Positions 1 through 64,000 of a stretch of DNA of 64,000 nucleotides are shown piece after piece. Made by a program: the position numbers and the translations under genes. Source of the stretch: Aquibaculum arenosum (GTDB lineage: Bacteria; Pseudomonadota; Alphaproteobacteria; Kiloniellales; DSM-21159); assembly GCF_029222965.1 (NCBI RefSeq), contig NZ_JARHUD010000006.1, forward strand, positions 186,001 to 250,000. Direction: 5' to 3'. The stretch's first letter is position 1. Each line of letters begins with the position of its first letter. The notes under the pieces were generated by a model, which made no database searches, had not been told where the DNA came from, and saw only the letters and a program-made list of their open reading frames with translations.

Positions 1-1
1 G

Positions 2-115
2 CCCTCGGTTTATCGCAGCGCCATCGACGGCATACTCTGGTGCCGGCACGTGCCGGGGCTGGTGGCCCGCGGCGATTGCGTCGCGGTGATCGCCAGCGAC
101 TATCCCCAGAGCTGA
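2..115 (+). CDS. C-terminal end of probable N-acetyl-diaminobutyrate deacetylase (DoeB-like), partial
   Basis: An open frame enters from the left edge and stops at a TGA at 113-115, giving 37 residues. The piece has the form xxDGILWCRHVPGLVARGDC, which resembles the C-terminal beta-rich end of the succinylglutamate desuccinylase/aspartoacylase (M14) family (dG...r..pG.v..Gd). In ectoine degradation, doeB of this family removes the acetyl group from N-alpha-acetyl-diaminobutyrate, and doeX, an AsnC-type regulator, lies directly after it. The next gene here is an AsnC-type regulator 11 bp downstream, which supports DoeB. The catalytic part lies outside the window, so another member of the family cannot be excluded. 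Confidence 0.5.
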   Translation, partial: PSVYRSAIDGILWCRHVPGLVARGDCVAVIASDYPQS

Positions 116-126
116 TCCCCGCTCTC

Positions 127-633
127 ATGTCCGCGCGCCTCGACGACCGCGACCTGGCCATCCTTTCCGTCCTGCAGCGCGAGGGCCGGATCACCAACCA
201 GCGCCTCGCCGAGCGCATCCACCTCTCGCCCAGCGCCTGTCTGGAGCGGCTAAAGCGGCTGGAGAAGGCGGGAATCGTCACAGGCTATCGTGGCGAGGTG
301 GCGCTCGAGCGGGTGCTGCGCTGCTCCACCGTCTACGTCGAGGTGACGCTCAAGCGCCACGAGGCCCAGGACTTCGCGCGTTTCGAGGCGGCGGTGCGAG
401 ACACGCCCGAAGTGGTGGAGTGCCATGCCATCGGCGGCGGCAGCGACTACCTGATGAAGGTGCTGGCGCTCGACATTGCGCACTACCAGGAACTGATCGA
501 CCGCCTGCTGGCCGCCGACATCGGCATCGGCCGCTACTTCACCTACGTGGTCACCAAGCCCATCAAGCGCGCCGCCCCCCTGCCCCTGGAGCACCTGCTC
601 GCAGAATCCCAGCGACGCGAGGAGGGACTGTAG
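127..633 (+). CDS. doeX: Lrp/AsnC-family regulator, DoeX-like
   Basis: 168 aa if started at the ATG at 127 (MSARLDDRDLAILSVLQ), which is the usual Lrp/AsnC N-terminus; the frame is open further upstream but only into the previous gene. Residues 5-65 form the AsnC helix-turn-helix, with the family motif LSPSACLERLKRLEKAG. The rest is the RAM/effector domain (YVEVTLKRH, VVECHAIGGGSDYLMKV). Such proteins are octameric regulators of amino-acid genes. It lies 11 bp after a probable doeB end and is likely the ectoine-catabolism regulator; the doe assignment rests on that partial neighbour. Lrp/AsnC identity is certain. Confidence 0.75.
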   Translation: MSARLDDRDLAILSVLQREGRITNQRLAERIHLSPSACLERLKRLEKAGIVTGYRGEVALERVLRCSTVYVEVTLKRHEAQDFARFEAAVRDTPEVVECHAIGGGSDYLMKVLALDIAHYQELIDRLLAADIGIGRYFTYVVTKPIKRAAPLPLEHLLAESQRREEGL

Positions 634-965
634 GGACGGGGAGCAGCCACAAAGATCGCTGGACAGCGGCACACAGAGAATTTTAAGCTTAAAATAATAA
701 TCGAGGCGCGGCAGCGATCCGCCCCAACGGGAGGCGAGCAGCCATGGATAGGACGGGCAATGCCCCGGTCGGGGTCTCCAACGCCGTTGGCGATGCTGCG
801 CTGCCGCGCGGCGGACGCACGGGAGGAAGGGGCCGCAGCAGCCTCTTTCCAATCTCCCACAAATTCTTCACAACAGTAGAATGGCGCTGTCCGCGTTTCG
901 GAGGCTTTCGCCGAGGCGGTGGGTGAGGCTAGGTTAAGCAAGGCAAACGAACAGGGGGACGTGAA
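634..965. other. Intergenic region with AT-rich palindrome
   Basis: 332 bases between the doeX-like gene and the LIV binding-protein gene. It holds a short AT-rich stretch in otherwise GC-rich DNA, centred on the palindrome at 681-694. The long reverse-strand frame through here has antisense composition and no recognisable domain. The downstream gene has a purine-rich GGGGGA Shine-Dalgarno-like stretch ending at 960. The region most likely carries the livK promoter. Confidence 0.5.
681..694. promoter_or_regulatory. Perfect 14-bp palindrome TTTTAAGCTTAAAA
   Basis: A perfect inverted repeat, TTTTAAGCTTAAAA, sits in the only AT-rich patch of the intergenic region, between an Lrp/AsnC regulator gene and the LIV operon. 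Lrp-family proteins favour AT-rich, partly palindromic sites, so it could be an operator for the doeX-like regulator or part of the livK promoter. The link to a regulator is inference. Confidence 0.4.
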
Positions 966-2144
966 ATGAAGAAGCACCTTTCCATGCTGGCCGGTGGCGT
1001 GGCCGCTGCCGCTTTTGCGGCGGGCGCGGCTCAGGCCGAGTCGGTCAAGATCGGCTATATGGCCACCTTCTCCGGCCCGCCGGGCGTGCTCGGCGAACAC
1101 AACCGTGACGGTTTCCAGCTCGGCATCGAGCATCTGGGCGGTACGCTGGGGGACCTCGACGTCGAGATCATCGAGGCCGACGATCAGCTCAAGCCCGACG
1201 TCGGCAAGCAGATCATCGACCGCTACCTCCAGTCGGACCGCGTCGACTTCGTGGTCGGCATCATCTTTTCCAATGTGATGATGGCGGTCTATGAAGACGT
1301 GGTCGGCAGCGAGACCTTCCTGATCTCCACCAACGCGGGGCCCTCGCCCATCGCCGGGGAGAGCTGCTCCGAGTACTTCTTCTCCACCTCCTGGCAGAAC
1401 GACCAATTGCATGGGGCCGCTGGTCTGCAGGCGGTGAACGACGGCGTCGAGTCCGCCTTCCTCATCGCGCCGAACTATCAGGCCGGACGCGATGCCATGG
1501 CCGGTTTCAAGCGCGAGTTCGAGGGCCACGGCACCATCGCCGGCGAGATCCTCACGCAGATCAACCAGCCGGACTACTCGGCTGAAATTGCCCAGATCGC
1601 TGCGGCCGGTGCGGATGCGGTCTTCATCTTCCTGCCTGGCGGCATGGGGGTGAACTTCGTCAAGCAGTACGCCTCTTCCGGCATCGACTTGCCGCTCTAC
1701 TCCGGCTCCACCGTCGACGGCACCACCCTGCCGGCGATCGGCGAGGAGATGATGGGCGGCTACTCCAGCCCCAACTTCTGGGCCCCGGACATGGACACGC
1801 CGGTCAATCAGCGCTTCATGGCCGACTTCGAGGAGCGCTTCGGCTACATCCCCTCGGTCTATGCAGCCCAAGGCTACGACGCAGCCGCGCTCATCGACTC
1901 GGCGATCCGTGCGGTGGATGGCGACCTCTCCAACAAGGAAGGTATGCGCGACGCCATGCGCCAGGCGGACTTCGAATCGATCCGCGGCGACTTCCAGTTC
2001 GGCAACAACCACTTCCCGGTCCAGGACTGGTACGCCGGAGAGGTGGTCTCCGACGACCAGGGCCGCGCCACCATCGCCCTGGGCGACATGGTGGCCGAAG
2101 ACTTCCAGGACGCCTATCACCAGGACTGCGCAATGCAGTGGTAA
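966..2144 (+). CDS. ABC transporter substrate-binding protein, branched-chain amino-acid/amide type
   Basis: 392 aa periplasmic type-I binding protein (LivK/AmiC family). Residues 1-24 are a Sec signal peptide with an AQA cleavage site; the mature protein opens with SVKIGYMATFSGPPGVLGEHN, the typical first strand. GGTLGDLDVEIIEADDQ and FVVGIIFSNVMMAV follow the two-lobed fold. It is the first gene of a five-gene importer operon (SBP, two permeases, two ATPases). The ATG at 966 follows GGGGGACGTGAA. Ligands of the family include leucine, amides, urea, aromatic acids and others; the sequence does not settle which. The position next to ectoine and D-amino-acid genes suggests an amino-acid derivative. 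Confidence 0.9.
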   Translation: MKKHLSMLAGGVAAAAFAAGAAQAESVKIGYMATFSGPPGVLGEHNRDGFQLGIEHLGGTLGDLDVEIIEADDQLKPDVGKQIIDRYLQSDRVDFVVGIIFSNVMMAVYEDVVGSETFLISTNAGPSPIAGESCSEYFFSTSWQNDQLHGAAGLQAVNDGVESAFLIAPNYQAGRDAMAGFKREFEGHGTIAGEILTQINQPDYSAEIAQIAAAGADAVFIFLPGGMGVNFVKQYASSGIDLPLYSGSTVDGTTLPAIGEEMMGGYSSPNFWAPDMDTPVNQRFMADFEERFGYIPSVYAAQGYDAAALIDSAIRAVDGDLSNKEGMRDAMRQADFESIRGDFQFGNNHFPVQDWYAGEVVSDDQGRATIALGDMVAEDFQDAYHQDCAMQW

Positions 2145-2186
2145 GGCTTCGGGCAGCGTATGCCGCCCGGTCTCTCGTAACGCCAC

Positions 2187-2216
2187 GGGCGAAGGATCCG
2201 CGCCGATCCTTCGCCC
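2187..2216 (+). promoter_or_regulatory. Intercistronic stem-loop after the LIV binding-protein gene
   Basis: A perfect 12-bp stem (GGGCGAAGGATC at 2187-2198 with GATCCTTCGCCC at 2205-2216) with a 6-base loop lies in the 112-bp gap between the binding protein and the first permease. No clean T-run follows directly. A hairpin here commonly protects the upstream mRNA or partly terminates it, so that the binding protein is made in excess over the permeases. That role is inferred. Confidence 0.7.
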
Positions 2217-2256
2217 GCGCGGCCTTTCTGTTCCTTTCGCGTGAGCCGCTGCTGCG

Positions 2257-3180
2257 ATGTCCACCACGCTGCTGCTGATCCAGACGCTCAACGGCCTTCA
2301 GTTCGGCGTGATGCTGTTCCTGATGGCCGCTGGACTGACTCTGGTCTTCGGCATCATGAACCTCGTCAATCTGGCGCACGGTTCGCTCTACATGATGGGC
2401 GCTTACTTCGCCGCTGCCGCCACTGCCTGGACCGGCAACCCGCTGCTGGGCATCCTCTTCGCCATTCCGGCGACACTGCTGCTGGGCGTGGTGGTGGAGT
2501 TCATCACCCTGCGCACGCTCTATCAGCGCGACCACCTGGACCAGGTGCTCTGCACCTTCGGCCTCATCCTCTTTTTCAACGAGCTGGCGCGCGTGCTCTG
2601 GGGGTCGGCCGCCATCCCCATGGCCATTCCCGAGGCACTCACCGGTTTCGTCACCATCATCCCGGGGCTGATCTATCCCAAGTGGCGGCTGGCGATCATC
2701 CTGGTGGGCCTGCTGGTGGCGCTGCTGCTCTACCTGCTGATCTCCCACACCCGCCTGGGCATGCTGATCCGCGCCGGGGCCAGCAACCGGCCCATGGTCG
2801 GGGCGCTGGGCGTGAACATCTCCCTGCTCTTCACCCTGGTATTCGGGCTGGGGGCCGCGCTTGCCGGCCTGGCCGGGGCCATGGTGGCGCCGCTGCTTTC
2901 GGTGGAACCGGGCATGGGCGACCCGATCCTGATCCTGACCTTCGTGGTCATCGTCATCGGCGGCATCGGATCGATCCGCGGCGCCTTCATCGCTTCGCTG
3001 CTGGTCGGCCTGATCGACACGGTCGGCCGCTCCTTCCTCCCGGCCCTGCTGCGCGAACTCTTCCAAACGCAATCAGCCAACACCATCGGGGCGGCGCTCG
3101 CCTCCATGCTGATCTACATCCTCATGGCCGCGGTGCTCTTCTTCCGGCCGCGCGGGCTCTTCCCGCCGAAGGGGCGCTGA
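2257..3180 (+). CDS. livH: LIV-type ABC transporter permease (LivH family)
   Basis: 307 aa, about eight hydrophobic segments. The N-terminus MSTTLLLIQTLNGLQFGVML and the block GLTLVFGIMNLVNLAHGSLY are hallmarks of LivH permeases; the EAA-like loop is seen around SNRPMVGALGVNISLLF, and VIVIGGIGSIRGAFIASLLVG lies near the end. It forms the inner-membrane channel with the LivM protein encoded 3 bp downstream. The ATG at 2257 has only a weak ribosome site, so expression may depend on the hairpin region before it. Confidence 0.92.
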   Translation: MSTTLLLIQTLNGLQFGVMLFLMAAGLTLVFGIMNLVNLAHGSLYMMGAYFAAAATAWTGNPLLGILFAIPATLLLGVVVEFITLRTLYQRDHLDQVLCTFGLILFFNELARVLWGSAAIPMAIPEALTGFVTIIPGLIYPKWRLAIILVGLLVALLLYLLISHTRLGMLIRAGASNRPMVGALGVNISLLFTLVFGLGAALAGLAGAMVAPLLSVEPGMGDPILILTFVVIVIGGIGSIRGAFIASLLVGLIDTVGRSFLPALLRELFQTQSANTIGAALASMLIYILMAAVLFFRPRGLFPPKGR

Positions 3181-3183
3181 GCC

Positions 3184-4149
3184 ATGCGCCTTGATCTGCG
3201 GACCATCACCGTGATCGTCGTCCTGGCCGGGCTCGCCTTGATGCCGCTGCTCGCCTGGGCGGTGGACGAGCCCTACTGGCTGCGCTTCTGGTCGCGGGTC
3301 ATGATCCTCGCGCTCGCCGCCGTCGGCGTGAACCTCATTCTGGGATTCGGCGGCATGGTGAGCTTCGGTCACGCCATGTACATCGCCATCGGCGCCTATG
3401 CCGTGGGCGCACTGCGCTTTCACGGCGTTGAAGGTGGCCTGCCGGACCTGCTGTTAGCCGTCGGCGCCGGTGCGTTGGTGGCGCTGATCATCGGGGCAAT
3501 CTGCCTGCGCACCGCCGGCATCTACTTCATCATGATCACGCTGGCCTTCGCGCAGATGACCTACTTCTTCTTCATCAGCCAGGAACAGTATGGCGGCGAC
3601 GACGGCATGCGCATCGAGGGCGGCACGCGGCTGGGCCCGCTGGACCTCTCCAACGACGCAACCCTCTATTACGCCACCTTCCTGCTGCTCTGCGGCGCGC
3701 TGCTGGTGAGCTGGCGCCTGGTGAATTCGCGCTTCGGCATGGTGATCCGCGGCGCGCGCTCCAATGAGCAGCGCATGACCGCCCTGGGATTCCCGACCTA
3801 CCGCTACCGCCTGACCGCCTATGTGATCTCGGCCGTGATCTGCGCCATCGCCGGGGCGCTCCTGGCCAATCTCACGCTCTATGTCTCCCCGGCCTACACC
3901 CACTGGACTCGCTCTGGCGAGCTTTTGATCATGGTGATCTTGGGCGGGCTGGGCAGCCTCTTCGGACCGGTTCTCGGCGCCATCGCGCTGCTGCTGCTCG
4001 AAGACGTGATCGCCCACTTCACCCGCCACTGGCAGCTCTTCCTGGGGCCGATCCTCATTCTCGTGGTGATCTTCGCGCGCGAGGGCCTCTTCGGCCTGCT
4101 GACCCCGCGGCGCCAACGCAGCCATACGGCAGGAGGCTCCCATGGCTGA
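3184..4149 (+). CDS. livM: LIV-type ABC transporter permease (LivM family)
   Basis: 321 aa polytopic membrane protein. It has the LivM signature AVGVNLILGFGGMVSFGHAM near residue 45 and the C-terminal block MVILGGLGSLFGPVLGAIAL. It pairs with the LivH permease to form the channel. It starts 3 bp after livH and overlaps livG by 8 bp, which indicates translational coupling. Confidence 0.92.
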   Translation: MRLDLRTITVIVVLAGLALMPLLAWAVDEPYWLRFWSRVMILALAAVGVNLILGFGGMVSFGHAMYIAIGAYAVGALRFHGVEGGLPDLLLAVGAGALVALIIGAICLRTAGIYFIMITLAFAQMTYFFFISQEQYGGDDGMRIEGGTRLGPLDLSNDATLYYATFLLLCGALLVSWRLVNSRFGMVIRGARSNEQRMTALGFPTYRYRLTAYVISAVICAIAGALLANLTLYVSPAYTHWTRSGELLIMVILGGLGSLFGPVLGAIALLLLEDVIAHFTRHWQLFLGPILILVVIFAREGLFGLLTPRRQRSHTAGGSHG

Positions 4150-4900
4150 GCCGCTGCTGGCCGTCGAAGGACTGGTCAAACGCTTCGGTGGCCTGACCGC
4201 AACCGATGACCTCTCCTTCTCGGTTGCGCCTGGCGAGCTTCATGCGGTGATCGGCCCCAATGGCGCCGGCAAGACCACCCTGATCGCCCAACTCTCTGGC
4301 GAACTGCGCCAGGACTCCGGGCGCATTCTCTTTGCCGACCAGGACATCTCCCAGGTCCCGGGCTGGAAGCGGCCGCACCTGGGCCTGGCACGCTCCTTCC
4401 AGATCACCTCGATCTTTCACGACATGACGGCGCTGCAGAACACGGCCCTGGCGGTGCAGGCTCATGCCGGACATTCCTTCCGCTTCTGGCGCCCCGCGGA
4501 CAGCGACCCGGCTTTGACCGATCCGGCGATGGAGGCCCTGCGTCAGGTCGGGCTTGAGGCCCGCGCCAACGTGCCGGCCGCCGCATTGGCGCATGGCGAG
4601 CATCGCCAGCTCGAGATCGCCATGGCACTTGCGACCCAACCCAAGCTGCTGCTGCTGGACGAGCCCATGGCCGGCATGGGGCCGGAGGATTCTGCACGTA
4701 TGGTGAATCTGCTCCGCGCCCTGCGCGGCAGCATCACCATCCTCCTGATCGAGCATGACATGGACGCCGTCTTCGCCCTGGCCGAACGCATCACAGTCCT
4801 GGTCTATGGCCGCGCCATCGCCTCGGGCACGCCGGACGCCATCCGCGCCGACGCAGAGGTGCGGCGCGCCTACCTTGGCGACGAAAGCCTGGCGGTATGA
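4142..4900 (+). CDS. livG: LIV-type ABC transporter ATP-binding protein (LivG family)
   Basis: 252 aa cytoplasmic ATPase. Walker A is GPNGAGKT near residue 37, Walker B is LLLLDEPMAGMG near 176, and the switch histidine is in IEHDMD. The usual LSGGQ motif reads ALAHGEHRQLEIAMAL, the LivG variant in which the helix starts at the GE(H/Q)R residues. A ribosome site (AGGAGG) lies 5 bases before the ATG, inside the end of livM. Confidence 0.93.
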   Translation: MAEPLLAVEGLVKRFGGLTATDDLSFSVAPGELHAVIGPNGAGKTTLIAQLSGELRQDSGRILFADQDISQVPGWKRPHLGLARSFQITSIFHDMTALQNTALAVQAHAGHSFRFWRPADSDPALTDPAMEALRQVGLEARANVPAAALAHGEHRQLEIAMALATQPKLLLLDEPMAGMGPEDSARMVNLLRALRGSITILLIEHDMDAVFALAERITVLVYGRAIASGTPDAIRADAEVRRAYLGDESLAV

Positions 4901-4910
4901 GGAGGCACTG

Positions 4911-5612
<702 letters not shown>

Positions 5613-5621
5613 CCCACAGGT

Positions 5622-6875
5622 TCAGGCGTAGCGTGAGAGAGCCAGGTCTTCCGCCTCGATCTCCGGTTTGCGATCGCTGATCAGATCCGCCAGCACCCGC
5701 GCCGAGCCGCAGGACATGGTCCAGCCGAGCGTGCCGTGCCCGCTGTTGAGGAAGAGGTTCCGGTAGCGGGTCGGGCCGATGATCGGCGTGCTGTCCGGGG
5801 TCATGGGCCGCAGGCCGCTCCAGAAGAGCGAGCGGGAATGGTCGCCCGCCCCACCGAAGAGATCCTCCACCGACAAGGCCAGGGTTTCGCGGCGCGCCCG
5901 CGGCAGATCGTCGCTGAAGCCAGCGATCTCGGCCATCCCGCCGACGCGGATGCGGTCGCCCAAGCGGGTGATGGCGACCTTGAAGGTCTCATCCATCAGG
6001 GTGGAAAGCGGCGCGCGGCTGGCATCCACGATGGGCAGGGTGATGGAGTAGCCCTTCACCGGATACACCGGCACCTTGATGCCCAGCTCCCGGAGCAGGC
6101 CGGGGGTATAGCTGCCCAGCGCCACCACGAATCGCTCGGCTTCGAACGGGCCGGTACTGGTGTCCACCCTGGTGATCGCATCCCCCTCGCGCTGCAGGCT
6201 CCGAATCTCCACGCCATAGCGGAAGCTCACCCCCAGGGCGGCGCAGCGCTCGGCCAGGGCCGTGGTGAACTTGTAGCAGTCGCCGGTCTCATCGTTGGGC
6301 AGGCGCAGACCGCCGACCAGCGGCGCGCGCGCGCCGGCAAGTCCCGGCTCCGCTGCCACGCAGCCATCACGGTCCAGGACCTCAAAGGGCACGCCGTCCT
6401 TACGAAGCACCTCGACGTCCTTGTCGATGGCATCGAGCTGTTCCTGCGTGCGGAAGAGCTGCAGGGTGCCGCGGGTGCCGTGATCGTACGTGATACCTTC
6501 AGCGGCGCGCAGGTCCCGCAGCACGTCGCGGCTGTACTCCGCCACGCGCACCATGCGACCCTTGTTCACCGCATAGCGGGCAGCCGTGCAGTTGCCCAGC
6601 ATCTGACAAAGCCAGCGCCAGGCAGTAGGGTCGAGTCGCGGCCGGATGACCAGCGGCGCATGCTTCTGGAATAGCCACTTCACTGCCTTCTGCGGGATGC
6701 CCGGGGCCGCCCAGGGGGAGGAGTAGCCGGGCGAGATCTGCCCCGCGTTGGCAAAGCTGGTGTCGAGCGCCGGCCCCTCCTGCCGGTCGACCACCGTCAC
6801 CTCATGCCCGGCTTTCGCCAGGAAATAAGCCGAGGTGATGCCGATCACCCCGGCCCCCAGAACTACGATCCGCAT
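5622..6875 (-). CDS. dadA: D-amino-acid dehydrogenase (DadA type)
   Basis: 417 aa FAD-dependent DAO-family enzyme. The N-terminus [20 protein letters not shown] carries the Rossmann FAD motif. [21 protein letters not shown] and the C-terminal [16 protein letters not shown] and [20 protein letters not shown] are DadA signatures. It oxidises D-amino acids to 2-oxo acids plus ammonia and feeds electrons to the respiratory chain at the inner membrane. It is divergent from an Lrp/AsnC gene, a common arrangement for dad genes. No alanine racemase gene is adjacent. Confidence 0.93.
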
Positions 6876-7027
6876 ACCCGCAACAACCCATTCTCAAGTG
6901 GTGAAACCAACAGCTCGGGCTTGCAGGGTATTGGAAGGCTGTGCGAAATGTCCGTCGAAACAGGTACAGAAACTACCAACTTTGCAGGTATTCTCGCAGG
7001 ATCGATCACCGTGACGAAGGAAATGCC
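6876..7027. promoter_or_regulatory. Divergent promoter region between dadA and the Lrp gene
   Basis: 152 bp between two divergent start codons must hold promoters for both genes. Two short direct repeats, GCAGGGTATT near 6923 and GCAGGTATT near 6984, about 60 bp apart, are possible half-sites for the Lrp-family product. GAAGGA precedes the Lrp ATG by 7 bases. The operator assignment is inference. Confidence 0.45.
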
Positions 7028-7477
7028 ATGAAGCAGCTGGACGCGGTTGACCGAAACATTTTGCGCGTCCTTCGCCGCAATGCCCGGGTGAGCAACGCGC
7101 GCTTGGCCACCGAGGTGGGCCTCTCCCCGTCGGCCTGTCTGCGGCGGGTCTCCATCCTGGAGCAGGAAGGCGTGATCCGCGGCTACACGGCGCTCATCGG
7201 CGGCGCTTCAGCCGACGCAGGCATCGCCGTGATCATCCAGATCACGCTGGAACGCCAGACGGAAGACTACTTCCATCGCTTCGAGGCAGCGGTGCGCCGC
7301 CATGCGGAGATCCGGGAGTGCTATCTGATGACCGGGGTCGCCGACTATTTGCTGCGCGTGAACGTGGAACACCCTGACGCCTTCGAGCGCATCCACAAAG
7401 ACATCCTCTCGGTCCTACCCGGCGTCTCCCGCGTCCACTCCAGCTTCTCCATCCGCAACGTGCTCACGCATCGGTGA
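7028..7477 (+). CDS. Lrp/AsnC-family regulator, probable dadA regulator
   Basis: 149 aa from the ATG at 7028, preceded by GAAGGA. It has the AsnC-type helix-turn-helix (VGLSPSACLRRVSILEQEG) in residues 1-60 and the RAM ligand domain (IIQITLERQTEDYFHRF, ECYLMTGVADYLLRV). Regulators of this type (DadR/BkdR group) sense an amino acid and activate the divergent catabolic gene, here a D-amino-acid dehydrogenase. The family is certain; the target is inferred from position. Confidence 0.88.
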   Translation: MKQLDAVDRNILRVLRRNARVSNARLATEVGLSPSACLRRVSILEQEGVIRGYTALIGGASADAGIAVIIQITLERQTEDYFHRFEAAVRRHAEIRECYLMTGVADYLLRVNVEHPDAFERIHKDILSVLPGVSRVHSSFSIRNVLTHR

Positions 7478-7500
7478 GCTGAGGACTGCTTCCCCAGTGC

Positions 7501-8475
7501 TCACAGCCGTTCAAGATAGGAGAGCTCTTCCGGCTGGAACTCATTGCGGATGGCCTTGACGCGGGCCAGCGCCCGCTCGCGGGAGTCATGGAGATGCCGT
7601 TCCAGAGCCGCAGCGGCCTCCTGGACCTTTCCGGCCTGCAGGTGATCCACCACTGCCAGATGCTCCGGCAGGAAGGGCTCCGTTTCGAACAGTCGCGGCG
7701 TCCAGCGATAGAGGAAGCGGTGAGCGATCAGCAGCGACTGGGGCATGGTGATCGCCTGCATCAGCGCGCGGTTGCCGCAGTGTCCCAGCAGCGTGACGTG
7801 CATCTCCTCTTCCAGGCGGTCGAGCACCGGCCCCTCCACCGGCTCGGCCCCCGCCAGAGCACTCTCGAGCGCCGAGCGCATGGCCGGCAGCAAGGCCGGC
7901 GGCAGGTGAGGCACCGCCTTAGCCAGAGCCACGGGCTCGAGCACCGCGCGTAGTTCGTAGAGTTCCCCCACATGCTCCGGGGTCAGGGCCGGGGCAAACC
8001 AGCGCGAGCGTTCGTCCTTCAGGACCAGGCCACGCTGCTGCAGCCGTGCGACCACCTCCCGCGCCACCGTGCGGCTGACGGCGTAGTGGCGCGCCAGCTT
8101 AGCCTCGTTGACTCGCCAGCGGGCAAAGGAGATGCGGCCGATGATCTCCTCCTCCACCTCGGTGTAGATGGCTTCCCAGCGCGGCGGCGATAGCAGTTGG
8201 GTCGTCGCCACGGCTGCCGCATCGGCTTGGGGCGGCGCCTGCTCCCCCGGCCGGCCGGCGATCTCGTATCCCCGCCCTTGCGCACGCACCAGCAGGCCAT
8301 CGCGCGCCAGTTCCTCCAGGGCCCGCCTGGCCGGCGCTCGGCTGATGCCGAACTGCGCGGCCACGGCCGACTCGGTCAGCCGCGTTCCCTGGCCAAGTTG
8401 CCCTGCGGCAATCTGGGCCGCGAGGATGGCGCGGGCGCGCTGATAGAGGTGCGCAACAGGCCGCGAAGCGCTCAT
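7501..8475 (-). CDS. GntR-family regulator with two winged-helix domains and an FCD domain
   Basis: 324 aa from the ATG at 8475, 25 bp after the end of the next gene; a longer frame would overlap that gene. Residues about 5-65 form one GntR winged helix (GTRLTESAVAAQFGISRAPA). Residues about 85-145 look like a second one (VNEAKLARHYAVSRTVAREV followed by LQQRGLVLKDERSRWF). From about 150 on is an FCD ligand domain with the spaced histidines MHVTLLGH, DHLQAG and ERHLHDSRERAL that normally hold a metal. It likely controls the SDR, dehydrogenase and TRAP genes next to it. Tandem GntR heads on one FCD chain are uncommon. Confidence 0.85.
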   Translation of the reverse strand: MSASRPVAHLYQRARAILAAQIAAGQLGQGTRLTESAVAAQFGISRAPARRALEELARDGLLVRAQGRGYEIAGRPGEQAPPQADAAAVATTQLLSPPRWEAIYTEVEEEIIGRISFARWRVNEAKLARHYAVSRTVAREVVARLQQRGLVLKDERSRWFAPALTPEHVGELYELRAVLEPVALAKAVPHLPPALLPAMRSALESALAGAEPVEGPVLDRLEEEMHVTLLGHCGNRALMQAITMPQSLLIAHRFLYRWTPRLFETEPFLPEHLAVVDHLQAGKVQEAAAALERHLHDSRERALARVKAIRNEFQPEELSYLERL

Positions 8476-8500
8476 GGCCTTCCCACTTGGCGCGCGCGCT

Positions 8501-9271
8501 TCAGATGCCCGAGGAGAGATAGCCGCCATCCACCCGCAGGGTCGTGCCGTTCACGAAGGCGGAGGCATCGGAGGCCAGGTAGACGGCTGCGCCCACCAGT
8601 TCGTCCAGCTCGCCCATGCGCTTCATGGCGGCGCGCTTGCGAGCTTCTTCTTTGCGGGCTTCGGGCATCCGCTCGCGGTTCAGGTCGGTCATGAAGAAGC
8701 CGGGCGCAATCGCGTTCACCCGCACGCCCTGCTCGCCCCATTCGGCGGCCAGGGACTGGGTGATCCCGCTCAAGCCCATCTTGCTGGCGCTGTAGGCGGC
8801 GGCATTGGCCCAGCCGTAGTGCGCCGCCAGTGACGTGATGTTGATGATTGCGCCACGCTGATGCGCCAGCATTCTGCGGCCGAACGCCAGGCAGGCGAAG
8901 AATGCGCTTTTCAGATTGGTGTCGATGATGGCGTCCCACTCGCTCTCGCTCAGTTCCAGGGCCGGCTTGATGGCGGTCGTACCCTGGCAGTTGATCAAGA
9001 TGTCGAGCCCGCCATGCTCGCGCTCCACGGTCTCGGCCAGCGTCTCGAGTGCGGAGACGCTGCGCGCATCGACTGTGTAGACGAAGGGTCCCGCCCCAAC
9101 CTGGCCCAGCTCGCTCTCGCCGCGCTGCAGCTTCGCCTCGTCACGCCCGGCAAGCAGCACTGTCGCGCCGGACGCCACGAAGCCACGCGCCAGCGCGAGC
9201 CCGATGCCCCCGGCGCCGCCGATTACCAGGGCACGCCGGCCCTGCAGGGAAAAGTTCTCGGGTGAAAACAT
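8501..9271 (-). CDS. SDR-family oxidoreductase (gluconate 5-dehydrogenase-like)
   Basis: 256 aa classical SDR: NAD(P)-binding GGAGGIGLALARGF near residue 18, NxxG-type strand LINCQG, catalytic S-x(12)-Y-x3-K read as ITSLAAHYGWANAAAYSASK, and the C-terminal TLRVDGGYLSSGI. The sequence is closest by eye to gluconate 5-dehydrogenase and 2-deoxy-gluconate dehydrogenase SDRs. It is transcribed with the GntR gene downstream and is divergent from another SDR, suggesting sugar-acid oxidation. The exact substrate is not known. Confidence 0.85.
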   Translation of the reverse strand: MFSPENFSLQGRRALVIGGAGGIGLALARGFVASGATVLLAGRDEAKLQRGESELGQVGAGPFVYTVDARSVSALETLAETVEREHGGLDILINCQGTTAIKPALELSESEWDAIIDTNLKSAFFACLAFGRRMLAHQRGAIINITSLAAHYGWANAAAYSASKMGLSGITQSLAAEWGEQGVRVNAIAPGFFMTDLNRERMPEARKEEARKRAAMKRMGELDELVGAAVYLASDASAFVNGTTLRVDGGYLSSGI

Positions 9272-9327
9272 GCGCCTCTCCTTTTGCCCCTTATCTCACA
9301 AAGCCGGTTGCTCTCCAAAACCTCGAA

Positions 9328-9342
9328 TGTATAGTGTACACA
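9328..9342. promoter_or_regulatory. Candidate GntR operator TGTATA-GTG-TACACA
   Basis: An inverted repeat with 5 of 6 matching arm positions lies in the 120-bp region between the divergent SDR genes. FCD/GntR regulators bind short sites rich in TGT and ACA half-sites, so this is a plausible target of the GntR protein encoded at 7501-8475. A related sequence (ATAGTGTGCAG) occurs at 11250-11260 before dctP. Confidence 0.5.
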
Positions 9343-9391
9343 GTAGACAAACAGGCGCCAGCGTGAAGTCGGCTCGCACAAGGAGGTAACG

Positions 9392-10135
9392 ATGTCATCG
9401 AGACTGGCAGGCAAGCGTGCCATCGTGACTGGCGCCGGCCAGGGGATCGGCCGGGCCATTGCCCTTGCCTTCGCCCGCGAGGGCGCCGACGTTGCGGCGG
9501 CCAGCCGAACGCGCTCGAAGATGGCGGATCTGCCCAGCATTCATCCGGGCATCACGCCCTACGAACTGGACGTCACCGACCCTGCCGGCATCGAGCACCT
9601 GGTTTCCGTATTCGGCCGGGTGGATGTCCTGGTGAACTGTGCAGGCTGGGTGCACAACGGCTCGATCCTTGATTGCTCGGAGGAGGACTGGGCCAGAAGC
9701 CTTGACCAGAACGCGACCTCGGCCTTTCGCATGATGCGCGCGGTGCTGCCGGGCATGATCGAGCGGGGCCGCGGATCAATCATCAACGTGGCCTCCGTCG
9801 CATCCTCGGTCACCGGTGTCGCCAGTCGCGCGGCCTATGGGGCCAGCAAGGCCGCGATGATCGGACTCACCAAGGCTGCGGCGCGCGATGTCATTCGCTC
9901 CGGCGTGCGGGTCAACGCGCTCTGCCCTGGCACCACGCTTTCCCCCTCATTGGAGGAGCGGATCGAGGCTTCGGAAGAACCCGAAGCCACCCGCAAGGCT
10001 TTCCTGGCACGCCAGCCCATGGGTCGGCTCGGCACCGCCGAGGAGATGGCGGCCGCCGCCCTCTATCTAGCCGGCGATGAGTCTGCCTTCACCACTGGCA
10101 TCACCCTGGTGGTGGATGGAGGTCAGACGCTGTGA
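9392..10135 (+). CDS. SDR-family oxidoreductase (2-keto-3-deoxy-L-fuconate dehydrogenase-like)
   Basis: 247 aa classical SDR with TGAGQGIGRAIALAF, LDVTD, VNCAGWVHNG, catalytic VASVASSVTGVASRAAYGASK and VDGGQTL. The block VNALCPGTTLSPSLEERIEA and the overall length match the group that includes 2-keto-3-deoxy-L-fuconate dehydrogenase and BDH2/DHRS6-type enzymes. Its stop overlaps the GTG start of the next dehydrogenase by 4 bp. AGGAGG at 9381 provides a strong ribosome site. It probably oxidises a hydroxy-acid intermediate imported by the neighbouring TRAP system. Confidence 0.85.
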   Translation: MSSRLAGKRAIVTGAGQGIGRAIALAFAREGADVAAASRTRSKMADLPSIHPGITPYELDVTDPAGIEHLVSVFGRVDVLVNCAGWVHNGSILDCSEEDWARSLDQNATSAFRMMRAVLPGMIERGRGSIINVASVASSVTGVASRAAYGASKAAMIGLTKAAARDVIRSGVRVNALCPGTTLSPSLEERIEASEEPEATRKAFLARQPMGRLGTAEEMAAAALYLAGDESAFTTGITLVVDGGQTL

Positions 10136-11202
10136 CCGACGGCGCGCCGCCGCCCGCCGCCTACCGAGTGGTACCGGAAAACCTGGCTGCTTTCAGCCGA
10201 CAGGTTCTGGCGGCCGCCGGCGCCGATGAGCCCACGGCGGAGGCTGCCACGCGCGCTATGATGCACGGATCGCTGCACGGCGTGGACAGTCACGGGATCC
10301 GGCTGCTGGATCACTACGCCACAGTTCTCGAGAGCGGCCGCGTCAACCCCGCCCCAGAGGTGACGCTCAAGCGAACCGCGCGCGCCACCACCTTGCTCGA
10401 CGCCGATGACGGGCACGGTGCGCTTGCCGGCTATCGCGCCATGGAGGAAGCGGCCACCCTCGCACAAGACTGCGGCCTGGCCGCCGTCGGCATCGTCAAC
10501 AGCTCCCACTTCGGCCCGGCCGGGGCCTACGCCCTGGCAGCGGCGGAAGCGGACATGATCGGCCTGGTCACCTGCAATGCCGACAGCTTCGTGCGGTTGC
10601 ACGAGGGAGCGGAGCGCTTTCACGGCACCAACCCTATCGCCTGCGCGGTTCCGGTAGCGGGACAGAAGCCCTGGCTACTGGACATGGCAAGCAGTGCCGT
10701 GCCCTTCAATCGCGTCCAACTCTACAAGAGCCTGGGGCAGGACTTGCCCCCGGATGTTGCCTCGGATGAGCGAGGCGAGGACACGGCGAACCCCGAGGCG
10801 GTGGCCATGCTCGCTCCCTTGGGCGGGGCCTTCGGCTTCAAAGGCGCGGGCCTCGCCGGTCTGGCCGAGATCCTCAGTGCTGTCGTCACCGGCATGCGGC
10901 TCAGCTTCGAACTGCTGCCCATGGGCGGACCCGATCTCAGCACGCCGCGCAAACTGGGTGCCTTTGCTCTTGCGATGTGTCCCGATGCCTTTGTTTCACG
11001 CGACGACTTCCAGGCGGGGATGGAGCACTATCTGGAGGCGCTGCGTGCCTCCCCGGCGCGCGCCAGCGGACAGGTCATGGCCCCCGGCGACCGTGAATGG
11101 GCCGAAGCAGAGCAGCGACGCCGTAATGGTATTCCAATCGACCCCACGACACTTGAGAACTTCGAGCGCCTGGCCGAACGCTATCGGCTATCGGTGCCGT
11201 GA
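10132..11202 (+). CDS. Malate/L-lactate dehydrogenase family (Ldh2-type) oxidoreductase
   Basis: 356 aa from a GTG start overlapping the previous stop (GTGA). The N-terminal helix region has ARAMMHGSLHGVDSHGIRLL, and NSSHFGPAGAYALAAAE follows, both characteristic of the Ldh2/MdhII NAD(P)-dependent family (ureidoglycolate, sulfolactate, malate and 2,3-diketogulonate reductases). GGAFGFKGAGLAGLAEILSA lies in the C-terminal part. It is co-translated with the SDR upstream, and both precede a TRAP transporter, suggesting sequential oxidation of one hydroxy-acid substrate. The substrate cannot be read from sequence. Confidence 0.87.
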   Translation: MTDGAPPPAAYRVVPENLAAFSRQVLAAAGADEPTAEAATRAMMHGSLHGVDSHGIRLLDHYATVLESGRVNPAPEVTLKRTARATTLLDADDGHGALAGYRAMEEAATLAQDCGLAAVGIVNSSHFGPAGAYALAAAEADMIGLVTCNADSFVRLHEGAERFHGTNPIACAVPVAGQKPWLLDMASSAVPFNRVQLYKSLGQDLPPDVASDERGEDTANPEAVAMLAPLGGAFGFKGAGLAGLAEILSAVVTGMRLSFELLPMGGPDLSTPRKLGAFALAMCPDAFVSRDDFQAGMEHYLEALRASPARASGQVMAPGDREWAEAEQRRRNGIPIDPTTLENFERLAERYRLSVP

Positions 11203-11249
11203 AAGGATGCGAAGCCCAAGGCCCAGGCGGCGGCCGGGCCGCTGGAAGC

Positions 11250-11260
11250 ATAGTGTGCAG
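11250..11260. promoter_or_regulatory. Possible second GntR site before dctP
   Basis: ATAGTGTGCAG matches ATAGTGTACAC at 9331-9341 in 9 of 11 positions. It lies 47 bp before the dctP start in a 105-bp gap, so the transporter genes may have their own regulated promoter under the same GntR protein. The site is weakly supported, resting only on this similarity. Confidence 0.3.
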
Positions 11261-11307
11261 CAACCCTAGCCCCATGAGACAGGGGGGTCGTTCAGAGGAG
11301 GAAACCG

Positions 11308-12297
11308 ATGACAAGCCTTTCCAAGAGCCTGACCTTCGCGTGCGCTGGCGCCGTTCTGGCCCTCAGCGCCCACGGCACCGCCACGGCGCAGGAATACAGC
11401 CTGCGCTTCAACCATGTCCTCGGACCGGGCGAACCCTTCCATGAAGGCTTCCAGAAATGGGCCGAGCGGGTCGAGGAGCGGACCGACGGCGGCCTGCAGA
11501 TGGATGTCTACCACAGCTCCCAGCTCGGCGTGGAGGAAGACATCATCGAGCAGATCCGCCAGGGCGCCAACATCGGCCAGAACACCGACGCAGCGCGCAT
11601 GGGCAACTACGTGCCCGGTATCGCGGTGGTGAATGGTCCCTACTTCGTAGGCTCACTGGAGGAGGCCTTCGCCTTGGCGGACTCGCCGACCATGCAGGAG
11701 TGGATGGACGAACTGGCGAACGACCACGGCATCCAAGTGGTGTGCTTCGACTGGGTGCAGGGCTTCAGGCACTTCTTCACCAACGAGCCCGTGCGCACGC
11801 CCGAGGATCTGGATGGTCTGCGCATCCGCACGCCCCCGGCACCGATCTGGCAGGAATCGATCCGCGCACTGGGCGCCACGCCCACGGCCATGAACTTCGG
11901 CGACATCTATCCAGGTCTGCAGCAGCGCGCCGTTGACGGCGCCGAGCTGGTCTACCCGAACATCACGGCCGCCAACCTGAACGAGGTGCTCAGCCACGCC
12001 AACGAGACCGCGCACATCCTCTTGATCAACTTCCAGGTGGTCAGTGCGGAGTGGTTCAACGGCCTGCCCGAGGACTACCAGACGGCCCTGGTGGAAGAAT
12101 GCCGCGCGGCTGGCCAGGAGACCTCGCGGGTGATCGAGCAGGCCACTCAGGAAGCCAAGGCGCAGCTCCAGGAGGCCGGCATGACCATCGTGGAGGACGT
12201 CGACCTCGAGGCCTTCCGCGCCGCTGGTGATGCGGCCTATGAAGCGCTGGACCTGCTGGAAGCCCGCGACCAGGTCCAGGCGGAAATCCAGGACTGA
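11308..12297 (+). CDS. dctP: TRAP transporter substrate-binding protein (DctP family)
   Basis: 329 aa. Residues 1-27 are a signal peptide (SLTFACAGAVLALSAHGTATA). The mature part starts with YSLRFNHVLGPGEPFHEGFQ, typical of DctP proteins. The conserved arginine region LRIRTPPAPIWQESIRALGATPTAMNF binds the carboxylate of the ligand, so an organic acid is expected. A strong GAGGAGG ribosome site precedes the ATG. The DctQ and DctM genes follow. Confidence 0.92.
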   Translation: MTSLSKSLTFACAGAVLALSAHGTATAQEYSLRFNHVLGPGEPFHEGFQKWAERVEERTDGGLQMDVYHSSQLGVEEDIIEQIRQGANIGQNTDAARMGNYVPGIAVVNGPYFVGSLEEAFALADSPTMQEWMDELANDHGIQVVCFDWVQGFRHFFTNEPVRTPEDLDGLRIRTPPAPIWQESIRALGATPTAMNFGDIYPGLQQRAVDGAELVYPNITAANLNEVLSHANETAHILLINFQVVSAEWFNGLPEDYQTALVEECRAAGQETSRVIEQATQEAKAQLQEAGMTIVEDVDLEAFRAAGDAAYEALDLLEARDQVQAEIQD

Positions 12298-12308
12298 TGT
12301 AACGCTCA

Positions 12309-12344
12309 CGCCCGATTGGCCCTTTGCTTCGGGCCGATCGGGCG
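12309..12344 (+). promoter_or_regulatory. Intercistronic stem-loop after dctP
   Basis: CGCCCGATTGGCCC (12309-12322) pairs with GGGCCGATCGGGCG (12331-12344): 14 pairs including one G-U, with an 8-base loop. No clean T-run follows directly. It lies 11 bp after the dctP stop in a 147-bp gap before dctQ. Like the hairpin after the LIV binding protein, it could stabilise or partly terminate the message so that the binding protein is made in excess. Confidence 0.7.
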
Positions 12345-12444
12345 CAGGCTTCCCCCTTCTTCTGTCGCTGCCTGCGCCGACAGCGATTATTCTGTGGGCC
12401 CGAGCGTGCCGGCCCACTCCAGGAACGGGACATAAAGGCTTAGA

Positions 12445-12939
12445 ATGGCGAAACTCGCTTCGCTGCTCAGACGTATCGAAGCCATTCTGGCAGGAACTTT
12501 CCTGCTGCTCATGGTGGCGCTGATCTTTACAGGCGGGATCGCCCGCATGCTGGGCCATCCCCTCAATTGGACGATCGATCTCGCCACCTGCTTCTTTGCC
12601 TGGGGCTGCTTTCTCTGTGCCGATATCGCCTGGCGGCGCGATGCGCTGATGTCGATCAACCTGGTGCCGAACAGCCTGCCGCCACGCGCAGCGCAGGCCC
12701 TTGCCCTGATCAACCACACCATCATCGCCGGCTTCCTCGGATACGTCATCTATGCCGGCACCCTTCTGTCCTGGACCAGCCGCGCTCGTAGCTTCCAGGG
12801 CATCCCTGGCGTCAGCTACTCCTGGGTGACCGCCAGCATCGTCGTGGGCAGCGCGCTGCTGCTGGTCACCACACTGCATCGCATGGTGGGCCTGGTGCGG
12901 CAGGAGCCGGACGCCGCGCGCGTGAGCGGAAGTCCCTAG
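12445..12939 (+). CDS. dctQ: TRAP transporter small permease (DctQ family)
   Basis: 164 aa with four predicted membrane helices (about residues 15-38, 50-70, 85-108, 130-152). It has the DctQ pattern LNWTIDLATCFFAWGCFLCADIAWRR, where tryptophans and charged residues mark the second helix. It joins with the DctM subunit encoded 5 bp downstream. The substrate is supplied by the DctP protein. Confidence 0.88.
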   Translation: MAKLASLLRRIEAILAGTFLLLMVALIFTGGIARMLGHPLNWTIDLATCFFAWGCFLCADIAWRRDALMSINLVPNSLPPRAAQALALINHTIIAGFLGYVIYAGTLLSWTSRARSFQGIPGVSYSWVTASIVVGSALLLVTTLHRMVGLVRQEPDAARVSGSP

Positions 12940-12944
12940 CCGCC

Positions 12945-14225
12945 ATGCTTCTGGTCATCGCCGCCTTCGCCGTCCTGCTGCTGATGGGCATGCCCGTTGC
13001 CTTCGCAATCGGCATCTCCGGCGCACTCTTCTTCGTACAGAATCCGGAACTGCCCTTCACCATCCCGGTGCAGGTGACCGTTTCGCAGACGCAGAACTTC
13101 GCTCTGCTGGCCGTGCCGCTGTTCATCATGGCCGGCAACTTCATGAATCGCTCCGGCATCACGGAGCGCCTGCTCGATCTGGCATCGATCCTGACTGGCC
13201 GCCTGCGCGGCGGCCTGGCCCAGGTGTCCCTGGCACTTTCGGCTCTAATGGGTGGTGTTTCCGGCTCGGCGATTGCCGATGCGGCCATGCAGACCCGAAT
13301 GCTGGGCCACGAGATGGTGCGCCGCGGCTTCACCAGAGGCTTCACCGGCGGCATCCTCGCCTTCGGCGCCACCTTGACCCCAATCATTCCACCCGGGATC
13401 GGAATGATCCTCTACGGCACCATCGGCCAAGTCTCCATCGGCCGGCTTTTCGCCGCCGGCTTCATCCCTGCCCTGCTGCTCTGGGTTGCGCTGGCCACGA
13501 CTGTCTGGTGGACGGCGGCAAAGCGCGGCTACAAGCCGGAGCGCGAGAAGTCACCTGCCGCCGCGGAAGTCGGCCGGGCGCTAATCGCCGGCATCTGGGC
13601 GCTGCTCTTCCCGGTCTTCCTGCTGGTCGGCCTGCGCATGGGGATCTTCACACCCTCGGAGATTGGCGCCTTTGCCGTGGTCTATGCTCTGCTCATCGGC
13701 GTTCTGGTCTATCGGCGCCTGAAGCTCCGCGGCTTCGTGGAAGGCCTCGAGAGCAGCCTCGCCGACGTGGGCGCCGTCATGTTCCTCATCGCGCTCTCGG
13801 CCATCTTCAGCTACGGAATCGTCATGGAGCGGCTGCCCGAGGCGGCAGCCGGCTGGGTGACCGGCATCACCCAAACGCCCTGGCTGGTGATGATCCTCAT
13901 CGCGCTCCTGGTGCTGGCCATCGGCTTCTTCGTGGATGCAACGGTGCTGATCATCATGCTGACGCCGATCTTCCTGCCGCTGATGCGTCAGCTCGGCGCC
14001 GACCCCGTGCACTTTGGCATCATCTTCATCCTCGCAGCCACGATCGGCAACTTCACGCCGCCGGTGGGGGCAGCCATGTATGCGGTCTGCTCCATCCTGC
14101 GCTGCCCGGTCGGAGAGTACACTCGTGAATCCCTGCCCTTCCTGGGCGCCGTCACACTGGTCATCTTGGGTCTGGTGTTTCTGCCCGGCGCAGTGCTCTT
14201 CCTGCCGAACCTGATCTTCGGCTGA
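12945..14225 (+). CDS. dctM: TRAP transporter large permease (DctM family)
   Basis: 426 aa, the usual DctM length, with about twelve membrane segments. MGGVSGSAIADAAMQTRML and the proline-rich ATLTPIIPPGIGMILYG and AATIGNFTPPVGAAMYAVC are DctM signatures. It imports the organic-acid ligand with sodium ions. It is the last gene of the 9392-14225 run; the convergent ELM1-family gene begins 25 bp on. Confidence 0.93.
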   Translation: MLLVIAAFAVLLLMGMPVAFAIGISGALFFVQNPELPFTIPVQVTVSQTQNFALLAVPLFIMAGNFMNRSGITERLLDLASILTGRLRGGLAQVSLALSALMGGVSGSAIADAAMQTRMLGHEMVRRGFTRGFTGGILAFGATLTPIIPPGIGMILYGTIGQVSIGRLFAAGFIPALLLWVALATTVWWTAAKRGYKPEREKSPAAAEVGRALIAGIWALLFPVFLLVGLRMGIFTPSEIGAFAVVYALLIGVLVYRRLKLRGFVEGLESSLADVGAVMFLIALSAIFSYGIVMERLPEAAAGWVTGITQTPWLVMILIALLVLAIGFFVDATVLIIMLTPIFLPLMRQLGADPVHFGIIFILAATIGNFTPPVGAAMYAVCSILRCPVGEYTRESLPFLGAVTLVILGLVFLPGAVLFLPNLIFG

Positions 14226-14250
14226 GCGCCCCTGCTCGGCGCCTTTAGCT

Positions 14251-15405
14251 CTATGCGCTTGGCGCAGCGAAAAGCGCGCGCACCCGCGCCACCGCCCGTG
14301 AAATGTCTTCCAAAGGCGGCGGGTTGGGCGGCGGATCGCCCTCATCCAGCCAGGCGGCGCGACCGCTTCGCAGCAGGTAGTCGTGGATGATGCGGATGTC
14401 GCGGGTGATCCGCTTGGGCCCCAGGCGCATGCCCATGAGGTAAACGAAGGCCCGGAAGTCGAAGGCATCGCCGCCGTTGAAGAAGGCCCAACGCCCTTGC
14501 CTGCGTGCGTCACGCATGGAGCGCCAGCCGACACCCAGATCGAAGAGATAGACCGGCTTGCCCGTGGCGCAGGCCTCAGTGGCCATGGAGACGCTGTCGC
14601 CGGTCACGACCACGCGCTCGGCCAGGCCCAGGAAGGCGAAGTAGGGGTTGTCCGGGTCCTGGGGCCGCCAGCGATAGAGCAGGTGCGGGACGTCTAGCGC
14701 GGCTTCCAAGGGCGCCAGGGTTTCGGGCCCGGTCCTCGCACTGGTGGTGATCAGCAGCGAGGCGCCGTGGCGTTTTGCCAGTGCCGAGGCCTCTCGCCCG
14801 AGGCGCTCGGCGGCCGCCGCGTCGTAGCTGTAGGGCCCGCTGTTGCCGCCGATCACCACCGCGATGTAGGGACCCGGCAGATGGGCCAGGCGGTCCTTCC
14901 AGGCTTCGGCATCGGCTTCCAGCCGTTCGGGCTTGACCCGATGCAGGGGGGTCTTGTTCTGGAGGATGACCGGATGGTCGCGCAGGCGGTATTGCGGCGT
15001 GGTGACCACCAAATCCCAGCGGTGGAAGGCTGCCCAGGGCCGGCCGAGATGCACCAGCCGCACCCGTTTCTCGGGCCGCGCCTGGGCTTGCACCCAGCGG
15101 CAAATCGGTTCGTTGCGCCGCCCGGCCGAGATCACCAGGTCGGGCCAGGGCGGGTGCAGCGCAGACGACTTCTCCCGCACCACCCCGCGCAGTGTCGGTC
15201 CATGGGTCAGGTTCACCAGCAGTTCATAGGGCTTGTAGACGAAGCGCCGGATCTCATAGGGCCAACCCAAAGCCTCGGCCAGAGCCAGCACCTGGGTGTT
15301 GTCCCCGGCCCGGTGGCCCATCATCAGCCAGACCTTGGGCGGGTCTGCATCCAGCGGATCGCTTAGCGCAGGCTGCTGGTGGGGAGTGTCCGTTTCTTGC
15401 GGCAA
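14251..15405 (-). CDS. ELM1-family protein (mitochondrial fission ELM1 / DUF1022)
   Basis: 384 aa. The opening KVWLMMGHRAGDNTQVLALA followed by LGWPYEIRRF is the hallmark of the ELM1 (DUF1022) family, known from plant mitochondrial fission factor ELM1 and many alphaproteobacteria. Later blocks PYIAVVIGGNSGPYSYDAA, LLITTSARTGPETL, and VVTGDSVSMATEACATGKPV resemble a GT-B glycosyltransferase fold, so it may act on cell-surface sugars. The bacterial role is not established. It lies 79 bp after the sensor-kinase gene on the same strand. Confidence 0.82.
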   Translation of the reverse strand: MPQETDTPHQQPALSDPLDADPPKVWLMMGHRAGDNTQVLALAEALGWPYEIRRFVYKPYELLVNLTHGPTLRGVVREKSSALHPPWPDLVISAGRRNEPICRWVQAQARPEKRVRLVHLGRPWAAFHRWDLVVTTPQYRLRDHPVILQNKTPLHRVKPERLEADAEAWKDRLAHLPGPYIAVVIGGNSGPYSYDAAAAERLGREASALAKRHGASLLITTSARTGPETLAPLEAALDVPHLLYRWRPQDPDNPYFAFLGLAERVVVTGDSVSMATEACATGKPVYLFDLGVGWRSMRDARRQGRWAFFNGGDAFDFRAFVYLMGMRLGPKRITRDIRIIHDYLLRSGRAAWLDEGDPPPNPPPLEDISRAVARVRALFAAPSA

Positions 15406-15484
15406 AGCGGGGAGTCCATCGCTCGGGGAGGGTCTTGATAGACGGCGGCACCAAGCGGGTCAAACCGGCCCGCGGAGCGGAAGA

Positions 15485-17008
15485 TCAGTCGCTGCGCGGC
15501 ATCTCGGCGCGCACGCGCAGACCGCCGCCCTCGCGATTCTCCGCGCGCACCGTACCGCCGATGGCCTCGATGTTGCGGCGGACCACCCAAAGACCAATGC
15601 CAAAGTTCGGCAGCTTAATGCCGCCTGGGTGCCCCAGCTCACCGTCCGACGCGCTCCTGGGCCGCTTCGTATAGTTGCGCTCGAAGATGCGCTCCACATC
15701 GCCGTCGACGACGCCGGGACCACGATCCTCCACCGACAGCACCGCTTTGTTGCCTTCACGCACCAGGGCTATGCGCACCTCGCCGCCGGGCGGAGAGAAG
15801 CTCACGGCGTTGTCCAACAGGTTCTCGACGACCGTTTCCACCAGTTCGTCGCTGGCAAGGATCTCGACGCCCGGCTCCAGGTGAGAAACCACGCGCACGG
15901 TGGCATTGCCGGGCGCGCCGATGGCATAGGGGGCGATCAACTGCCCCAGCAACGCAGAGAGGTCGATGCGCTCGCGCGGCGGGTTCATCAGCTCGGCAAC
16001 GGTTTCTTCCATGCGCCGCGCCGCAGCCACCAGACCGTCGAGCCTGGCCACCGACTGCTCAACAAGATGCAGCGCGCGCTGGCCGCGCTCATGCTCCGGC
16101 GACACCGCGCGGCGCAGCAGTTCCACCGATTGGCTGATCACCGCCAGGGGCGCCTTCAGGGCGTGAGCATTCTCCTCGGCGGCGTAGCGGATCTCCCGGG
16201 AGGAGTCTTCCAGGGTGGCCACCATGCGGTCGAACTCCTCGGCGACACCTGCCAGCTCGGGCATGCGATTGAGCTTGGCGAAGGAGGCACCATCGACCAC
16301 CGAGCGCGCCCGAATACGTTCGGCCAAGCCGGCAAAGCGGCGCAGGCTCACCCAGAAGCCCAGGAAGAGCAGGATGATCACCACGGCCATCAGCAGATAA
16401 ATGGCCGCCGCGAGCCGCACTTCGGGCATCTGCCAGTAGGGTTGGCCCAAGGTGGCGCTCAGCAGGCCGGAGGTGGGGTGGGCGGTGACCACGGCCCAGC
16501 ATCCACGCGGCCCGTTGACCGGGGTGATGGAGGTCAGGACTTCCTCTTCACCATCCGGGGAGACGTAGCGGGTCGCCAGGGGCTGCTGTCCCTGGCAGGT
16601 CTCTTCCAGGGTGACCAGCACATCAGTCTCGATGAGCTGTTCCAGTTCCTGCTCCATCTCATCGGTGCCGAGTTGGTCGGTGGAGGCCACCAGGAAGAAG
16701 GAACTGCTGCCCGCCGCTTCCAGGGGGCGCAGGAGCAGGCGCACCTTGACGCCCTGCTGCCCGAGGTCGGCAATGGTCTCCTGCAGCACCGCGGCATCGG
16801 TGCCCTGAAAGCGCTCCAGGAAGGGCTTCAGACTATGACCAATGAGCCAGCCCTGCTGCTGAACGCTTTGCAGCAGCAGGGTGTTGCGCTCCTTGTCCGC
16901 AAGGCGGAAGGGCCCGTAGAGCACCACGGGCACGGCGACAAAAATCACCAGAATGACGAAAAGCTTCGCCCCGAGAGAGCGCCATATCCGACCTGCGGTT
17001 CGCACCAT
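15485..17008 (-). CDS. Membrane sensor histidine kinase
   Basis: 507 aa. A first membrane helix (residues about 12-34), a periplasmic sensor region of roughly 180 residues, a second helix near 225-248, a HAMP-like linker, a dimerisation domain with the phospho-accepting histidine at about residue 282 (AHALKAPLAVI), and the ATPase core: N box VVENLLDNAVSFSPPGG, G1 VEDRGPGVVDGD, G2 NFGIGLWVV. It begins 8 bp after the response-regulator stop, so the two form a pair. The signal is unknown; the lipoprotein gene at the head of the operon hints at envelope sensing. Confidence 0.88.
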   Translation of the reverse strand: MVRTAGRIWRSLGAKLFVILVIFVAVPVVLYGPFRLADKERNTLLLQSVQQQGWLIGHSLKPFLERFQGTDAAVLQETIADLGQQGVKVRLLLRPLEAAGSSSFFLVASTDQLGTDEMEQELEQLIETDVLVTLEETCQGQQPLATRYVSPDGEEEVLTSITPVNGPRGCWAVVTAHPTSGLLSATLGQPYWQMPEVRLAAAIYLLMAVVIILLFLGFWVSLRRFAGLAERIRARSVVDGASFAKLNRMPELAGVAEEFDRMVATLEDSSREIRYAAEENAHALKAPLAVISQSVELLRRAVSPEHERGQRALHLVEQSVARLDGLVAAARRMEETVAELMNPPRERIDLSALLGQLIAPYAIGAPGNATVRVVSHLEPGVEILASDELVETVVENLLDNAVSFSPPGGEVRIALVREGNKAVLSVEDRGPGVVDGDVERIFERNYTKRPRSASDGELGHPGGIKLPNFGIGLWVVRRNIEAIGGTVRAENREGGGLRVRAEMPRSD

Positions 17009-17016
17009 GAGCGACG

Positions 17017-17781
17017 CTACGACTGCCCCTTACGCCAGCGGTATCCAAAGCCCGGGTAATTCTCGATCTCGTCGAACTCAGAATCGAGTTCACGGAACTT
17101 CTGTCGTATGCGCTTCATGAAGGTCCGGACGTTTGCCCGGTAGCCGTCCGGGCCGGAGCCGGCGACGAAACCGCGCCCGTGCACCAGATCGTAGAGCTCC
17201 CGATAGGTCACATCCTGTCCCGCGCGCTCGACCATGAGCTGTACCAGCTTAAATTCTGTCAAGCTGAGATTGACGCGCTTGTTCTTCCAGAAGGCGCGGC
17301 TGCTGTCCAGTTTCAGCTCCAGCTCGCCGAGGCGCCGGGTTTGCCCTTCCTCACCGCCAGCGGTGGCACCAGGCGCTTTCGCTCCGTCGAGGATGAGATC
17401 GATCCGCTTGCGCAAAATCGCAAAGCTGCGTGACTTCTCGACGAAGTCGACGGCGCCGCTGTGCAGGGCGGCCTCTTCGTATATTTGCTCACTGAGCGCG
17501 GTCAGGAAAATCACCGGTACCTCGATGCCGTCATCACGCAGCCGTCGGAGCACCTCGATGCCGTTGATGTCCGGCATGCGCCAGTCCAGCAGCACCAGGT
17601 CGGCTTCGCCGCCATCCCCCAGCCAGTGGAAGAAGGGCTCGCCGCCGTCGAAGGCCTGGACGGCGAAATCCGCCTCGGTGAGATTCTCTGTCAGGGTTTC
17701 ACGGAACAGGGGATCGTCATCGACGATCGCAATCCGCACCTTTTCGTTGGCCGGGAAGGCGGCCGCCTCAGCTAGTACCAT
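17017..17781 (-). CDS. OmpR-type response regulator
   Basis: 254 aa from the ATG at 17781; a TTG 15 bases upstream would give a longer form but has no ribosome site. Receiver domain: acidic pocket VDDDP, phospho-aspartate in LVLLDWRMPDINGI (about residue 66), threonine in VIFLTA, lysine in DFVEKS. A winged-helix DNA-binding domain follows (NLSLTEFKLVQLMVERAGQ, ENYPGFGYRW). It works with the kinase encoded next to it. The start overlaps the end of the lipoprotein gene by 14 bp, indicating coupled translation. Confidence 0.88.
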   Translation of the reverse strand: MVLAEAAAFPANEKVRIAIVDDDPLFRETLTENLTEADFAVQAFDGGEPFFHWLGDGGEADLVLLDWRMPDINGIEVLRRLRDDGIEVPVIFLTALSEQIYEEAALHSGAVDFVEKSRSFAILRKRIDLILDGAKAPGATAGGEEGQTRRLGELELKLDSSRAFWKNKRVNLSLTEFKLVQLMVERAGQDVTYRELYDLVHGRGFVAGSGPDGYRANVRTFMKRIRQKFRELDSEFDEIENYPGFGYRWRKGQS

Positions 17782-18265
17782 TTTCCGCCAATCCAAATTG
17801 CTGAAGACAATCGGTCTGATCGTCGGGGCCGTCGATCTCGTAGGTCAGGGACTGCAAACGACGCTCCCGCAGTGAGGGATAGAAGTATATCTCCAGATGA
17901 CATTCGCCGCGCTTATACGTCCAAATGGTTGCCGGCGATTCTACTCTTACTTGGGCGGGCTGCCCCAACATCTCAACCGTTCCGGCCTCATCTCGCCCGA
18001 CAATTGTGGTGAGAGTAAGGGGCGGCATGGGCTTGCGCGGGCCCGCGGCCGTCGGCCGTCCGCGCCGTCCCTCAGCCGGCTCCGAAACCTGCTGGTCAGG
18101 CTCTAGAACCTCTCCCAGCACAACCTCGACCCTCTCTTCACCGGTCGTTTCACAGCCAGCCAGCAACAGGAACGGCATCATCACTGCTACCAGTAGAAAG
18201 CGACCGCCGCAATTCTTCGGTTGCGGTGCTGCACCAAACACTGCCCTGTCACTGTTATCGTCCAA
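17768..18265 (-). CDS. Putative lipoprotein of unknown function
   Basis: Up to 165 aa. A hydrophobic stretch (FLLVAVMMPFLLLAGC) ends in a lipobox LLAGC with cysteine near residue 38, so export and lipidation are likely; the start is uncertain because the region before the signal is long. The mature part has a proline-rich linker and then a compact region (VGRDEAGTVEMLGQPAQVRV, YKRGECHLEIYFYPSL, LTYEID) with two cysteines. It overlaps the response regulator gene, so it may be part of the same envelope-sensing operon. I do not recognise a named family. Confidence 0.7.
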   Translation of the reverse strand: MDDNSDRAVFGAAPQPKNCGGRFLLVAVMMPFLLLAGCETTGEERVEVVLGEVLEPDQQVSEPAEGRRGRPTAAGPRKPMPPLTLTTIVGRDEAGTVEMLGQPAQVRVESPATIWTYKRGECHLEIYFYPSLRERRLQSLTYEIDGPDDQTDCLQQFGLAENGTS

Positions 18266-18848
18266 GTTCCTGTCCCTGATTAGAGCGCGGCCGTAGAAAA
18301 CGGATAATTATGGCTTTTGTGGGAAGCCTGCATTATAGAGTCCACTCCCAAAGGAAAGCGTCAAGCCTCTGTCTTGCCCCGATAAAGCCATAGTGAGTAT
18401 ACATCGGCCGGGACCGGGCGCACGATCGAACTTCCTCCATAGCACCACCCGCTATACAGGAGGTGCGCGCCTTCCGTTTTACTCAAATTGAACCAATCCG
18501 CATTTAGCCTCTGTGAGGCCTGATTTCTTGGAGGCGTCGTGTTGGCGCGCCAACAGGGTCCGGTCAATAACGGCCGTGCGCGAAGGGCGCCATCACGCAC
18601 AGCGGCGGCAAATTGCTGGTAGCCCATTACCTCTTTTGACACAGGTTTCGCGACTTTTGGCCCCAGCTGCGAATCAGGCGCCGCCGCCGACTGGCGAGCG
18701 GGGACCTTTGCGTCGATAGGAACCGTCTGCTGGACAGAAACCCCTGCGCTATCGTTAAAGGAGACTTTGGCGGCACTCACACTTCGCCTTTCGCCCAGCA
18801 CCACGTGGGCTGAATGAGGCCGGAGGTCGCCCTCAAGGAGGAGCGAAC
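18266..18848. other. Lower-GC intergenic region
   Basis: 583 bases separate the lipoprotein gene from the divergent SLC13 gene. The left part (18295-18350) is AT-rich (GGATAATTATGG) and probably carries the promoter of the leftward lipoprotein/two-component operon. The remainder holds one weak reverse-strand open frame (listed separately). No RNA gene or clear terminator was seen. Confidence 0.5.
18361..18780 (-). CDS. Doubtful hypothetical ORF
   Basis: A reverse-strand frame of about 139 codons from a possible GTG at 18780 (AAAGG a few bases before it); the frame stays open to 18885, but that would overlap the SLC13 gene start. The C-terminal half (RLNADWFNLSKTEGAHLLYS followed by GWCYGGSSIVRP) looks more protein-like than typical antisense frames in this genome. 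No signal peptide, membrane helix or family motif is visible. It could be a small unrecognised gene in a lower-GC patch or chance. Confidence 0.25.
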   Translation of the reverse strand: MSAAKVSFNDSAGVSVQQTVPIDAKVPARQSAAAPDSQLGPKVAKPVSKEVMGYQQFAAAVRDGALRARPLLTGPCWRANTTPPRNQASQRLNADWFNLSKTEGAHLLYSGWCYGGSSIVRPVPADVYSLWLYRGKTEA

Positions 18849-20645
18849 TTGGCACCAACCCTGGACCAAACCCTGATCCTGGCACTGATCGTCGCAGCGC
18901 TGGGCCTCTTCGTCTGGGGAAGGCTACGCCATGACGTTGTTGCGCTTTGCCTGCTGCTCGCGGCCGTGGCGCTGGGGCTGGTGCCGACGGATGGCGCTTT
19001 TGCCGGCTTGGGTCATCCGGCAGTCATCACGGTGGCGGCGGTGCTTGTATTGTCCCGCGCCCTGACCATCACCGGCGCAGTGGACGTTATCGCCAACCGC
19101 GCCCTGCCCCAGAAGGCTGGTCCGACGCTCTTGATTCTCTCCGCCTGCCTGCTGGCGGCGGTGCTCTCGGCCTTCATGAACAATGTCGGCGCGCTGGCAC
19201 TGCTGATGCCGGTGGCGATTCAGGCGGCGGACCGGAACAGCATCAATCCGGCGCTGGTGCTCATGCCGCTGTCCTTCGGCTCAATTCTCGGCGGCATGAC
19301 CACCCTGATCGGCACACCGCCCAACCTGATCGTTGCAGGCTTCCGCAACAATCTGGACGGAGGGTCCTTCGGCATGTTCGCCTTCACCCCGGTCGGCCTA
19401 CCGGTCGCCCTGGTGGGCGTCGCCTTCATCGCCTTTATCGGCTGGCGCCTGGTGCCGAGGGCCCGTGAAGGCACGGCGCGGGAAGGCAAGCTCTTCGACG
19501 TGGGCGCCTATCTCAGCGAGGTTCGCCTCACGCCCGAAGCCGCGCTGGAAGAGTGGACCGTGGGAGAACTTGAGGACAAGCTGAAGGGCCACGACGCTGT
19601 CATCCTGGCGCTCGCCCGGGACGAGCGGCGCATCCTCGTTCCACACCGCAACAGACGGCTGACCGAGAACGACGTGGTGATCATCGAGGCCGACCCCGAA
19701 GGCCTCTCGGGCGCCGCCTCAAGCCTCGGTCTGGTTCTGGTGGGGCGCGATGACGAGAACGGCAATCAGGAAAAGCACCTGCAGTCCGATGATGTGCAGC
19801 TGCAAGAAGTGGTGATCCTCCCGGATTCCCGCCTGATCGGGAACAGCGCCCTGGAAATGCGTCTTCGGACTCGCTTTGGTCTCAATCTCATTGCCGTGTC
19901 ACGCCAGGGCCGCTCGCGCGGCCAGCGGCTCAACCGGCTCCGCTTCGCGCCAGGCGACGTGCTGCTGCTGCAAGGCGAAGAGGAGCGGATCAGCAACTTC
20001 ATCAGCGTTTTCGGCTGCGCACCGCTGGGCAGTCGCGGCCTGCGCCTGATGCAGCCGCGCCAGGCCGCCATCGCCGGTGCACTCCTCATCGGCGGGGCGG
20101 CGACGGCAGCCCTGGGCATCGCCCCGCCGGCGCTGACCTTCGTGGGCGCGGCTCTGCTGGCTGTGCTGTTGCGCGTCCTGCCACTGCGCGAGGTCTACAC
20201 CGCGATCGACGGCTCGGTGATCGTGCTGCTGGCGGCCTTGATCCCGGTGGCCAATGCCGTGTCGCAAACCGGCGCAGCGGAACTGGTTGCCAGCAATCTG
20301 GTGGAGCACGTGGCCCGCGGCATCCCGGTGGTGGCGCTCGCGGTGATGCTGCTCGTCACCATGTGGCTCACCGACGTGATGAACAACGCAGCCACTGCAG
20401 CGGTGATGGCGCCCATCGCCATCGGCGTCTCCCGCAGCCTCGATGCAGCGGCCGATCCCTTCCTGATGGCGGTGGCTGTAGGCGCCTCCTGTGCCTTCCT
20501 CACCCCCATCGGCCACCAGAACAACACCCTGATCCTCGGGCCCGGCGGCTATCGGTTCGGCGATTTTTGGCGCATGGGCTTGCCGCTGCAGCTCCTGGTG
20601 CTGGCCGTAGCCGTGCCAATGATCCTGCTGGTCTGGCCGCTGTAG
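18849..20645 (+). CDS. SLC13-family permease with RCK_C (TrkA-C) domains
   Basis: 598 aa from a TTG start supported by a strong AAGGAGGAG ribosome site 5 bases upstream (18835-18843). Membrane helices fill residues 1-200 and 400-598. Between them are two TrkA-C-like domains (VGELEDKLKGHDAVILALAR and NSALEMRLRTRFGLNLIAVS). The repeated transport motifs FMNNVGALALLMPVAI with IGTPPNLI, and VMNNAATAAVMAPIAI with TPIGHQNN, are SLC13/DASS-type. This group carries dicarboxylates, sulfate or similar anions with cations; the substrate here is unknown. The next two genes handle hydroxy and dicarboxylic acids. Confidence 0.9.
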   Translation: MAPTLDQTLILALIVAALGLFVWGRLRHDVVALCLLLAAVALGLVPTDGAFAGLGHPAVITVAAVLVLSRALTITGAVDVIANRALPQKAGPTLLILSACLLAAVLSAFMNNVGALALLMPVAIQAADRNSINPALVLMPLSFGSILGGMTTLIGTPPNLIVAGFRNNLDGGSFGMFAFTPVGLPVALVGVAFIAFIGWRLVPRAREGTAREGKLFDVGAYLSEVRLTPEAALEEWTVGELEDKLKGHDAVILALARDERRILVPHRNRRLTENDVVIIEADPEGLSGAASSLGLVLVGRDDENGNQEKHLQSDDVQLQEVVILPDSRLIGNSALEMRLRTRFGLNLIAVSRQGRSRGQRLNRLRFAPGDVLLLQGEEERISNFISVFGCAPLGSRGLRLMQPRQAAIAGALLIGGAATAALGIAPPALTFVGAALLAVLLRVLPLREVYTAIDGSVIVLLAALIPVANAVSQTGAAELVASNLVEHVARGIPVVALAVMLLVTMWLTDVMNNAATAAVMAPIAIGVSRSLDAAADPFLMAVAVGASCAFLTPIGHQNNTLILGPGGYRFGDFWRMGLPLQLLVLAVAVPMILLVWPL

Positions 20646-20731
20646 AGGCAGGTCGTGCCGGCTGTTTGCTGCTTGCCTGAAGGTGACGGCACGTCTGGCG
20701 TCATACCCGAGGGGGCGGTAAGCTTCGCGCC

Positions 20732-22168
20732 ATGAGCACAGAGACGATAACAACCGGCCGTTTGGCCGAACTGCGCAGGCGCCTGGCCGAGATCGTCGGC
20801 GAGCGCGGTCTGATCGAGGACCAGGACGAAAAACTGCCCTACCTGCGGGACCAGCGCGGCCGCTATATCGGCAAGTCGCCGTTGGTGGTGCGCCCGGCCA
20901 GCACCGAAGAGGTCGCGCAAGTGGTGCGCCTCTGCGCCGAGGCCGCAGTGCCGCTGGTGCCCCAGGGTGGCAACACCGGCCTGGTAGCCGGCTCGATTCC
21001 CTTCGAAGCCGGCGAGGAGATCGTCCTCAATCTCGGCCGCATGAACCGCGTGCGCGCCCTGGACGCGGAGAACTTTACCATCACGGTCGAGGCCGGCTGC
21101 ATCCTGCAGCAGATACAGCAGGCCGCCGAAGAGGCGGACCGGCTCTTCCCGCTGAGCCTGGGTGCCGAGGGGAGCTGTCAGATCGGCGGCAACCTCTCCA
21201 CCAATGCCGGCGGCGTGCAGGTGCTGCGCTACGGCAACGCCCGCGATCTGGTGCTGGGGCTCGAGGTGGTGCTGCCGGACGGGCAGGTTTGGGACGGACT
21301 GCGCAGCCTGCGCAAGGACAACACCGGCTATGACCTGAAGCAGCTCTTCATTGGCGCGGAGGGAACGCTGGGGGTGATCACCGCAGCCGTGCTGAAGCTC
21401 TATGCCCGGCCGCGCGAGGTGGTGACGGCCTTCGCCGCGGTCCGTGATCCCGGAGCGGCGGTCTCCCTGCTCGGGCGCTGCCGCGCCGCCTCCGGCGAAA
21501 GCGTGACCTCCTTCGAGCTGCTGCCACGCATCGCGCTCGACTTCGCCTGCCGCCACGTGGAGGGCTGCCAGGATCCGCTGGAGGCCCCGCACGAGTGGTA
21601 CGTGCTGATCGAGCTCTTTGGCGGGCGGGAAAAGGGCGGACTGCGCGAGGCGCTGGAAGAGACGCTGATGACCGCCTACGAGGAAGGGCTGGTGGGCGAC
21701 GCTTCGCTGGCGGAGACGGAGGCGCAGCGCGCCGCCTTCTGGCGCCTGCGCGAAGGCGTGGTCGAGGCACAGCGACACGAGGGCGGCTCGATCAAGCACG
21801 ACGTCTCTGTCCCGGTCTCCCGCGTGCCGGCGTTCATCGCCGAGGCAAGCGCGGCGGTGGCGAAGGCCTGCGAGGGCATTCGCCCGGTGGCCTTCGGGCA
21901 CGTCGGCGACGGCAATATCCACTTCAACCTCAGCCAGCCCGAAGGCGCGGACACCGCCACCTACCTGGAGCGCTGGGACGAACTTAACAGCCTGGTCCAC
22001 GACATCGTGCATCGCTTTGGCGGGTCGATTTCCGCCGAACACGGCATCGGCCGCATGAAGCGCGACGAGAATGCGCGCTTCAAGTCGCCGCTGGAGCTGG
22101 AGATGATGCGCCGGGTCAAGGCGGCCTTTGACCCGCAAGGCCTGATGAACCCGGGCAAGCTGCTCTGA
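20732..22168 (+). CDS. FAD-binding oxidoreductase (D-lactate / D-2-hydroxyglutarate dehydrogenase group)
   Basis: 478 aa. PCMH-type FAD domain: PLVPQGGNTGLVAGS near residue 78 and GSCQIGGNLSTNAGGVQVLR near 150. The C-terminal FAD-oxidase domain has FGHVGDGNIHFNL and SAEHGIGRMK, the metal and substrate-binding residues of D-2-hydroxyacid dehydrogenases. It oxidises a D-2-hydroxy acid to the 2-oxo acid. It is followed 29 bp on by an isocitrate-lyase-superfamily gene. Confidence 0.88.
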   Translation: MSTETITTGRLAELRRRLAEIVGERGLIEDQDEKLPYLRDQRGRYIGKSPLVVRPASTEEVAQVVRLCAEAAVPLVPQGGNTGLVAGSIPFEAGEEIVLNLGRMNRVRALDAENFTITVEAGCILQQIQQAAEEADRLFPLSLGAEGSCQIGGNLSTNAGGVQVLRYGNARDLVLGLEVVLPDGQVWDGLRSLRKDNTGYDLKQLFIGAEGTLGVITAAVLKLYARPREVVTAFAAVRDPGAAVSLLGRCRAASGESVTSFELLPRIALDFACRHVEGCQDPLEAPHEWYVLIELFGGREKGGLREALEETLMTAYEEGLVGDASLAETEAQRAAFWRLREGVVEAQRHEGGSIKHDVSVPVSRVPAFIAEASAAVAKACEGIRPVAFGHVGDGNIHFNLSQPEGADTATYLERWDELNSLVHDIVHRFGGSISAEHGIGRMKRDENARFKSPLELEMMRRVKAAFDPQGLMNPGKLL

Positions 22169-22197
22169 CACATCGAACGACGAAAGAGGGATCCCCC

Positions 22198-23064
22198 GTG
22201 CCCAGCCTGAAACAGCGCCTTGCGCAACCCGAGATCCTGATCGCCCCCGGCGTCTTCGACATGATCTCGGTAAAGATCGCCGACTCCCTGGGGTTCGAGG
22301 CGCACTACATGACCGGCTATGGCACGGTTGCTTCACACCTGGGGCTGCCGGATGCGGGCCTTGCCACCTACAGTGACATGGTCTCGCGCGTCAGTGCCTT
22401 CACGACAGCCTCCAAGGTGCCGCTGATCGCCGACGGCGACACCGGCTATGGCGGGCTGCTCAACGTCGAGCATACGGTGCGCGGCTATGAGCGGGCGGGC
22501 GCGGCGGCGATCCAGATCGAGGACCAGGAGTTTCCCAAAAAGTGCGGCCACACCCCAGGACGCCGGGTGGTGCCGCTGGAGGACATGCTGCGCAAGATCC
22601 GGGTGGCGGTGGAGACGCGCGACAGCCAGGATTTCCTGATCGTCGCGCGCACCGATGCCCGTACTTCGCTCGGCCTCGATGAAGCTCTGCGCCGCGGCGA
22701 AGCCTTTGCCGAGGCCGGCGCAGACGTGCTGTTCATCGAATCACCGGAAAGCGTGGAGGAGATGGAGCGGGTCTGCCGCAGCTTCGATCAGCCGCTGCTG
22801 GCCAACATGGTGGAAGGCGGTCGCACGCCGGTGCTGAGCGGCACGGAGTTGCAGGCCTTGGGCTACAGCCTCGCGATCTTTCCCGCCCTTGGTTTTCTTG
22901 CCGCCGGGTCCGCCCTGCGCGAGGCCTATGGCGCACTGCTGAACACCGGCGACAGCCGCCGCTACAGCGGAGAGCTCTATGACTTCATGGATTTCAGCCG
23001 CCTGATGGGTTTCGAAGCAGTCTGGGACTTCGAACGGCGCCACGCCGAGGACAAGAAGTCCTGA
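22198..23064 (+). CDS. Isocitrate lyase/PEP mutase superfamily enzyme
   Basis: 288 aa from a GTG start with AGAGGG before it. The barrel motifs are GVFDMISVKIADSLGFEAHY, ADGDTGYGG (metal-binding aspartates), IQIEDQEFPKKCGH (the KKCGH active-site loop) and VARTDARTS. This matches the 2-methylisocitrate lyase, dimethylmalate lyase, carboxyphosphonate mutase and oxaloacetate decarboxylase group. The neighbouring D-hydroxyacid dehydrogenase suggests a short organic-acid breakdown route, but the substrate is open. Confidence 0.87.
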   Translation: MPSLKQRLAQPEILIAPGVFDMISVKIADSLGFEAHYMTGYGTVASHLGLPDAGLATYSDMVSRVSAFTTASKVPLIADGDTGYGGLLNVEHTVRGYERAGAAAIQIEDQEFPKKCGHTPGRRVVPLEDMLRKIRVAVETRDSQDFLIVARTDARTSLGLDEALRRGEAFAEAGADVLFIESPESVEEMERVCRSFDQPLLANMVEGGRTPVLSGTELQALGYSLAIFPALGFLAAGSALREAYGALLNTGDSRRYSGELYDFMDFSRLMGFEAVWDFERRHAEDKKS

Positions 23065-23070
23065 GGCGCC

Positions 23071-23850
23071 TTACAGCCGCCTATTCAGGCGGCGGTCCAC
23101 GATCAGCAGCGCCCAGCTACACAGCGTCGCGAAGAGGAAGAGCAGCAAGGAGACGGCCAGCAGCGTCGGGACATCGTGTCGCTCCATGGAGCGGATGATC
23201 ATGAAGCCCAGGCCCCGCTGCGAGGCGAAAAGCTCGCCGATCAGCGTGCCCAGCAGGGTGAGCGCAAAACCGATGCGAAAGCCCGAGACGATTTCCGGCA
23301 CCGTGGCGGGCAGCAGCACGCGCCAGCCGGTGGACAGCGGCCCCATGCGCAAGGCCCGGGCCGTGCGCAGATAGACCGGCGCAACGTTGCGCACGGCGTT
23401 CATGGTGAAGATGATCACCGGGATGATGCCGTGGATGGTGCCGAAGGCAACCTTGGCCGACATCCCCAACCCAAAGAGCAGCAGGATCACGGGATAGAGC
23501 GTGATCTTGGGGATCGAGTAGAGCGCAACCAGGATGGGCTCGGCCACCTCGCCGGACAGGCGGTGCCCGCCCAGGGTGACGCCAATGATCAAGCCGCCAA
23601 GCAGCGCGTAAAGCAACGCCAAGCCGAAGGCATAGAGCGTCTCCCAAACATTGGGCCAGAAACCGGGGTCGAGCAGCAGTTCCACCAGCCGAGACACCGT
23701 GGCCCAGGGCGAACTCACCGCCACATCTCCGGCCAGCCAATGCAGCCCCTGCCAGACCACCAGAATGCCCAGGACGACTAGGATGGCATCCTGCAGCCCG
23801 CGCGCACGCTCGCTCCTGACGCTGTTGCTTGCCTCTTGTGCCTGCGCCAT
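23071..23850 (-). CDS. ABC transporter permease (SsuC/TauC/NMT1 type)
   Basis: 259 aa from the ATG at 23850, 4 bp after the preceding permease ends; the longer frame would overlap it. About six membrane helices, and the EAA-type cytoplasmic loop LRTARALRMGPLSTGWRVLL with AT-VPEIVSGFRIG. It belongs to the BPD permeases of nitrate, sulfonate and thiamine-precursor importers. It is the last of a four-gene operon (binding protein, ATPase, two permeases). Confidence 0.9.
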   Translation of the reverse strand: MAQAQEASNSVRSERARGLQDAILVVLGILVVWQGLHWLAGDVAVSSPWATVSRLVELLLDPGFWPNVWETLYAFGLALLYALLGGLIIGVTLGGHRLSGEVAEPILVALYSIPKITLYPVILLLFGLGMSAKVAFGTIHGIIPVIIFTMNAVRNVAPVYLRTARALRMGPLSTGWRVLLPATVPEIVSGFRIGFALTLLGTLIGELFASQRGLGFMIIRSMERHDVPTLLAVSLLLFLFATLCSWALLIVDRRLNRRL

Positions 23851-23854
23851 CGCC

Positions 23855-24607
23855 TCAGCCTCCCCGGCTGCGGCGAGCGTGCAGCTTCCGCTCCCAGACA
23901 TGCAGCGCCATGTTCACGACCGTCACGAAGACCAGCAGGAAGACCATGAGCCCGTACATGGTCCGGTTGTCGAAGTTGTTGTAGGCAAAGGCGATCTCGT
24001 AGCCCAATCCCGCGCCGGCAAGAATGAACTCGCCGGCCACCACGCCGATGAAGGCATAGGCAACGCAGAGCTTCACCCCGGTGAAGAGATAGGGCGCGGC
24101 CGCCGGCAGGGTGATGAACCAGACTTCCGCCGGCCGACTGAACCCCTGCACTCGGGCGGTCTTGAAGAAGACCCGCGGCACCCGGTCGAAGCCATTGAGC
24201 GTGTTGATCACCATCGCCACCACGGCAAAGAGGAAGCCGATGGCGATGAGCGGCCAGTTGTTCAGCCCGAAGATGACGATGAACAGCGGATAGAAGATGA
24301 AGACCGGCACGGCGTAGTAGCTGGCCAACAACGGATCCACGGCTCGACGCAGCCGGGGCCAGCGGTGCAGCAAGACGCCGACCAGGAAGCCAATGACCAC
24401 GGCAAAGACGAAAGCCGCGCCGACGTTCTGCAAGGTGAGCAGGATGTCTTCCGTCATTCGACCGGACGCAAGCACCTGCCAGGCATAGACCAGCATCAGG
24501 CTGGGGGGCGGCATGGTGTAGGCGTCGATCCAGCCGCTACGACACGCGATCTCAAGCAGCCCGAAGGCAGCAAAAACGACGATCAGGCGGATCAGCCAGA
24601 CGGGCAT
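23855..24607 (-). CDS. ABC transporter permease (SsuC/TauC/NMT1 type)
   Basis: 250 aa with about six helices. The EAA loop is FFKTARVQGFSRPAEVWFIT followed by LPAAAPYLFTGVKL. The ATG overlaps the ATPase stop by one base (TGATG). Two different permease genes in one importer imply a heterodimeric channel. Confidence 0.9.
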   Translation of the reverse strand: MPVWLIRLIVVFAAFGLLEIACRSGWIDAYTMPPPSLMLVYAWQVLASGRMTEDILLTLQNVGAAFVFAVVIGFLVGVLLHRWPRLRRAVDPLLASYYAVPVFIFYPLFIVIFGLNNWPLIAIGFLFAVVAMVINTLNGFDRVPRVFFKTARVQGFSRPAEVWFITLPAAAPYLFTGVKLCVAYAFIGVVAGEFILAGAGLGYEIAFAYNNFDNRTMYGLMVFLLVFVTVVNMALHVWERKLHARRSRGG

Positions 24608-25458
24608 CAGGCCTTTGCCCCCCTGCCGCCAATCGCCGCCAGCGACTCCTCGCGCAAGAGTGACCAGAGCCGGCTGGTGATGCGCCCGAAGGCTTCCTCC
24701 GAGACGATCCGGCTGTCCCGTTCGCGCGGCCAGCCGGTCTCTAGCACCTCGATGAAGCGCCCGGGCCGCGAGGACATGACCCCGACACGGTCCGAGAGCA
24801 TCGCCGCCTCGTCCAGCGCATGGGTGATCAACATGATGGTGGCCCCGGTTTCCCGCCAGAGCCGCAATACCTCATCGCCCATCAACAGGCGTGTCTGCTG
24901 GTCGAGCGCCCCGAAGGGCTCATCCAGCAGCAGCAGCCGGGGCTTGAGCACCAGGGTGCGCGCGATGCACACCCGCTGGCGCATGCCACCGGAGAGCTGT
25001 GCCGGATAGGCGCGGGCGAAGTCCTTGAGACCCATGAACTCCACGGCATAGTCCACCCGCGCCGCCAGATCGCCGCGGTTCACCCCCTGGCGCCGCAGAC
25101 CGAAGGCGACGTTGTCGTAGACCGTGAGCCAGGGGAAGGAGGCGTCCTCCTGGAAGACGACGCCTATTCCCTCCGGCACCTGTCCGGCGACCGGCTTGCC
25201 CTCGAAACGGACCGTTCCCTCCGAGGGCGCGGCGAGGCCGGCCACCACGTCCAGCAGGGTGGATTTGCCGCACCCGGACGGCCCCACCACGGAGAAGAAC
25301 TCCCCCTGGCGCAGGGTCAGATCCAGCGGTCCCAGCGCGTGGACCGCCGGATTGCCGGCCACCGGGGGATAGACCCGGGTGATGCCCTGGACCTCGACAT
25401 GCGCTTGCGGCTCCACCCGCGCGGTTTCAGACGCGTGCAGAGCCGCGCTGTCCGACAT
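24607..25458 (-). CDS. ABC transporter ATP-binding protein (SsuB/TauB/NMT1 type)
   Basis: 283 aa from the ATG at 25458, with GGAG 7 bases upstream. Walker A GPSGCGKST, signature LSGGMRQRVCIARTL, Walker B LLLLDEPFGALDQQ and switch histidine ITHALDEA. The sequence matches the nitrate/sulfonate/taurine ATPase group. It powers the two permeases downstream. Confidence 0.92.
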   Translation of the reverse strand: MSDSAALHASETARVEPQAHVEVQGITRVYPPVAGNPAVHALGPLDLTLRQGEFFSVVGPSGCGKSTLLDVVAGLAAPSEGTVRFEGKPVAGQVPEGIGVVFQEDASFPWLTVYDNVAFGLRRQGVNRGDLAARVDYAVEFMGLKDFARAYPAQLSGGMRQRVCIARTLVLKPRLLLLDEPFGALDQQTRLLMGDEVLRLWRETGATIMLITHALDEAAMLSDRVGVMSSRPGRFIEVLETGWPRERDSRIVSEEAFGRITSRLWSLLREESLAAIGGRGAKA

Positions 25459-25513
25459 ACTCAACTCCCTGGTTCAACTCCCGGCTGGATCAGGCGAAAC
25501 AGGAGGCAGCCCG

Positions 25514-26491
25514 CTATTCGCCCTGCAGGTCCTCCGGCAGATAGCGCTCATCGATCAGACCGGACCAGTCGAAGGGCCCGTCGTCGATGGCATCCACGAG
25601 GCGCAGGCCGTCGAGCATATTGTTCATGGCTTCGATCTCGAAGTCGCCGCGGCTCCAGTAGTCGATGGCGGCCACATTCTCGACCGCAGTGATCGCGATC
25701 TCCTCGTCCATGTCGTAGACCCGCGCCAGGATCTCGCCGGCCTCACGCGGATTGTCGTAGATGAACTCGACGCCGCGGCGGCGCGCCTCGATGATGCCGC
25801 GGATGGTGTCGCCATTCTCTTCCAGATAGTCCGTGCGCACCACACCCACCGTCTGAGTCATGGGGGGCAGCAGGTCGCCGGCGAAGAAGACGGGCTTGTA
25901 CTTATCCTGCAGCCGGGTCCAAACCGGTTCGAGCACCAGGGCCGCATCCACCACGCCCTCGTCGAGCGCCGTCAGACCTGAGCCGACACCACCGAGCGAG
26001 CGGGGATCGTAGTCGTCGGTGGCGATACCGGCGGCATCCATGGACATGAAGAGCACCGACTGGGACACGGAGCGCGGGCTGGTGTAGCCGACTGGGCGGC
26101 CTTTCAGGTCGTCGATCTCGTTGACGTCCTCGGCATCGCTGCGAGTCGCCCAGAGCAGGTCGCCCACACTGCGCACACCGGCGTGCACAATGGTGAGATC
26201 AAGGCCTTCATGCGCCGCCGCCACCACGGCGGCCAGGGCGGTTTCGCCATAGGGCACCTCGGAAGCCAGCGCGTTTCGCAGCGTCGTGCCGCCGCCTTGC
26301 GAGGTGATGAAACCATCGACCTCGATGCCCTCCTCCTCGAAGTAGCCCTGATCCCAGGCCACGGCGAAGGGCACGCCGTACATCAGGACACCCCAATGCG
26401 TGACCGTGAGGTCGACTGCCTTCGCCGGCGCGACAAGCAGTGACATCACCCCGGCCGCCGCCAGAACGGGCATGGTTTTCGCAAGTCTCAT
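25514..26491 (-). CDS. ABC transporter substrate-binding protein (NMT1/SsuA type)
   Basis: 325 aa from the ATG at 26491, which begins a clear signal peptide (MRLAKTMPVLAAAGVMSLLV, cleaved after AKA). The mature protein opens VDLTVTHWGVLMYGVPFAVA, and GYFEEEGIEVDGFITSQGGG follows, typical of NMT1/THI5-like and SsuA periplasmic proteins. PVGYTSPRSVSQSVLFMS and VVDAALVLEPVWTRL fit the fold. Ligands in this family include sulfonates, nitrate and pyrimidine precursors; the ligand is unknown here. Confidence 0.9.
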   Translation of the reverse strand: MRLAKTMPVLAAAGVMSLLVAPAKAVDLTVTHWGVLMYGVPFAVAWDQGYFEEEGIEVDGFITSQGGGTTLRNALASEVPYGETALAAVVAAAHEGLDLTIVHAGVRSVGDLLWATRSDAEDVNEIDDLKGRPVGYTSPRSVSQSVLFMSMDAAGIATDDYDPRSLGGVGSGLTALDEGVVDAALVLEPVWTRLQDKYKPVFFAGDLLPPMTQTVGVVRTDYLEENGDTIRGIIEARRRGVEFIYDNPREAGEILARVYDMDEEIAITAVENVAAIDYWSRGDFEIEAMNNMLDGLRLVDAIDDGPFDWSGLIDERYLPEDLQGE

Positions 26492-26768
26492 GGATGTTCT
26501 CCCGGTTCCGTGTTGTTCTTTGCTTCTTCGTTCGTTTGACGTTCGCGCCGTACACGCTAGCGAGATTTGCGCTCTGCCCGCAAGCGCCCCACACGCCGTC
26601 ACCTCACCACCATAATACAGCTCGCGCGCCAGTGCGACACGCCTTGGGTCGCGCGGTCCGCCCGCTTCATGGACAGGGGCGGGCTGGGTGGTTATCTAGA
26701 CCCGGTGCCCCGGGCAAACATCCGACCGGGCAACCACCGACTTTGTACTCCGTAGGGAAAGCCGAGCC

Positions 26769-28565
26769 ATGAGCGACTATCGCGCCCCGATCGACGAGAT
26801 GCGCTTCGTACTGCAGGAGATTGCCGGCCTGGCCGACATCGCGACGCTGCCGGGCTACGAGGAAGCAACGCCGGATCTTGTCGATGCCATCCTGGAGGAG
26901 GCCGGAAAGCTGGCTGCGGAGGAACTGGCACCGCTGAACCAGCCCGGCGACATCGCTGGCTCCCAACTGGAGAACGGCGTGGTGCGCACGCCCGACGGCT
27001 TCGCGGCGGCCTATCGCCACTATGTGGACGGCGGCTGGAACGCCCTGCCCTTCGACAAGGATCACGGCGGTCAGGGCCTGCCCTGGTCGCTGGCCGTGGC
27101 GGTACAGGAGATGTGGAACGCCGCCAACATGTCCTTCGCCCTCTGCCCGCTGCTGAATCAGGGGGCCGTGGAGCTGTTGCAGGCGCACGGCTCGCCTGAA
27201 CAGAAGGAGCGTTACCTGGCCAAGATGATCAGCGGCCAGTGGAGCGGCACCATGAACCTGACCGAGCCCCAGGCCGGTTCGGACGTGGGTGCGGCGCGCA
27301 CCCGGGCGGAACCCGACGGCGATCGCTGGCGCATTCGCGGCCAGAAGATTTACATCACCTATGGCGAGCATGACATGTCGGAGAACGTGATCCACATGGT
27401 GCTGGCCCGCACGCCCGACGCTCCGGTGGGCACCAAGGGCCTCAGCCTTTTCCTGGTGCCGAAGCTTCTGCCCGACGCCGAGGGCAATCCGGCCGAGCGC
27501 AACGACCTGCGTTGCGTCTCGCTGGAGCACAAGCTGGGCATCAAGGCCTCGCCCACATGCGTCATGTCCTTCGGCGACAGCGAGGGCGCCATCGGTTTCC
27601 TTATCGGTGAGGAAAACCGGGGCATGGAGTACATGTTCACCATGATGAACAATGCCCGGCTTTCCGTGGGAATCCAGGGTGTTGCCATCGCCGAGCGTGC
27701 CTATCAACAGGCGCTGAGCTATGCCCGGGACCGCTTGCAGGGCCGGGAAATGGGGAGCCGCGATCCGGATTCCGTGCCCATCATCCGCCATCCCGACGTG
27801 CGCCGCATGCTGATGACCATGCGCGCCCAGACCGAAGCCGCGCGGGCGCTGGCTTACTTCACCACCGCATCTCTCGACCGGGCCAAGGCCGATCCCGACC
27901 CCGAGGTGCGCCGGCACCAGTCGGTCGACGTGCTCGAACTGTTGACGCCCGTGGTGAAGGCCTGGTGCACCGACATCGGTTGCGAGGTCGCCTCCATCGG
28001 CATTCAGATCCACGGCGGCATGGGCTTCATCGAGGAGACGGGCGCCGCACAGCACTACCGCGACGCCCGCATCACGCCGATCTACGAGGGCACCAACGGC
28101 ATCCAGGCCCTGGACCTGATCGCCCGCAAGATCATGCGCCATGAGGGCAAGCCGGCGCTGCGCCTGCTGGAAGAGGTGCGCGCCACCCAGGCCAAGGTGG
28201 GTCAGGCGAAGGGTGCCGCCTTCTCGGCCCTGCGTCGCGGTCTGGACGAGGCGGCGGATGCCTTCGAGCAGGCGACGGGCTGGTTGATGGAGACCTTCCC
28301 GGAGCGCCCGCAGGAAGCCGCCGCCGGCGCCACGCCCTATCTGCGCCTGACCGGCACGCTGGCCGGCGGCTGGTTGCTGGCGCGCGGTGCGCTGGCTGCG
28401 GCCGAGCAGATCGACGACCCCGACAGCGACACCGCGTTCCTGGAAGCCAAGATCGCCACCGCCCGCTTCTATGCCGACAGCATCTTGCCCGAAGCCGTGG
28501 CCGCGGCAGCGGCTGCCATCCGTGGCTCAGCCAGCACGCTGGCGCTGGAAGAGGATGCGCTCTGA
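26769..28565 (+). CDS. Acyl-CoA dehydrogenase, DmdC-like (with C-terminal extension)
   Basis: 598 aa, longer than the usual 380-390 aa because of a C-terminal extension of about 120 residues and an N-terminal helix. MSDYRAPIDEMRFVLQEI and the long form are characteristic of the FadE-like group that includes DmdC (3-methylmercaptopropionyl-CoA dehydrogenase). FAD and substrate motifs: MNLTEPQAGSDVGAARTRA, IQIHGGMGFIEETGAAQHYR, and PIYEGTNGIQALDL, where E is the likely catalytic base. It is divergent from the ABC importer gene. Only the DmdC-like architecture is firm; the substrate is not. Confidence 0.87.
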   Translation: MSDYRAPIDEMRFVLQEIAGLADIATLPGYEEATPDLVDAILEEAGKLAAEELAPLNQPGDIAGSQLENGVVRTPDGFAAAYRHYVDGGWNALPFDKDHGGQGLPWSLAVAVQEMWNAANMSFALCPLLNQGAVELLQAHGSPEQKERYLAKMISGQWSGTMNLTEPQAGSDVGAARTRAEPDGDRWRIRGQKIYITYGEHDMSENVIHMVLARTPDAPVGTKGLSLFLVPKLLPDAEGNPAERNDLRCVSLEHKLGIKASPTCVMSFGDSEGAIGFLIGEENRGMEYMFTMMNNARLSVGIQGVAIAERAYQQALSYARDRLQGREMGSRDPDSVPIIRHPDVRRMLMTMRAQTEAARALAYFTTASLDRAKADPDPEVRRHQSVDVLELLTPVVKAWCTDIGCEVASIGIQIHGGMGFIEETGAAQHYRDARITPIYEGTNGIQALDLIARKIMRHEGKPALRLLEEVRATQAKVGQAKGAAFSALRRGLDEAADAFEQATGWLMETFPERPQEAAAGATPYLRLTGTLAGGWLLARGALAAAEQIDDPDSDTAFLEAKIATARFYADSILPEAVAAAAAAIRGSASTLALEEDAL

Positions 28566-28595
28566 GGCGGGCCTGCCGCCAGAAGCCGCAGTGGC

Positions 28596-29399
28596 TTACC
28601 TCGTCCAGGTCGGCTTGCGCTTCTCCAAAAAGGCGTTGAGGCCTTCGCGGCCTTCATCGGAGGCCCGAATGCGCGCGATGCGCTCGGCCGTCTCCCGCCG
28701 CAGGGCGGCGTCGGCCGGCGCGTTGGCCACGTCGAAGATCATGCGCTTGGCCTCGCACTGCGCCTGGGAACCGCCAGCCAGCAGTTCGTCCAACAGGCGG
28801 TGCGCGGCATCCTCAAGGCGGTCGGGCGCCACCACCTTGTGCACCAGCCCAATGCGGTGCGCCTCCTCGGCGGAGAAGCGCTCGCCGGTGAGGAAATAGC
28901 GCCGGGCCGCCCGCGCGCCGATGGCCGCGACCACGTAGGGCGAGATCGCAGCAGGGATAAGGCCAAGGCGCACTTCGCTCAGCGCAAAGCTCGCGGTCTC
29001 CACCGCCACCACGAGGTCGCAGCAGGCCAGCAGGCCCACGCCGCCACCATAGGCCGGCCCCTGCACCAGCGCCAAAGTCGGCTTGCCCAGGTCGTTCAGC
29101 GCGCGCATCAGCTCCGCCAGGGCCTCGGCGTCGCGCAGGTTCTCCTCCGCCGTGTAGTCGGCGGTGGCGCGCATCCACTTGAGATCGCCGCCGGCGGAGA
29201 AGGAGCGCCCCTCCGCCGCCAGAACCACCGCCCGCACCGTCTCGTCGCCATCGATGCCGTGCAGCGTCGCCGTCAGGTCGGCGATCAGGCGGTCGTTGAA
29301 GGCGTTGTGGACCTCCGGCCGGTCGAGGGTGATACGCGCGATGCCGCGCGCGTCGTAGCTTTCCCTGAACAGGGGCTTGTCGTCCTGCGGTTCGCTCAT
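28596..29399 (-). CDS. liuC: Enoyl-CoA hydratase, methylglutaconyl-CoA hydratase type
   Basis: 267 aa crotonase-fold protein. ITLDRPEVHNAFND, the oxyanion blocks SFSAGGDLKWM and GPAYGGGVGLLACCDLVVA, and ALSEVRLGLIPAAISPYVV match the LiuC/AtuE-type hydratase that converts 3-methylglutaconyl-CoA to HMG-CoA in leucine or terpene breakdown. It starts 20 bp after the carboxylase beta-subunit gene, the usual liuB-liuC order. Confidence 0.88.
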   Translation of the reverse strand: MSEPQDDKPLFRESYDARGIARITLDRPEVHNAFNDRLIADLTATLHGIDGDETVRAVVLAAEGRSFSAGGDLKWMRATADYTAEENLRDAEALAELMRALNDLGKPTLALVQGPAYGGGVGLLACCDLVVAVETASFALSEVRLGLIPAAISPYVVAAIGARAARRYFLTGERFSAEEAHRIGLVHKVVAPDRLEDAAHRLLDELLAGGSQAQCEAKRMIFDVANAPADAALRRETAERIARIRASDEGREGLNAFLEKRKPTWTR

Positions 29400-29419
29400 G
29401 GCGCGGTCCCTCTGCGGTC

Positions 29420-31027
29420 CTACATGCGGAAGAGGCCGAAGCGCGTCGGCTCGAGCGGGGCGTTAAGCGCCGCCGACAGACCCAGCCCCAGGCAGCGCCG
29501 CGTGTCGCGGGGGTCGATGATGCCATCATCCCAGAGGCGCGCCGTGGCGTAGTAGGGATGCCCCTGCTCCTCGTACTGGCTGCGGATCGGCGCCTTGAAG
29601 GCCTCTTCCTCGGTCTCGGGCCAGTCCTGCCCGCGGGCCGCCAGCGCGTCTCGGCGCACCGTGGCCAGCACGTTGGCCGCCTGCTCACCGCCCATCACGG
29701 AGATGCGGGCATTGGGCCACATCCACAGGAAGCGCGGATCGTAGGCACGCCCACACATGCCGTAGTTGCCGGCGCCGAAGCTGCCGCCGATGATGACCGT
29801 GAACTTCGGCACCTTCGCCGTGGCCACGGCGGTCACCAGCTTGGCGCCATCGCGGGCGATACCGCCCGCCTCGTACTTTCGACCCACCATGAAGCCGGAA
29901 ATGTTCTGCAGGAAGACCAGGGGGATGCCACGCTGGGCGCAAAGCTCGATGAAGTGGGCGCCCTTGAGGGCCGACTCGCTGAAGAGGATGCCGTTGTTGG
30001 CCACGATTCCGACAGGATAGCCCCAGATGCGCGCAAAGCCGCAGACCAGGGAGGTGCCGTAGAGCGCCTTGAACTCGTCCAGTTCGCTGCCGTCGACGAT
30101 GCGCGCGATCACCTCGCGCACGTCGTAGGGCTTGCGCAGGTCCGTGGGAACGATGCCCAGCAACTCCTCGGGGTCGTGCGCCGGTGGACGCGGTTCGCTG
30201 TGCTCGAGCCAGGAGGGCTTCTGCCGGTTCAGGTTGCCGACGATGCGCCGGGCAATGGCCAGCGCGTGGTCATCGTTCTCCGCCAGATGGTCGGCGACGC
30301 CCGACACGCGGCTGTGCACCTCGGCACCGCCCAGATCCTCGGCGCTCACCTCCTCCCCCGTCGCCGCCTTCACCAGCGGCGGACCGCCGAGGAAAATGGT
30401 GCCCTGGTTGCGCACGATCACCGATTCATCCGACATGGCGGGCACGTAAGCCCCGCCGGCGGTGCAGGAACCCATGACCAGCGCGATCTGCGGGATGCCC
30501 TTGGCGGACATGTTGGCCTGGTTGAAGAAGATGCGCCCGAAGTGATCCCGGTCGGGGAAGACCTCATCCTGGCTGGGCAGATTGGCGCCACCGGAATCCA
30601 CCAGATAGAGGCAGGGCAGATGGTTCTGCTCGGCGATCTCCTGGGCGCGCAGGTGCTTCTTCACGGTCATGGGGTAGTAGGTGCCGCCCTTGACCGTGGC
30701 GTCGTTGGCAATGATGACGCATTCCCGTCCGGCGACGCGCCCTACCCCGGTGATGATGCCGGCGGCCGGGATCGACTCCCCGTACATTTCCCAGGCGGCA
30801 AGCTGAGAAAACTCCAGGAATGGCGCACCGGGGTCCAGCAGGTTGCGCACCCGCTCACGCGGCAGCAGCTTGCCGCGGTCCAGGTGACGCGCGCGTGCGC
30901 GCTCACCCCCACCCTCCTTGACCGTGGCGACCTTGGCGCGCAGGTCGCTGACCAGCGCCTCCATAGCCTCGCGATTGCGTTCGAATTCATCGCCGCGCGT
31001 GGACAGTGTGGTGCGGATGCGGGTCAT
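29420..31027 (-). CDS. liuB: Methylcrotonyl-CoA carboxylase beta subunit (carboxyltransferase)
   Basis: 535 aa from the ATG at 31027 ([20 protein letters not shown]), the usual N-terminus of this subunit. Carboxyltransferase motifs: [60 protein letters not shown], and [20 protein letters not shown]. The end, [20 protein letters not shown], is typical. It transfers the carboxyl from biotin to methylcrotonyl-CoA. The biotin-carboxylase (alpha) subunit is needed for activity but is not in the window. Confidence 0.92.
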
Positions 31028-31150
31028 GGATCGGACAGGCTCTCTTACTGGATCGAACCGGCCACAGCATGCGCGGCCCACTCCCCGGAGGGCAAGAGCG
31101 GCCGCGCTGCTGGTGCAGGTCGCAGGCGTGGCAGAGGTGACAAGGGCGCG

Positions 31151-31945
31151 TCAGCGCATCGCCACCATGTGCCCGTCGATGGAAAGCGCCTGGCCGCTGA
31201 TCGTCGCGCCCAGCGGACTGCAGAGATAAAGCGCCATGTTGGCGATATCGTAGGGCGAGACAAAGCACTTGAGCGAGACGTCGGTCAGCAGGCTTTCCTC
31301 CATCTCGGCCTCGGAGATGCCGCGCTGCTTGGCCTTTGCCGCGATCACGGCGCGAATGCGCGGCCCTTCCACCGCACCGGGGCAGAGCGCGTTCACGCGG
31401 ATGTTCGCGTCACCCAATTCCGCCGCCAGCGTCTTGGTGAAGCCAACCGCCCCCCACTTGCTGGCCGAATAGGGCGAGCGCATGGGAAAGGCGAAGATAC
31501 CGGCTGCCGAGGAGAGATTGATGATCGCCCCGCCCCCGGCCCGGCGCAGATGCGGCACCGCGCGCTTGGCGCAGAGGAACTGACCGGTGATGTCGATGTC
31601 CAGCGTGCGTCGCCACTCCTCCTCGGTGATCTCCTCCACCGGGCTGGTCGGTCCGGCAATGCCTGCGTTGTTGATCAGAACATCGAGGCCGCCCAGAGAC
31701 TCCAGGGCATCCGCAAAGAAGCCGTCCAGCGCCGCGGAGTCCGCAACGTCGCAACGATGCACGCCCGCCTGCGGCAAGGCGGCCGCCGTATCCGCCAGCG
31801 CGTTCTCGTCCACATCGCAGAGTTCGACACGGGCGCCGTTGGCGATGAAGGTCTCGGCCATGGCGCGGCCTATGCCGGATGCACCGGCGGTCAGGATCAC
31901 GCGCTGGCCGCTGACATCGGCGCGCAGCATCGGGGGTTGGGTCAT
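31151..31945 (-). CDS. SDR-family oxidoreductase
   Basis: 264 aa classical SDR: TAGASGIGRAMAETF, LINNAGIAGPTSP, catalytic LSSAAGIFAFPMRSPYSASK, VRVNALCPGAVEGPR and C-terminal LSIDGHMVAMR. The N-terminus (ADVSGQRVILTAGASGIG) lacks the common alanine/valine pattern but keeps the glycine turn. It is on the same strand and 123 bp upstream of the carboxylase gene, so a role in leucine or terpene-derived acyl-CoA metabolism is possible. The substrate is unknown. Confidence 0.82.
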   Translation of the reverse strand: MTQPPMLRADVSGQRVILTAGASGIGRAMAETFIANGARVELCDVDENALADTAAALPQAGVHRCDVADSAALDGFFADALESLGGLDVLINNAGIAGPTSPVEEITEEEWRRTLDIDITGQFLCAKRAVPHLRRAGGGAIINLSSAAGIFAFPMRSPYSASKWGAVGFTKTLAAELGDANIRVNALCPGAVEGPRIRAVIAAKAKQRGISEAEMEESLLTDVSLKCFVSPYDIANMALYLCSPLGATISGQALSIDGHMVAMR

Positions 31946-32058
31946 GAATGCCTCTCCTTGTGTTCTGGCTTCCCCCTTATAGCATCGTCATCCCGGCCCG
32001 CCCGCAAGTTCCCTCACGTCCGGGGCCGCAATAATCCGCCAGTGCACAATAGGGGTCC

Positions 32059-32730
32059 TCACCGCAAGCCGGCGCGGTGCAGTCCTTCAAGGTAGGTCTC
32101 CAGGTGTTCAGGACGCTTGATGTAGAAGAGGCGCGCGCGGGCCTTCTCGAGGCTGAAATCGGGGCGGACCCGCTCCAGCGCGTTGCGGGCGGCGGCCACC
32201 TGGCTGGTGACGCCCAGGTGGCCCAGCGCCGACAGCAGATTGGCATGCGCCGAGAAGTGAGCGTTCGGCACCTGGACCGCACGGCGCGCCACCCGGGCTG
32301 CGGTCTCGGGGTCACCGCCGAAGAGATGCGCCAGGGACCTGTACGCATAGAACGCCCAGCGGAAGGGATCGTGGGGACTGAGCGCAATCGCGCGTTCGAA
32401 GTGCTCCACAGACTCCTCGATTCGTCCCTCGTAGACCAGCGAATCCCCCAGTCCGCAGTGGGAGACCGCGAGGAAAGGATTGAGGTCCAAGGCATGCTCC
32501 AGCGCGTCGATGGCCAGATCGTACTCCTGTCGCACCAGCCGCAGCACCTGGTCGCCCTCGCGCACCGGCAACTTTGGAAAAACCGCTTCGCTGTGCCGGC
32601 TCAGGCCTCCGACCAGAATGTGCCGGAAGCGGTTGAACTTCGGCCCGAGCACGTCATTCCAGAACCGAACAAACTCGGAATCGTCGGCGGTCGTAGCTGT
32701 CGCCGTGCTGGCTTGCTGTACCTGTGCCAT
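32059..32730 (-). CDS. Chimeric protein: methyltransferase N-terminus fused to TPR C-terminus
   Basis: 223 aa from the ATG at 32730, preceded by AGGAGAGGATCTCC. Residues 1-63 (SEFVRFWNDVLGPKF, RHILVGGLSRHSEAVFPKLP, REGDQVL) read as the N-terminus of a class-I SAM-dependent methyltransferase family; they stop where the SAM-binding motif (VLDVGCG) should begin. From about residue 64 the protein is a TPR array (ALEHALDLNPFLAVSHCGLG, HFERAIALSPHDPFRWAFY, RRAVQVPNAHFSAHANLLSA) ending like the TPR tail of adenylate-cyclase-type proteins. The SAM-binding part is missing, so it is likely a deletion fusion without methyltransferase activity. Confidence 0.7.
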   Translation of the reverse strand: MAQVQQASTATATTADDSEFVRFWNDVLGPKFNRFRHILVGGLSRHSEAVFPKLPVREGDQVLRLVRQEYDLAIDALEHALDLNPFLAVSHCGLGDSLVYEGRIEESVEHFERAIALSPHDPFRWAFYAYRSLAHLFGGDPETAARVARRAVQVPNAHFSAHANLLSALGHLGVTSQVAAARNALERVRPDFSLEKARARLFYIKRPEHLETYLEGLHRAGLR

Positions 32731-32964
32731 GGAGATCCTCTCCTTTTGCTTCATCACCAGCATGCGCCTGGTCCCATGCGGTTGCTTGACGCCCGAGTGG
32801 AGGAAACATGGAGAGGGCCTGGATTCGACTTTCAGGATAACGGCTGAAATCTGCCATTTTCGGGCACGCAGAACAGAATCCACGTTTCGACCGAGATCTC
32901 TTCAAGCAAGGCATAGACAACTGCCGCAGTCTTTCCAGACACCTGTTTGTCATGGGAGGAAACG

Positions 32965-33320
32965 ATGCTCGAGCAACGCCAGCTTGTCGTGATTGTGACC
33001 CATGGACCCGAAGAGGAACTGGCCTCCGTGGCCTTCACCATCGCCAATGGCGGGATGACCGCCGGTCTCGATGTGGCCATGTTCTTGACCAGCGCCGCCG
33101 TCGACATCGTGCGCCACCGCGCCGCCGATCACGCGCACGCCCAACCCCTGGCTAACCTTATGCGCGCTTCCTCGCCCGCGGCGGCACGCTCTGGGCCTGC
33201 ACACCCTGCGTCAAGGCACGCGGCTACGAGCAAAGCGATCTGCTCGACGGCGTCATCATCACCGGCGCCTCGGCGATGCACGAGCGCATCAAGGCCGGCG
33301 CCGCCACCTTGAGCTTCTGA
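32965..33320 (+). pseudogene. Frameshifted DsrE-family protein gene
   Basis: The ATG at 32965 has a GGGAGGAAACG ribosome site. The first 68 codons read QRQLVVIVTHGPEEELASVA, then FTIANGGMTAGLDVAMFLTS, AAVDIVRHRAADHAHAQPLA and NLMRA, the start of a DsrE-like protein. Near 33167 the frame is lost; the next frame (one base earlier) continues FLARGGTLWACTPCVKARGY, EQSDLLDGVIITGASAMHER, IKAGAATLSF and stops at 33320. A missing base near 33166-33168 explains it. The gene is therefore broken, or this is a sequencing error. It is divergent from the chimeric methyltransferase gene, its usual neighbour in some alphaproteobacteria. Confidence 0.75.
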
Positions 33321-33365
33321 CACTATCCTTGGCTGCGGGCCCGGAAGAACTCTTCCGGGCCGCGG

Positions 33366-33863
33366 CTACCCCTGGGCAATCGGCAGGGGGCCGTCCGACT
33401 TCACCTCCTCCATCACCACGTAGGTGTGGGTCTGGGCAATGCCGCCGATGGCGGTCAGGGTTTCGCCCAGGAAGTGGCGATAAGCGGCCATGTCGCGCAC
33501 GCGCACCTTCAGGAGATAGTCGAAACCGCCCGCCACCATGTGGCACTCCAGCACCTCGGGACGGGCCGCGGCGGCCGCGCGGAACTGCTCGAAGGCATCT
33601 GGCGTGGTGCGGTCAAGGGTGACCTGCACGAAGGCCAGCAGCGCCGCATCCAGCTTTGCCGGCGCCAGAACCGCGCGATAGCCAGTGATGTAGCCGGCGC
33701 GCTCCAAGCGGCGTACGCGCTCAAGACAGGGTGTGGGACTCAGGCCCACCCGCCGGGCCAGTTCCACGTTCGTGAGCCGCCCCTCCTCCTGCAAGGCGCG
33801 CAGAATGCGCCGGTCGATGCGGTCGAGCGGTCGAATCTCCTGCCCGGAATCATATTCTGCCAA
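33366..33863 (-). CDS. putR: Lrp/AsnC-family regulator, probable proline-catabolism regulator PutR
   Basis: 165 aa. The start appears to be TTG at 33863 (MAEYDSGQEIRPLDRIDRRI); no ATG or GTG is available before the helix-turn-helix. The DNA-binding part has RRVGLSPTPCLERVRRLERA, and the RAM domain has QVTLDRTTPDAFEQFRAAA and CHMVAGGFDYLLKVRV. It is divergent from putA, the standard putR-putA arrangement in alphaproteobacteria, where the regulator activates putA in response to proline. Confidence 0.88.
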   Translation of the reverse strand: MAEYDSGQEIRPLDRIDRRILRALQEEGRLTNVELARRVGLSPTPCLERVRRLERAGYITGYRAVLAPAKLDAALLAFVQVTLDRTTPDAFEQFRAAAAARPEVLECHMVAGGFDYLLKVRVRDMAAYRHFLGETLTAIGGIAQTHTYVVMEEVKSDGPLPIAQG

Positions 33864-34021
33864 AACCCCAACCCCCAGCGTGATATCCGGTCATTTCCCG
33901 AAGAACGAGCAGATATTCCGCTTGCTGACGGCTATATTCAAGCCACGGCAAAGCTCGCACCTCGGCGGAAGCGCGCAGCCGACAAGATCCCGACAGCACG
34001 TCGAACCCAGGAGGCGCTGCC
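33864..34021. promoter_or_regulatory. putR-putA divergent promoter region
   Basis: 158 bp between the divergent starts. It contains an AT-rich stretch (GATATCCGG, GCAGATATTCCGC, GGCTATATTC between 33880 and 33955) that suits an Lrp-family operator. AGGAGG precedes the putA ATG by 8 bases. PutR binding here is inferred. Confidence 0.5.
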
Positions 34022-37000
34022 ATGATCCTCGACCCTGCTCTCGCCCAGGCGGGCCCCCTGCGTGAAGCCCTGCGGACCGACACCCGCGCCGACGAGACCC
34101 GGGTGGTGCGCCGCCTGCTTTCGGAAGCGGAACTGCCCAGCGCCGCCGTCGATCGCATCGGCAGCCAGGCCCGCGCCCTGGTGGAAGCGGTGCGGCGCTC
34201 GCGCATCGGACAGGGCGGGATCGACGCCTTCATGCATGAGTACGAACTCTCCTCCAAGGAGGGCATCGTGCTGATGTGCCTGGCCGAGGCCATGCTGCGC
34301 GTGCCCGATTCCTACACCGTGGACAAGCTGATCGAGGACAAGATCGGCGCGGCCGAGTGGGAGCGCCATCTGGGGCACAGCGAGTCCCTCTTCGTGAACG
34401 CCTCGACCTGGGCGCTGATGCTGACGGGCCGGGTGGTGCGCCTGGAGGAGGAAGAACGCCGCGACGCCCGCGGTGTCCTGCGCCGGCTGATTCACCGCTC
34501 CGGCGAGCCGGTCATCCGCAGCGCCGTGCGCCAGGCCATGCGCATCCTCGGCCGCCAGTTCGTCATGGGCCGGACGATCAAGGAGGCCACCGAGCGCGCG
34601 CGCAGCCAGGAAGGCAAGGGCTATCGCTATTCCTACGACATGCTGGGCGAAGCCGCGCGGACCATGGCCGATGCCGAGCGCTACTTCAAATCCTATCGCG
34701 ACGCCATCGCCGCCATCGGCAAGGCCGCCGCGGGCAAGGGGCCGATCGAGGCACCGGGCATCTCGGTCAAGCTCTCCGCCTTGCATCCGCGCTATGAGTT
34801 CGCTCAGCGCGACCGGGTGATGAACGAACTGGTGCCGCGCCTGAAGACGCTCTGCCTCGACGCCAAGAAGCATGACATCAATCTCTGCGTCGATGCCGAA
34901 GAGGCCGAGCGCCTGGACCTCTCGCTCGATGTGCTCGAGGCGGTCTCCGGCGACCCGGACCTCAAGGGCTGGAACGGCTTCGGGCTGGCGGTCCAGGCCT
35001 ATCAGAAGCGGGCCTCGCGGCTCATCGACTGGTTGGCCGACATGGCCCACCGGCACGAGCGGCGCCTGATGGTGCGCCTGGTCAAGGGCGCCTACTGGGA
35101 CACTGAGATCAAGCGCGCCCAGGAGCGCGGGCACGCAGGCTATCCGGTCTTCACCCGCAAGGCCTCCACTGACGTGTCCTATCTGGCCTGTGCCCGGAAG
35201 TTGCTGGCCGAGCGCGATGCCTTTTACCCGCAGTTCGCCACCCACAACGCCCACACCCTGGCCGCCGTGCTGGAAATGGCGGGCGACCGGGATGACTACG
35301 AGTTCCAGCGCCTGCACGGCATGGGTGAAGCGCTCTACGAGGAGATCGTCGGCGCGGACAAGCTGAACCGCCCCTGCCGCATCTATGCGCCGGTGGGCAG
35401 CCATGAGGACCTGCTGGCCTACCTGGTCCGGCGTCTGCTGGAGAACGGCGCCAACACCTCTTTCGTCAACCGCATCCAGGACGAGGCGTTGCCCATCGAG
35501 GAGATCGTCGCCGACCCCGTCGCCCGGGTGCGCGGCCTGACACAGATCCCCCATCCGCACATTCCCCTGCCGGAAAGGCTCTTCGGGGAGGGTCGGCGCA
35601 ACTCCGCTGGTCTGGACCTCTGGGCCGCCGAGGAACTGGTGCCGCTGGGCAAGGCCATGGCCAAGGCGGCCGAAAGCGGCTGGGAGGCAGCACCCCTGGT
35701 CGGGGGCCGTGCCCTCGAGGGGCCGAAGCGCGAAGTGCGCAACCCCGCCAACCGCAAGCAACTGGTGGGCCATGTGGTGGACGCCACACCCGAACAGGCG
35801 CAGCAGGCACTGGCCCGGGCTCAGCGCGCCTGGTTCGACTGGAACGCCACGCCGGCGGAAGAACGCGCCCGCTGCCTGGAACGCTACGCCGATCTCATGG
35901 AGGAGAACTGCGCTGAGCTAATGGCGCTCTGCACCCGCGAGGCCGGCAAGTCGGTGGCAGATGGCATCGCCGAGGTGCGCGAAGCGGTTGACTTCTGCCG
36001 CTACTACGCGCTGCGCGCACGCCAGGATTTCGCCGGGCCCCAGGCCCTGCCCGGCCCGACCGGCGAGCGCGACGAGATCCAGCTCGAAGGCCGCGGCGTC
36101 TTCCTGTGTATCAGTCCCTGGAACTTCCCCCTGGCGATCTTCACCGGACAGGTCGTCGCCGCCCTGGTCGCTGGCAACTGCGTGCTGGCGAAGCCGGCGG
36201 AGCAGACCTCCCTGATCGCCGCCGCGGCAACGCGCCTGCTGCACCGCGCCGGCATACCCGGCGATGTGCTGCAACTACTGCCAGGCGACGGTGCGGCTCT
36301 GGGCAAGACCCTGCTGCCCGACGAGCGGGTGGCCGGCGTAGCTTTTACCGGTTCCACGGCCACCGCCAAGCTGATCAACCGCACCCTGGCCGCGCGTGAC
36401 GGCGCCATCGTGCCGCTGATCGCCGAGACCGGCGGGCAGAACGCCATGATTGTTGATTCCACCGCCCTGCCGGAGCAAGTGGTGAACGACATCCTCATCT
36501 CTTCCTTCCAGTCGGCGGGGCAGCGCTGTTCGGCACTGCGCGTCCTCTTCGTGCAGGACGAGGTGGCGGAACGCACGCTCACCATGCTGGAAGGCGCGAT
36601 GCAGGAATTGCGGGTCGGCAACCCGGCTGACCTGGCGACCGACGTGGGTCCGGTGATCGACGAGGAGGCCCGGGACATGCTCAACGGCCATGCCAAGCGC
36701 ATGAACCAGGAAGCCCGCCTGATCGCCCGCACCGCCCTGGGTCCCGACTGCGCCAACGGCACCTTCGTGGCGCCGGCCGCCTTTGAGATCGACTCGCTGT
36801 CGAGGCTGCAGGGCGAAGTCTTTGGACCAATCCTGCATGTGGTGCGCTACAAGGCAGACCGGCTGGATCAGGTGGTTGAGGCGATCAATGGCACTGGCTT
36901 CGGCCTCACCTTCGGGCTGCACACCCGCATCGATTCCACCGTCGAATACCTCCGGCATCGCGTGCGGGCCGGCAATCACTACGTCAATCGCAACATGATC

Positions 37001-37177
37001 GGCGCCGTGGTCGGGGTACAGCCCTTCGGCGGCGAAGGCCTCTCCGGCACCGGCCCCAAGGCGGGCGGACCACGCTACCTGCACCGCTTCGCCACCGAGC
37101 GCGTCATTTCCATCGACACCACGGCCGCGGGCGGTAATGCCTCTCTCATGTCATTGGACGAGGAACTGCCGGTCTGA
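34022..37177 (+). CDS. putA: Bifunctional proline dehydrogenase / glutamate semialdehyde dehydrogenase
   Basis: 1051 aa. Residues about 85-470 are the FAD-dependent proline dehydrogenase barrel (RLVKGAYWDTEIKRAQERG, FVNRIQDEALP). Residues about 540-1030 are the NAD-dependent aldehyde dehydrogenase, with catalytic Glu802 in ETGGQNAM and Cys836 in SAGQRCSALRVL, and PFGGEGLSGTGPKAGGPRYL near the end. It converts proline to glutamate in two steps by channelling. It lacks the ribbon-helix-helix DNA-binding domain found in E. coli PutA, consistent with control by the divergent PutR. Confidence 0.95.
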   Translation: MILDPALAQAGPLREALRTDTRADETRVVRRLLSEAELPSAAVDRIGSQARALVEAVRRSRIGQGGIDAFMHEYELSSKEGIVLMCLAEAMLRVPDSYTVDKLIEDKIGAAEWERHLGHSESLFVNASTWALMLTGRVVRLEEEERRDARGVLRRLIHRSGEPVIRSAVRQAMRILGRQFVMGRTIKEATERARSQEGKGYRYSYDMLGEAARTMADAERYFKSYRDAIAAIGKAAAGKGPIEAPGISVKLSALHPRYEFAQRDRVMNELVPRLKTLCLDAKKHDINLCVDAEEAERLDLSLDVLEAVSGDPDLKGWNGFGLAVQAYQKRASRLIDWLADMAHRHERRLMVRLVKGAYWDTEIKRAQERGHAGYPVFTRKASTDVSYLACARKLLAERDAFYPQFATHNAHTLAAVLEMAGDRDDYEFQRLHGMGEALYEEIVGADKLNRPCRIYAPVGSHEDLLAYLVRRLLENGANTSFVNRIQDEALPIEEIVADPVARVRGLTQIPHPHIPLPERLFGEGRRNSAGLDLWAAEELVPLGKAMAKAAESGWEAAPLVGGRALEGPKREVRNPANRKQLVGHVVDATPEQAQQALARAQRAWFDWNATPAEERARCLERYADLMEENCAELMALCTREAGKSVADGIAEVREAVDFCRYYALRARQDFAGPQALPGPTGERDEIQLEGRGVFLCISPWNFPLAIFTGQVVAALVAGNCVLAKPAEQTSLIAAAATRLLHRAGIPGDVLQLLPGDGAALGKTLLPDERVAGVAFTGSTATAKLINRTLAARDGAIVPLIAETGGQNAMIVDSTALPEQVVNDILISSFQSAGQRCSALRVLFVQDEVAERTLTMLEGAMQELRVGNPADLATDVGPVIDEEARDMLNGHAKRMNQEARLIARTALGPDCANGTFVAPAAFEIDSLSRLQGEVFGPILHVVRYKADRLDQVVEAINGTGFGLTFGLHTRIDSTVEYLRHRVRAGNHYVNRNMIGAVVGVQPFGGEGLSGTGPKAGGPRYLHRFATERVISIDTTAAGGNASLMSLDEELPV

Positions 37178-37279
37178 GGCGCGATCGATCAGGCCACCCT
37201 CTGAAACAGGAAGATTGATTCCCCGCGGTGCACTGGCCAATCTGCTTCGCAGAACAGAACCAGGCTGGGGGACAGGGGC

Positions 37280-39343
37280 GTGGCAGAAGCAGCGGACGAG
37301 ACGCGCGGGCGCAGTTCGGGCACGAACAAATCAGGAATCCGACGGCGCGATTTTCTCGCTGGCGTCGGCGCCGCTGCTCTGGGCTCCGCCCTGCCCTTCT
37401 TCCCCCGCGCGGCCATCGCTGCCGGCAGCGGCGAAAGCGCACCCGCCGGCGCGGAGATCGCGCGCATCGGTATTTATCCGCCCATCGGCATCTGCCGTGT
37501 TGGCGGCAGTGATCAGTGGTTTCTGGCCCCGGAAGTGCCCGGCCTGCCGCCGCAGCCCGAAGGCGGCTTCAAGGACGGCGACCAGGCGATCAAGAAGCAG
37601 GCCCAGCGCTTTCGCCTCTATGCCTTCGACGCCGAGAACCGGGTGATCGGCGAGATCACCGCAGAAGAGGCGGAGATCGAGTGGGAGGTGCATGTCGCGA
37701 ACACCAAGGCGGCCTGGTACGGCTTCACCAACCCGCTGGACAACGGCGCGCTGGCACCGGGCATCCCGGGCCGGAAGCGCAACGACTACATCGTGCCCAA
37801 TACGGAGCGCGAGCGCATGTTGGTCATCGACGGCGGCGCCACCCGCATCGCCGGCGCGGGAACCAACCCGCGAGGTGACGATCCGGCCTATGCCATGAGC
37901 GATCGCTTCTTCGACCTGGAGGAGGTCGGCCTGGGCCACCTGCGCACGGACGACAATGGGCGCCTGCTCGTCGTGCCGCCGGACGGCCGCTCCGACAGCC
38001 CCAACGGCAGCCCGATCACCAACTTCGCCGACAACGACGGCTGGCACGACGACTGGTGCGACGGACCGGTCTCGGCCCGGGTGCGCCTGCCCGACGGGCG
38101 CAGCCTGGAGGCGGAGCATGCCTGGGTCGCCTGTGCCGGACCCAACTTCGCGCCGGAAATTCCGCCGATCACCACGCTCTACGACACCATCGAGGACCTG
38201 AACCTGCGCGAGGGCTGGCGCGAGGCGCCGGCACTGCCGCTGTCCTTCCGCGAGCACATCTATCCCATCTTCCATCGCCTGGCGCTGATGGAGTGGGTCT
38301 CCGCCGCAGCGCATTTGCGCCAGGGCTGGCTCGACATCGGCGACTTTTCCGACCCCGACTACCTGGCGCGCCTAGCCGTCCCCGAGGAGGACAACGCCGC
38401 CTTCCGTCGCTCGGTCTTCGAGAAGTTCCGCAACCCGCGGGCTCAGGGCGAGGACGCCTTCCGCGAGGAGCAGCACAAGCTGCCCTACATGCTGGGCGAC
38501 GGCATCAACTACAGCGGCAGCCCGCTCTTCTGGTTCCAGTTCCCCGAACGGCAGTACGGCTTCCTGGAAGCCTGGGCGGCGGGTGATTTCGTGGACGATC
38601 TGCACGAGCCGGAGGCCGAAGCGATTGTGACACTGGAGGATATCCCCATCGCCCGCCAGCCGGAGGCCCTCACCCGCGCGGCCCTGGAGCCCTGCTCCGG
38701 CGGCGCCTTCCATCCCGGCGTCGAGCTGACCTATTACCTGCGCCACCGGGAAATGTACGCCATCGCTCACGGCCAGAGCCGCGAGCCCTTCCGCATCGCC
38801 CGGGGCAAGCGCGAGAGCCTGATCCAGGACATCGGCAGGCTGCTCACACCCGAGGCGGCTTTCGCGGGCGGCAACGGCGCACCGCCACCGATCGGCCCGC
38901 AGATGCCGGGCGACCTGACCCGCTGGATGGGCCTGCCCTGGCAGTGCGACGTCTTCAGCTGCCAGCAGGTGGCGCTCCAGAGCGACTTCCCCACAGCCGT
39001 CTGGTGGCCGGCGCTGATCCCGGTGGACGTGCTGCAGGAGGAATTTTACGAGCAGATCATGCGCGACGACCTTGATGCTGAGCAACGCCAGCGCTTCTTT
39101 CAGCATCGTGTTGCCTGGACCCGTGGCGTGGCCGGGATCGGCTATCACGCCGAAGCCAGCTACACCGATGGCATCGTCAGCATGATCCAGCTTTGGGAGC
39201 GCATGGGTTTCGTGGTGAAGCGCCCGGGCCCGCAGGATGCGCAGCGCCCGACCGGGCTGCCCAGCGAGCTGTTCGTCGAGACCGGCCGCGGCTCCATGGA
39301 ACGGCGCACCGACTGGACAGCCTCGGATGGGCAGACGCTCTGA
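37280..39343 (+). CDS. LodA/GoxA-family CTQ-dependent oxidase with Tat signal
   Basis: 687 aa from a GTG start with a GGGG-rich site upstream. Residues 21-45 carry RRRDFLAGVGAAALGSALPF, a classic twin-arginine signal. The rest matches the LodA/GoxA quinoprotein oxidases: EIARIGIYPPIGICRVGGSD at the start, WEVHVANTKAAWYGFTNPLD, PCSGGAFHPGVELTYYLR (Cys472) and a Trp-rich stretch RWMGLPWQCDVFSCQQ with TAVWWPALIPVDVL. The family builds a cysteine-tryptophylquinone cofactor from one Cys and one Trp, assisted by a flavoprotein (LodB), encoded next. It oxidises an amine or amino acid, releasing H2O2. I cannot tell which Trp is used. Confidence 0.85.
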   Translation: MAEAADETRGRSSGTNKSGIRRRDFLAGVGAAALGSALPFFPRAAIAAGSGESAPAGAEIARIGIYPPIGICRVGGSDQWFLAPEVPGLPPQPEGGFKDGDQAIKKQAQRFRLYAFDAENRVIGEITAEEAEIEWEVHVANTKAAWYGFTNPLDNGALAPGIPGRKRNDYIVPNTERERMLVIDGGATRIAGAGTNPRGDDPAYAMSDRFFDLEEVGLGHLRTDDNGRLLVVPPDGRSDSPNGSPITNFADNDGWHDDWCDGPVSARVRLPDGRSLEAEHAWVACAGPNFAPEIPPITTLYDTIEDLNLREGWREAPALPLSFREHIYPIFHRLALMEWVSAAAHLRQGWLDIGDFSDPDYLARLAVPEEDNAAFRRSVFEKFRNPRAQGEDAFREEQHKLPYMLGDGINYSGSPLFWFQFPERQYGFLEAWAAGDFVDDLHEPEAEAIVTLEDIPIARQPEALTRAALEPCSGGAFHPGVELTYYLRHREMYAIAHGQSREPFRIARGKRESLIQDIGRLLTPEAAFAGGNGAPPPIGPQMPGDLTRWMGLPWQCDVFSCQQVALQSDFPTAVWWPALIPVDVLQEEFYEQIMRDDLDAEQRQRFFQHRVAWTRGVAGIGYHAEASYTDGIVSMIQLWERMGFVVKRPGPQDAQRPTGLPSELFVETGRGSMERRTDWTASDGQTL

Positions 39344-40451
39344 GCCGGATGTGACCGAGCGGCCTCCCGTAGCAGTGATCGGCGGCGGCATCGCCGGCGC
39401 GGCCGCCTGTATCTCCCTGGCCCGGGCGGGTTGCCCGCCGCTCTGGCTCGCCCCGCCGGCAGAGCAGCAGGCGCAGGCTTTCGGCGAATCCCTGGGGCCG
39501 GGCGCCAGGCCCATCCTCAAAGCCCTAGGCCTGGAAGACCTGCTCACCTCCAGCGCTCACCGCCCTGCCAACGCCAGCTTTTCCGCCTGGGGCAGCGATC
39601 GCCTCACCGCCCGCCACGCCGCACTGCAGGCGGGGCCGCCGGGCTACGTGCTCGACCGCCTGCGCTTCGAGGCCGATCTTCGTGCCCGCGCCGCGGCCCT
39701 TGCGGAACGGCTTCCCCATCGCCTGAGCAGCGCGGCGGGCGAGGACCAGGTCTGGCGCTTGCACCTTTCCAACGGGGAAAACTGCACCGCCTCCGCAGTG
39801 GTGGACGCGAGCGGCCGCGCCGCCGTTTTCGCCCGCCGGCACAGCCCCTTGATCCGCCGCGATCGCCTGATCGCTGCGGCCACCCTGCTGCGGCAGCACG
39901 ACCTTTCCGTCGAGCCGACCCGGGCCACGCTCATCGAGGCCTTGCCGGACGGCTGGCTCTACGCGGCGCTGCTACCCGATGAGGCGCTTTCGCTGGCCTA
40001 CTTCACCGATCCCGACCTGATGCCGGCCGGGATATCGCGCGACCCGCAGGTGCTCGCTGCTGTCCTGAAGCAGAGCCGCCACATCGCGCGCTGGATTGCG
40101 GAGGCCGGCTTTGTGCCTGAACGTCCGCCGCGCCTCTACAGCGCCGGCACCACGCGCATTGCCGCGCCCGTCGGACGCAACGGCAGGCTTCCGCCCTGGA
40201 TGGCGGTCGGCGATGCGGCCGCGGCTTTCGATCCGCTGTCTTCCCACGGCATGACGACAGCGCTCTGGGGCGGCTGGAAGGCGGGCGAAGCCATGGCTGC
40301 CGCCCTGTCCGGCGATCGCAGTGGGCTGGACGCCTATGCCGCTGCGCTCGCCGAAGGCATTGCCGACTTCGACCGACAGCAGGCGCGCTTCTACGCCGCC
40401 GAGACCCGCTTTCCCAACAGCCGCTTCTGGGCTGCGCGTCACCCGAACTGA
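39327..40451 (+). CDS. LodB/GoxB-type flavoprotein, CTQ cofactor maturase
   Basis: 374 aa from the ATG at 39327, overlapping the oxidase stop by 17 bp; an in-frame GTG at 39351 gives a start 8 codons later. Neither has a clear ribosome site, so coupling to the previous gene is likely. The FAD Rossmann motif is VIGGGIAGAAACISLARAG; DRLRFEADLRARA, and GDAAAAFDPLSSHGMTTAL near residue 290 match the tryptophan-halogenase-like flavin monooxygenase fold of LodB and GoxB. Such proteins act in the cytoplasm to create the quinone cofactor of the partner oxidase. Confidence 0.85.
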   Translation: MGRRSEPDVTERPPVAVIGGGIAGAAACISLARAGCPPLWLAPPAEQQAQAFGESLGPGARPILKALGLEDLLTSSAHRPANASFSAWGSDRLTARHAALQAGPPGYVLDRLRFEADLRARAAALAERLPHRLSSAAGEDQVWRLHLSNGENCTASAVVDASGRAAVFARRHSPLIRRDRLIAAATLLRQHDLSVEPTRATLIEALPDGWLYAALLPDEALSLAYFTDPDLMPAGISRDPQVLAAVLKQSRHIARWIAEAGFVPERPPRLYSAGTTRIAAPVGRNGRLPPWMAVGDAAAAFDPLSSHGMTTALWGGWKAGEAMAAALSGDRSGLDAYAAALAEGIADFDRQQARFYAAETRFPNSRFWAARHPN

Positions 40452-40603
40452 AGCGAGGGCCTCAGGCGATCAGGCTGAGCGCTGTCGGCCAGGAAGACTG
40501 CGATAGACGCTGCGCAGGAGATGGGCTGTGTGAAAACGAAAACGGGCCTTCTTGCGGGCGCCTTGCACGCGAGGGGCGTGGGGTCTGTGCAGTGAAGGTG
40601 ACG

Positions 40604-40957
40604 TCAGGCCGCCTGGCCGCGGCGCAGGCGATTGGCGAAGCGCTCCGGCACTTCGACCTCGAGGCTGAGGATGCGCGAGGCCAATGACTTGCCGTAGTTG
40701 TCTAAGCAGAGGCTGCGGGAAACGCCGCCGCCCAGTGCGCCTTCGCACACGAAGTTGAGCACGCCGAGACGATCCACGGCATAGCGGGTGACCTTGCCGG
40801 TGATGACGCCGGCGTAGTGCGCCTTCAGCGCCTCCTCGGTCACCTGTTCCTTGAGCACTTCGTAGAAGTCCTGCTCATAGGCGATGACGGTGATGTTGCA
40901 GGTGTTTCCCTTGTCGCCGGAGCGGCTGTGGGCGATGGCCCGGACCGGAACTCTCAT
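40604..40957 (-). CDS. AtuA-related C-terminal domain protein
   Basis: 117 aa from the ATG at 40957 (MRVPVRAIAHSRSGDKGNTC), 14 bp after the AtuA gene ends. SRSGDKGNTCNI is the hallmark of the AtuA C-terminal-type domain that is fused to AtuA in some species and separate in others; CEGALGGGVSRSLCLDNYGK is also conserved-looking. Together the two proteins act in an acyl-CoA or terpene-utilisation pathway whose reaction is not established. Confidence 0.8.
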   Translation of the reverse strand: MRVPVRAIAHSRSGDKGNTCNITVIAYEQDFYEVLKEQVTEEALKAHYAGVITGKVTRYAVDRLGVLNFVCEGALGGGVSRSLCLDNYGKSLASRILSLEVEVPERFANRLRRGQAA

Positions 40958-40971
40958 GTTGGCGTTCCCTC

Positions 40972-42315
40972 TCACGCAAAATCGATCTGTGGGCGAACCA
41001 GGTCGCGGTCGACCAGCATCGACCAGACGCCGATCACCTCGCGCACGCGCTCGCCGTGGGGCACGCGCTTGCCCGTGGAGCCCAGGCCGGAAACGGCCAT
41101 GCCGTCGACCTCGCGCCCCGCCTTTTCGGCCTCGGCACGGGTCTTGGCCCGCACGGCCACGCGCACGGCCACCTCGTTGGGTTCATAGTCGATGGCCGGT
41201 GACGCCGCCCCGTGGATCGCGTTGACGCCCAGAAAGTCGATCCGCAGTTCCTCGGCCTGCAGGTTGACGATCTTGAAGCGCTCGCGCAGCACGCGCTCGG
41301 CCAGCTTCGCCTTCTCCAGACAACCGGGGCCGGCATAGAAGAACATGTCCTCGCCCACGAAACCCTCTTTCACAGCCACGGAGACCTTGAGGGTGGGCGT
41401 GCGATCACGCCCGCCGATGTTGCGCACCCGCACCCGGTCGTTGCCCAGTTCCTCCACATCGGAGGTGGTGAAGTCGACGACGCTGTCTGGCGTGATGTAG
41501 TTGGCCGGGTCGTGCACCTCGTAGAACATCTGTTCCAGCACGGTGCGCCGGTTCACCGCGCCGCCGGTACCGTCGAGCTTCGTGATGACGCAGTCGCCGT
41601 TGCTCTCCACCTCGGCGATCGGGAAGGCGAGATCCCAGGGATCGGGAACATCCTTATAGCCCGGATCGACGAAGTAGCCGCCGGTGACCTGGGCGCCGCA
41701 CTCCATGAGGTGGCCGATGCCTGAACCGCGGGCGATCAATTCCGCCTGCTCCCGGGTCCAGCCGAACTCGTACATCATGGGCGCAAGGAAAAGCGAGGGA
41801 TCGGCCACCCGCCCGGTGATCACCACGTCGGCGCCGGCAGCCAGTGCCTCTACGATGGGGTCAGCGCCCATGTAGGCTTCGGCAGAAACGATCTCGCCAC
41901 GAATCTCGTCCAGGGATCCGCCGGTCTCAATCACCGTGCCGGTCAGCTGGTCCATCTTGTCGGTGATCAGCGAACCGGACACCGCCGCCACCTTGAGGTC
42001 GGGATAGCCCAACTCGCGGGCGATGGCCTTGACGTGGCGCGCTGCGCCCAGCGGATTGATCCAGCCCTGGTTGGAAACAATCTTGGTGCCGCGCTTCAGG
42101 CAATGCGGCAGCACGGCACGAAAGCGGTCATCGAGATAGGTGTCATAGCCGGGAAAGTCCGGATCGCGGCGTTTGCGCACCTGCGCGGTGGAGATGGTCG
42201 CCTCAGCCATGGTCTCGAAGCAGAGATAGTCGATATCACCGCGCGCCGCGTTGGCCTCGGCGGGCGAAATCCGATCGCCCCACCAGGCTGAGCCGGATCC
42301 GATTCTAAGCGTCAT
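40972..42315 (-). CDS. AtuA-family protein (acyclic terpene utilisation, DUF1446)
   Basis: 447 aa. MTLRIGSGSAWWGDRISPAE, YLCFETMAEATI, VSNQGWINPLGAARHVKAIA, ADVVITGRVADPSLFLAPM and ITPDSVVDFTTSDVEELGND are AtuA-family blocks. In Pseudomonas, AtuA is needed for citronellol/geraniol breakdown; other members accompany acyl-CoA carboxylases. The small AtuA-related gene follows and a divergent GntR gene precedes. The role here is unresolved; an organic or amino-acid CoA pathway is as likely as a terpene one. Confidence 0.85.
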   Translation of the reverse strand: MTLRIGSGSAWWGDRISPAEANAARGDIDYLCFETMAEATISTAQVRKRRDPDFPGYDTYLDDRFRAVLPHCLKRGTKIVSNQGWINPLGAARHVKAIARELGYPDLKVAAVSGSLITDKMDQLTGTVIETGGSLDEIRGEIVSAEAYMGADPIVEALAAGADVVITGRVADPSLFLAPMMYEFGWTREQAELIARGSGIGHLMECGAQVTGGYFVDPGYKDVPDPWDLAFPIAEVESNGDCVITKLDGTGGAVNRRTVLEQMFYEVHDPANYITPDSVVDFTTSDVEELGNDRVRVRNIGGRDRTPTLKVSVAVKEGFVGEDMFFYAGPGCLEKAKLAERVLRERFKIVNLQAEELRIDFLGVNAIHGAASPAIDYEPNEVAVRVAVRAKTRAEAEKAGREVDGMAVSGLGSTGKRVPHGERVREVIGVWSMLVDRDLVRPQIDFA

Positions 42316-42357
42316 GGATCTTTTTTCCTCCCTATCGCAGAAGCGCCTGCGCCATGT

Positions 42358-42376
42358 ATGATACGTGATATATCAT
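42358..42376. promoter_or_regulatory. Candidate GntR operator between atuA and the GntR gene
   Basis: ATGATA (42358-42363) and TATCAT (42371-42376) are inverted over a 7-base spacer, and the inner TGATATATCA (42366-42375) is itself a perfect 10-bp palindrome. The block lies 43 bp before the AtuA start in the 217-bp divergent region. Such sites fit the GntR (FadR/FCD) regulator encoded at 42533. The binding itself is inferred. Confidence 0.6.
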
Positions 42377-42532
42377 CTTGAATGGATGACCACTGTCAAG
42401 CGCTCGCGGCACATGCTACCGCTGACTGCACCTGCTCAGACCGGATCGCACTTGATCTGAACGACACGGTTTCAGTTCAAATGCGTGAATCCGGTCTGAT
42501 TACAATGAGGACAACACCCGAAGGACACCCCC

Positions 42533-43261
42533 ATGGCACGGGACATCGTCGACCTTTCGCAACGCGATAGCCTCGCCCGGCTCGCCTACAATCAGCTGCG
42601 CGACGAGATCATCAGCGGCCTCTGGAAGCCCGGTGAGAAGATCAGCATTCGCCAGCAAGCCGAGCGCTTCTGCATCAGCGTGACCCCGGTGCGCGAAGCC
42701 ATGCTGCAGCTCACCGCTGAACAGACCCTGCGGCTCGAGCCGCGCAGCTTTTCCATACCGGTGCTGAGCAAGGAAGAGTTCATCGAGATCCGCAAGATCC
42801 GCTCGGCGCTTGAACATCTCCTGACCCTGGAAGCGGTGCAGCGGCCCGACCCGGCCCTAGCCAAGACGCTGGATGCCATTCACACCCGCCTGATCGCTGC
42901 CAAGCAGTCCGGCGACTTCCGCACGGTGATGATCGAGAATCGGCACTTCCACTTCACGCTCTACGACAAGGCGGGCCTGCCCCAGGCCTGTGCCATGGTG
43001 AAAACCCTCTGGGCGCGCAGCGGCCCCTATCAGCACAGTCTCTACCTCAAGCACCCGGCCGTGGACCCCGCCAGCCATGACCACCTGCGGGTGTGTCGCG
43101 CGGTCGCGGTCGGCGATGCCAAGGAAGCCGCCGCCGCCATCGTCGAGGACATCACCCTGCGCGGGGTGCGCCTGGAAGACCGCCACTACTCGACCTTCGA
43201 TGATGCCGTGCAGCGCGACTCCGGCGCTGGGGAACGCAGGGCCAGGGCCAACAGCGCATAG
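42533..43261 (+). CDS. GntR-family regulator (FCD type)
   Basis: 242 aa from the ATG at 42533, with AAGGAC before it. Winged helix in residues 10-75 (YNQLRDEIISGLWKPGEKIS, SVTPVREAMLQL). The FCD ligand domain has IRSALEHLLTLEAV, NRHFHFTLYDKAG, and DHLRVCRAVAVGDAKEAAAA, with the conserved Asp and His residues that bind a metal and acid ligand. It is divergent from the AtuA genes, so it likely represses them until an acid or acyl intermediate appears. Confidence 0.9.
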   Translation: MARDIVDLSQRDSLARLAYNQLRDEIISGLWKPGEKISIRQQAERFCISVTPVREAMLQLTAEQTLRLEPRSFSIPVLSKEEFIEIRKIRSALEHLLTLEAVQRPDPALAKTLDAIHTRLIAAKQSGDFRTVMIENRHFHFTLYDKAGLPQACAMVKTLWARSGPYQHSLYLKHPAVDPASHDHLRVCRAVAVGDAKEAAAAIVEDITLRGVRLEDRHYSTFDDAVQRDSGAGERRARANSA

Positions 43262-43275
43262 GTATGATCCGACAC

Positions 43276-43313
43276 GCCGGGCTTATTCGATAAAGCCGGG
43301 CCTATTCGATAAA
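43276..43313. repeat. Tandem 19-bp direct repeat at the pbpC 3' end
   Basis: GCCGGGCTTATTCGATAAA (43276-43294) is repeated at 43295-43313 with one difference (T to C). The second copy overlaps the last codons and stop of pbpC, so the 3' end of the gene has been duplicated downstream. The copies can also pair partly as a hairpin. Confidence 0.85.
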
Positions 43314-45398
43314 GATCGTGACGCTGGCCGCCTCACCCCTGGCGTCGACGACCGAGAGAGTGGAGAAGCCGGGCCCCGGTGGTGACCAGGTGGTGGCGCG
43401 ACGGCGCTCGCTGCCGCCCACCGGCCGCCCGTCGGCAAACCAACGGAAGGGCGGGCGTCCGCCGTCGAGCTTGATGACCAGCGGCGCAGCCGCAGCCTCG
43501 CCCAGGGCCAGATCGACCCGCGCCCCGTCGGGCGGATGGACGATCACTGGCGCCGCCTCCGCACCGGCGTCCGCGCCGTTGGCCAAGGGCAGGTCCCCGG
43601 CGAAGCGACGCAAGGCGGCAGGCAGGGCGCCGTTGCCTGCCACGAGTGTATCGGGTGGTGGCGGAGGCAGCGCTGCGCGCGTGGGCGACACGCGGCGGAA
43701 GGCGTCGAACAGGATCGGGGCGGCCGCGGTCCGCCCGGTCATGCCCGGCACCGGCGCGCCATCGGGACGACCGACCCAAACCCCGATCACGTGCTGCCCG
43801 TCGAAGCCGATCGCCCAGGCATCGCGGTAGCCGTAGGAGGTGCCGGTCTTGTAGGCGATTGCTTCCCGCCCTTGTCCGGGCGGCGCAGGGGTGCCGGAGA
43901 GAACATCGGACACTAGCCAGGCGGCGCGGCTGTCGAGAAACTCGCCGACCAATGGTACGCCCTCCTCCGGCGCACGGCGCAGCGCCACCGGTTCACCGCC
44001 GCGGGCCATGCCGGCATAGAGCCGCACCAGATCATCCAGGGTCAGGCCGACACCACCCAGACCCACGGGCAGGCCGGCGGCACCCTGGCGCGGCAACACC
44101 GGCGCTACGCCGGCGCGGCGCAGACGGGCAGTCAGGCGGCTGGGGCCGACCGCTTCCAGCAGCCGCACCGCCGGCACATTGAGCGAGGCCTGCAGCGCGT
44201 GGCGCACGCTGACCGTGCCCTGGTGAGCCAGTTCGAAGTTCCGGGGACGATAGCCGGAAAAGCTCACCGGGCGGTCTTCGATCAGCGTTTCGGGGTGAGC
44301 AACACCGGTCTCGAAGGCGAGGCCGTAGATCAGCGGCTTCAGGGCCGAGCCCGGCGAGCGTACCGCGTGCACCATGTCCACATGGCCTGCCCGCGCGTCG
44401 GCAAACAGACCCGCAGAACCAACCTCGGCAAGCACCTCGCCGCTTTGGTGGTCCGCCACAAGGATGGCCAGCGAGGCACGCGATCCAAACGCCTCCACCC
44501 GCTCCCCTGCCAGCGCCTCGAGACGAGCCTGAAGCGAGGCATCCAGCGTCACGCGGAGCACGGCTTCGTCCGGGGCGCCGGCCGCAACCCGCCGGGCGAG
44601 ATGCGGGGCCCGGGCCGGCAGGGCAAGGCGTGCCTGAGGCACGGGCCCTGCCAGCGCCAAGGCAGCTTCGGCGTCGGTGAGTGTCCCCGCAGCGGCGAGG
44701 CGGGCGATCACCCGATCGCGCGCCGCCTGCGCCTCTGCGGGAAAGCGGTCCGGCCGGCGCCGTTCCGGTGATTGCGGCAGGGCGACCAGTAAAGCCGTCT
44801 CCGCCGGGGTCAGCCGCCGGGGCTCCTTGCCGAACCAGGCGAGCGCAGCCGCGCGGATGCCCTCGACGTTCCCGCCATAGGGCGCCAGGGTCAGGTATAG
44901 CTCCAGCATCTCCGTCTTGGTGAAGGCAAGCTCGAGCCGCAGCGCATCACGCATCTGGACGAGCTTCGTGCGCAGGCCGCGCGCGCCCGGCTGGGCCAGG
45001 AGCCGTGCCACCTGCATGCTCAGCGTCGAGGCGCCTGAGACGATCTCACCGTGACGCGTCCACTGCCAAGCCGCCCGCAGGACCGCCAGCGGATCGACAC
45101 CCGCGTGGCTGTAGAAACGCGAGTCCTCGTAGGCCACCAGCATCTCAACAAAGCGAGGGTCCACCTCCTCCAAAGCAACCGGCAGCCGCCAGCGGCCATC
45201 GGTGAGGGGAAAAGGCCGCAGCAGCGTGCCGGATCGGTCGAGCACCTGACGCGACACCTCCACGGCCCGCGCACGCTCCACCGCAGCGTCGCCCGCCTCG
45301 TTGAAGAGAAACAGTAGGGCGAGCGCTATTGGCGCCGCGACGGCGATCACGATGGCCGCCACCGCTCCCAATACTGCCCGTCGAAACCGCCGCGTCAT
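43302..45398 (-). CDS. pbpC: Penicillin-binding protein 1C
   Basis: 698 aa. One N-terminal membrane helix (residues 9-30); a glycosyltransferase 51 domain (VAYEDSRFYSHAGVD, VSGASTLSMQVARLL); a transpeptidase domain with SxxK (SPGSALKPLIYGL), SxN (ASLNVPAVRLLEAVG) and KTG (IAYKTGTSYGYRD); and a C-terminal BiPBP_C domain. It polymerises and possibly crosslinks peptidoglycan. It is 14 bp after the alpha-2-macroglobulin gene, the same yfhM-pbpC pairing as in E. coli. Confidence 0.93.
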   Translation of the reverse strand: MTRRFRRAVLGAVAAIVIAVAAPIALALLFLFNEAGDAAVERARAVEVSRQVLDRSGTLLRPFPLTDGRWRLPVALEEVDPRFVEMLVAYEDSRFYSHAGVDPLAVLRAAWQWTRHGEIVSGASTLSMQVARLLAQPGARGLRTKLVQMRDALRLELAFTKTEMLELYLTLAPYGGNVEGIRAAALAWFGKEPRRLTPAETALLVALPQSPERRRPDRFPAEAQAARDRVIARLAAAGTLTDAEAALALAGPVPQARLALPARAPHLARRVAAGAPDEAVLRVTLDASLQARLEALAGERVEAFGSRASLAILVADHQSGEVLAEVGSAGLFADARAGHVDMVHAVRSPGSALKPLIYGLAFETGVAHPETLIEDRPVSFSGYRPRNFELAHQGTVSVRHALQASLNVPAVRLLEAVGPSRLTARLRRAGVAPVLPRQGAAGLPVGLGGVGLTLDDLVRLYAGMARGGEPVALRRAPEEGVPLVGEFLDSRAAWLVSDVLSGTPAPPGQGREAIAYKTGTSYGYRDAWAIGFDGQHVIGVWVGRPDGAPVPGMTGRTAAAPILFDAFRRVSPTRAALPPPPPDTLVAGNGALPAALRRFAGDLPLANGADAGAEAAPVIVHPPDGARVDLALGEAAAAPLVIKLDGGRPPFRWFADGRPVGGSERRRATTWSPPGPGFSTLSVVDARGEAASVTIFIE

Positions 45399-45411
45399 GG
45401 CCGTCGTTCGA

Positions 45412-48400
45412 TCACCTGGATCCCGATGCCTCGAGAGCCCTCACTTCGACGCGTCCGCTCTGAGTAAGCGCTGAGAGGTATGGCCGGTACATGTCCTCGA
45501 CCATTGCCGGCGGATGGGCAAAGGTTCCGGGCGACACCGTGCGCACCAAGTAGGCCAGTGTGAAGGAGCGCGGGCTGCGCGCATTGCGCTCATAGGCGGC
45601 CACGAAGCGATCATCGCGGAACTCGGTGTGGGCGGCGGTCGTCTCGTCACCCAGCCACGGCAGGCCGGCGATATCGGCGCTGTCCACCAGGCGCGGGCTG
45701 TCGATCTCGAAGCCTGCCGGCAGCATGTCCACCACAAGCAGGTTGGAGGTCCAGGCGCGATCCTCCGACACCCGCAGCACCACCACCATCCGCTCGTTCT
45801 GGGCGATGGCGGAGGGCTCCACGGCTTCACCCTCGAGACTGTAGTAGTCGCGCTCGATGGTGAAGCCTGTCGCATTCGCAGGCCGCGGCGCGTCGGGCAC
45901 GCTCGTAATCCCCACCAGGGCCTCGACGGGGCGTTCGGCGCGGTTGGTGAGCGTGACCGGCGACGCTGCGAGGCGTTCGCCCTCGAAGCGCCGGGTAACC
46001 GGCCCCGTAACCGACTCTCCGTCGATCTCGAGAGAGACGTCCGAACCTTCAGCTAACAGCGCATTGGCTGCGAGCAACATCCAGGCCTTCTCCTGCGTGC
46101 TGGTGCTGCGCCTTAGCTCACGCTCCCTCTCGACGATCTCGAGCAGCGCCGACAGGGGAGCAGCTTCGGAACCCGCCTCCGCAGCCAGTGCCAAGGTCGC
46201 TGCCGCATCGCGCAGGCGCGAGCCATAGTCGCGCCGGTCTCCGTCCTGCGGTGCCTCGGCCTGCAGATCGGCCAGTGCCGCGGCGAAGGCGTCGTCAGCA
46301 CGGCGCCCTTCACCATAGAGCGCAAGCGCCGCTCCGAGCTGCGCCTTGGCGAGCGGCGTGGGGAACTGATCCAGCGCCGTATCGGCGTAGTAGCGCAGAT
46401 CCGATATGGCGGCGCGCTGGTTGCGGGCCAGCATGTAGAGCCCATAGGCGATGGCCTCGCCCTCGTCGGCGGCGTCGCCGGCATAGCCGAGCTGGTTGGC
46501 GAGGTTGTTGAGGGCGAGCCGGATCGGCAGGCGCGGCACCTCCTGTCCGGCCGCGCGTGCCCGGGTGAGGAAGTCGGTGATATAGGCGTCCAGCCAAAGA
46601 TCCCCGGAGCCCGGTCCCCAGAGGCCGAAGCTGCCACCGGAAGATTGGTTGGCGGTGACCGTGCGAATGGCATCGACGATCCGCTCCTCAACTCCGCCTT
46701 CGGTCACCACCCCCGCCTCGCGCGCAACTTCTGGCAGATAGAGCAGCGGCATCGCGCGGCTCGCCATCTGCTCCGAGCAGCCATAGGGAAAGCGCTCGAG
46801 GGCACCGAGGAGGCCCGGCAGGTCGAGCCGCCCGGCACTGGTCACCGACAAGCTCACGCTGGATGTATCCGGCACCGTCCCGGCGAACAGTTCGCCATCC
46901 AAGGTGAGGCTCTCTCCAGGCTCCAGCGTCACGACCCGCCGCTCCGTCACGGGCGGCTGAGCCGGGCGCACGGTGATGTTGAGCTGCTGCGAGATCTCCA
47001 GACCATCTTCATGGGTAAGGCGAACCGTCAGGTGCCCCTGGCCAACCTCGACGCCGGTCAGTGGGACCTCTACGGCGGCGCGGGCATCGGCGCCGAGTTC
47101 GAGTTGCGCCGGGGTGGCCTCTCCAGCTGCGATGTGATCGCTGGCATCCACAGCGAGGCTGTAGCGGCCCTCCGGCCCCTCCATGTTGTGAAGGTCGAGG
47201 CGCAGGCGCGAGCGATCCCCGGGTGACAGGACGCGTGGCAGGGCTGCCGTGATGACGACCGGATCGCGCACTGTCAGATCCGCGGTTCCCTGCCCCACGG
47301 CGTTTTGGGACCAGGCCACCGCCATGAGCCGCAGTGTCCCGTTAAACTCGGGAATATCGAGATCGACGCTTGCGGCGCCATCGGTGTCAGCCTGAACCGG
47401 CCCCGTGAAGAGCGATACGGGCTCCTGGGTTGGCGGACTGCCGATCAACCCGCCCGAGGGCGCGCCGCCGCCAAAGCGCAATCGACCCGTCTCCCCCAGC
47501 ATCCCCTCGATGAGGCTGCCGTAGAGATCGCGCATCTCCATGGAGAGCGCGCGCTGCCCGAAATACCAGGCCTCGGGTTCCGGTGGTTCGAAGCCGGTCA
47601 GGTTCAATATGCCGACATCGACCGCCGCCACAGTGAGCCAGGCGGTCTCCCCTGGCGGCAGGTTGTCGACCTGCAGCGGCACGGCCAGGCTTTCCCGCGG
47701 CGCGGCGATATCCGGCAGCTCGAAGGAGACGGCGAGCGTGCGATCCGCGGAATCGACCGCCAGCCAGGCAAGGCCCACGGCCCTGGCGGGCATGCGCTGC
47801 GCCTCAGCGTCGGAGGAGCGGAAGACCGTTGCGCTCACATAGGCACCCGGCGACCAGTCCTCAGTCACCTCCAGCTCGATGGTCGTGTCGCCGTCGCTGA
47901 CCTCCACCTCTCGGCTTTCGAGCAAGCCTTCGCCGACGACGTTGACCAGTGCCGTACCGGCAAAGCGCGAGGACAGGGTCACACGGACCGTCTCGCCGAT
48001 TTCGTATGCGGCGCGGTCGAGGGAGACGTCGAGCAGGTCAGGGCTGTCGGCGTCGGCCGTTTCCACATACCAGCCCGCGGTGAAGTCGATGCTGGAGGCG
48101 GCACCGGTATCGCCGGGCGAGGAGACTTCGAGCCGGTAGCGCCCCCAACTCACGGGAGCGGTGATCCGTGTCGGATCGGCGGCAGTCAGGTCCACCGTGC
48201 CATCCGCCACCCGGCTGGTGTACTCGACCGGCTCGTAGGACCAGCGGCCATCGGCCCGATACCATTGGAAGTTCCGTTCGATGCGGAACAGCTCCCAGCG
48301 CACGCCGGAGAGCGCGCTGGGTTGGCCCGCGGCATCGAGGGCCATGAGGTCGAAGGCGGCGGTGCCGCCCTCATCCACCGCGTCGCCGGGAAAGGCCGGG

Positions 48401-50886
48401 CGTATGCCGATCATCTCGCCGGCCGGCGCGATGGGCAGCGTCATCGTCTCCTCGACGGCGCGGCCCCCCGCTTCGCGCAGGGCGACGACAAGCGTCGCCT
48501 CCAGCGGCCGCGTCGTGGCCGGCAAGTCACGCACCGCCACGTCAAAACTTGCCCGTCCGGCTTCGTCCGTAGGCGGCAGATCAAGCAGCGGCTCGCGAAG
48601 CGCAAGTGTCTCCTCGTCCGCCAAGCCGAAGCGATAGCCCGGCAACTCTGGCCGCCGGTCGGTCGCGGCAATGCGCAGTTCGCCCTCGAGTGCGATATCG
48701 GCGGCCGGTGCGCCGTAGAGAAAGCGCCCGTCGAGCGAAACCTCCACTGATCCCTCGCGTGGCAGCTCTTCCGCGGAGACCGTGAGGTCGAACTCGGTGC
48801 GATCGGGCACGAAGTCCTCCACCAGGAACTCGGTCTGCGCGATCGGCGCCTCTTCGGGATCGGCATGCACCGCGACGCGCCACGGGCCGCGCATGGCGCT
48901 GTCGACCAAGGGCAAGTCCAGCACATGGGCTCCGGGCGCGGCTTCAGTCGAGAGGAGCCGGCGATCCTCCAGCCCATCCGGCCGGGTCATGACGAAGGTG
49001 AGTGGCAGGTCCTCGATCGCCCGCGCAGCGTCGTCGCGCACAAGCGCCGTCAGGTGGGCCGTCTCGCCCGGCCGGTAGACGCCGCGCTCGACGTAAAGGA
49101 AGATGTCAACGGGTCCGGGTGCGGCGCGCCCCTCAACGCCACGGTCGGTGAGGTCGAAACCGGAGCGCGACAGGTCGAGCAGCGCAAAGTCAGCCCCCTC
49201 CGCCCGCGCTTCGAGATGGCCGGGTGCAAGGCCGCCGGCGCCCCTGATGAGACCGGCCGCAAAGTGAACATGGCCGTCGGCATCGGCGGTCGCCTCGCCG
49301 AGGATCTCGTTGTTGCGCGCAACGAGCGTGACCGTCACATCGGCCTTGGGCCCAGCGGTCGACAGGGAACGGGTGAAGACATGCAGCCCGTCGCCGCCCA
49401 TGAGCGTGGAGAGGCCGATGTCCGAGACAACGAACCACTGGGTCGCCTGCGGCCGCCAGCTCTCCGTGTGCGCCTCTTGCGCGCGGGCACGCAGCACGTA
49501 GACGCCGGGCTCCCGCTCAGGCAGTGCCTCATCGATCGGGATGGCGCTGGTCACCTCCTCGTTAAGTTCGGCGCGGACGTCCAGCGTGCCTTCCCACAGC
49601 TTCTCGCCAGTCTCCTCGGCAATCCGATTGGCTTGATAGTCGCCGAGCTGGCTCAGGAAGCTGTTGTCGCCGAAGGCACCTGAGAGGCCGCGCGCCCCGA
49701 TACGATAGAGCTCGAGCTCAACCTCCTCCGTATTGACGGAGATGACGGGAATGCCCTTGGTGCCGACGCGTGGCAGCACGTAGGCGCGCCCGGAGAAGCG
49801 CACGCTCGGCGCGCGGTCGCGCACGTAGATGTCGAGATTGACCTGCCGCTCCAGGGGCTCATTGACGGCAGATGGCAAGCCGGGCCGCAGGGCGAGACGG
49901 TAGCGCCCGCCATGCTCGACGCCTTCCACGCAGAGCTGCTGGCCTTGCGGCGTCACCGCGGCGGGCGGGGCGCCATCCAGGGTCACATAGGGCGTGAAGT
50001 CGACCCGGCCGCGCATCAGGTTCTCGGAGAACTGGACGCAGATGCGCGGGCTCGCAGCGTCGGCGTCCACGGTGTGATCGACCACGCGAAAGCCGTGTTC
50101 GGCCCGCAGCCGCTCGAAGGCGGCGCGCATCTCAGCATCTTCCTGCAGCGCGAGGCCCGCCTTGTAGGATTCCAGCGCCGGGCGGAACAGCCCCCGCTCG
50201 ACCAGCGCCTCGGCGAGCAGCGCATAGGCCTCGGCCCGCGCACTCCGGGTGGGTGCCTGAACCACAGCGCCGAGCGCAGCCCCCGTCGCCCCCATCTGCA
50301 GCTCATAGGCATCCACCTGTTGCGTCGGTTCGGCGGCGAGCAGGGCGCGCGCAAGCTTGGTCCAGACGGCGCCCTCCTCCGGGTCCAGGGTCAAGGCGCG
50401 GCGGAAGAAGTCGCTGGCCCTGTTCGCATCGCCCGCCTGCAGCGCGCTGTCGCCCTCGGCCGCCAAGGTGAGCGGATCTCTGCCCTTTTCCCGAGCGGAG
50501 CGCACCTCGCCCTGATAGCGCTCAGCGTCGTCGATTACCCACTCGGGCAGGAAGGAGAGGTCCGGACGCGCCAATACCTCGCGCGGCGCCGGCGCTTCCA
50601 CCACGCGGCCGGCCACCGCGCCGTCAAAGCTGCGCAGTTCGCCATAGTCGCTCTTCAGGAAGCACCAGCCGGCGTTGAGGTTGTAGGTGAAGGCGCGGCA
50701 CTCGGACTCCGCCAGGCAAATCTGCGAGCAATCGTCGAGTGTGACATCCCGCACCGTCTCGAGATCGAAGCCGAAGTAGTCGCCGCCCTCGATGGTGACG
50801 ATGCGCCGCTCGCTCTCGGCCTCGGCGGGAGAGAGGGAGAGCAGCACGAAGAGACCTGCCACCACACTTGCCAAACGCCAGACCAT
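45412..50886 (-). CDS. Bacterial alpha-2-macroglobulin (YfhM-like) with N-terminal PAN domain
   Basis: 1824 aa. Residues 1-23 are a signal peptide (SVVAGLFVLLSLSPAEA). Residues 30-95 form a PAN/Apple-like domain with four cysteines (DDCSQICLAESECRAFTYN). TPR-like repeats follow (ASDFFRRALTLDPEEGAVWT), then macroglobulin domains (GVYRPGETAHLTALVRDDA, YEIGETVRVTLSSRFAGTAL). The thioester region is FPYGCSEQMASRAMPLLYLP with Cys1370 and Gln1373, and the cap-like helices after it. No lipobox is visible. It likely traps proteases in the periplasm and works with PBP1C to defend damaged envelope. Confidence 0.92.
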   Translation of the reverse strand: MVWRLASVVAGLFVLLSLSPAEAESERRIVTIEGGDYFGFDLETVRDVTLDDCSQICLAESECRAFTYNLNAGWCFLKSDYGELRSFDGAVAGRVVEAPAPREVLARPDLSFLPEWVIDDAERYQGEVRSAREKGRDPLTLAAEGDSALQAGDANRASDFFRRALTLDPEEGAVWTKLARALLAAEPTQQVDAYELQMGATGAALGAVVQAPTRSARAEAYALLAEALVERGLFRPALESYKAGLALQEDAEMRAAFERLRAEHGFRVVDHTVDADAASPRICVQFSENLMRGRVDFTPYVTLDGAPPAAVTPQGQQLCVEGVEHGGRYRLALRPGLPSAVNEPLERQVNLDIYVRDRAPSVRFSGRAYVLPRVGTKGIPVISVNTEEVELELYRIGARGLSGAFGDNSFLSQLGDYQANRIAEETGEKLWEGTLDVRAELNEEVTSAIPIDEALPEREPGVYVLRARAQEAHTESWRPQATQWFVVSDIGLSTLMGGDGLHVFTRSLSTAGPKADVTVTLVARNNEILGEATADADGHVHFAAGLIRGAGGLAPGHLEARAEGADFALLDLSRSGFDLTDRGVEGRAAPGPVDIFLYVERGVYRPGETAHLTALVRDDAARAIEDLPLTFVMTRPDGLEDRRLLSTEAAPGAHVLDLPLVDSAMRGPWRVAVHADPEEAPIAQTEFLVEDFVPDRTEFDLTVSAEELPREGSVEVSLDGRFLYGAPAADIALEGELRIAATDRRPELPGYRFGLADEETLALREPLLDLPPTDEAGRASFDVAVRDLPATTRPLEATLVVALREAGGRAVEETMTLPIAPAGEMIGIRPAFPGDAVDEGGTAAFDLMALDAAGQPSALSGVRWELFRIERNFQWYRADGRWSYEPVEYTSRVADGTVDLTAADPTRITAPVSWGRYRLEVSSPGDTGAASSIDFTAGWYVETADADSPDLLDVSLDRAAYEIGETVRVTLSSRFAGTALVNVVGEGLLESREVEVSDGDTTIELEVTEDWSPGAYVSATVFRSSDAEAQRMPARAVGLAWLAVDSADRTLAVSFELPDIAAPRESLAVPLQVDNLPPGETAWLTVAAVDVGILNLTGFEPPEPEAWYFGQRALSMEMRDLYGSLIEGMLGETGRLRFGGGAPSGGLIGSPPTQEPVSLFTGPVQADTDGAASVDLDIPEFNGTLRLMAVAWSQNAVGQGTADLTVRDPVVITAALPRVLSPGDRSRLRLDLHNMEGPEGRYSLAVDASDHIAAGEATPAQLELGADARAAVEVPLTGVEVGQGHLTVRLTHEDGLEISQQLNITVRPAQPPVTERRVVTLEPGESLTLDGELFAGTVPDTSSVSLSVTSAGRLDLPGLLGALERFPYGCSEQMASRAMPLLYLPEVAREAGVVTEGGVEERIVDAIRTVTANQSSGGSFGLWGPGSGDLWLDAYITDFLTRARAAGQEVPRLPIRLALNNLANQLGYAGDAADEGEAIAYGLYMLARNQRAAISDLRYYADTALDQFPTPLAKAQLGAALALYGEGRRADDAFAAALADLQAEAPQDGDRRDYGSRLRDAAATLALAAEAGSEAAPLSALLEIVERERELRRSTSTQEKAWMLLAANALLAEGSDVSLEIDGESVTGPVTRRFEGERLAASPVTLTNRAERPVEALVGITSVPDAPRPANATGFTIERDYYSLEGEAVEPSAIAQNERMVVVLRVSEDRAWTSNLLVVDMLPAGFEIDSPRLVDSADIAGLPWLGDETTAAHTEFRDDRFVAAYERNARSPRSFTLAYLVRTVSPGTFAHPPAMVEDMYRPYLSALTQSGRVEVRALEASGSR

Positions 50887-51049
50887 GACCCGCCTCCCGT
50901 TTTACGGAAACCGGCCCCAGTCTGACTCCAGGATGCGGCGAGGTCTATGACGTGCTGTGAGCGTTCTTCGAATGCCGAGCCAGGTCGGATGGACTTGCTG
51001 CGAGAGTTACGCCCCAAAAATCAGCAATTTCCTACTCGACCGGACTGGC
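50887..51049. other. Left edge of the lower-GC McrBC/HipBA segment
   Basis: 163 bp between the alpha-2-macroglobulin start and the mcrC stop. It is the transition from GC-rich core genes to the lower-GC patch that continues to 56401. I looked for a copy of the tRNA-Thr 3' end here as an attachment-site remnant and saw none. Confidence 0.4.
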
Positions 51050-52210
51050 CTACGCTTGCCCAGTTGCCGATATGTGCGACATGTCCAAACGACTCAGCAC
51101 AGGAAGCTGTCGCAATGTCTCTATAACACTGGCCGTTGGTTGGGCGAGATTTACAGTGGCGAAACGAAGTCTATGCCCCTGAAGTTCGGCTGCTTCATCC
51201 ACATCAACGCCAAGCGCTGGATAAAGCAAAATACCTTCTGAATTCAAAGATCGTGGATCGTCTTCCTTTTCCTGACTGCGAAGATAGGCATAGAGTTGGT
51301 AAATGTGGCCAGTCTTGAATCGCTGCCCCATTCCGTAGTGCGCATCGGTCAAGATGCTCGTGAATTTTGTGTCGATGATGATCCGGCGATCCTCCCGCTC
51401 GTTCTCCAGAATGATGTCAGTCACCATCATGGGCAGATGCGCGCGGATGCCGGGAGATGCAGCGCCCACCGGCCAGGAAATCTGCTTTCCGGGATAGACG
51501 CGCCAGCCCTCTTTCCGCGACAACTCCTCTGCAAAGAAGCGGCCAATGGCCCGCTCGAACAGTTTCCGAAACGCCGTATCGCCGCGCGATGCCTTGAACA
51601 GTGAACGCACCCCTTCTTGCTCGGTGGGCAAGACGAGCTCGAAGACAGCGCGGGCCAATGACACCATGAGCTTGTCCTCGCCTTCGTGGCGAGCGATCTG
51701 GTCTGTAGCAAATTCGGCGCGTGACGGCGATTGGCCGCTGACACCCGCACGCGCCAGAGCTCCGGAAAGGGTTCGGGTTCTATGCGACAAACTTGGATTG
51801 GATACCCGCCCGGACAGCGCCGTAAGAGCTGCGCGCACCAGTCTATTTCTAGGCGTATCGATCGTAAATTCATCAAACCGGCAAGCGACTTCGCCCCGTC
51901 GAAAGAGAGCGCGGGATTCAGTCTCCAGTATCTCGATGCGCCCCCTTACGCGCTTCAATGTATCGGCGCGTCTACGGTAGCCAAAGCTAAGGTTGCGCTG
52001 AAGACGGGTTTCGACGGCATGACAGAGCAACCGGGCAATCAAAGACTTGAGGTCCGGTGAGTCTTCGATCTCAGCATCGAACCGCCCTTGAAAACGGGCA
52101 AGATCGTTGGCGTACAGGAAAAGCAACCAGACATTCCGTATCGGTATCTTGTCGTAGGCAAGCTCTACCTCATCCGCTTGCCAGCCAGCGAAGTCCGATG
52201 CAGCGCTCAC
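51050..52210 (-). CDS. mcrC: McrC-family endonuclease subunit
   Basis: 386 aa from a GTG whose codon overlaps the mcrB stop by 4 bp. The N-terminal region IRNVWLLFLYANDLARFQGR and RVRGRIEILETESRALFRRG are typical of McrC. The C-terminal PD-(D/E)xK nuclease core shows MVTDIILENEREDRRIIIDT with the K in DTKF. McrC associates with the McrB AAA ring and cuts modified DNA. The codon use is lower in GC than in nearby genes. Confidence 0.88.
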   Translation of the reverse strand: MSAASDFAGWQADEVELAYDKIPIRNVWLLFLYANDLARFQGRFDAEIEDSPDLKSLIARLLCHAVETRLQRNLSFGYRRRADTLKRVRGRIEILETESRALFRRGEVACRFDEFTIDTPRNRLVRAALTALSGRVSNPSLSHRTRTLSGALARAGVSGQSPSRAEFATDQIARHEGEDKLMVSLARAVFELVLPTEQEGVRSLFKASRGDTAFRKLFERAIGRFFAEELSRKEGWRVYPGKQISWPVGAASPGIRAHLPMMVTDIILENEREDRRIIIDTKFTSILTDAHYGMGQRFKTGHIYQLYAYLRSQEKEDDPRSLNSEGILLYPALGVDVDEAAELQGHRLRFATVNLAQPTASVIETLRQLPVLSRLDMSHISATGQA

Positions 52211-54432
52211 AGACCTTGTAGAAGCCGCGCCTTCGACGACGCGGCCTTATCCAGATTATCGAACCAGTACTCTTCAAGCAGTGGCGCAATCTCCGTTTCG
52301 ACGATCGAGCGAAACCACGCCCTACCGTCAGGCACGCTGTCGCCAGGTGCGGGCGTGACGTAGCTGTGGCCGATTCGGAACTGCACCCCAAGCGATCGGT
52401 CTGCCGCGATCTCGTCATTGAGCTCGCTCATGAGGCGCCTGATCTGTTTCAGGTCAACTTCGTCGATACCGGCTTGGTCCATGCACCATTGCTGCCAACG
52501 GTTATTCAATGCCGGTTCCAGCGTGACGAAGGCAAAGCGTCGACGAAGCGCTAAATCAACGAGAGCGAGGGAGCGATCAGCAATGTTCATGGTGCCGATG
52601 ACGAACAGATTACGCGGGATGAAAACTCGCTCGCCCTCATGAGAGTAGGCAAGCTGGAGGGCTTCCACTTCGCTGCGCTTGTCCTTTTCAAGAAGCGTGA
52701 GCATCTCCCCGAATATCTGGGAGGGATTGCCGCGATTGATTTCCTCGATGATCAAAACGTACGGGCGATCCGGTTCGGCACGTGCCGCTTCGACGGCTTC
52801 AAGAAACACGCCATCAACCAACGATAGCTTTCCATCACCATCAGGACGCCAGCCCCGCACAAAGTCCTCATAGGACAGTGACGGATGAAATTGGATCGAA
52901 CGCATTCGTTTCCGGATCACTGCGCGATCATTGGTTCCAATGAGGGCGTAGCCCAAGCGTTTGGCTAGCCAGGTCTTGCCGGTGCCGGGTGCCCCTTGAA
53001 GGATAAGGTTCAACTTCCCCGATAAGCGTGAAAGCGCGGCGGTCAGTTCATCCTCGTCCAGAAAGCAGCCATCGCTCAGGATATCTTTGACACCGTAAGG
53101 CTTGGTCTCAGCCTCCTCGGTATCGGCATCGGCCTCTTCTTCTTCCAGCTCGATTTCGGTCAGTGTGAGCGGGCGGGCTCCGTAACGTTTCGCCCAGTAC
53201 GGTTGGCGCAGCCAGAACTCATAGTCCTGCTTGTGATCGCTGAAGGTGAATTGGATCAGTCGCCTTGCCAACTCGTCAGAGGCGTCGGCCTCAACGACGG
53301 TGACGCGGTATGTGTAAAAGTACCACTCCTTCGGCTTCTCGAGCAGCCTCCAATCCACTTTCACGGTTTTGCCGTCTTTCGTCGCTTCGGTGATTGTACC
53401 GACTGCTTTGATCCGCATGCAGGAAACGGGCTTGTCCTGATTCTCGAATGGCAGTCCGTACTTCCGGACGAAAGTGGCTTTGATCGCGATGCGATCGCCA
53501 GGTTTCATCCGGGCGACCTGAGCAGCGAACTTATCGTCATTTCCGTTCTGCCAGACGCCTTCATTCATGAAGCGTTCGGTCTGATCATCCGTTCCACCCC
53601 AGAGCGCCCCGACGAACCAAAAGCTCCGGTTTGGGTCATCAAACAACGTGCCTTTTGCCTCACCCAGCGATGGCGGCGCGGCCTCTTCATCATCTGCAGT
53701 CGTATCGCGATACCGGGCATGGATGCTCTTGAAGAGCGCAACCGCACTCTCATGGTCGAGAAAGGTTTCCCGCCCTTCGGGGCTGAGTGACCATAGCCCG
53801 CGCTTCTTACGGTCGATCAGGCCGGCCTTCGCAAGATAGAAGCGCGCCCATGCAACCTGATTCTCATACTTCGACTGGCCGTTCCTGTTGGTCTCTTTCA
53901 GCTCCTCAGAAGTGACCTCGGCAAAATCGACCACCTTCCCAATCACCTGCCGGGGCTCTGCCGATCCACCGAACCATCGCAAGGCATCCAACACCGGACC
54001 GAAAAACTGAACGAACTTCGGCCCCCCTGAAGCAACCTCCGTTGCTTCATGCGCTTCAATCAATCCAAGGTTGTCAGGCGCGTTCGGCGCCCATTCGAAC
54101 AAGGCCTCCTGCTGATGTTCGACAAAGGCTGCTGGATCATTGACCTCATAGCCGAACTCCTTGGCTGCCGCGATGAAGCCTTCACGAGCGGTGCCATCAA
54201 GCGTGCCGGTCTTGAGATTGGTTTTGTTGACCACTATTGCGCTCGGCAATGGCCAGTTGCGCCCGGCCGCAATCTTAACAAGATCACCGAGATGCGTGTT
54301 CATCTTGTAGCGGACATGATGCCACTGCGCGCCATTGGCTTTTGCGAGATCACCGTAACTGATGAATCGGCGCTCCCGCGCGGCGTTGATGATGGTTCTG
54401 TATGTTGTCTGCAGATTAAGAGTGTCGCTCAT
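52207..54432 (-). CDS. mcrB: McrB-family AAA GTPase with Mrr_N-like and EVE-like domains
   Basis: 741 aa. Residues 1-95 form a small N-terminal domain (ISYGDLAKANGAQWHHVRYK) seen in several modification-dependent nucleases. Residues 140-240 resemble the Mrr_N winged helix (ALRWFGGSAEPRQVIGKVVD, RKKRGLWSLSPEG). Residues 270-400 look like an EVE/PUA-like domain (SFWFVGALWGGTDDQTERFM, ARMKPGDRIAIKATFV), a reader of modified bases. Residues 470-700 are the AAA core: Walker A GAPGTGKT (480-487), VLIIEEINRGNPSQIFGE, and GTMNIADR (613-620). McrC follows. Target modification is not known. Confidence 0.87.
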   Translation of the reverse strand: MSDTLNLQTTYRTIINAARERRFISYGDLAKANGAQWHHVRYKMNTHLGDLVKIAAGRNWPLPSAIVVNKTNLKTGTLDGTAREGFIAAAKEFGYEVNDPAAFVEHQQEALFEWAPNAPDNLGLIEAHEATEVASGGPKFVQFFGPVLDALRWFGGSAEPRQVIGKVVDFAEVTSEELKETNRNGQSKYENQVAWARFYLAKAGLIDRKKRGLWSLSPEGRETFLDHESAVALFKSIHARYRDTTADDEEAAPPSLGEAKGTLFDDPNRSFWFVGALWGGTDDQTERFMNEGVWQNGNDDKFAAQVARMKPGDRIAIKATFVRKYGLPFENQDKPVSCMRIKAVGTITEATKDGKTVKVDWRLLEKPKEWYFYTYRVTVVEADASDELARRLIQFTFSDHKQDYEFWLRQPYWAKRYGARPLTLTEIELEEEEADADTEEAETKPYGVKDILSDGCFLDEDELTAALSRLSGKLNLILQGAPGTGKTWLAKRLGYALIGTNDRAVIRKRMRSIQFHPSLSYEDFVRGWRPDGDGKLSLVDGVFLEAVEAARAEPDRPYVLIIEEINRGNPSQIFGEMLTLLEKDKRSEVEALQLAYSHEGERVFIPRNLFVIGTMNIADRSLALVDLALRRRFAFVTLEPALNNRWQQWCMDQAGIDEVDLKQIRRLMSELNDEIAADRSLGVQFRIGHSYVTPAPGDSVPDGRAWFRSIVETEIAPLLEEYWFDNLDKAASSKARLLQGL

Positions 54433-54598
54433 AGCGGGAACTTTAACGAACGAAGCGCTGTCCGTGTAGAAATTTCGACGGATCGCTTGGCGCTTCAGAC
54501 GGCTCCCCCGAAGCGCGCGCCCCGGCGCTCACAATCTAACGCGGCCTTGGCTTCCTTCGACCGCGTGCGCGTTGCGGCGCCCGCTACTCGGCTGCGGC

Positions 54599-55906
54599 CT
54601 ACGGCAGTTCAAGACCGGGCAGCCGCGCGCGCAGGCCGGCGCTGACAGAATCGTGGATATAGGCCGGGAAGTTGGCAGGGAGGCCGCTTTCGATCTGCGC
54701 GATTGCGTTATCAGCCTGCGTGCGGACTTCATTGACCGCTTCACGCACGAGCGCTTTCGGCAGTCCGGCGCGCTCGGCCGTCTGGACGAAGTGCCGGCCA
54801 TGGATCTGATCGATGCGGTAGTGATTATTGTTGCCGACCGACATCGCCAGTTTCATTTGCTTGCGCTCTATCTGGTGGGCATTGAGGCTCGGTTGCGCGG
54901 TCAGCACATCGTAGAAAGGGGTGAGCGAGAAGCTGCCGCCAGGCCGCAGGAAGATGCTGAAATTCTTGGCGTGACCGTCGGTGGCACCGATCAGCCAGAA
55001 CAGGATTTGGGCCTTCAGCACCAGCTTCTGGTCTTCTGCCGGCGTGTCGCTGCCCTTGAGCAAGTCGAGGATATCAACCAGACCCGGCCCCTGATCATTC
55101 TGGTATTTGCGTGAGGGCGGGACCGACAGAGCCTGGCAGCAATCTTCCTGTGGCATTCTGAGCAGGCGGCCGTTTCGTGTCCAGTGGCGGTCGAAGCGTT
55201 CGATGACCAGTACCGTCGTCTCACCGAATGTCTGAATCTCCGCCGCGTTGACAGGCAAGCCGAAGGCGGCGAGGAGCTTGAGGCAGTAATACTCGTTCTC
55301 GACGCTGTTGGAGAGGTCGATCCCGTTTGGCAGTTGCCCGATCTGTGTTTTGAACAGATGCGTTGTCGGTGTCGTGCCGCGCGGCTTGAGCCATGCATCG
55401 CCATAGCGGAGGAGGGCGGTTTTTTCCTGTGCGCCGGCAACTGAAATCCGGAAATGGTCGTCGCTGTCCAGGCCGAGCGGAGCCTGCATGAGATTGCGCA
55501 GGAGCTTCTCGATCGCCGCGTCGTCCACCGGCTCGCCTTTGATCACGGTGCTGTCGGTGGTGTCGATCCCGTCGGCAACGAACTGGAGCGCACCGACGCA
55601 GTCACGCCCGATCGCGGCAAGCAGGCTGTAGGCGTCAGTGCCGCCGGCGCCAACTTTTTCGGCGACACGGCGGCGCAGCGATTCCGTGTCCGGCAGCAGG
55701 TTCTCGAAGACGGCCGCGACCGCTTCGCCGCGATAGGCATCTTCGCGAAGCGGCAATGAGAGGGAGACGGGGAAGCCCTGCTCCCATTCAAGCCAGCTTT
55801 CATCATAGTGAAAGTGGATCGCGCCGCTGGACTCCTTGTTTAGGTGACCCACAAGGCGGTTGTTCAGATACACGCGGAGCGGAGTGTGCTTGCGGCGGCG
55901 GGCCAT
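54599..55906 (-). CDS. hipA: HipA-family serine/threonine kinase toxin
   Basis: 435 aa. N-terminal HipA domain with RVYLNNRLVGHLNKESSGAI and FPVSLSLPLREDAYRGEAVA; kinase core with GAQEKTALLRYGDAWLKPRG, VLVIERFDRHW, the catalytic loop ATDGHAKNFSIFL (Asp310), and FSLTPFYDVLTAQ as the metal-binding loop. HipA toxins phosphorylate aminoacyl-tRNA synthetases such as GltX and induce dormancy. Its ATG overlaps the hipB stop by one base. Intact motifs suggest an active toxin. Confidence 0.9.
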   Translation of the reverse strand: MARRRKHTPLRVYLNNRLVGHLNKESSGAIHFHYDESWLEWEQGFPVSLSLPLREDAYRGEAVAAVFENLLPDTESLRRRVAEKVGAGGTDAYSLLAAIGRDCVGALQFVADGIDTTDSTVIKGEPVDDAAIEKLLRNLMQAPLGLDSDDHFRISVAGAQEKTALLRYGDAWLKPRGTTPTTHLFKTQIGQLPNGIDLSNSVENEYYCLKLLAAFGLPVNAAEIQTFGETTVLVIERFDRHWTRNGRLLRMPQEDCCQALSVPPSRKYQNDQGPGLVDILDLLKGSDTPAEDQKLVLKAQILFWLIGATDGHAKNFSIFLRPGGSFSLTPFYDVLTAQPSLNAHQIERKQMKLAMSVGNNNHYRIDQIHGRHFVQTAERAGLPKALVREAVNEVRTQADNAIAQIESGLPANFPAYIHDSVSAGLRARLPGLELP

Positions 55907-56157
55907 CAGAACAGTTCCTCGAACTCGGAGGGGTGTCCTTTGGACCTGGCTGTGACCCGGAACTCCAGATCGAGCGTTGCCAGGAGGCCGAGGATGGTCT
56001 CCAGCCGCGTCGCCGGATTGCCGTTTTCTATCAGAGAAATTGTTTCCTGGCGCAGACCGGCCTTGTTGCCGAGCTGCGTCTGGCTCCAGCCACGTCGCTT
56101 GCGGGCGCGGCGGACCAGATTGCCAATTTGCTTCGGGGTGCGGGCGTGCTCTGTCAT
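55906..56157 (-). CDS. hipB: HipB-type antitoxin, XRE helix-turn-helix
   Basis: 83 aa. IGNLVRRARKRRGWSQTQLG, NKAGLRQETISLIENGNPAT and RLETILGLLATLDLEFRV make a single XRE helix-turn-helix, the usual HipB size and order before hipA. It binds the HipA protein and its own promoter; three palindromes 20-95 bp upstream of its start are strong candidate operators. Confidence 0.9.
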   Translation of the reverse strand: MTEHARTPKQIGNLVRRARKRRGWSQTQLGNKAGLRQETISLIENGNPATRLETILGLLATLDLEFRVTARSKGHPSEFEELF

Positions 56158-56175
56158 GCCATGATTATGGGTCCA

Positions 56176-56252
56176 TTCCGATAAAATATCAATATCGGAA
56201 TCGACGCATAAACTGGAATTATGCGTTAAGACCGATAAATCTAACTTATCGG
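56176..56252. promoter_or_regulatory. Three phased palindromes upstream of hipB
   Basis: Site 1 (56176-56200) is TTCCGATA-N9-TATCGGAA, all eight positions matched. Site 3 (56232-56252) is CCGATAA-N7-TTATCGG, with the same CCGATA-N9-TATCGG core. Between them at 56204-56226 is ACGCATAA-N7-TTATGCGT, also perfect but of a different sequence. The three centres are spaced about 27 bp apart. HipB-family proteins bind paired inverted repeats, so sites 1 and 3 are probable HipB operators; the middle one may be for another factor. Confidence 0.75.
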
Positions 56253-56326
56253 AATTGGCTCATAGTCGAACTCACTGTTACGCGCAACAGAACCATTCTC
56301 TGCACAACAACTTCCAAGGGAGCAAA

Positions 56327-56401
56327 TGGTGCCGCCGGCGTGAATTGAACACGCGACCCCACCCTTACCAAGGGTGTGCTCTACCCCTGAGCTACGGCGG
56401 C
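56327..56401 (-). tRNA. tRNA-Thr (anticodon GGT)
   Basis: On the reverse strand the sequence starts GCCGCCGTAGCTCAGGGGTA and folds as a cloverleaf: acceptor GCCGCCG paired with CGGCGGC, anticodon stem CACCC/GGGTG with loop TTGGTAA (anticodon GGT), T loop GTTCAATTC, discriminator A. The CCA end is encoded (56327-56329). Its 3' end faces the HipBA/McrBC segment, the side at which integrative islands usually insert. Confidence 0.95.
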
Positions 56402-56802
56402 ACGAAGGGGGCGCATGGGCGCCCTGGGCAAGCGGGCGGAACATGCCACCGAGCCCCCGGCATGGCAAGCGTGATCATGTGCAAATTTTCGTGACTATGG
56501 CTGCCGCCCCGCGGGGGCTGGAAGTGAGTACGGGAGGTGGCGCCGGCGCTTCGCCACAAAGTGGTCACGGCCATGCCTCTGGCTCTTGCTCGATGTTTGG
56601 GCGTAAGGACAGTGATCCCGTGGCGGCGACCGCTGGCTCTTCCGGGCTGGCGGGCAAAGGTGCGGACGATCTTGCGTCGTCACGGGGCCCGCACCTCACT
56701 GGTTCCCGGCCCGGTCGTTCCGAGCCCGGCTGTTCTGGCCCCCTCCTCTTGCGCAAGCTATAAGGTCTCCAGCCCATTCGGGGATCGGGGAAAGGGAGTC
56801 GC
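56402..56802. other. Intergenic region, no gene seen
   Basis: 401 bases between tRNA-Thr and the glycosyltransferase gene. Open frames here on both strands have no ribosome site, homology-like motif or plausible composition. No hairpin-plus-T-run terminator was found. It should contain the tRNA promoter and that of the rightward glycosyltransferase operon. Confidence 0.5.
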
Positions 56803-57684
56803 GTGAACGCCTGCGTCACCATCCTCCTGCCGGCCTATCACGCCGCGGCCACCCTGCCGCGCGCGGTCTCCAGTCTGCTGGCGCAAAGCCGTGAGGACTG
56901 GACGGCGGTCATCGCCAGCGACGACGGCCGGGACTATCTGGCCCTGCTGGCCGAGCAAGGCCTCGGCGATGCGCGCCTGCGGCAGGTCTCCACCGGCCAC
57001 ACCGGCAGCGGCGATCACGGCGCGCGCAATGCGGCGCTGCAGGCCGTGGGGGACACGCCGTTCATCGCCACGCTGGATGCCGACGATGCCTGGGCGCCGC
57101 AGCGCTTGGCCGAACTGATGCCGCTGGCGGAGGAGGCGGGAGCCGCGGTCTGCAACACCCTGACGCACGACGAGAGCGGCCATGCCTACAAGCGCCCCTT
57201 TCCCGACGCCCGCGCGCCCTTCGCGATGACGGCAGAGGATATTCTGTCGCCACGCTCGCCCTTCTTTCCCCTCTTCCGGCGCGAACTGGCCGGGGCCGGC
57301 TGGCCGGCTGTGCCCTTCTGCTCCGATGTGCTCTTAAGCCTCGGGCTGCTCGACCGGACGCGGCGGGCCGGCGGCGCCCTGCTCTGCCACCCGGAGCCGC
57401 TCTACCACTACTACAAGACGCCCGGCTCCATGACCCACGACGCCGGCACCGCAGGCCTGGCGGATGCCGGCTATGGCGCCATTTTCGACCTGCTGGCGGA
57501 TCCCGCCTTCCCGCTTGCGGATGACATCCGCGCCGCCGCGCAAGCCGAGTTCACCCGCAACCGCCAGAGCAACGCCGTCTTCGCCCGCTGGCTGGTCGAG
57601 GGGCGCTGTACCAGCCTGGAGGACTTCCTGGACCGGACCGAGAACGGGCGGGCCGCCTGGCTGTTCGAGGAGGGGCGCTCGTGA
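56803..57684 (+). CDS. Family 2 glycosyltransferase
   Basis: 293 aa from a GTG start (AAAGGGAG upstream). The GT-A fold begins VTILLPAYHAAATLPRAVSS, with the ASDDGRDYLALL nucleotide-binding loop, GDHGARNAALQ and the DxD motif in TLDADDAWAPQRL. It transfers a sugar from a nucleotide donor, likely to a surface polymer. It overlaps by 4 bp with a folM-like gene; the link between the two is not obvious. Confidence 0.87.
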   Translation: MNACVTILLPAYHAAATLPRAVSSLLAQSREDWTAVIASDDGRDYLALLAEQGLGDARLRQVSTGHTGSGDHGARNAALQAVGDTPFIATLDADDAWAPQRLAELMPLAEEAGAAVCNTLTHDESGHAYKRPFPDARAPFAMTAEDILSPRSPFFPLFRRELAGAGWPAVPFCSDVLLSLGLLDRTRRAGGALLCHPEPLYHYYKTPGSMTHDAGTAGLADAGYGAIFDLLADPAFPLADDIRAAAQAEFTRNRQSNAVFARWLVEGRCTSLEDFLDRTENGRAAWLFEEGRS

Positions 57685-58421
57685 GCCGCGTGCTGATCAC
57701 CGGTGCCGGCCAGCGGTTGGGCCTGGCCATGGCTGAAGCACTGGCCGCCGATGGCCACAGCCTCTGCCTGCACCACAACCAATCGCGGGAGGACTGCGAA
57801 AGCCTTGCCGAGCGCATCCGCGCCTCAGGCGGCGAGGCCGTGACGCTCCAGGCCGATCTCTCGGATCCCACAGCGGCGGCAGAGCTGCCGGCGCGCGCCG
57901 CCGGGCTGCTGGGATCGCTGGACGTTCTGGTCAACAACGCTTCGATCTACGAGGAGGATCGCCTGCAAGATTTCGCGTCGGAGACCTGGGAGCGGAACTT
58001 CGCGATCAACCTGCGCGCGCCCACTCTGCTGTGCCAGGGCTTCGTGAAGCAGTTGCCTTCAGGGCAGAGCGGCAGCATCGTCAACCTGCTGGACACCCGC
58101 ATTGCCGCGCCGCGCGCCGGGGACTTCCTGTCCTACACGCTCAGCAAGTGTGCGCTGGCGACCCTGACCCGCATGCTGGCCGTGGAATTGGCGCCACAGG
58201 TGCGCGTTAATGCCATTGCCCCGGGCCTCACGTTGCCCAGCAATGGCCAGAGCGAGGCCGAGTTCGCCGCCGCCCAGGCCGCCGCGCCGCTGGGCTACGG
58301 CGCGCAGGTTGCGGATATCCAGCGTGCGCTGCGTTATCTCCTGGCCGCCGATCCGGTGACCGGCCAGATCCTCTATGTGGATGGCGGCGAGCGTTTCCTC
58401 AGCCAGCCGCTCGACAGTTAA
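57681..58421 (+). CDS. folM: SDR-family pteridine reductase (FolM-like)
   Basis: 246 aa from a GTG start overlapping the glycosyltransferase stop. SRVLITGAGQRLGLAMAEAL, VNNASIYEEDRLQDF, and the catalytic NLLDTRIAAPRAGDF followed by LSYTLSKCALATL (Tyr-x3-Lys) fit FolM/dihydromonapterin reductase and pteridine reductases, in which the usual SDR serine position reads LLDT. The next gene encodes a FolB-type aldolase, which strengthens a pterin or folate role. Confidence 0.82.
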   Translation: MSRVLITGAGQRLGLAMAEALAADGHSLCLHHNQSREDCESLAERIRASGGEAVTLQADLSDPTAAAELPARAAGLLGSLDVLVNNASIYEEDRLQDFASETWERNFAINLRAPTLLCQGFVKQLPSGQSGSIVNLLDTRIAAPRAGDFLSYTLSKCALATLTRMLAVELAPQVRVNAIAPGLTLPSNGQSEAEFAAAQAAAPLGYGAQVADIQRALRYLLAADPVTGQILYVDGGERFLSQPLDS

Positions 58422-58431
58422 GGAGCCCCCC

Positions 58432-58818
58432 ATGACCGCCCCCTGGTTTGACGGCAGCGCCGGCTACACCCGCGTCTTCCTGGAGCAGGTCGCACTGAAC
58501 CTGAAGATCGGCGCCACCGAGTGGGAGCGCCATCCCGAAAAGCGCATGAAGGTCTTGGCCACGGTGGAGTGCTTCCTGCGCCAGGAGCGCCACGAGGGCG
58601 AAACGCTCGACAGCGTGATCGATTACGACCGTCTCTATCGCCTGTTGCAGGACTGGCAGGAGCGCCCGCACACCGACCTGCTGGAAACGCTGGCCCAGGA
58701 GCTGGCGGACGCCTGTCTCAGCGACCCGCGCATCGAGGCCTGCCGCGTGGCCTTGCGCAAGCCGGACATCTACTGGAATGCCGCCGCTGCGGGTGTCGAG
58801 TTCTATCGTCGGCGATAG
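58432..58818 (+). CDS. folB: FolB-type dihydroneopterin aldolase/epimerase
   Basis: 128 aa from the ATG at 58432 with AAGGAG before it. GYTRVFLEQVALNLKIGATE, WERHPEKRMKVLATVECFL, and SVIDYDRLYRLLQDWQERPH, with RVALRKPDIYWNAAAAGVEF near the end, match dihydroneopterin aldolases in length and in the T-fold pattern. It produces 6-hydroxymethyl-dihydropterin or epimerises dihydroneopterin. Its position 10 bp after the folM-like gene suggests a short pterin pathway. Confidence 0.83.
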   Translation: MTAPWFDGSAGYTRVFLEQVALNLKIGATEWERHPEKRMKVLATVECFLRQERHEGETLDSVIDYDRLYRLLQDWQERPHTDLLETLAQELADACLSDPRIEACRVALRKPDIYWNAAAAGVEFYRRR

Positions 58819-58969
58819 ACCAGATCACCCGTTCGGCATAACAGGCATCCGCCCTTCGCCCTTGCAAGCGCCGGCCTGACACCGGACACAAGGGCATAGA
58901 TCAAAGAGATAGCGCGGCGTCCGAGAGGGTGGCCGCAGCCAGAGTGCAGACCGAAGGAAAGTTTACACC

Positions 58970-60010
58970 ATGTCCGCTTCCCCGCTTGCCGGAATCAATG
59001 TTGCCATCCTTGGCGCCACAGGTGCTGTCGGGCGCGAATTGATCGCCGTTCTGGCGGAGCGCGCACCCGATCTTGGGTCCCTCACCTGTTTTGCCTCCGC
59101 CGGCGGCGGACGGCGGACCCTGACGGTCGGGGGGCGGGAGATCGCAGTCGAGCCTTACAGCAGGGACGCGATCCGCCCGGGCACGCTGGTCTTCATGGCA
59201 GTCTCCGGCGATTTCGCCACGGTGGAGGCCCCAGCACTGGTCGAGGCCGGCGCGCTGGTGATCGACAACTCTTCGGCCTTCCGTTACGACCCGGCCGTGC
59301 CCCTGGTGGTACCCGAGGTGAATGCGAAGGCCATCGGCGAGGCACGCCTGATCGCCAATCCAAACTGCACCACGGCCATCTTGGTGCCGGCGTTGGCTGC
59401 ACTGCACGCCGCCTGCGGCCTGAAGCGGGTGATCGTCTCAACCTATCAGGCCGCCAGCGGCGCCGGCGCTGCCGGCATGGAGGAACTGCGCGTCGGCGTA
59501 GCCCGAGATCTCGCCGGTGAGTCGGTGCCGGCCGAAGCCTTCGCGCACCCGCTGGCCTTCAACATCATCCCCCAGATCGATGCCTTCCAGGACAATGGCT
59601 ACACCCGCGAAGAGATGAAGGTGGTCTGGGAAAGCCGCAAGATCCTGGGCCTGCCCGACCTGCCGCTGAGCTGCACCGCCGTGCGGGTGCCGACCCTGCG
59701 CGCCCATGGCGAGGCCGTGACAGTCGAATTGGAACGCCCCTGCACCCCCGAGGAAGGGCGTCGCCTCTTTGCCGGCACACCCGGGCTGGTGCTGGTGGAT
59801 GAACCCGAGAGCCTGCGCTACCCCATGCCGTTGACCGCCAGCGGCAAGGACCCCGTGGAGATCGGCCGCGTGCGCCAGAGCCTCGTCTTCGGGGCACAGG
59901 GCCTCGACTTCTTTCTGGTGGGCGATCAGCTGCGCAAGGGCGCGGCCCTGAACGCCGTCCAGGTCGCCGAGGCATTGGCCGCAGAGGGGACGCTGGTACT
60001 CTCTCGCTGA
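58970..60010 (+). CDS. asd: Aspartate-semialdehyde dehydrogenase, copy 1
   Basis: 346 aa with GAAGGAAAG before the ATG. INVAILGATGAVGRELIAVL is the NADP motif, IANPNCTTAILVPALAALHA holds catalytic Cys133, and STYQAASGAGAAGMEELR and FNIIPQIDAFQDNGYTREEM are family blocks. It makes aspartate semialdehyde for lysine, threonine and methionine synthesis. A second asd gene lies 2 kb downstream; this copy is the more divergent one (for example MPLTASGKDPVEIGRVRQS) and may be a paralogue with a different substrate. Confidence 0.88.
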   Translation: MSASPLAGINVAILGATGAVGRELIAVLAERAPDLGSLTCFASAGGGRRTLTVGGREIAVEPYSRDAIRPGTLVFMAVSGDFATVEAPALVEAGALVIDNSSAFRYDPAVPLVVPEVNAKAIGEARLIANPNCTTAILVPALAALHAACGLKRVIVSTYQAASGAGAAGMEELRVGVARDLAGESVPAEAFAHPLAFNIIPQIDAFQDNGYTREEMKVVWESRKILGLPDLPLSCTAVRVPTLRAHGEAVTVELERPCTPEEGRRLFAGTPGLVLVDEPESLRYPMPLTASGKDPVEIGRVRQSLVFGAQGLDFFLVGDQLRKGAALNAVQVAEALAAEGTLVLSR

Positions 60011-60398
60011 GGCCTATCCAACAGCTACCCGGTCTTGCTGGAGGGCCTTCGGTGCCGTTGCATCCGGTATCGTGGAGCCCCCACACCAACGCTACGCCAA
60101 GCGTGCGCCAGCGGATGGCGTGACCACCTTCGGCGGCCGTCGCGCAGCGGCCTCCACCCGCACTTTGCCCCTCCGCGCTGAAGGGCTGAGAGGGGGGAGC
60201 AGCAGGATCAGGCGAGCGTTGGGTGCAGTGATATTCTTGAGGCGATTGCAAGACGCCCCTTGCAATTCTGCCAGAAGAAGCCGCAGATTGTGGTGATCGT
60301 CGGCACTTCGTTTGGGGTATGGAGAGCGCTCGCGCCAAACGTCGTACCGCCAAATCGCCGGCGAACAACAGATCAACCAACCCTAAAAGGGGGTCGTC
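60011..60398. other. Intergenic region with inverted repeat
   Basis: 388 bases upstream of the Lpp-like gene. An inverted repeat ATTGCAAG (60245-60252) with CTTGCAAT (60259-60266) over a 6-base loop is seen 130 bp before the lpp start. There is no T-run after it, so it is not an evident terminator; a regulator site or leader hairpin is possible. No open frame here has support. Confidence 0.45.
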
Positions 60399-60653
60399 AT
60401 GAAGAATGTTGCACGTCGTATGGGTATCCTCGGTCTGGTGACTGCGTCCGCGCTGGGCCTCGCAGCGTGCCAGTCCTCCCTCAATGACGAAGACCGCGCT
60501 ATGCTGGAGCAGGTACGCTCCTCTGCTGAGCGCGCCGAAGCCGCTTCGCGCAGCGCGGAGCAAGCCGCCCGTTCCGCCGAAGCCTCGGCACAGCGCGCCG
60601 AAAGCGCAGCCGCCCGGGCCGAGCGCTCCTACGGGCAATCCATGCGCAAGTAA
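60399..60653 (+). CDS. Lpp/OprI-like alanine-zipper outer-membrane lipoprotein
   Basis: 84 aa with an AAAAGGGGG ribosome site. Residues 1-23 are a lipoprotein signal ending in lipobox LAAC (Cys24). The 61-residue mature chain is a continuous coiled coil of Ala/Ser/Glu heptads (AERAEAASRSAEQAARSAEA) and ends QSMRK. This matches the design of E. coli Lpp and Pseudomonas OprI, which are trimeric coiled coils joined to peptidoglycan through the C-terminal lysine. The neighbouring convergent gene encodes the enzyme type that makes this bond. Family identification is by pattern. Confidence 0.83.
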   Translation: MKNVARRMGILGLVTASALGLAACQSSLNDEDRAMLEQVRSSAERAEAASRSAEQAARSAEASAQRAESAAARAERSYGQSMRK

Positions 60654-60664
60654 CAGACTCAAAG

Positions 60665-60741
60665 GCCGCCTAGCGGGCGCTTTGGTGCTCCGCTAGGCGG
60701 CTCTGTGTCGAGACCCGGTATGGCCCACGCCGTACCGGGTC
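60665..60741. terminator. Double hairpin terminator between lpp and the L,D-transpeptidase
   Basis: Hairpin 1: GCCGCCTAGCGG (60665-60676) pairs with CCGCTAGGCGGC (60690-60701), 12 perfect pairs. Hairpin 2: GACCCGGTA (60712-60720) pairs with TACCGGGTC (60733-60741), followed on the plus strand by TTTGCGTTTTG. They lie between two convergent genes and likely end transcription of the short, abundant lipoprotein message. Confidence 0.85.
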
Positions 60742-60754
60742 TTTGCGTTTTGCC

Positions 60755-61696
60755 TCAAGTCGTGATGCGGATGGGGTAGCCGCGCCGCTCCTGGCCTGCA
60801 CGCTCGATCGCAGCCCAGTTCAGGCGCCCGGACTGCGCACCTGCGGTTTCCAAGACGCGGTCGATGAGGTCTGCCGGCATCTCCGGCTCGAAATAACCGG
60901 AGATCTCGATGCGGTCCGCCTGTTCCTGCGAGGGGCTGACTTCCAGGTAGAGTTCCCCGTCGTCCAGCCAAGCAATCTTGACCTCTTGGTCGACCACGGT
61001 CACAGGAGTGCCGACACCGCAGAGCGGATAGAGCCGCTCGACCTCTTCGTTGTACATGCGGATGCAGCCCGCACTCACGCGCCGGCCGACACCCTCCGGC
61101 AGGGCGGTGCCGTGGATCAGATAGGCAGGCCAGCCGAGATAGAGCGCGCGGGTGCCCAGGGGGTTGTCCGGTCCCGGCGGGAACACGCTTGGCAGCTCCG
61201 GCTTTTCCGCCCGGATCGATTCCGGCGGATACCAGGTGGGGTGTTCCGCTTTGCGCACGATGCTGGTGGAGCCCATGGGCGTGCCGCGCCCTTCGCGCCC
61301 GATGCCGATGGCGAAGGTCATCGCTTCACCGCCATCCGAGGGATAGTAGTAGAGACACATCTCACAGAGATTGATCACCACGCCGCGCTGCGGCGCGTCG
61401 GGCAGCAGTCGCTGGGTCGGCAGCAGGATCTCCGTGCCCTCGCCCGGCAGCCAGACATCGACGCCGGGGTTCGCGGCCTTCACCTCGACGAAGCCAAGGT
61501 GATTGCGCCGCGCGATATCCACCAGCGTGTCCTCGGCGCGCGCGCGGTAGCTCTGCATCCGCCCCACCACCTTGCGCGCACGCTCTTCGGCAGTGGCGCT
61601 CCGCAAGGGAAGGGAACCGGCGAGAAGCCCGCTGCCCACTCCGGCTGACACCAGGGCGAGAAGCCGGCGACGGTCGAGTGTTAGTCTTGACGGCAT
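60755..61696 (-). CDS. L,D-transpeptidase (YkuD domain, ErfK/YbiS type) with LysM-like domain
   Basis: 313 aa from the ATG at 61696 (GGAGAG 9 bases upstream); an ATG 9 bases earlier has no suitable spacing. An RRR motif in DRRRLLALVSAG suggests a Tat or Sec signal. A LysM-like segment (YRARAEDTLVDIARRNHLGF) binds peptidoglycan. The YkuD core has HGTALPEGVGRRVSAGCIRM with His195 and Cys211. Such enzymes link Lpp-type lipoproteins to meso-diaminopimelate. It is convergent with the Lpp-like gene, 101 bp apart. Confidence 0.9.
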   Translation of the reverse strand: MPSRLTLDRRRLLALVSAGVGSGLLAGSLPLRSATAEERARKVVGRMQSYRARAEDTLVDIARRNHLGFVEVKAANPGVDVWLPGEGTEILLPTQRLLPDAPQRGVVINLCEMCLYYYPSDGGEAMTFAIGIGREGRGTPMGSTSIVRKAEHPTWYPPESIRAEKPELPSVFPPGPDNPLGTRALYLGWPAYLIHGTALPEGVGRRVSAGCIRMYNEEVERLYPLCGVGTPVTVVDQEVKIAWLDDGELYLEVSPSQEQADRIEISGYFEPEMPADLIDRVLETAGAQSGRLNWAAIERAGQERRGYPIRITT

Positions 61697-62008
61697 GCCT
61701 CGCATCTCTCCAATTGTGACAGAAAGGCAAAGGCGCATTGCCTCTTTCAAATTGCCTCTTTCAAGAGTCGCAGATACCCCCGAATCCTGGCGAGGACAAG
61801 GCGAGGCCGCGCCAAAGCAATAGCGCGCCAGCAGATTGTCACGCTTCCGCCACGCCCACCCCGTCTCTCGCCATACCTTGCAAAAGCCCCGACAGCACCT
61901 AGATTGCCGGTCCTCAATGGGGCGCGGCGACCACGGTGATAGGCTCAGTGCTGCCTCGATCGGCGGCGCCCCGTTGCGCAACAGCAGCCACAGGATTGGA
62001 TCAGAGCA
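61697..62008. other. Intergenic region between the L,D-transpeptidase and asd copy 2
   Basis: 312 bases separate the two divergent starts. A perfect 14-bp tandem repeat ATTGCCTCTTTCAA occurs at 61737-61750 and 61751-61764, near the transpeptidase start. The rest is GC-rich with no plausible gene. Promoters for both genes should lie here. Confidence 0.6.
61737..61764. repeat. Perfect 14-bp tandem repeat ATTGCCTCTTTCAA
   Basis: Two adjoining identical copies lie 41-68 bp upstream of the L,D-transpeptidase start on its template side. They could be regulator half-sites or a small duplication in the promoter or leader. Confidence 0.8.
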
Positions 62009-63022
62009 ATGGGCTACAAGGTGGCGGTGGTCGGAGCCACCGGAAATGTCGGGCGCGAGATGCTGACGACGCTGGCGGAGCGGGAGTTTCCGGCCGACGA
62101 GGTCTACGCGGTCGCTTCGGAGCGTTCGGCCGGGGCCGAAGTTTCCTTTGGCGAGGACGATGTGCTGAAGGTCCAAGACCTCAGCCACTTCGATTTTTCC
62201 GGCGTCGACATCGCGCTCTTCTCCTCCGGCGCCAAGGTCTCTGAGGAGTTCGCTCCGCGGGCAGCGCGGGCGGGAACGGTCGTGATCGACAACAGCTCCC
62301 ACTACCGCATGGACCCGGACGTGCCGCTGGTGGTGCCCGAGGTCAATCCCGACGCCCTGCCCGGCTATGCCCGCAAACACATCATCGCCAACCCGAACTG
62401 CTCGACGATCCAGCTTGTGATGGCGCTCAAGCCGCTGCACGACTTGGCTCCCATCGAACGGGTCATTGTCTCGACCTATCAGTCGACCTCAGGTGCCGGC
62501 CGCGAGGCCATGGACGAACTCTTCACCCAGACCCGCGGCATCTTCGTCAATGACCAGATGAAGCGCGAGCACTTCACCAAGCAGATCGCCTTCAACGTCA
62601 TCCCCCACATCGACAGCTTCATGGAGGATGGTGCCACCCGCGAGGAGTGGAAGATGATGGCGGAGACCAAGAAGATTCTGGACCCCCAGATACGGCTCCA
62701 CGCCACCTGCGTGCGGGTGCCGGTTTTCATCGGCCACGCCGAGGCGGTCCACGTGGAGTTCGGCACGCCGCTGGACGAAGACGAGGCCCGCTCCGTCCTT
62801 CGCAAGGCGCCGGGGGTGACGGTGGTCGACCATCGTGTGGACGAGGGCTACGTCACCCCGGCGGAATGCGCCGGCGAGGATGCGGTCTTTATCAGCCGCC
62901 TGCGCACCGACCCCACGGTGGAGAACGGGCTCGCGTTTTGGGTGGTCGCGGACAATCTGCGCAAGGGCGCCGCCCTCAACACGGTGCAGATCGCCGAAAC
63001 GCTGGTGAGCGCCTACCTGTAA
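62009..63022 (+). CDS. asd: Aspartate-semialdehyde dehydrogenase, copy 2
   Basis: 337 aa. YKVAVVGATGNVGREMLTTL, VIDNSSHYRMDPDVPLVVPE, and IIANPNCSTIQLVMALKPLH hold the cofactor loop and catalytic Cys131; STYQSTSGAGREAMDELFTQ and FNVIPHIDSFMEDGATREEW are canonical. By sequence this is the standard alphaproteobacterial form and probably the housekeeping enzyme. A paralogue is at 58970-60010. Confidence 0.92.
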   Translation: MGYKVAVVGATGNVGREMLTTLAEREFPADEVYAVASERSAGAEVSFGEDDVLKVQDLSHFDFSGVDIALFSSGAKVSEEFAPRAARAGTVVIDNSSHYRMDPDVPLVVPEVNPDALPGYARKHIIANPNCSTIQLVMALKPLHDLAPIERVIVSTYQSTSGAGREAMDELFTQTRGIFVNDQMKREHFTKQIAFNVIPHIDSFMEDGATREEWKMMAETKKILDPQIRLHATCVRVPVFIGHAEAVHVEFGTPLDEDEARSVLRKAPGVTVVDHRVDEGYVTPAECAGEDAVFISRLRTDPTVENGLAFWVVADNLRKGAALNTVQIAETLVSAYL

Positions 63023-63044
63023 TCGCGCTGACGCGGGGAGAGCC

Positions 63045-64000
63045 TCACTCTCCCTGCGCCACCTCCACCAGGGCATCGAGAGCAACCGCACCCTCGGCCG
63101 AGACCAGCAGCGGGTTGACATCGATCGAGCGCACCCGCCCTTCGCCTGCCGCAAGCACGGCTCCCACGGCTTGGGCCGCCCGGGCGACAGCCGCGGCATC
63201 CAGCGGCGGCTTGCCACGCACGCCCTCGAAGAGCGGCGCGATCCGCAGGCCAGCCAGGGCCCGTCGCACGTCAGCCTCGTCGAAGGGTGGCAGCAGCAGG
63301 GCGGTGTCCGGCATGGCCTCGACCAGGATGCCGCCGTCGCCGAGCATCACCACCGGTCCGAACACCGGGTCGATGCGCCCGCCCACGACCAGTTCCCGCT
63401 CGCCAGAGGTCATCCGTGCGGCCAGCACACCCTCGAAGGCATGGCCCAGGTCTTCGACGCCGGCCTTAATCTCGGAGAAGGCGGTCTCGACCGCGGCCGC
63501 GTCGGAAAGGCGCAGGCGCACCAGCCCATACTCGCTCTTGTGCGGCAGCGCCGCCGAGCAGGCCTTGAGCACCAGCGGTGAATCCGCCGCGTTCAGAAAG
63601 GCCACAGCCTCGTCCGCCGTCTGGCACAAACGCCGCTCGACACCTGTCAGCCCCTCAGCCTCCAGCATCGAAAGCGAGCGGTGCTCGTCGAGGAATGCGG
63701 TCTCCTCCACCGCCTTTTCTGCCGTCGCCAGCGCCGGACGGCTCAGCGCGCCGCCGCGGCTGGCCGCCAACAGTTCGTGGTGTGCTGCGAACTGGGCAAG
63801 CGCGGCCACCGCCTCGTCCTCGGTCTCAAAGGCCGGCACGCCAAGTTCGGTGAAGGCGGCGCGCACCTTGGGCTGGGGCGCGGCCAGCACCACGGGCTTG
63901 CCGCTCTGCTTCAGGAAGTCGGCCGTATCAGAGGCAAAGCGCGGGTAGTCATAGCCGCGCCCGCTCACCGGAATGCCGATCAAGAACATGTCCACGGCCG
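63045..64000 (-). CDS. NDP-forming acyl-CoA synthetase (acetate-CoA ligase family), C-terminal part, partial
   Basis: The reverse-strand frame runs off the right edge; 318 codons are visible. The visible portion is part of the CoA-ligase domain (PRFASDTADFLKQSGKPVVL) followed by the ATP-grasp domain (SPLVLKACSAALPHKSEYGL, LVVGGRIDPVFGPVVMLG, and SIDVNPLLVSAEGAVALDAL at the end). The CoA-binding N-terminal domain lies outside. The enzyme joins acyl groups to CoA using ATP or GTP; this type is common in alphaproteobacterial organic-acid metabolism. Confidence 0.87.
   Translation of the reverse strand, partial: AVDMFLIGIPVSGRGYDYPRFASDTADFLKQSGKPVVLAAPQPKVRAAFTELGVPAFETEDEAVAALAQFAAHHELLAASRGGALSRPALATAEKAVEETAFLDEHRSLSMLEAEGLTGVERRLCQTADEAVAFLNAADSPLVLKACSAALPHKSEYGLVRLRLSDAAAVETAFSEIKAGVEDLGHAFEGVLAARMTSGERELVVGGRIDPVFGPVVMLGDGGILVEAMPDTALLLPPFDEADVRRALAGLRIAPLFEGVRGKPPLDAAAVARAAQAVGAVLAAGEGRVRSIDVNPLLVSAEGAVALDALVEVAQGE

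Follow-up and report, generated by a model that had tools for sequence, protein, structure and literature searches.

The window analysed here, a stretch of 64,000 nucleotides from Aquibaculum arenosum, carries at 37280-40451 an ordinary bacterial goxAB pair: a glycine oxidase whose cofactor is self-made, and the partner that helps to build it (Table 1). We hold it to be very likely that the pair encodes a CTQ-dependent glycine oxidase and a dedicated maturase, and that CTQ is built in the cytoplasm before export by the Tat system. A sequence-only reading of the same DNA had recognized a LodA-type CTQ oxidase beside a LodB-like flavoprotein maturase; the CTQ family of the oxidase and the adjoining flavoprotein maturase both stand, and the names become GoxA and GoxB. 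The oxidase scores 1185.6 bits against the NCBIfam GoxA model NF038173 (cut-off 750), matching model positions 1-666 of 668, whereas the LodA model NF038172 gives 178.3 bits against a cut-off of 600, which rules out membership of LodA. The Pfam domains LodA_N and LodA_C occupy residues 66-285 and 418-566, and the best PDB matches are solved GoxA chains. Directly 3' of goxA, the maturase reaches 449.5 bits with the GoxB model NF038174 (cut-off 400) and 149.5 bits with the QhpG model, below the cut-off of 240. The open reading frame running from 39237 to 40451 was judged over-long for the maturase; its likely start is GTG 39351, with ATG 39327, which overlaps goxA, as the other candidate.

Table 1. 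Features of the goxAB pair in the window, and Rid-family genes following goxB in relatives (locus handle, then coordinates within that locus).
Feature	Coordinates	Strand	Evidence or remark
goxA, CTQ-dependent glycine oxidase precursor	37280..39343	+	687 aa, GTG start; NCBIfam NF038173; Pfam LodA_N, LodA_C
Tat signal, residues 20-47 (IRRRDFL, hydrophobic run, AIA cleavage site)	37337..37420	+	sequence, hydropathy; RRDFL conserved in relatives
D557, conserved Asp aligned to GoxA Asp678	38948-38950	+	alignment to 6byw, numbered by hand
C561, predicted CTQ cysteine	38960..38962	+	62/63 GoxA rows, 39/40 other LodA-like rows
W576, predicted CTQ tryptophan	39005..39007	+	62/63 GoxA rows, 38/40 others
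H623, GoxA-specific conserved histidine	39146..39148	+	62/63 GoxA rows, 0/40 others
goxB, flavoprotein glycine oxidase maturase	39351..40451	+	no signal peptide; NCBIfam NF038174; GxGxxG 10 residues from GTG
Rid-family gene after goxB, Lamprobacter	L036:8238-8696		
Rid-family gene after goxB, Devosia	L038:8186-8638		
Rid-family gene after goxB, alphaproteobacterium BAL199	L040:8147-8611		
Rid-family gene after goxB, Roseibium	L041:8157-8615		
Rid-family gene after goxB, Roseibium	L081:8153-8617		
Rid-family gene after goxB, Thalassobaculum	L043:8202-8672		

Conservation across the family points to the residues of the cofactor. The next-best conserved cysteine after C561 is C472, present in 52 of 63 GoxA rows and 33 of 40 others, and W576, chosen among several conserved tryptophans, is probably the CTQ tryptophan. 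The best solved match, 6byw and related GoxA entries, which we take to come from Pseudoalteromonas luteoviolacea, aligns with the window protein at the D-x-x-x-C pair; it differs in having 816 residues with insertions and a domain that begins at residue 7 without an N-terminal extension. The aspartate of this pair, Asp678 in GoxA, is discussed in PMC7876137.

Glycine, not lysine, is the expected substrate of the window GoxA, judging from family assignment and conserved residues. F249 is kept in all 63 GoxA rows and H478 in 62 of them; together with H623 these positions, which are active-site residues in solved GoxA, support the glycine oxidase assignment. Because that assignment is made from sequence here, the family name could overstate what this protein does, and the substrate could be another primary amine or amino acid. 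We regard this as unlikely, given the 1185.6-bit match to the GoxA equivalog, the conservation of F249, H478 and H623, and the high specificity for glycine of the Marinomonas mediterranea enzyme (PMC3948610).

The closest described counterpart is the M. mediterranea GoxA/GoxB pair (Marme_1655/Marme_1654; NF038173 and NF038174), which has the same gene order and a Tat signal and, likened by its published description, the same combination of a LodA-like oxidase with a LodB-like partner. The Marinomonas relatives in our sample (L028 and L032) are 63 and 62% identical to the window GoxA. The window pair differs from that of M. mediterranea in residing in an alphaproteobacterium and in having a putA neighbour not seen elsewhere. 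With the LodA/LodB lysine epsilon-oxidase it shares the LodA_N and LodA_C domains, the conserved cysteine and tryptophan and a LodB-like flavoprotein; it is set apart by its score, far below the LodA cut-off, and by its Tat signal, which other LodA-like proteins mostly lack.

That the segment RRRDFLAGVG and the hydrophobic run behind it form a twin-arginine signal, as proposed from the sequence alone, was borne out. The window GoxA begins MAEAADETRGRSSGTNKSGIRRRDFLAGVGAAALGSALPFFPRAAIAAGSGES, its first codon GTG being read as M, and residues 20-47 read IRRRDFLAGVGAAALGSALPFFPRAAIA. The twin arginines are residues 22-23 (nucleotides 37343-37348) and are followed by an uncharged hydrophobic run at residues 25-42, with a best 15-residue Kyte-Doolittle mean of 1.59. 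By the signal cleavage rule, an AIA-A type cleavage site is predicted near residue 47. The genome's own TatC scores 240.9 bits, so that twin-arginine motif, uncharged hydrophobic stretch and TatC are all present; Tat calls throughout were made by a regular expression with a hydropathy rule, standing in for a trained predictor. Were the twin-arginine segment left untranslated, GoxA would be cytoplasmic. The use of GTG as the sole common start codon speaks for such a reading, yet it has next to no chance of being correct. The frame extends back to 37205, and upstream of residue 86, which is already inside LodA_N, GTG 37280 stands alone among ATG, GTG and TTG codons; none of them lies between the twin arginines and that residue, so a start downstream of the motif does not agree with the sequence. 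The RRDFL block is also kept across distant relatives. Position 1 of the GoxA model matches residue 21 of the window protein, and the twin-arginine segment is thus part of the curated family model.

As already published, a Tat signal is nearly universal in the GoxA group; it is no oddity of this genome. The sequence-only reading had called it atypical of GoxA, a claim that does not survive the literature or the relatives. A Tat signal was reported in 2013 for the founding GoxA, Marme_1655 of M. mediterranea (PMC3948610), and a family survey of 2015 found a twin-arginine motif in all group II (GoxA group) proteins except three, describing the signal as a property of groups IIA and IIB (PMC4417212). 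The accessible part of PMC4699246 mentions neither a signal nor a twin-arginine motif. By our Tat rule, 62 of 63 distinct sampled GoxA relatives carry the signal, whereas it occurs in one of 39 N-terminal regions of other sampled LodA-like proteins; shuffled N-terminal regions were positive in 32 of 2140 cases (1.5%). Relatives were collected by a scan seeded with two conserved peptides, which gave 134 confirmed loci, of which the best 80 were kept. Sixty-seven rows above 700 bits (66 with Tat) became the 63 GoxA relatives (62 with Tat) after removal of the window copy (L003) and of L099, L100 and L102, whose cores are identical to L033, L021 and L037. Below 700 bits there were 45 rows, 40 of them with an N-terminal region (two with Tat), which became 39 (one with Tat) when L076, a truncated GoxA with Tat, was set aside; in fused LodA-like proteins the stretch before LodA_N was examined, which is not the true N-terminus. 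The larger sample strengthens the contrast: GoxA has Tat, and most of the other LodA-like oxidases in the sample do not. The main gain is that the lead on an unusual Tat signal is closed.

In a quick tree built from 71 rows, the 63 GoxA rows fall into a single clade with 99% SH-aLRT support, the outgroup rows being long-branched, and this clade contains every Tat-bearing row except one, L012. That locus encodes, at 1243-3450 on the minus strand, a LodA lysine epsilon-oxidase (NF038172, 666.1 bits against 600) with the Tat-like start SRREFLGLLAGAAATPVIG. It is the only Tat-positive member of the 39 non-GoxA regions, and its genome is the only one with LodA among 10 genomes of its order; its Tat-like start is perhaps an independent gain. 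The sole exception among the 63 GoxA relatives is that of Zwartia panacis (L071:5001-7001), in which KRDFL replaces RRDFL. A GoxA with a Tat signal, 61% identical to the window protein, was found on a 27.7 kb contig filed as viral in IMG/VR (L019:1007-2920), which is perhaps a misfiled bacterial contig or carries a host gene.

We propose that GoxA would fold in the cytoplasm and its tryptophan would gain a first hydroxyl, and that GoxB, with FAD, would add the second oxygen and the crosslink between C561 and W576. Folded GoxA would be exported by Tat, losing its signal at about residue 47, and outside the cytoplasm the mature enzyme would convert glycine to glyoxylate, ammonia and H2O2. Glycine oxidase activity of Marme_1655 was detected in culture supernatants, and the role of GoxB was assigned by similarity to LodB in the same 2013 paper (PMC3948610). 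PMC7876137 states that CTQ in GoxA requires GoxB, and it assigns the reactions of QhpG, the flavoprotein of quinohemoprotein amine dehydrogenase, to the cytoplasm. In the relatives, goxB adjoins goxA in 60 of 62 loci, the window included, and in the other two (L073 and L076) the contig ends inside goxA. The GoxB start was testable in 51 of the 63 distinct GoxA relatives; in 48 of these, a start codon precedes the FAD motif by 5-20 residues, and in none of the 51 does the upstream stretch resemble a Tat signal or a strongly hydrophobic one. Assembly of CTQ before Tat export is favoured because GoxB has no signal and is required, and because QhpG acts in the cytoplasm. The proposal of the sequence-only reading that the cofactor is built before export is thus sound in its logic, and TatC is present; we infer the order, maturation and then export, as we do glycine as the substrate of this protein.

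QhpG and its substrate QhpC offer the nearest parallel, since according to PMC7876137 that flavoprotein, too, acts in the cytoplasm before export, as proposed for GoxB. According to the same text, QhpC differs from GoxA in that it is a small subunit with crosslinks and leaves through an ABC transporter, and QhpG inserts both oxygens, while GoxB is proposed to add the second. The TTQ of methylamine dehydrogenase, as described there, is finished in the periplasm, a precedent for partly modified GoxA crossing by Tat and completing CTQ after export. This course we consider very improbable for GoxA, since GoxB is the required partner and carries no signal-like stretch in any testable case, and genes with a CXXCH motif are not common neighbours of goxAB: in the 25 neighbour clusters seen in at least four loci each, CXXCH fragments turned up in just two clusters, of four loci each, and otherwise as one stray fragment of 115. 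Maturation in the cytoplasm is the preferred course, and GoxA lends itself to the question of whether Tat would take a CTQ precursor that GoxB has yet to complete. The solved GoxA domain that begins at residue 7 and the three group II proteins without the motif indicate that Tat export is unnecessary for the chemistry itself.

Upstream of goxA lie putA (34022-37177) and a divergent Lrp/AsnC regulator, and downstream of goxAB, on the opposite strand, AtuA-like genes. The putA-goxA gap measures 102 bp (37178-37279), and 37100-37400 showed neither a terminator-like nor a promoter-like site; with such a short gap and no terminator-like site found, read-through from putA into goxA, giving a shared transcript in this genome, is possible. 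The placement beside proline catabolism, to which the sequence-only reading drew attention, looks accidental. No PutA match of at least 40% identity occurs in the other 82 loci, with flanks of at most 5 kb and often shorter, and the idea that the family is generally tied to proline catabolism was rejected on this count; six of these loci have weaker matches of 26-30%, which are taken as other aldehyde dehydrogenases. Within the order, goxA scores above cut-off in five of 61 genomes, this one included, and within the class in three of 385, again with this one; it is absent from the one congener searched. The host probably belongs to one family with Fodinicurvata and Tistlia: L100 and L099, loci of the same family, match L021 and L033 exactly in their GoxA cores.

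In six relatives, which form one clade with 100% SH-aLRT support, a Rid-family gene lies just 3' of goxB, an arrangement seen in 6 of 62 loci; the window has no Rid gene next to goxB. The six proteins score 81-99 bits against PF01042 (cut-off 27.3) and 90-100 bits against TIGR00004, below its cut-off of 106.25, and a hydrophobic N-terminal extension in each resembles, as judged by eye, a Sec signal. Since Rid proteins hydrolyse imines and an imine is the expected product of glycine oxidation, pairing an exported Rid with an exported oxidase would be sensible. Judged from its sequence, the protein could be an imine hydrolase that is exported and acts on what GoxA produces; if so, it would deal, outside the cytoplasm, with the imine that arises from glycine. 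A Rid-family protein with a Sec-like signal as the third gene of a GoxA clade may be new, as none of the literature matches listed links Rid with LodA, a quinoprotein or a glycine oxidase, or describes an exported Rid. We can suggest only tentatively, and with rather less than even confidence, that GoxA belongs to a dedicated extracytoplasmic amino-acid oxidation module in which CTQ assembly by GoxB would be a checkpoint before Tat and to which one clade would have added a Sec-exported Rid imine hydrolase. The genome of A. arenosum itself encodes six proteins that match PF01042.
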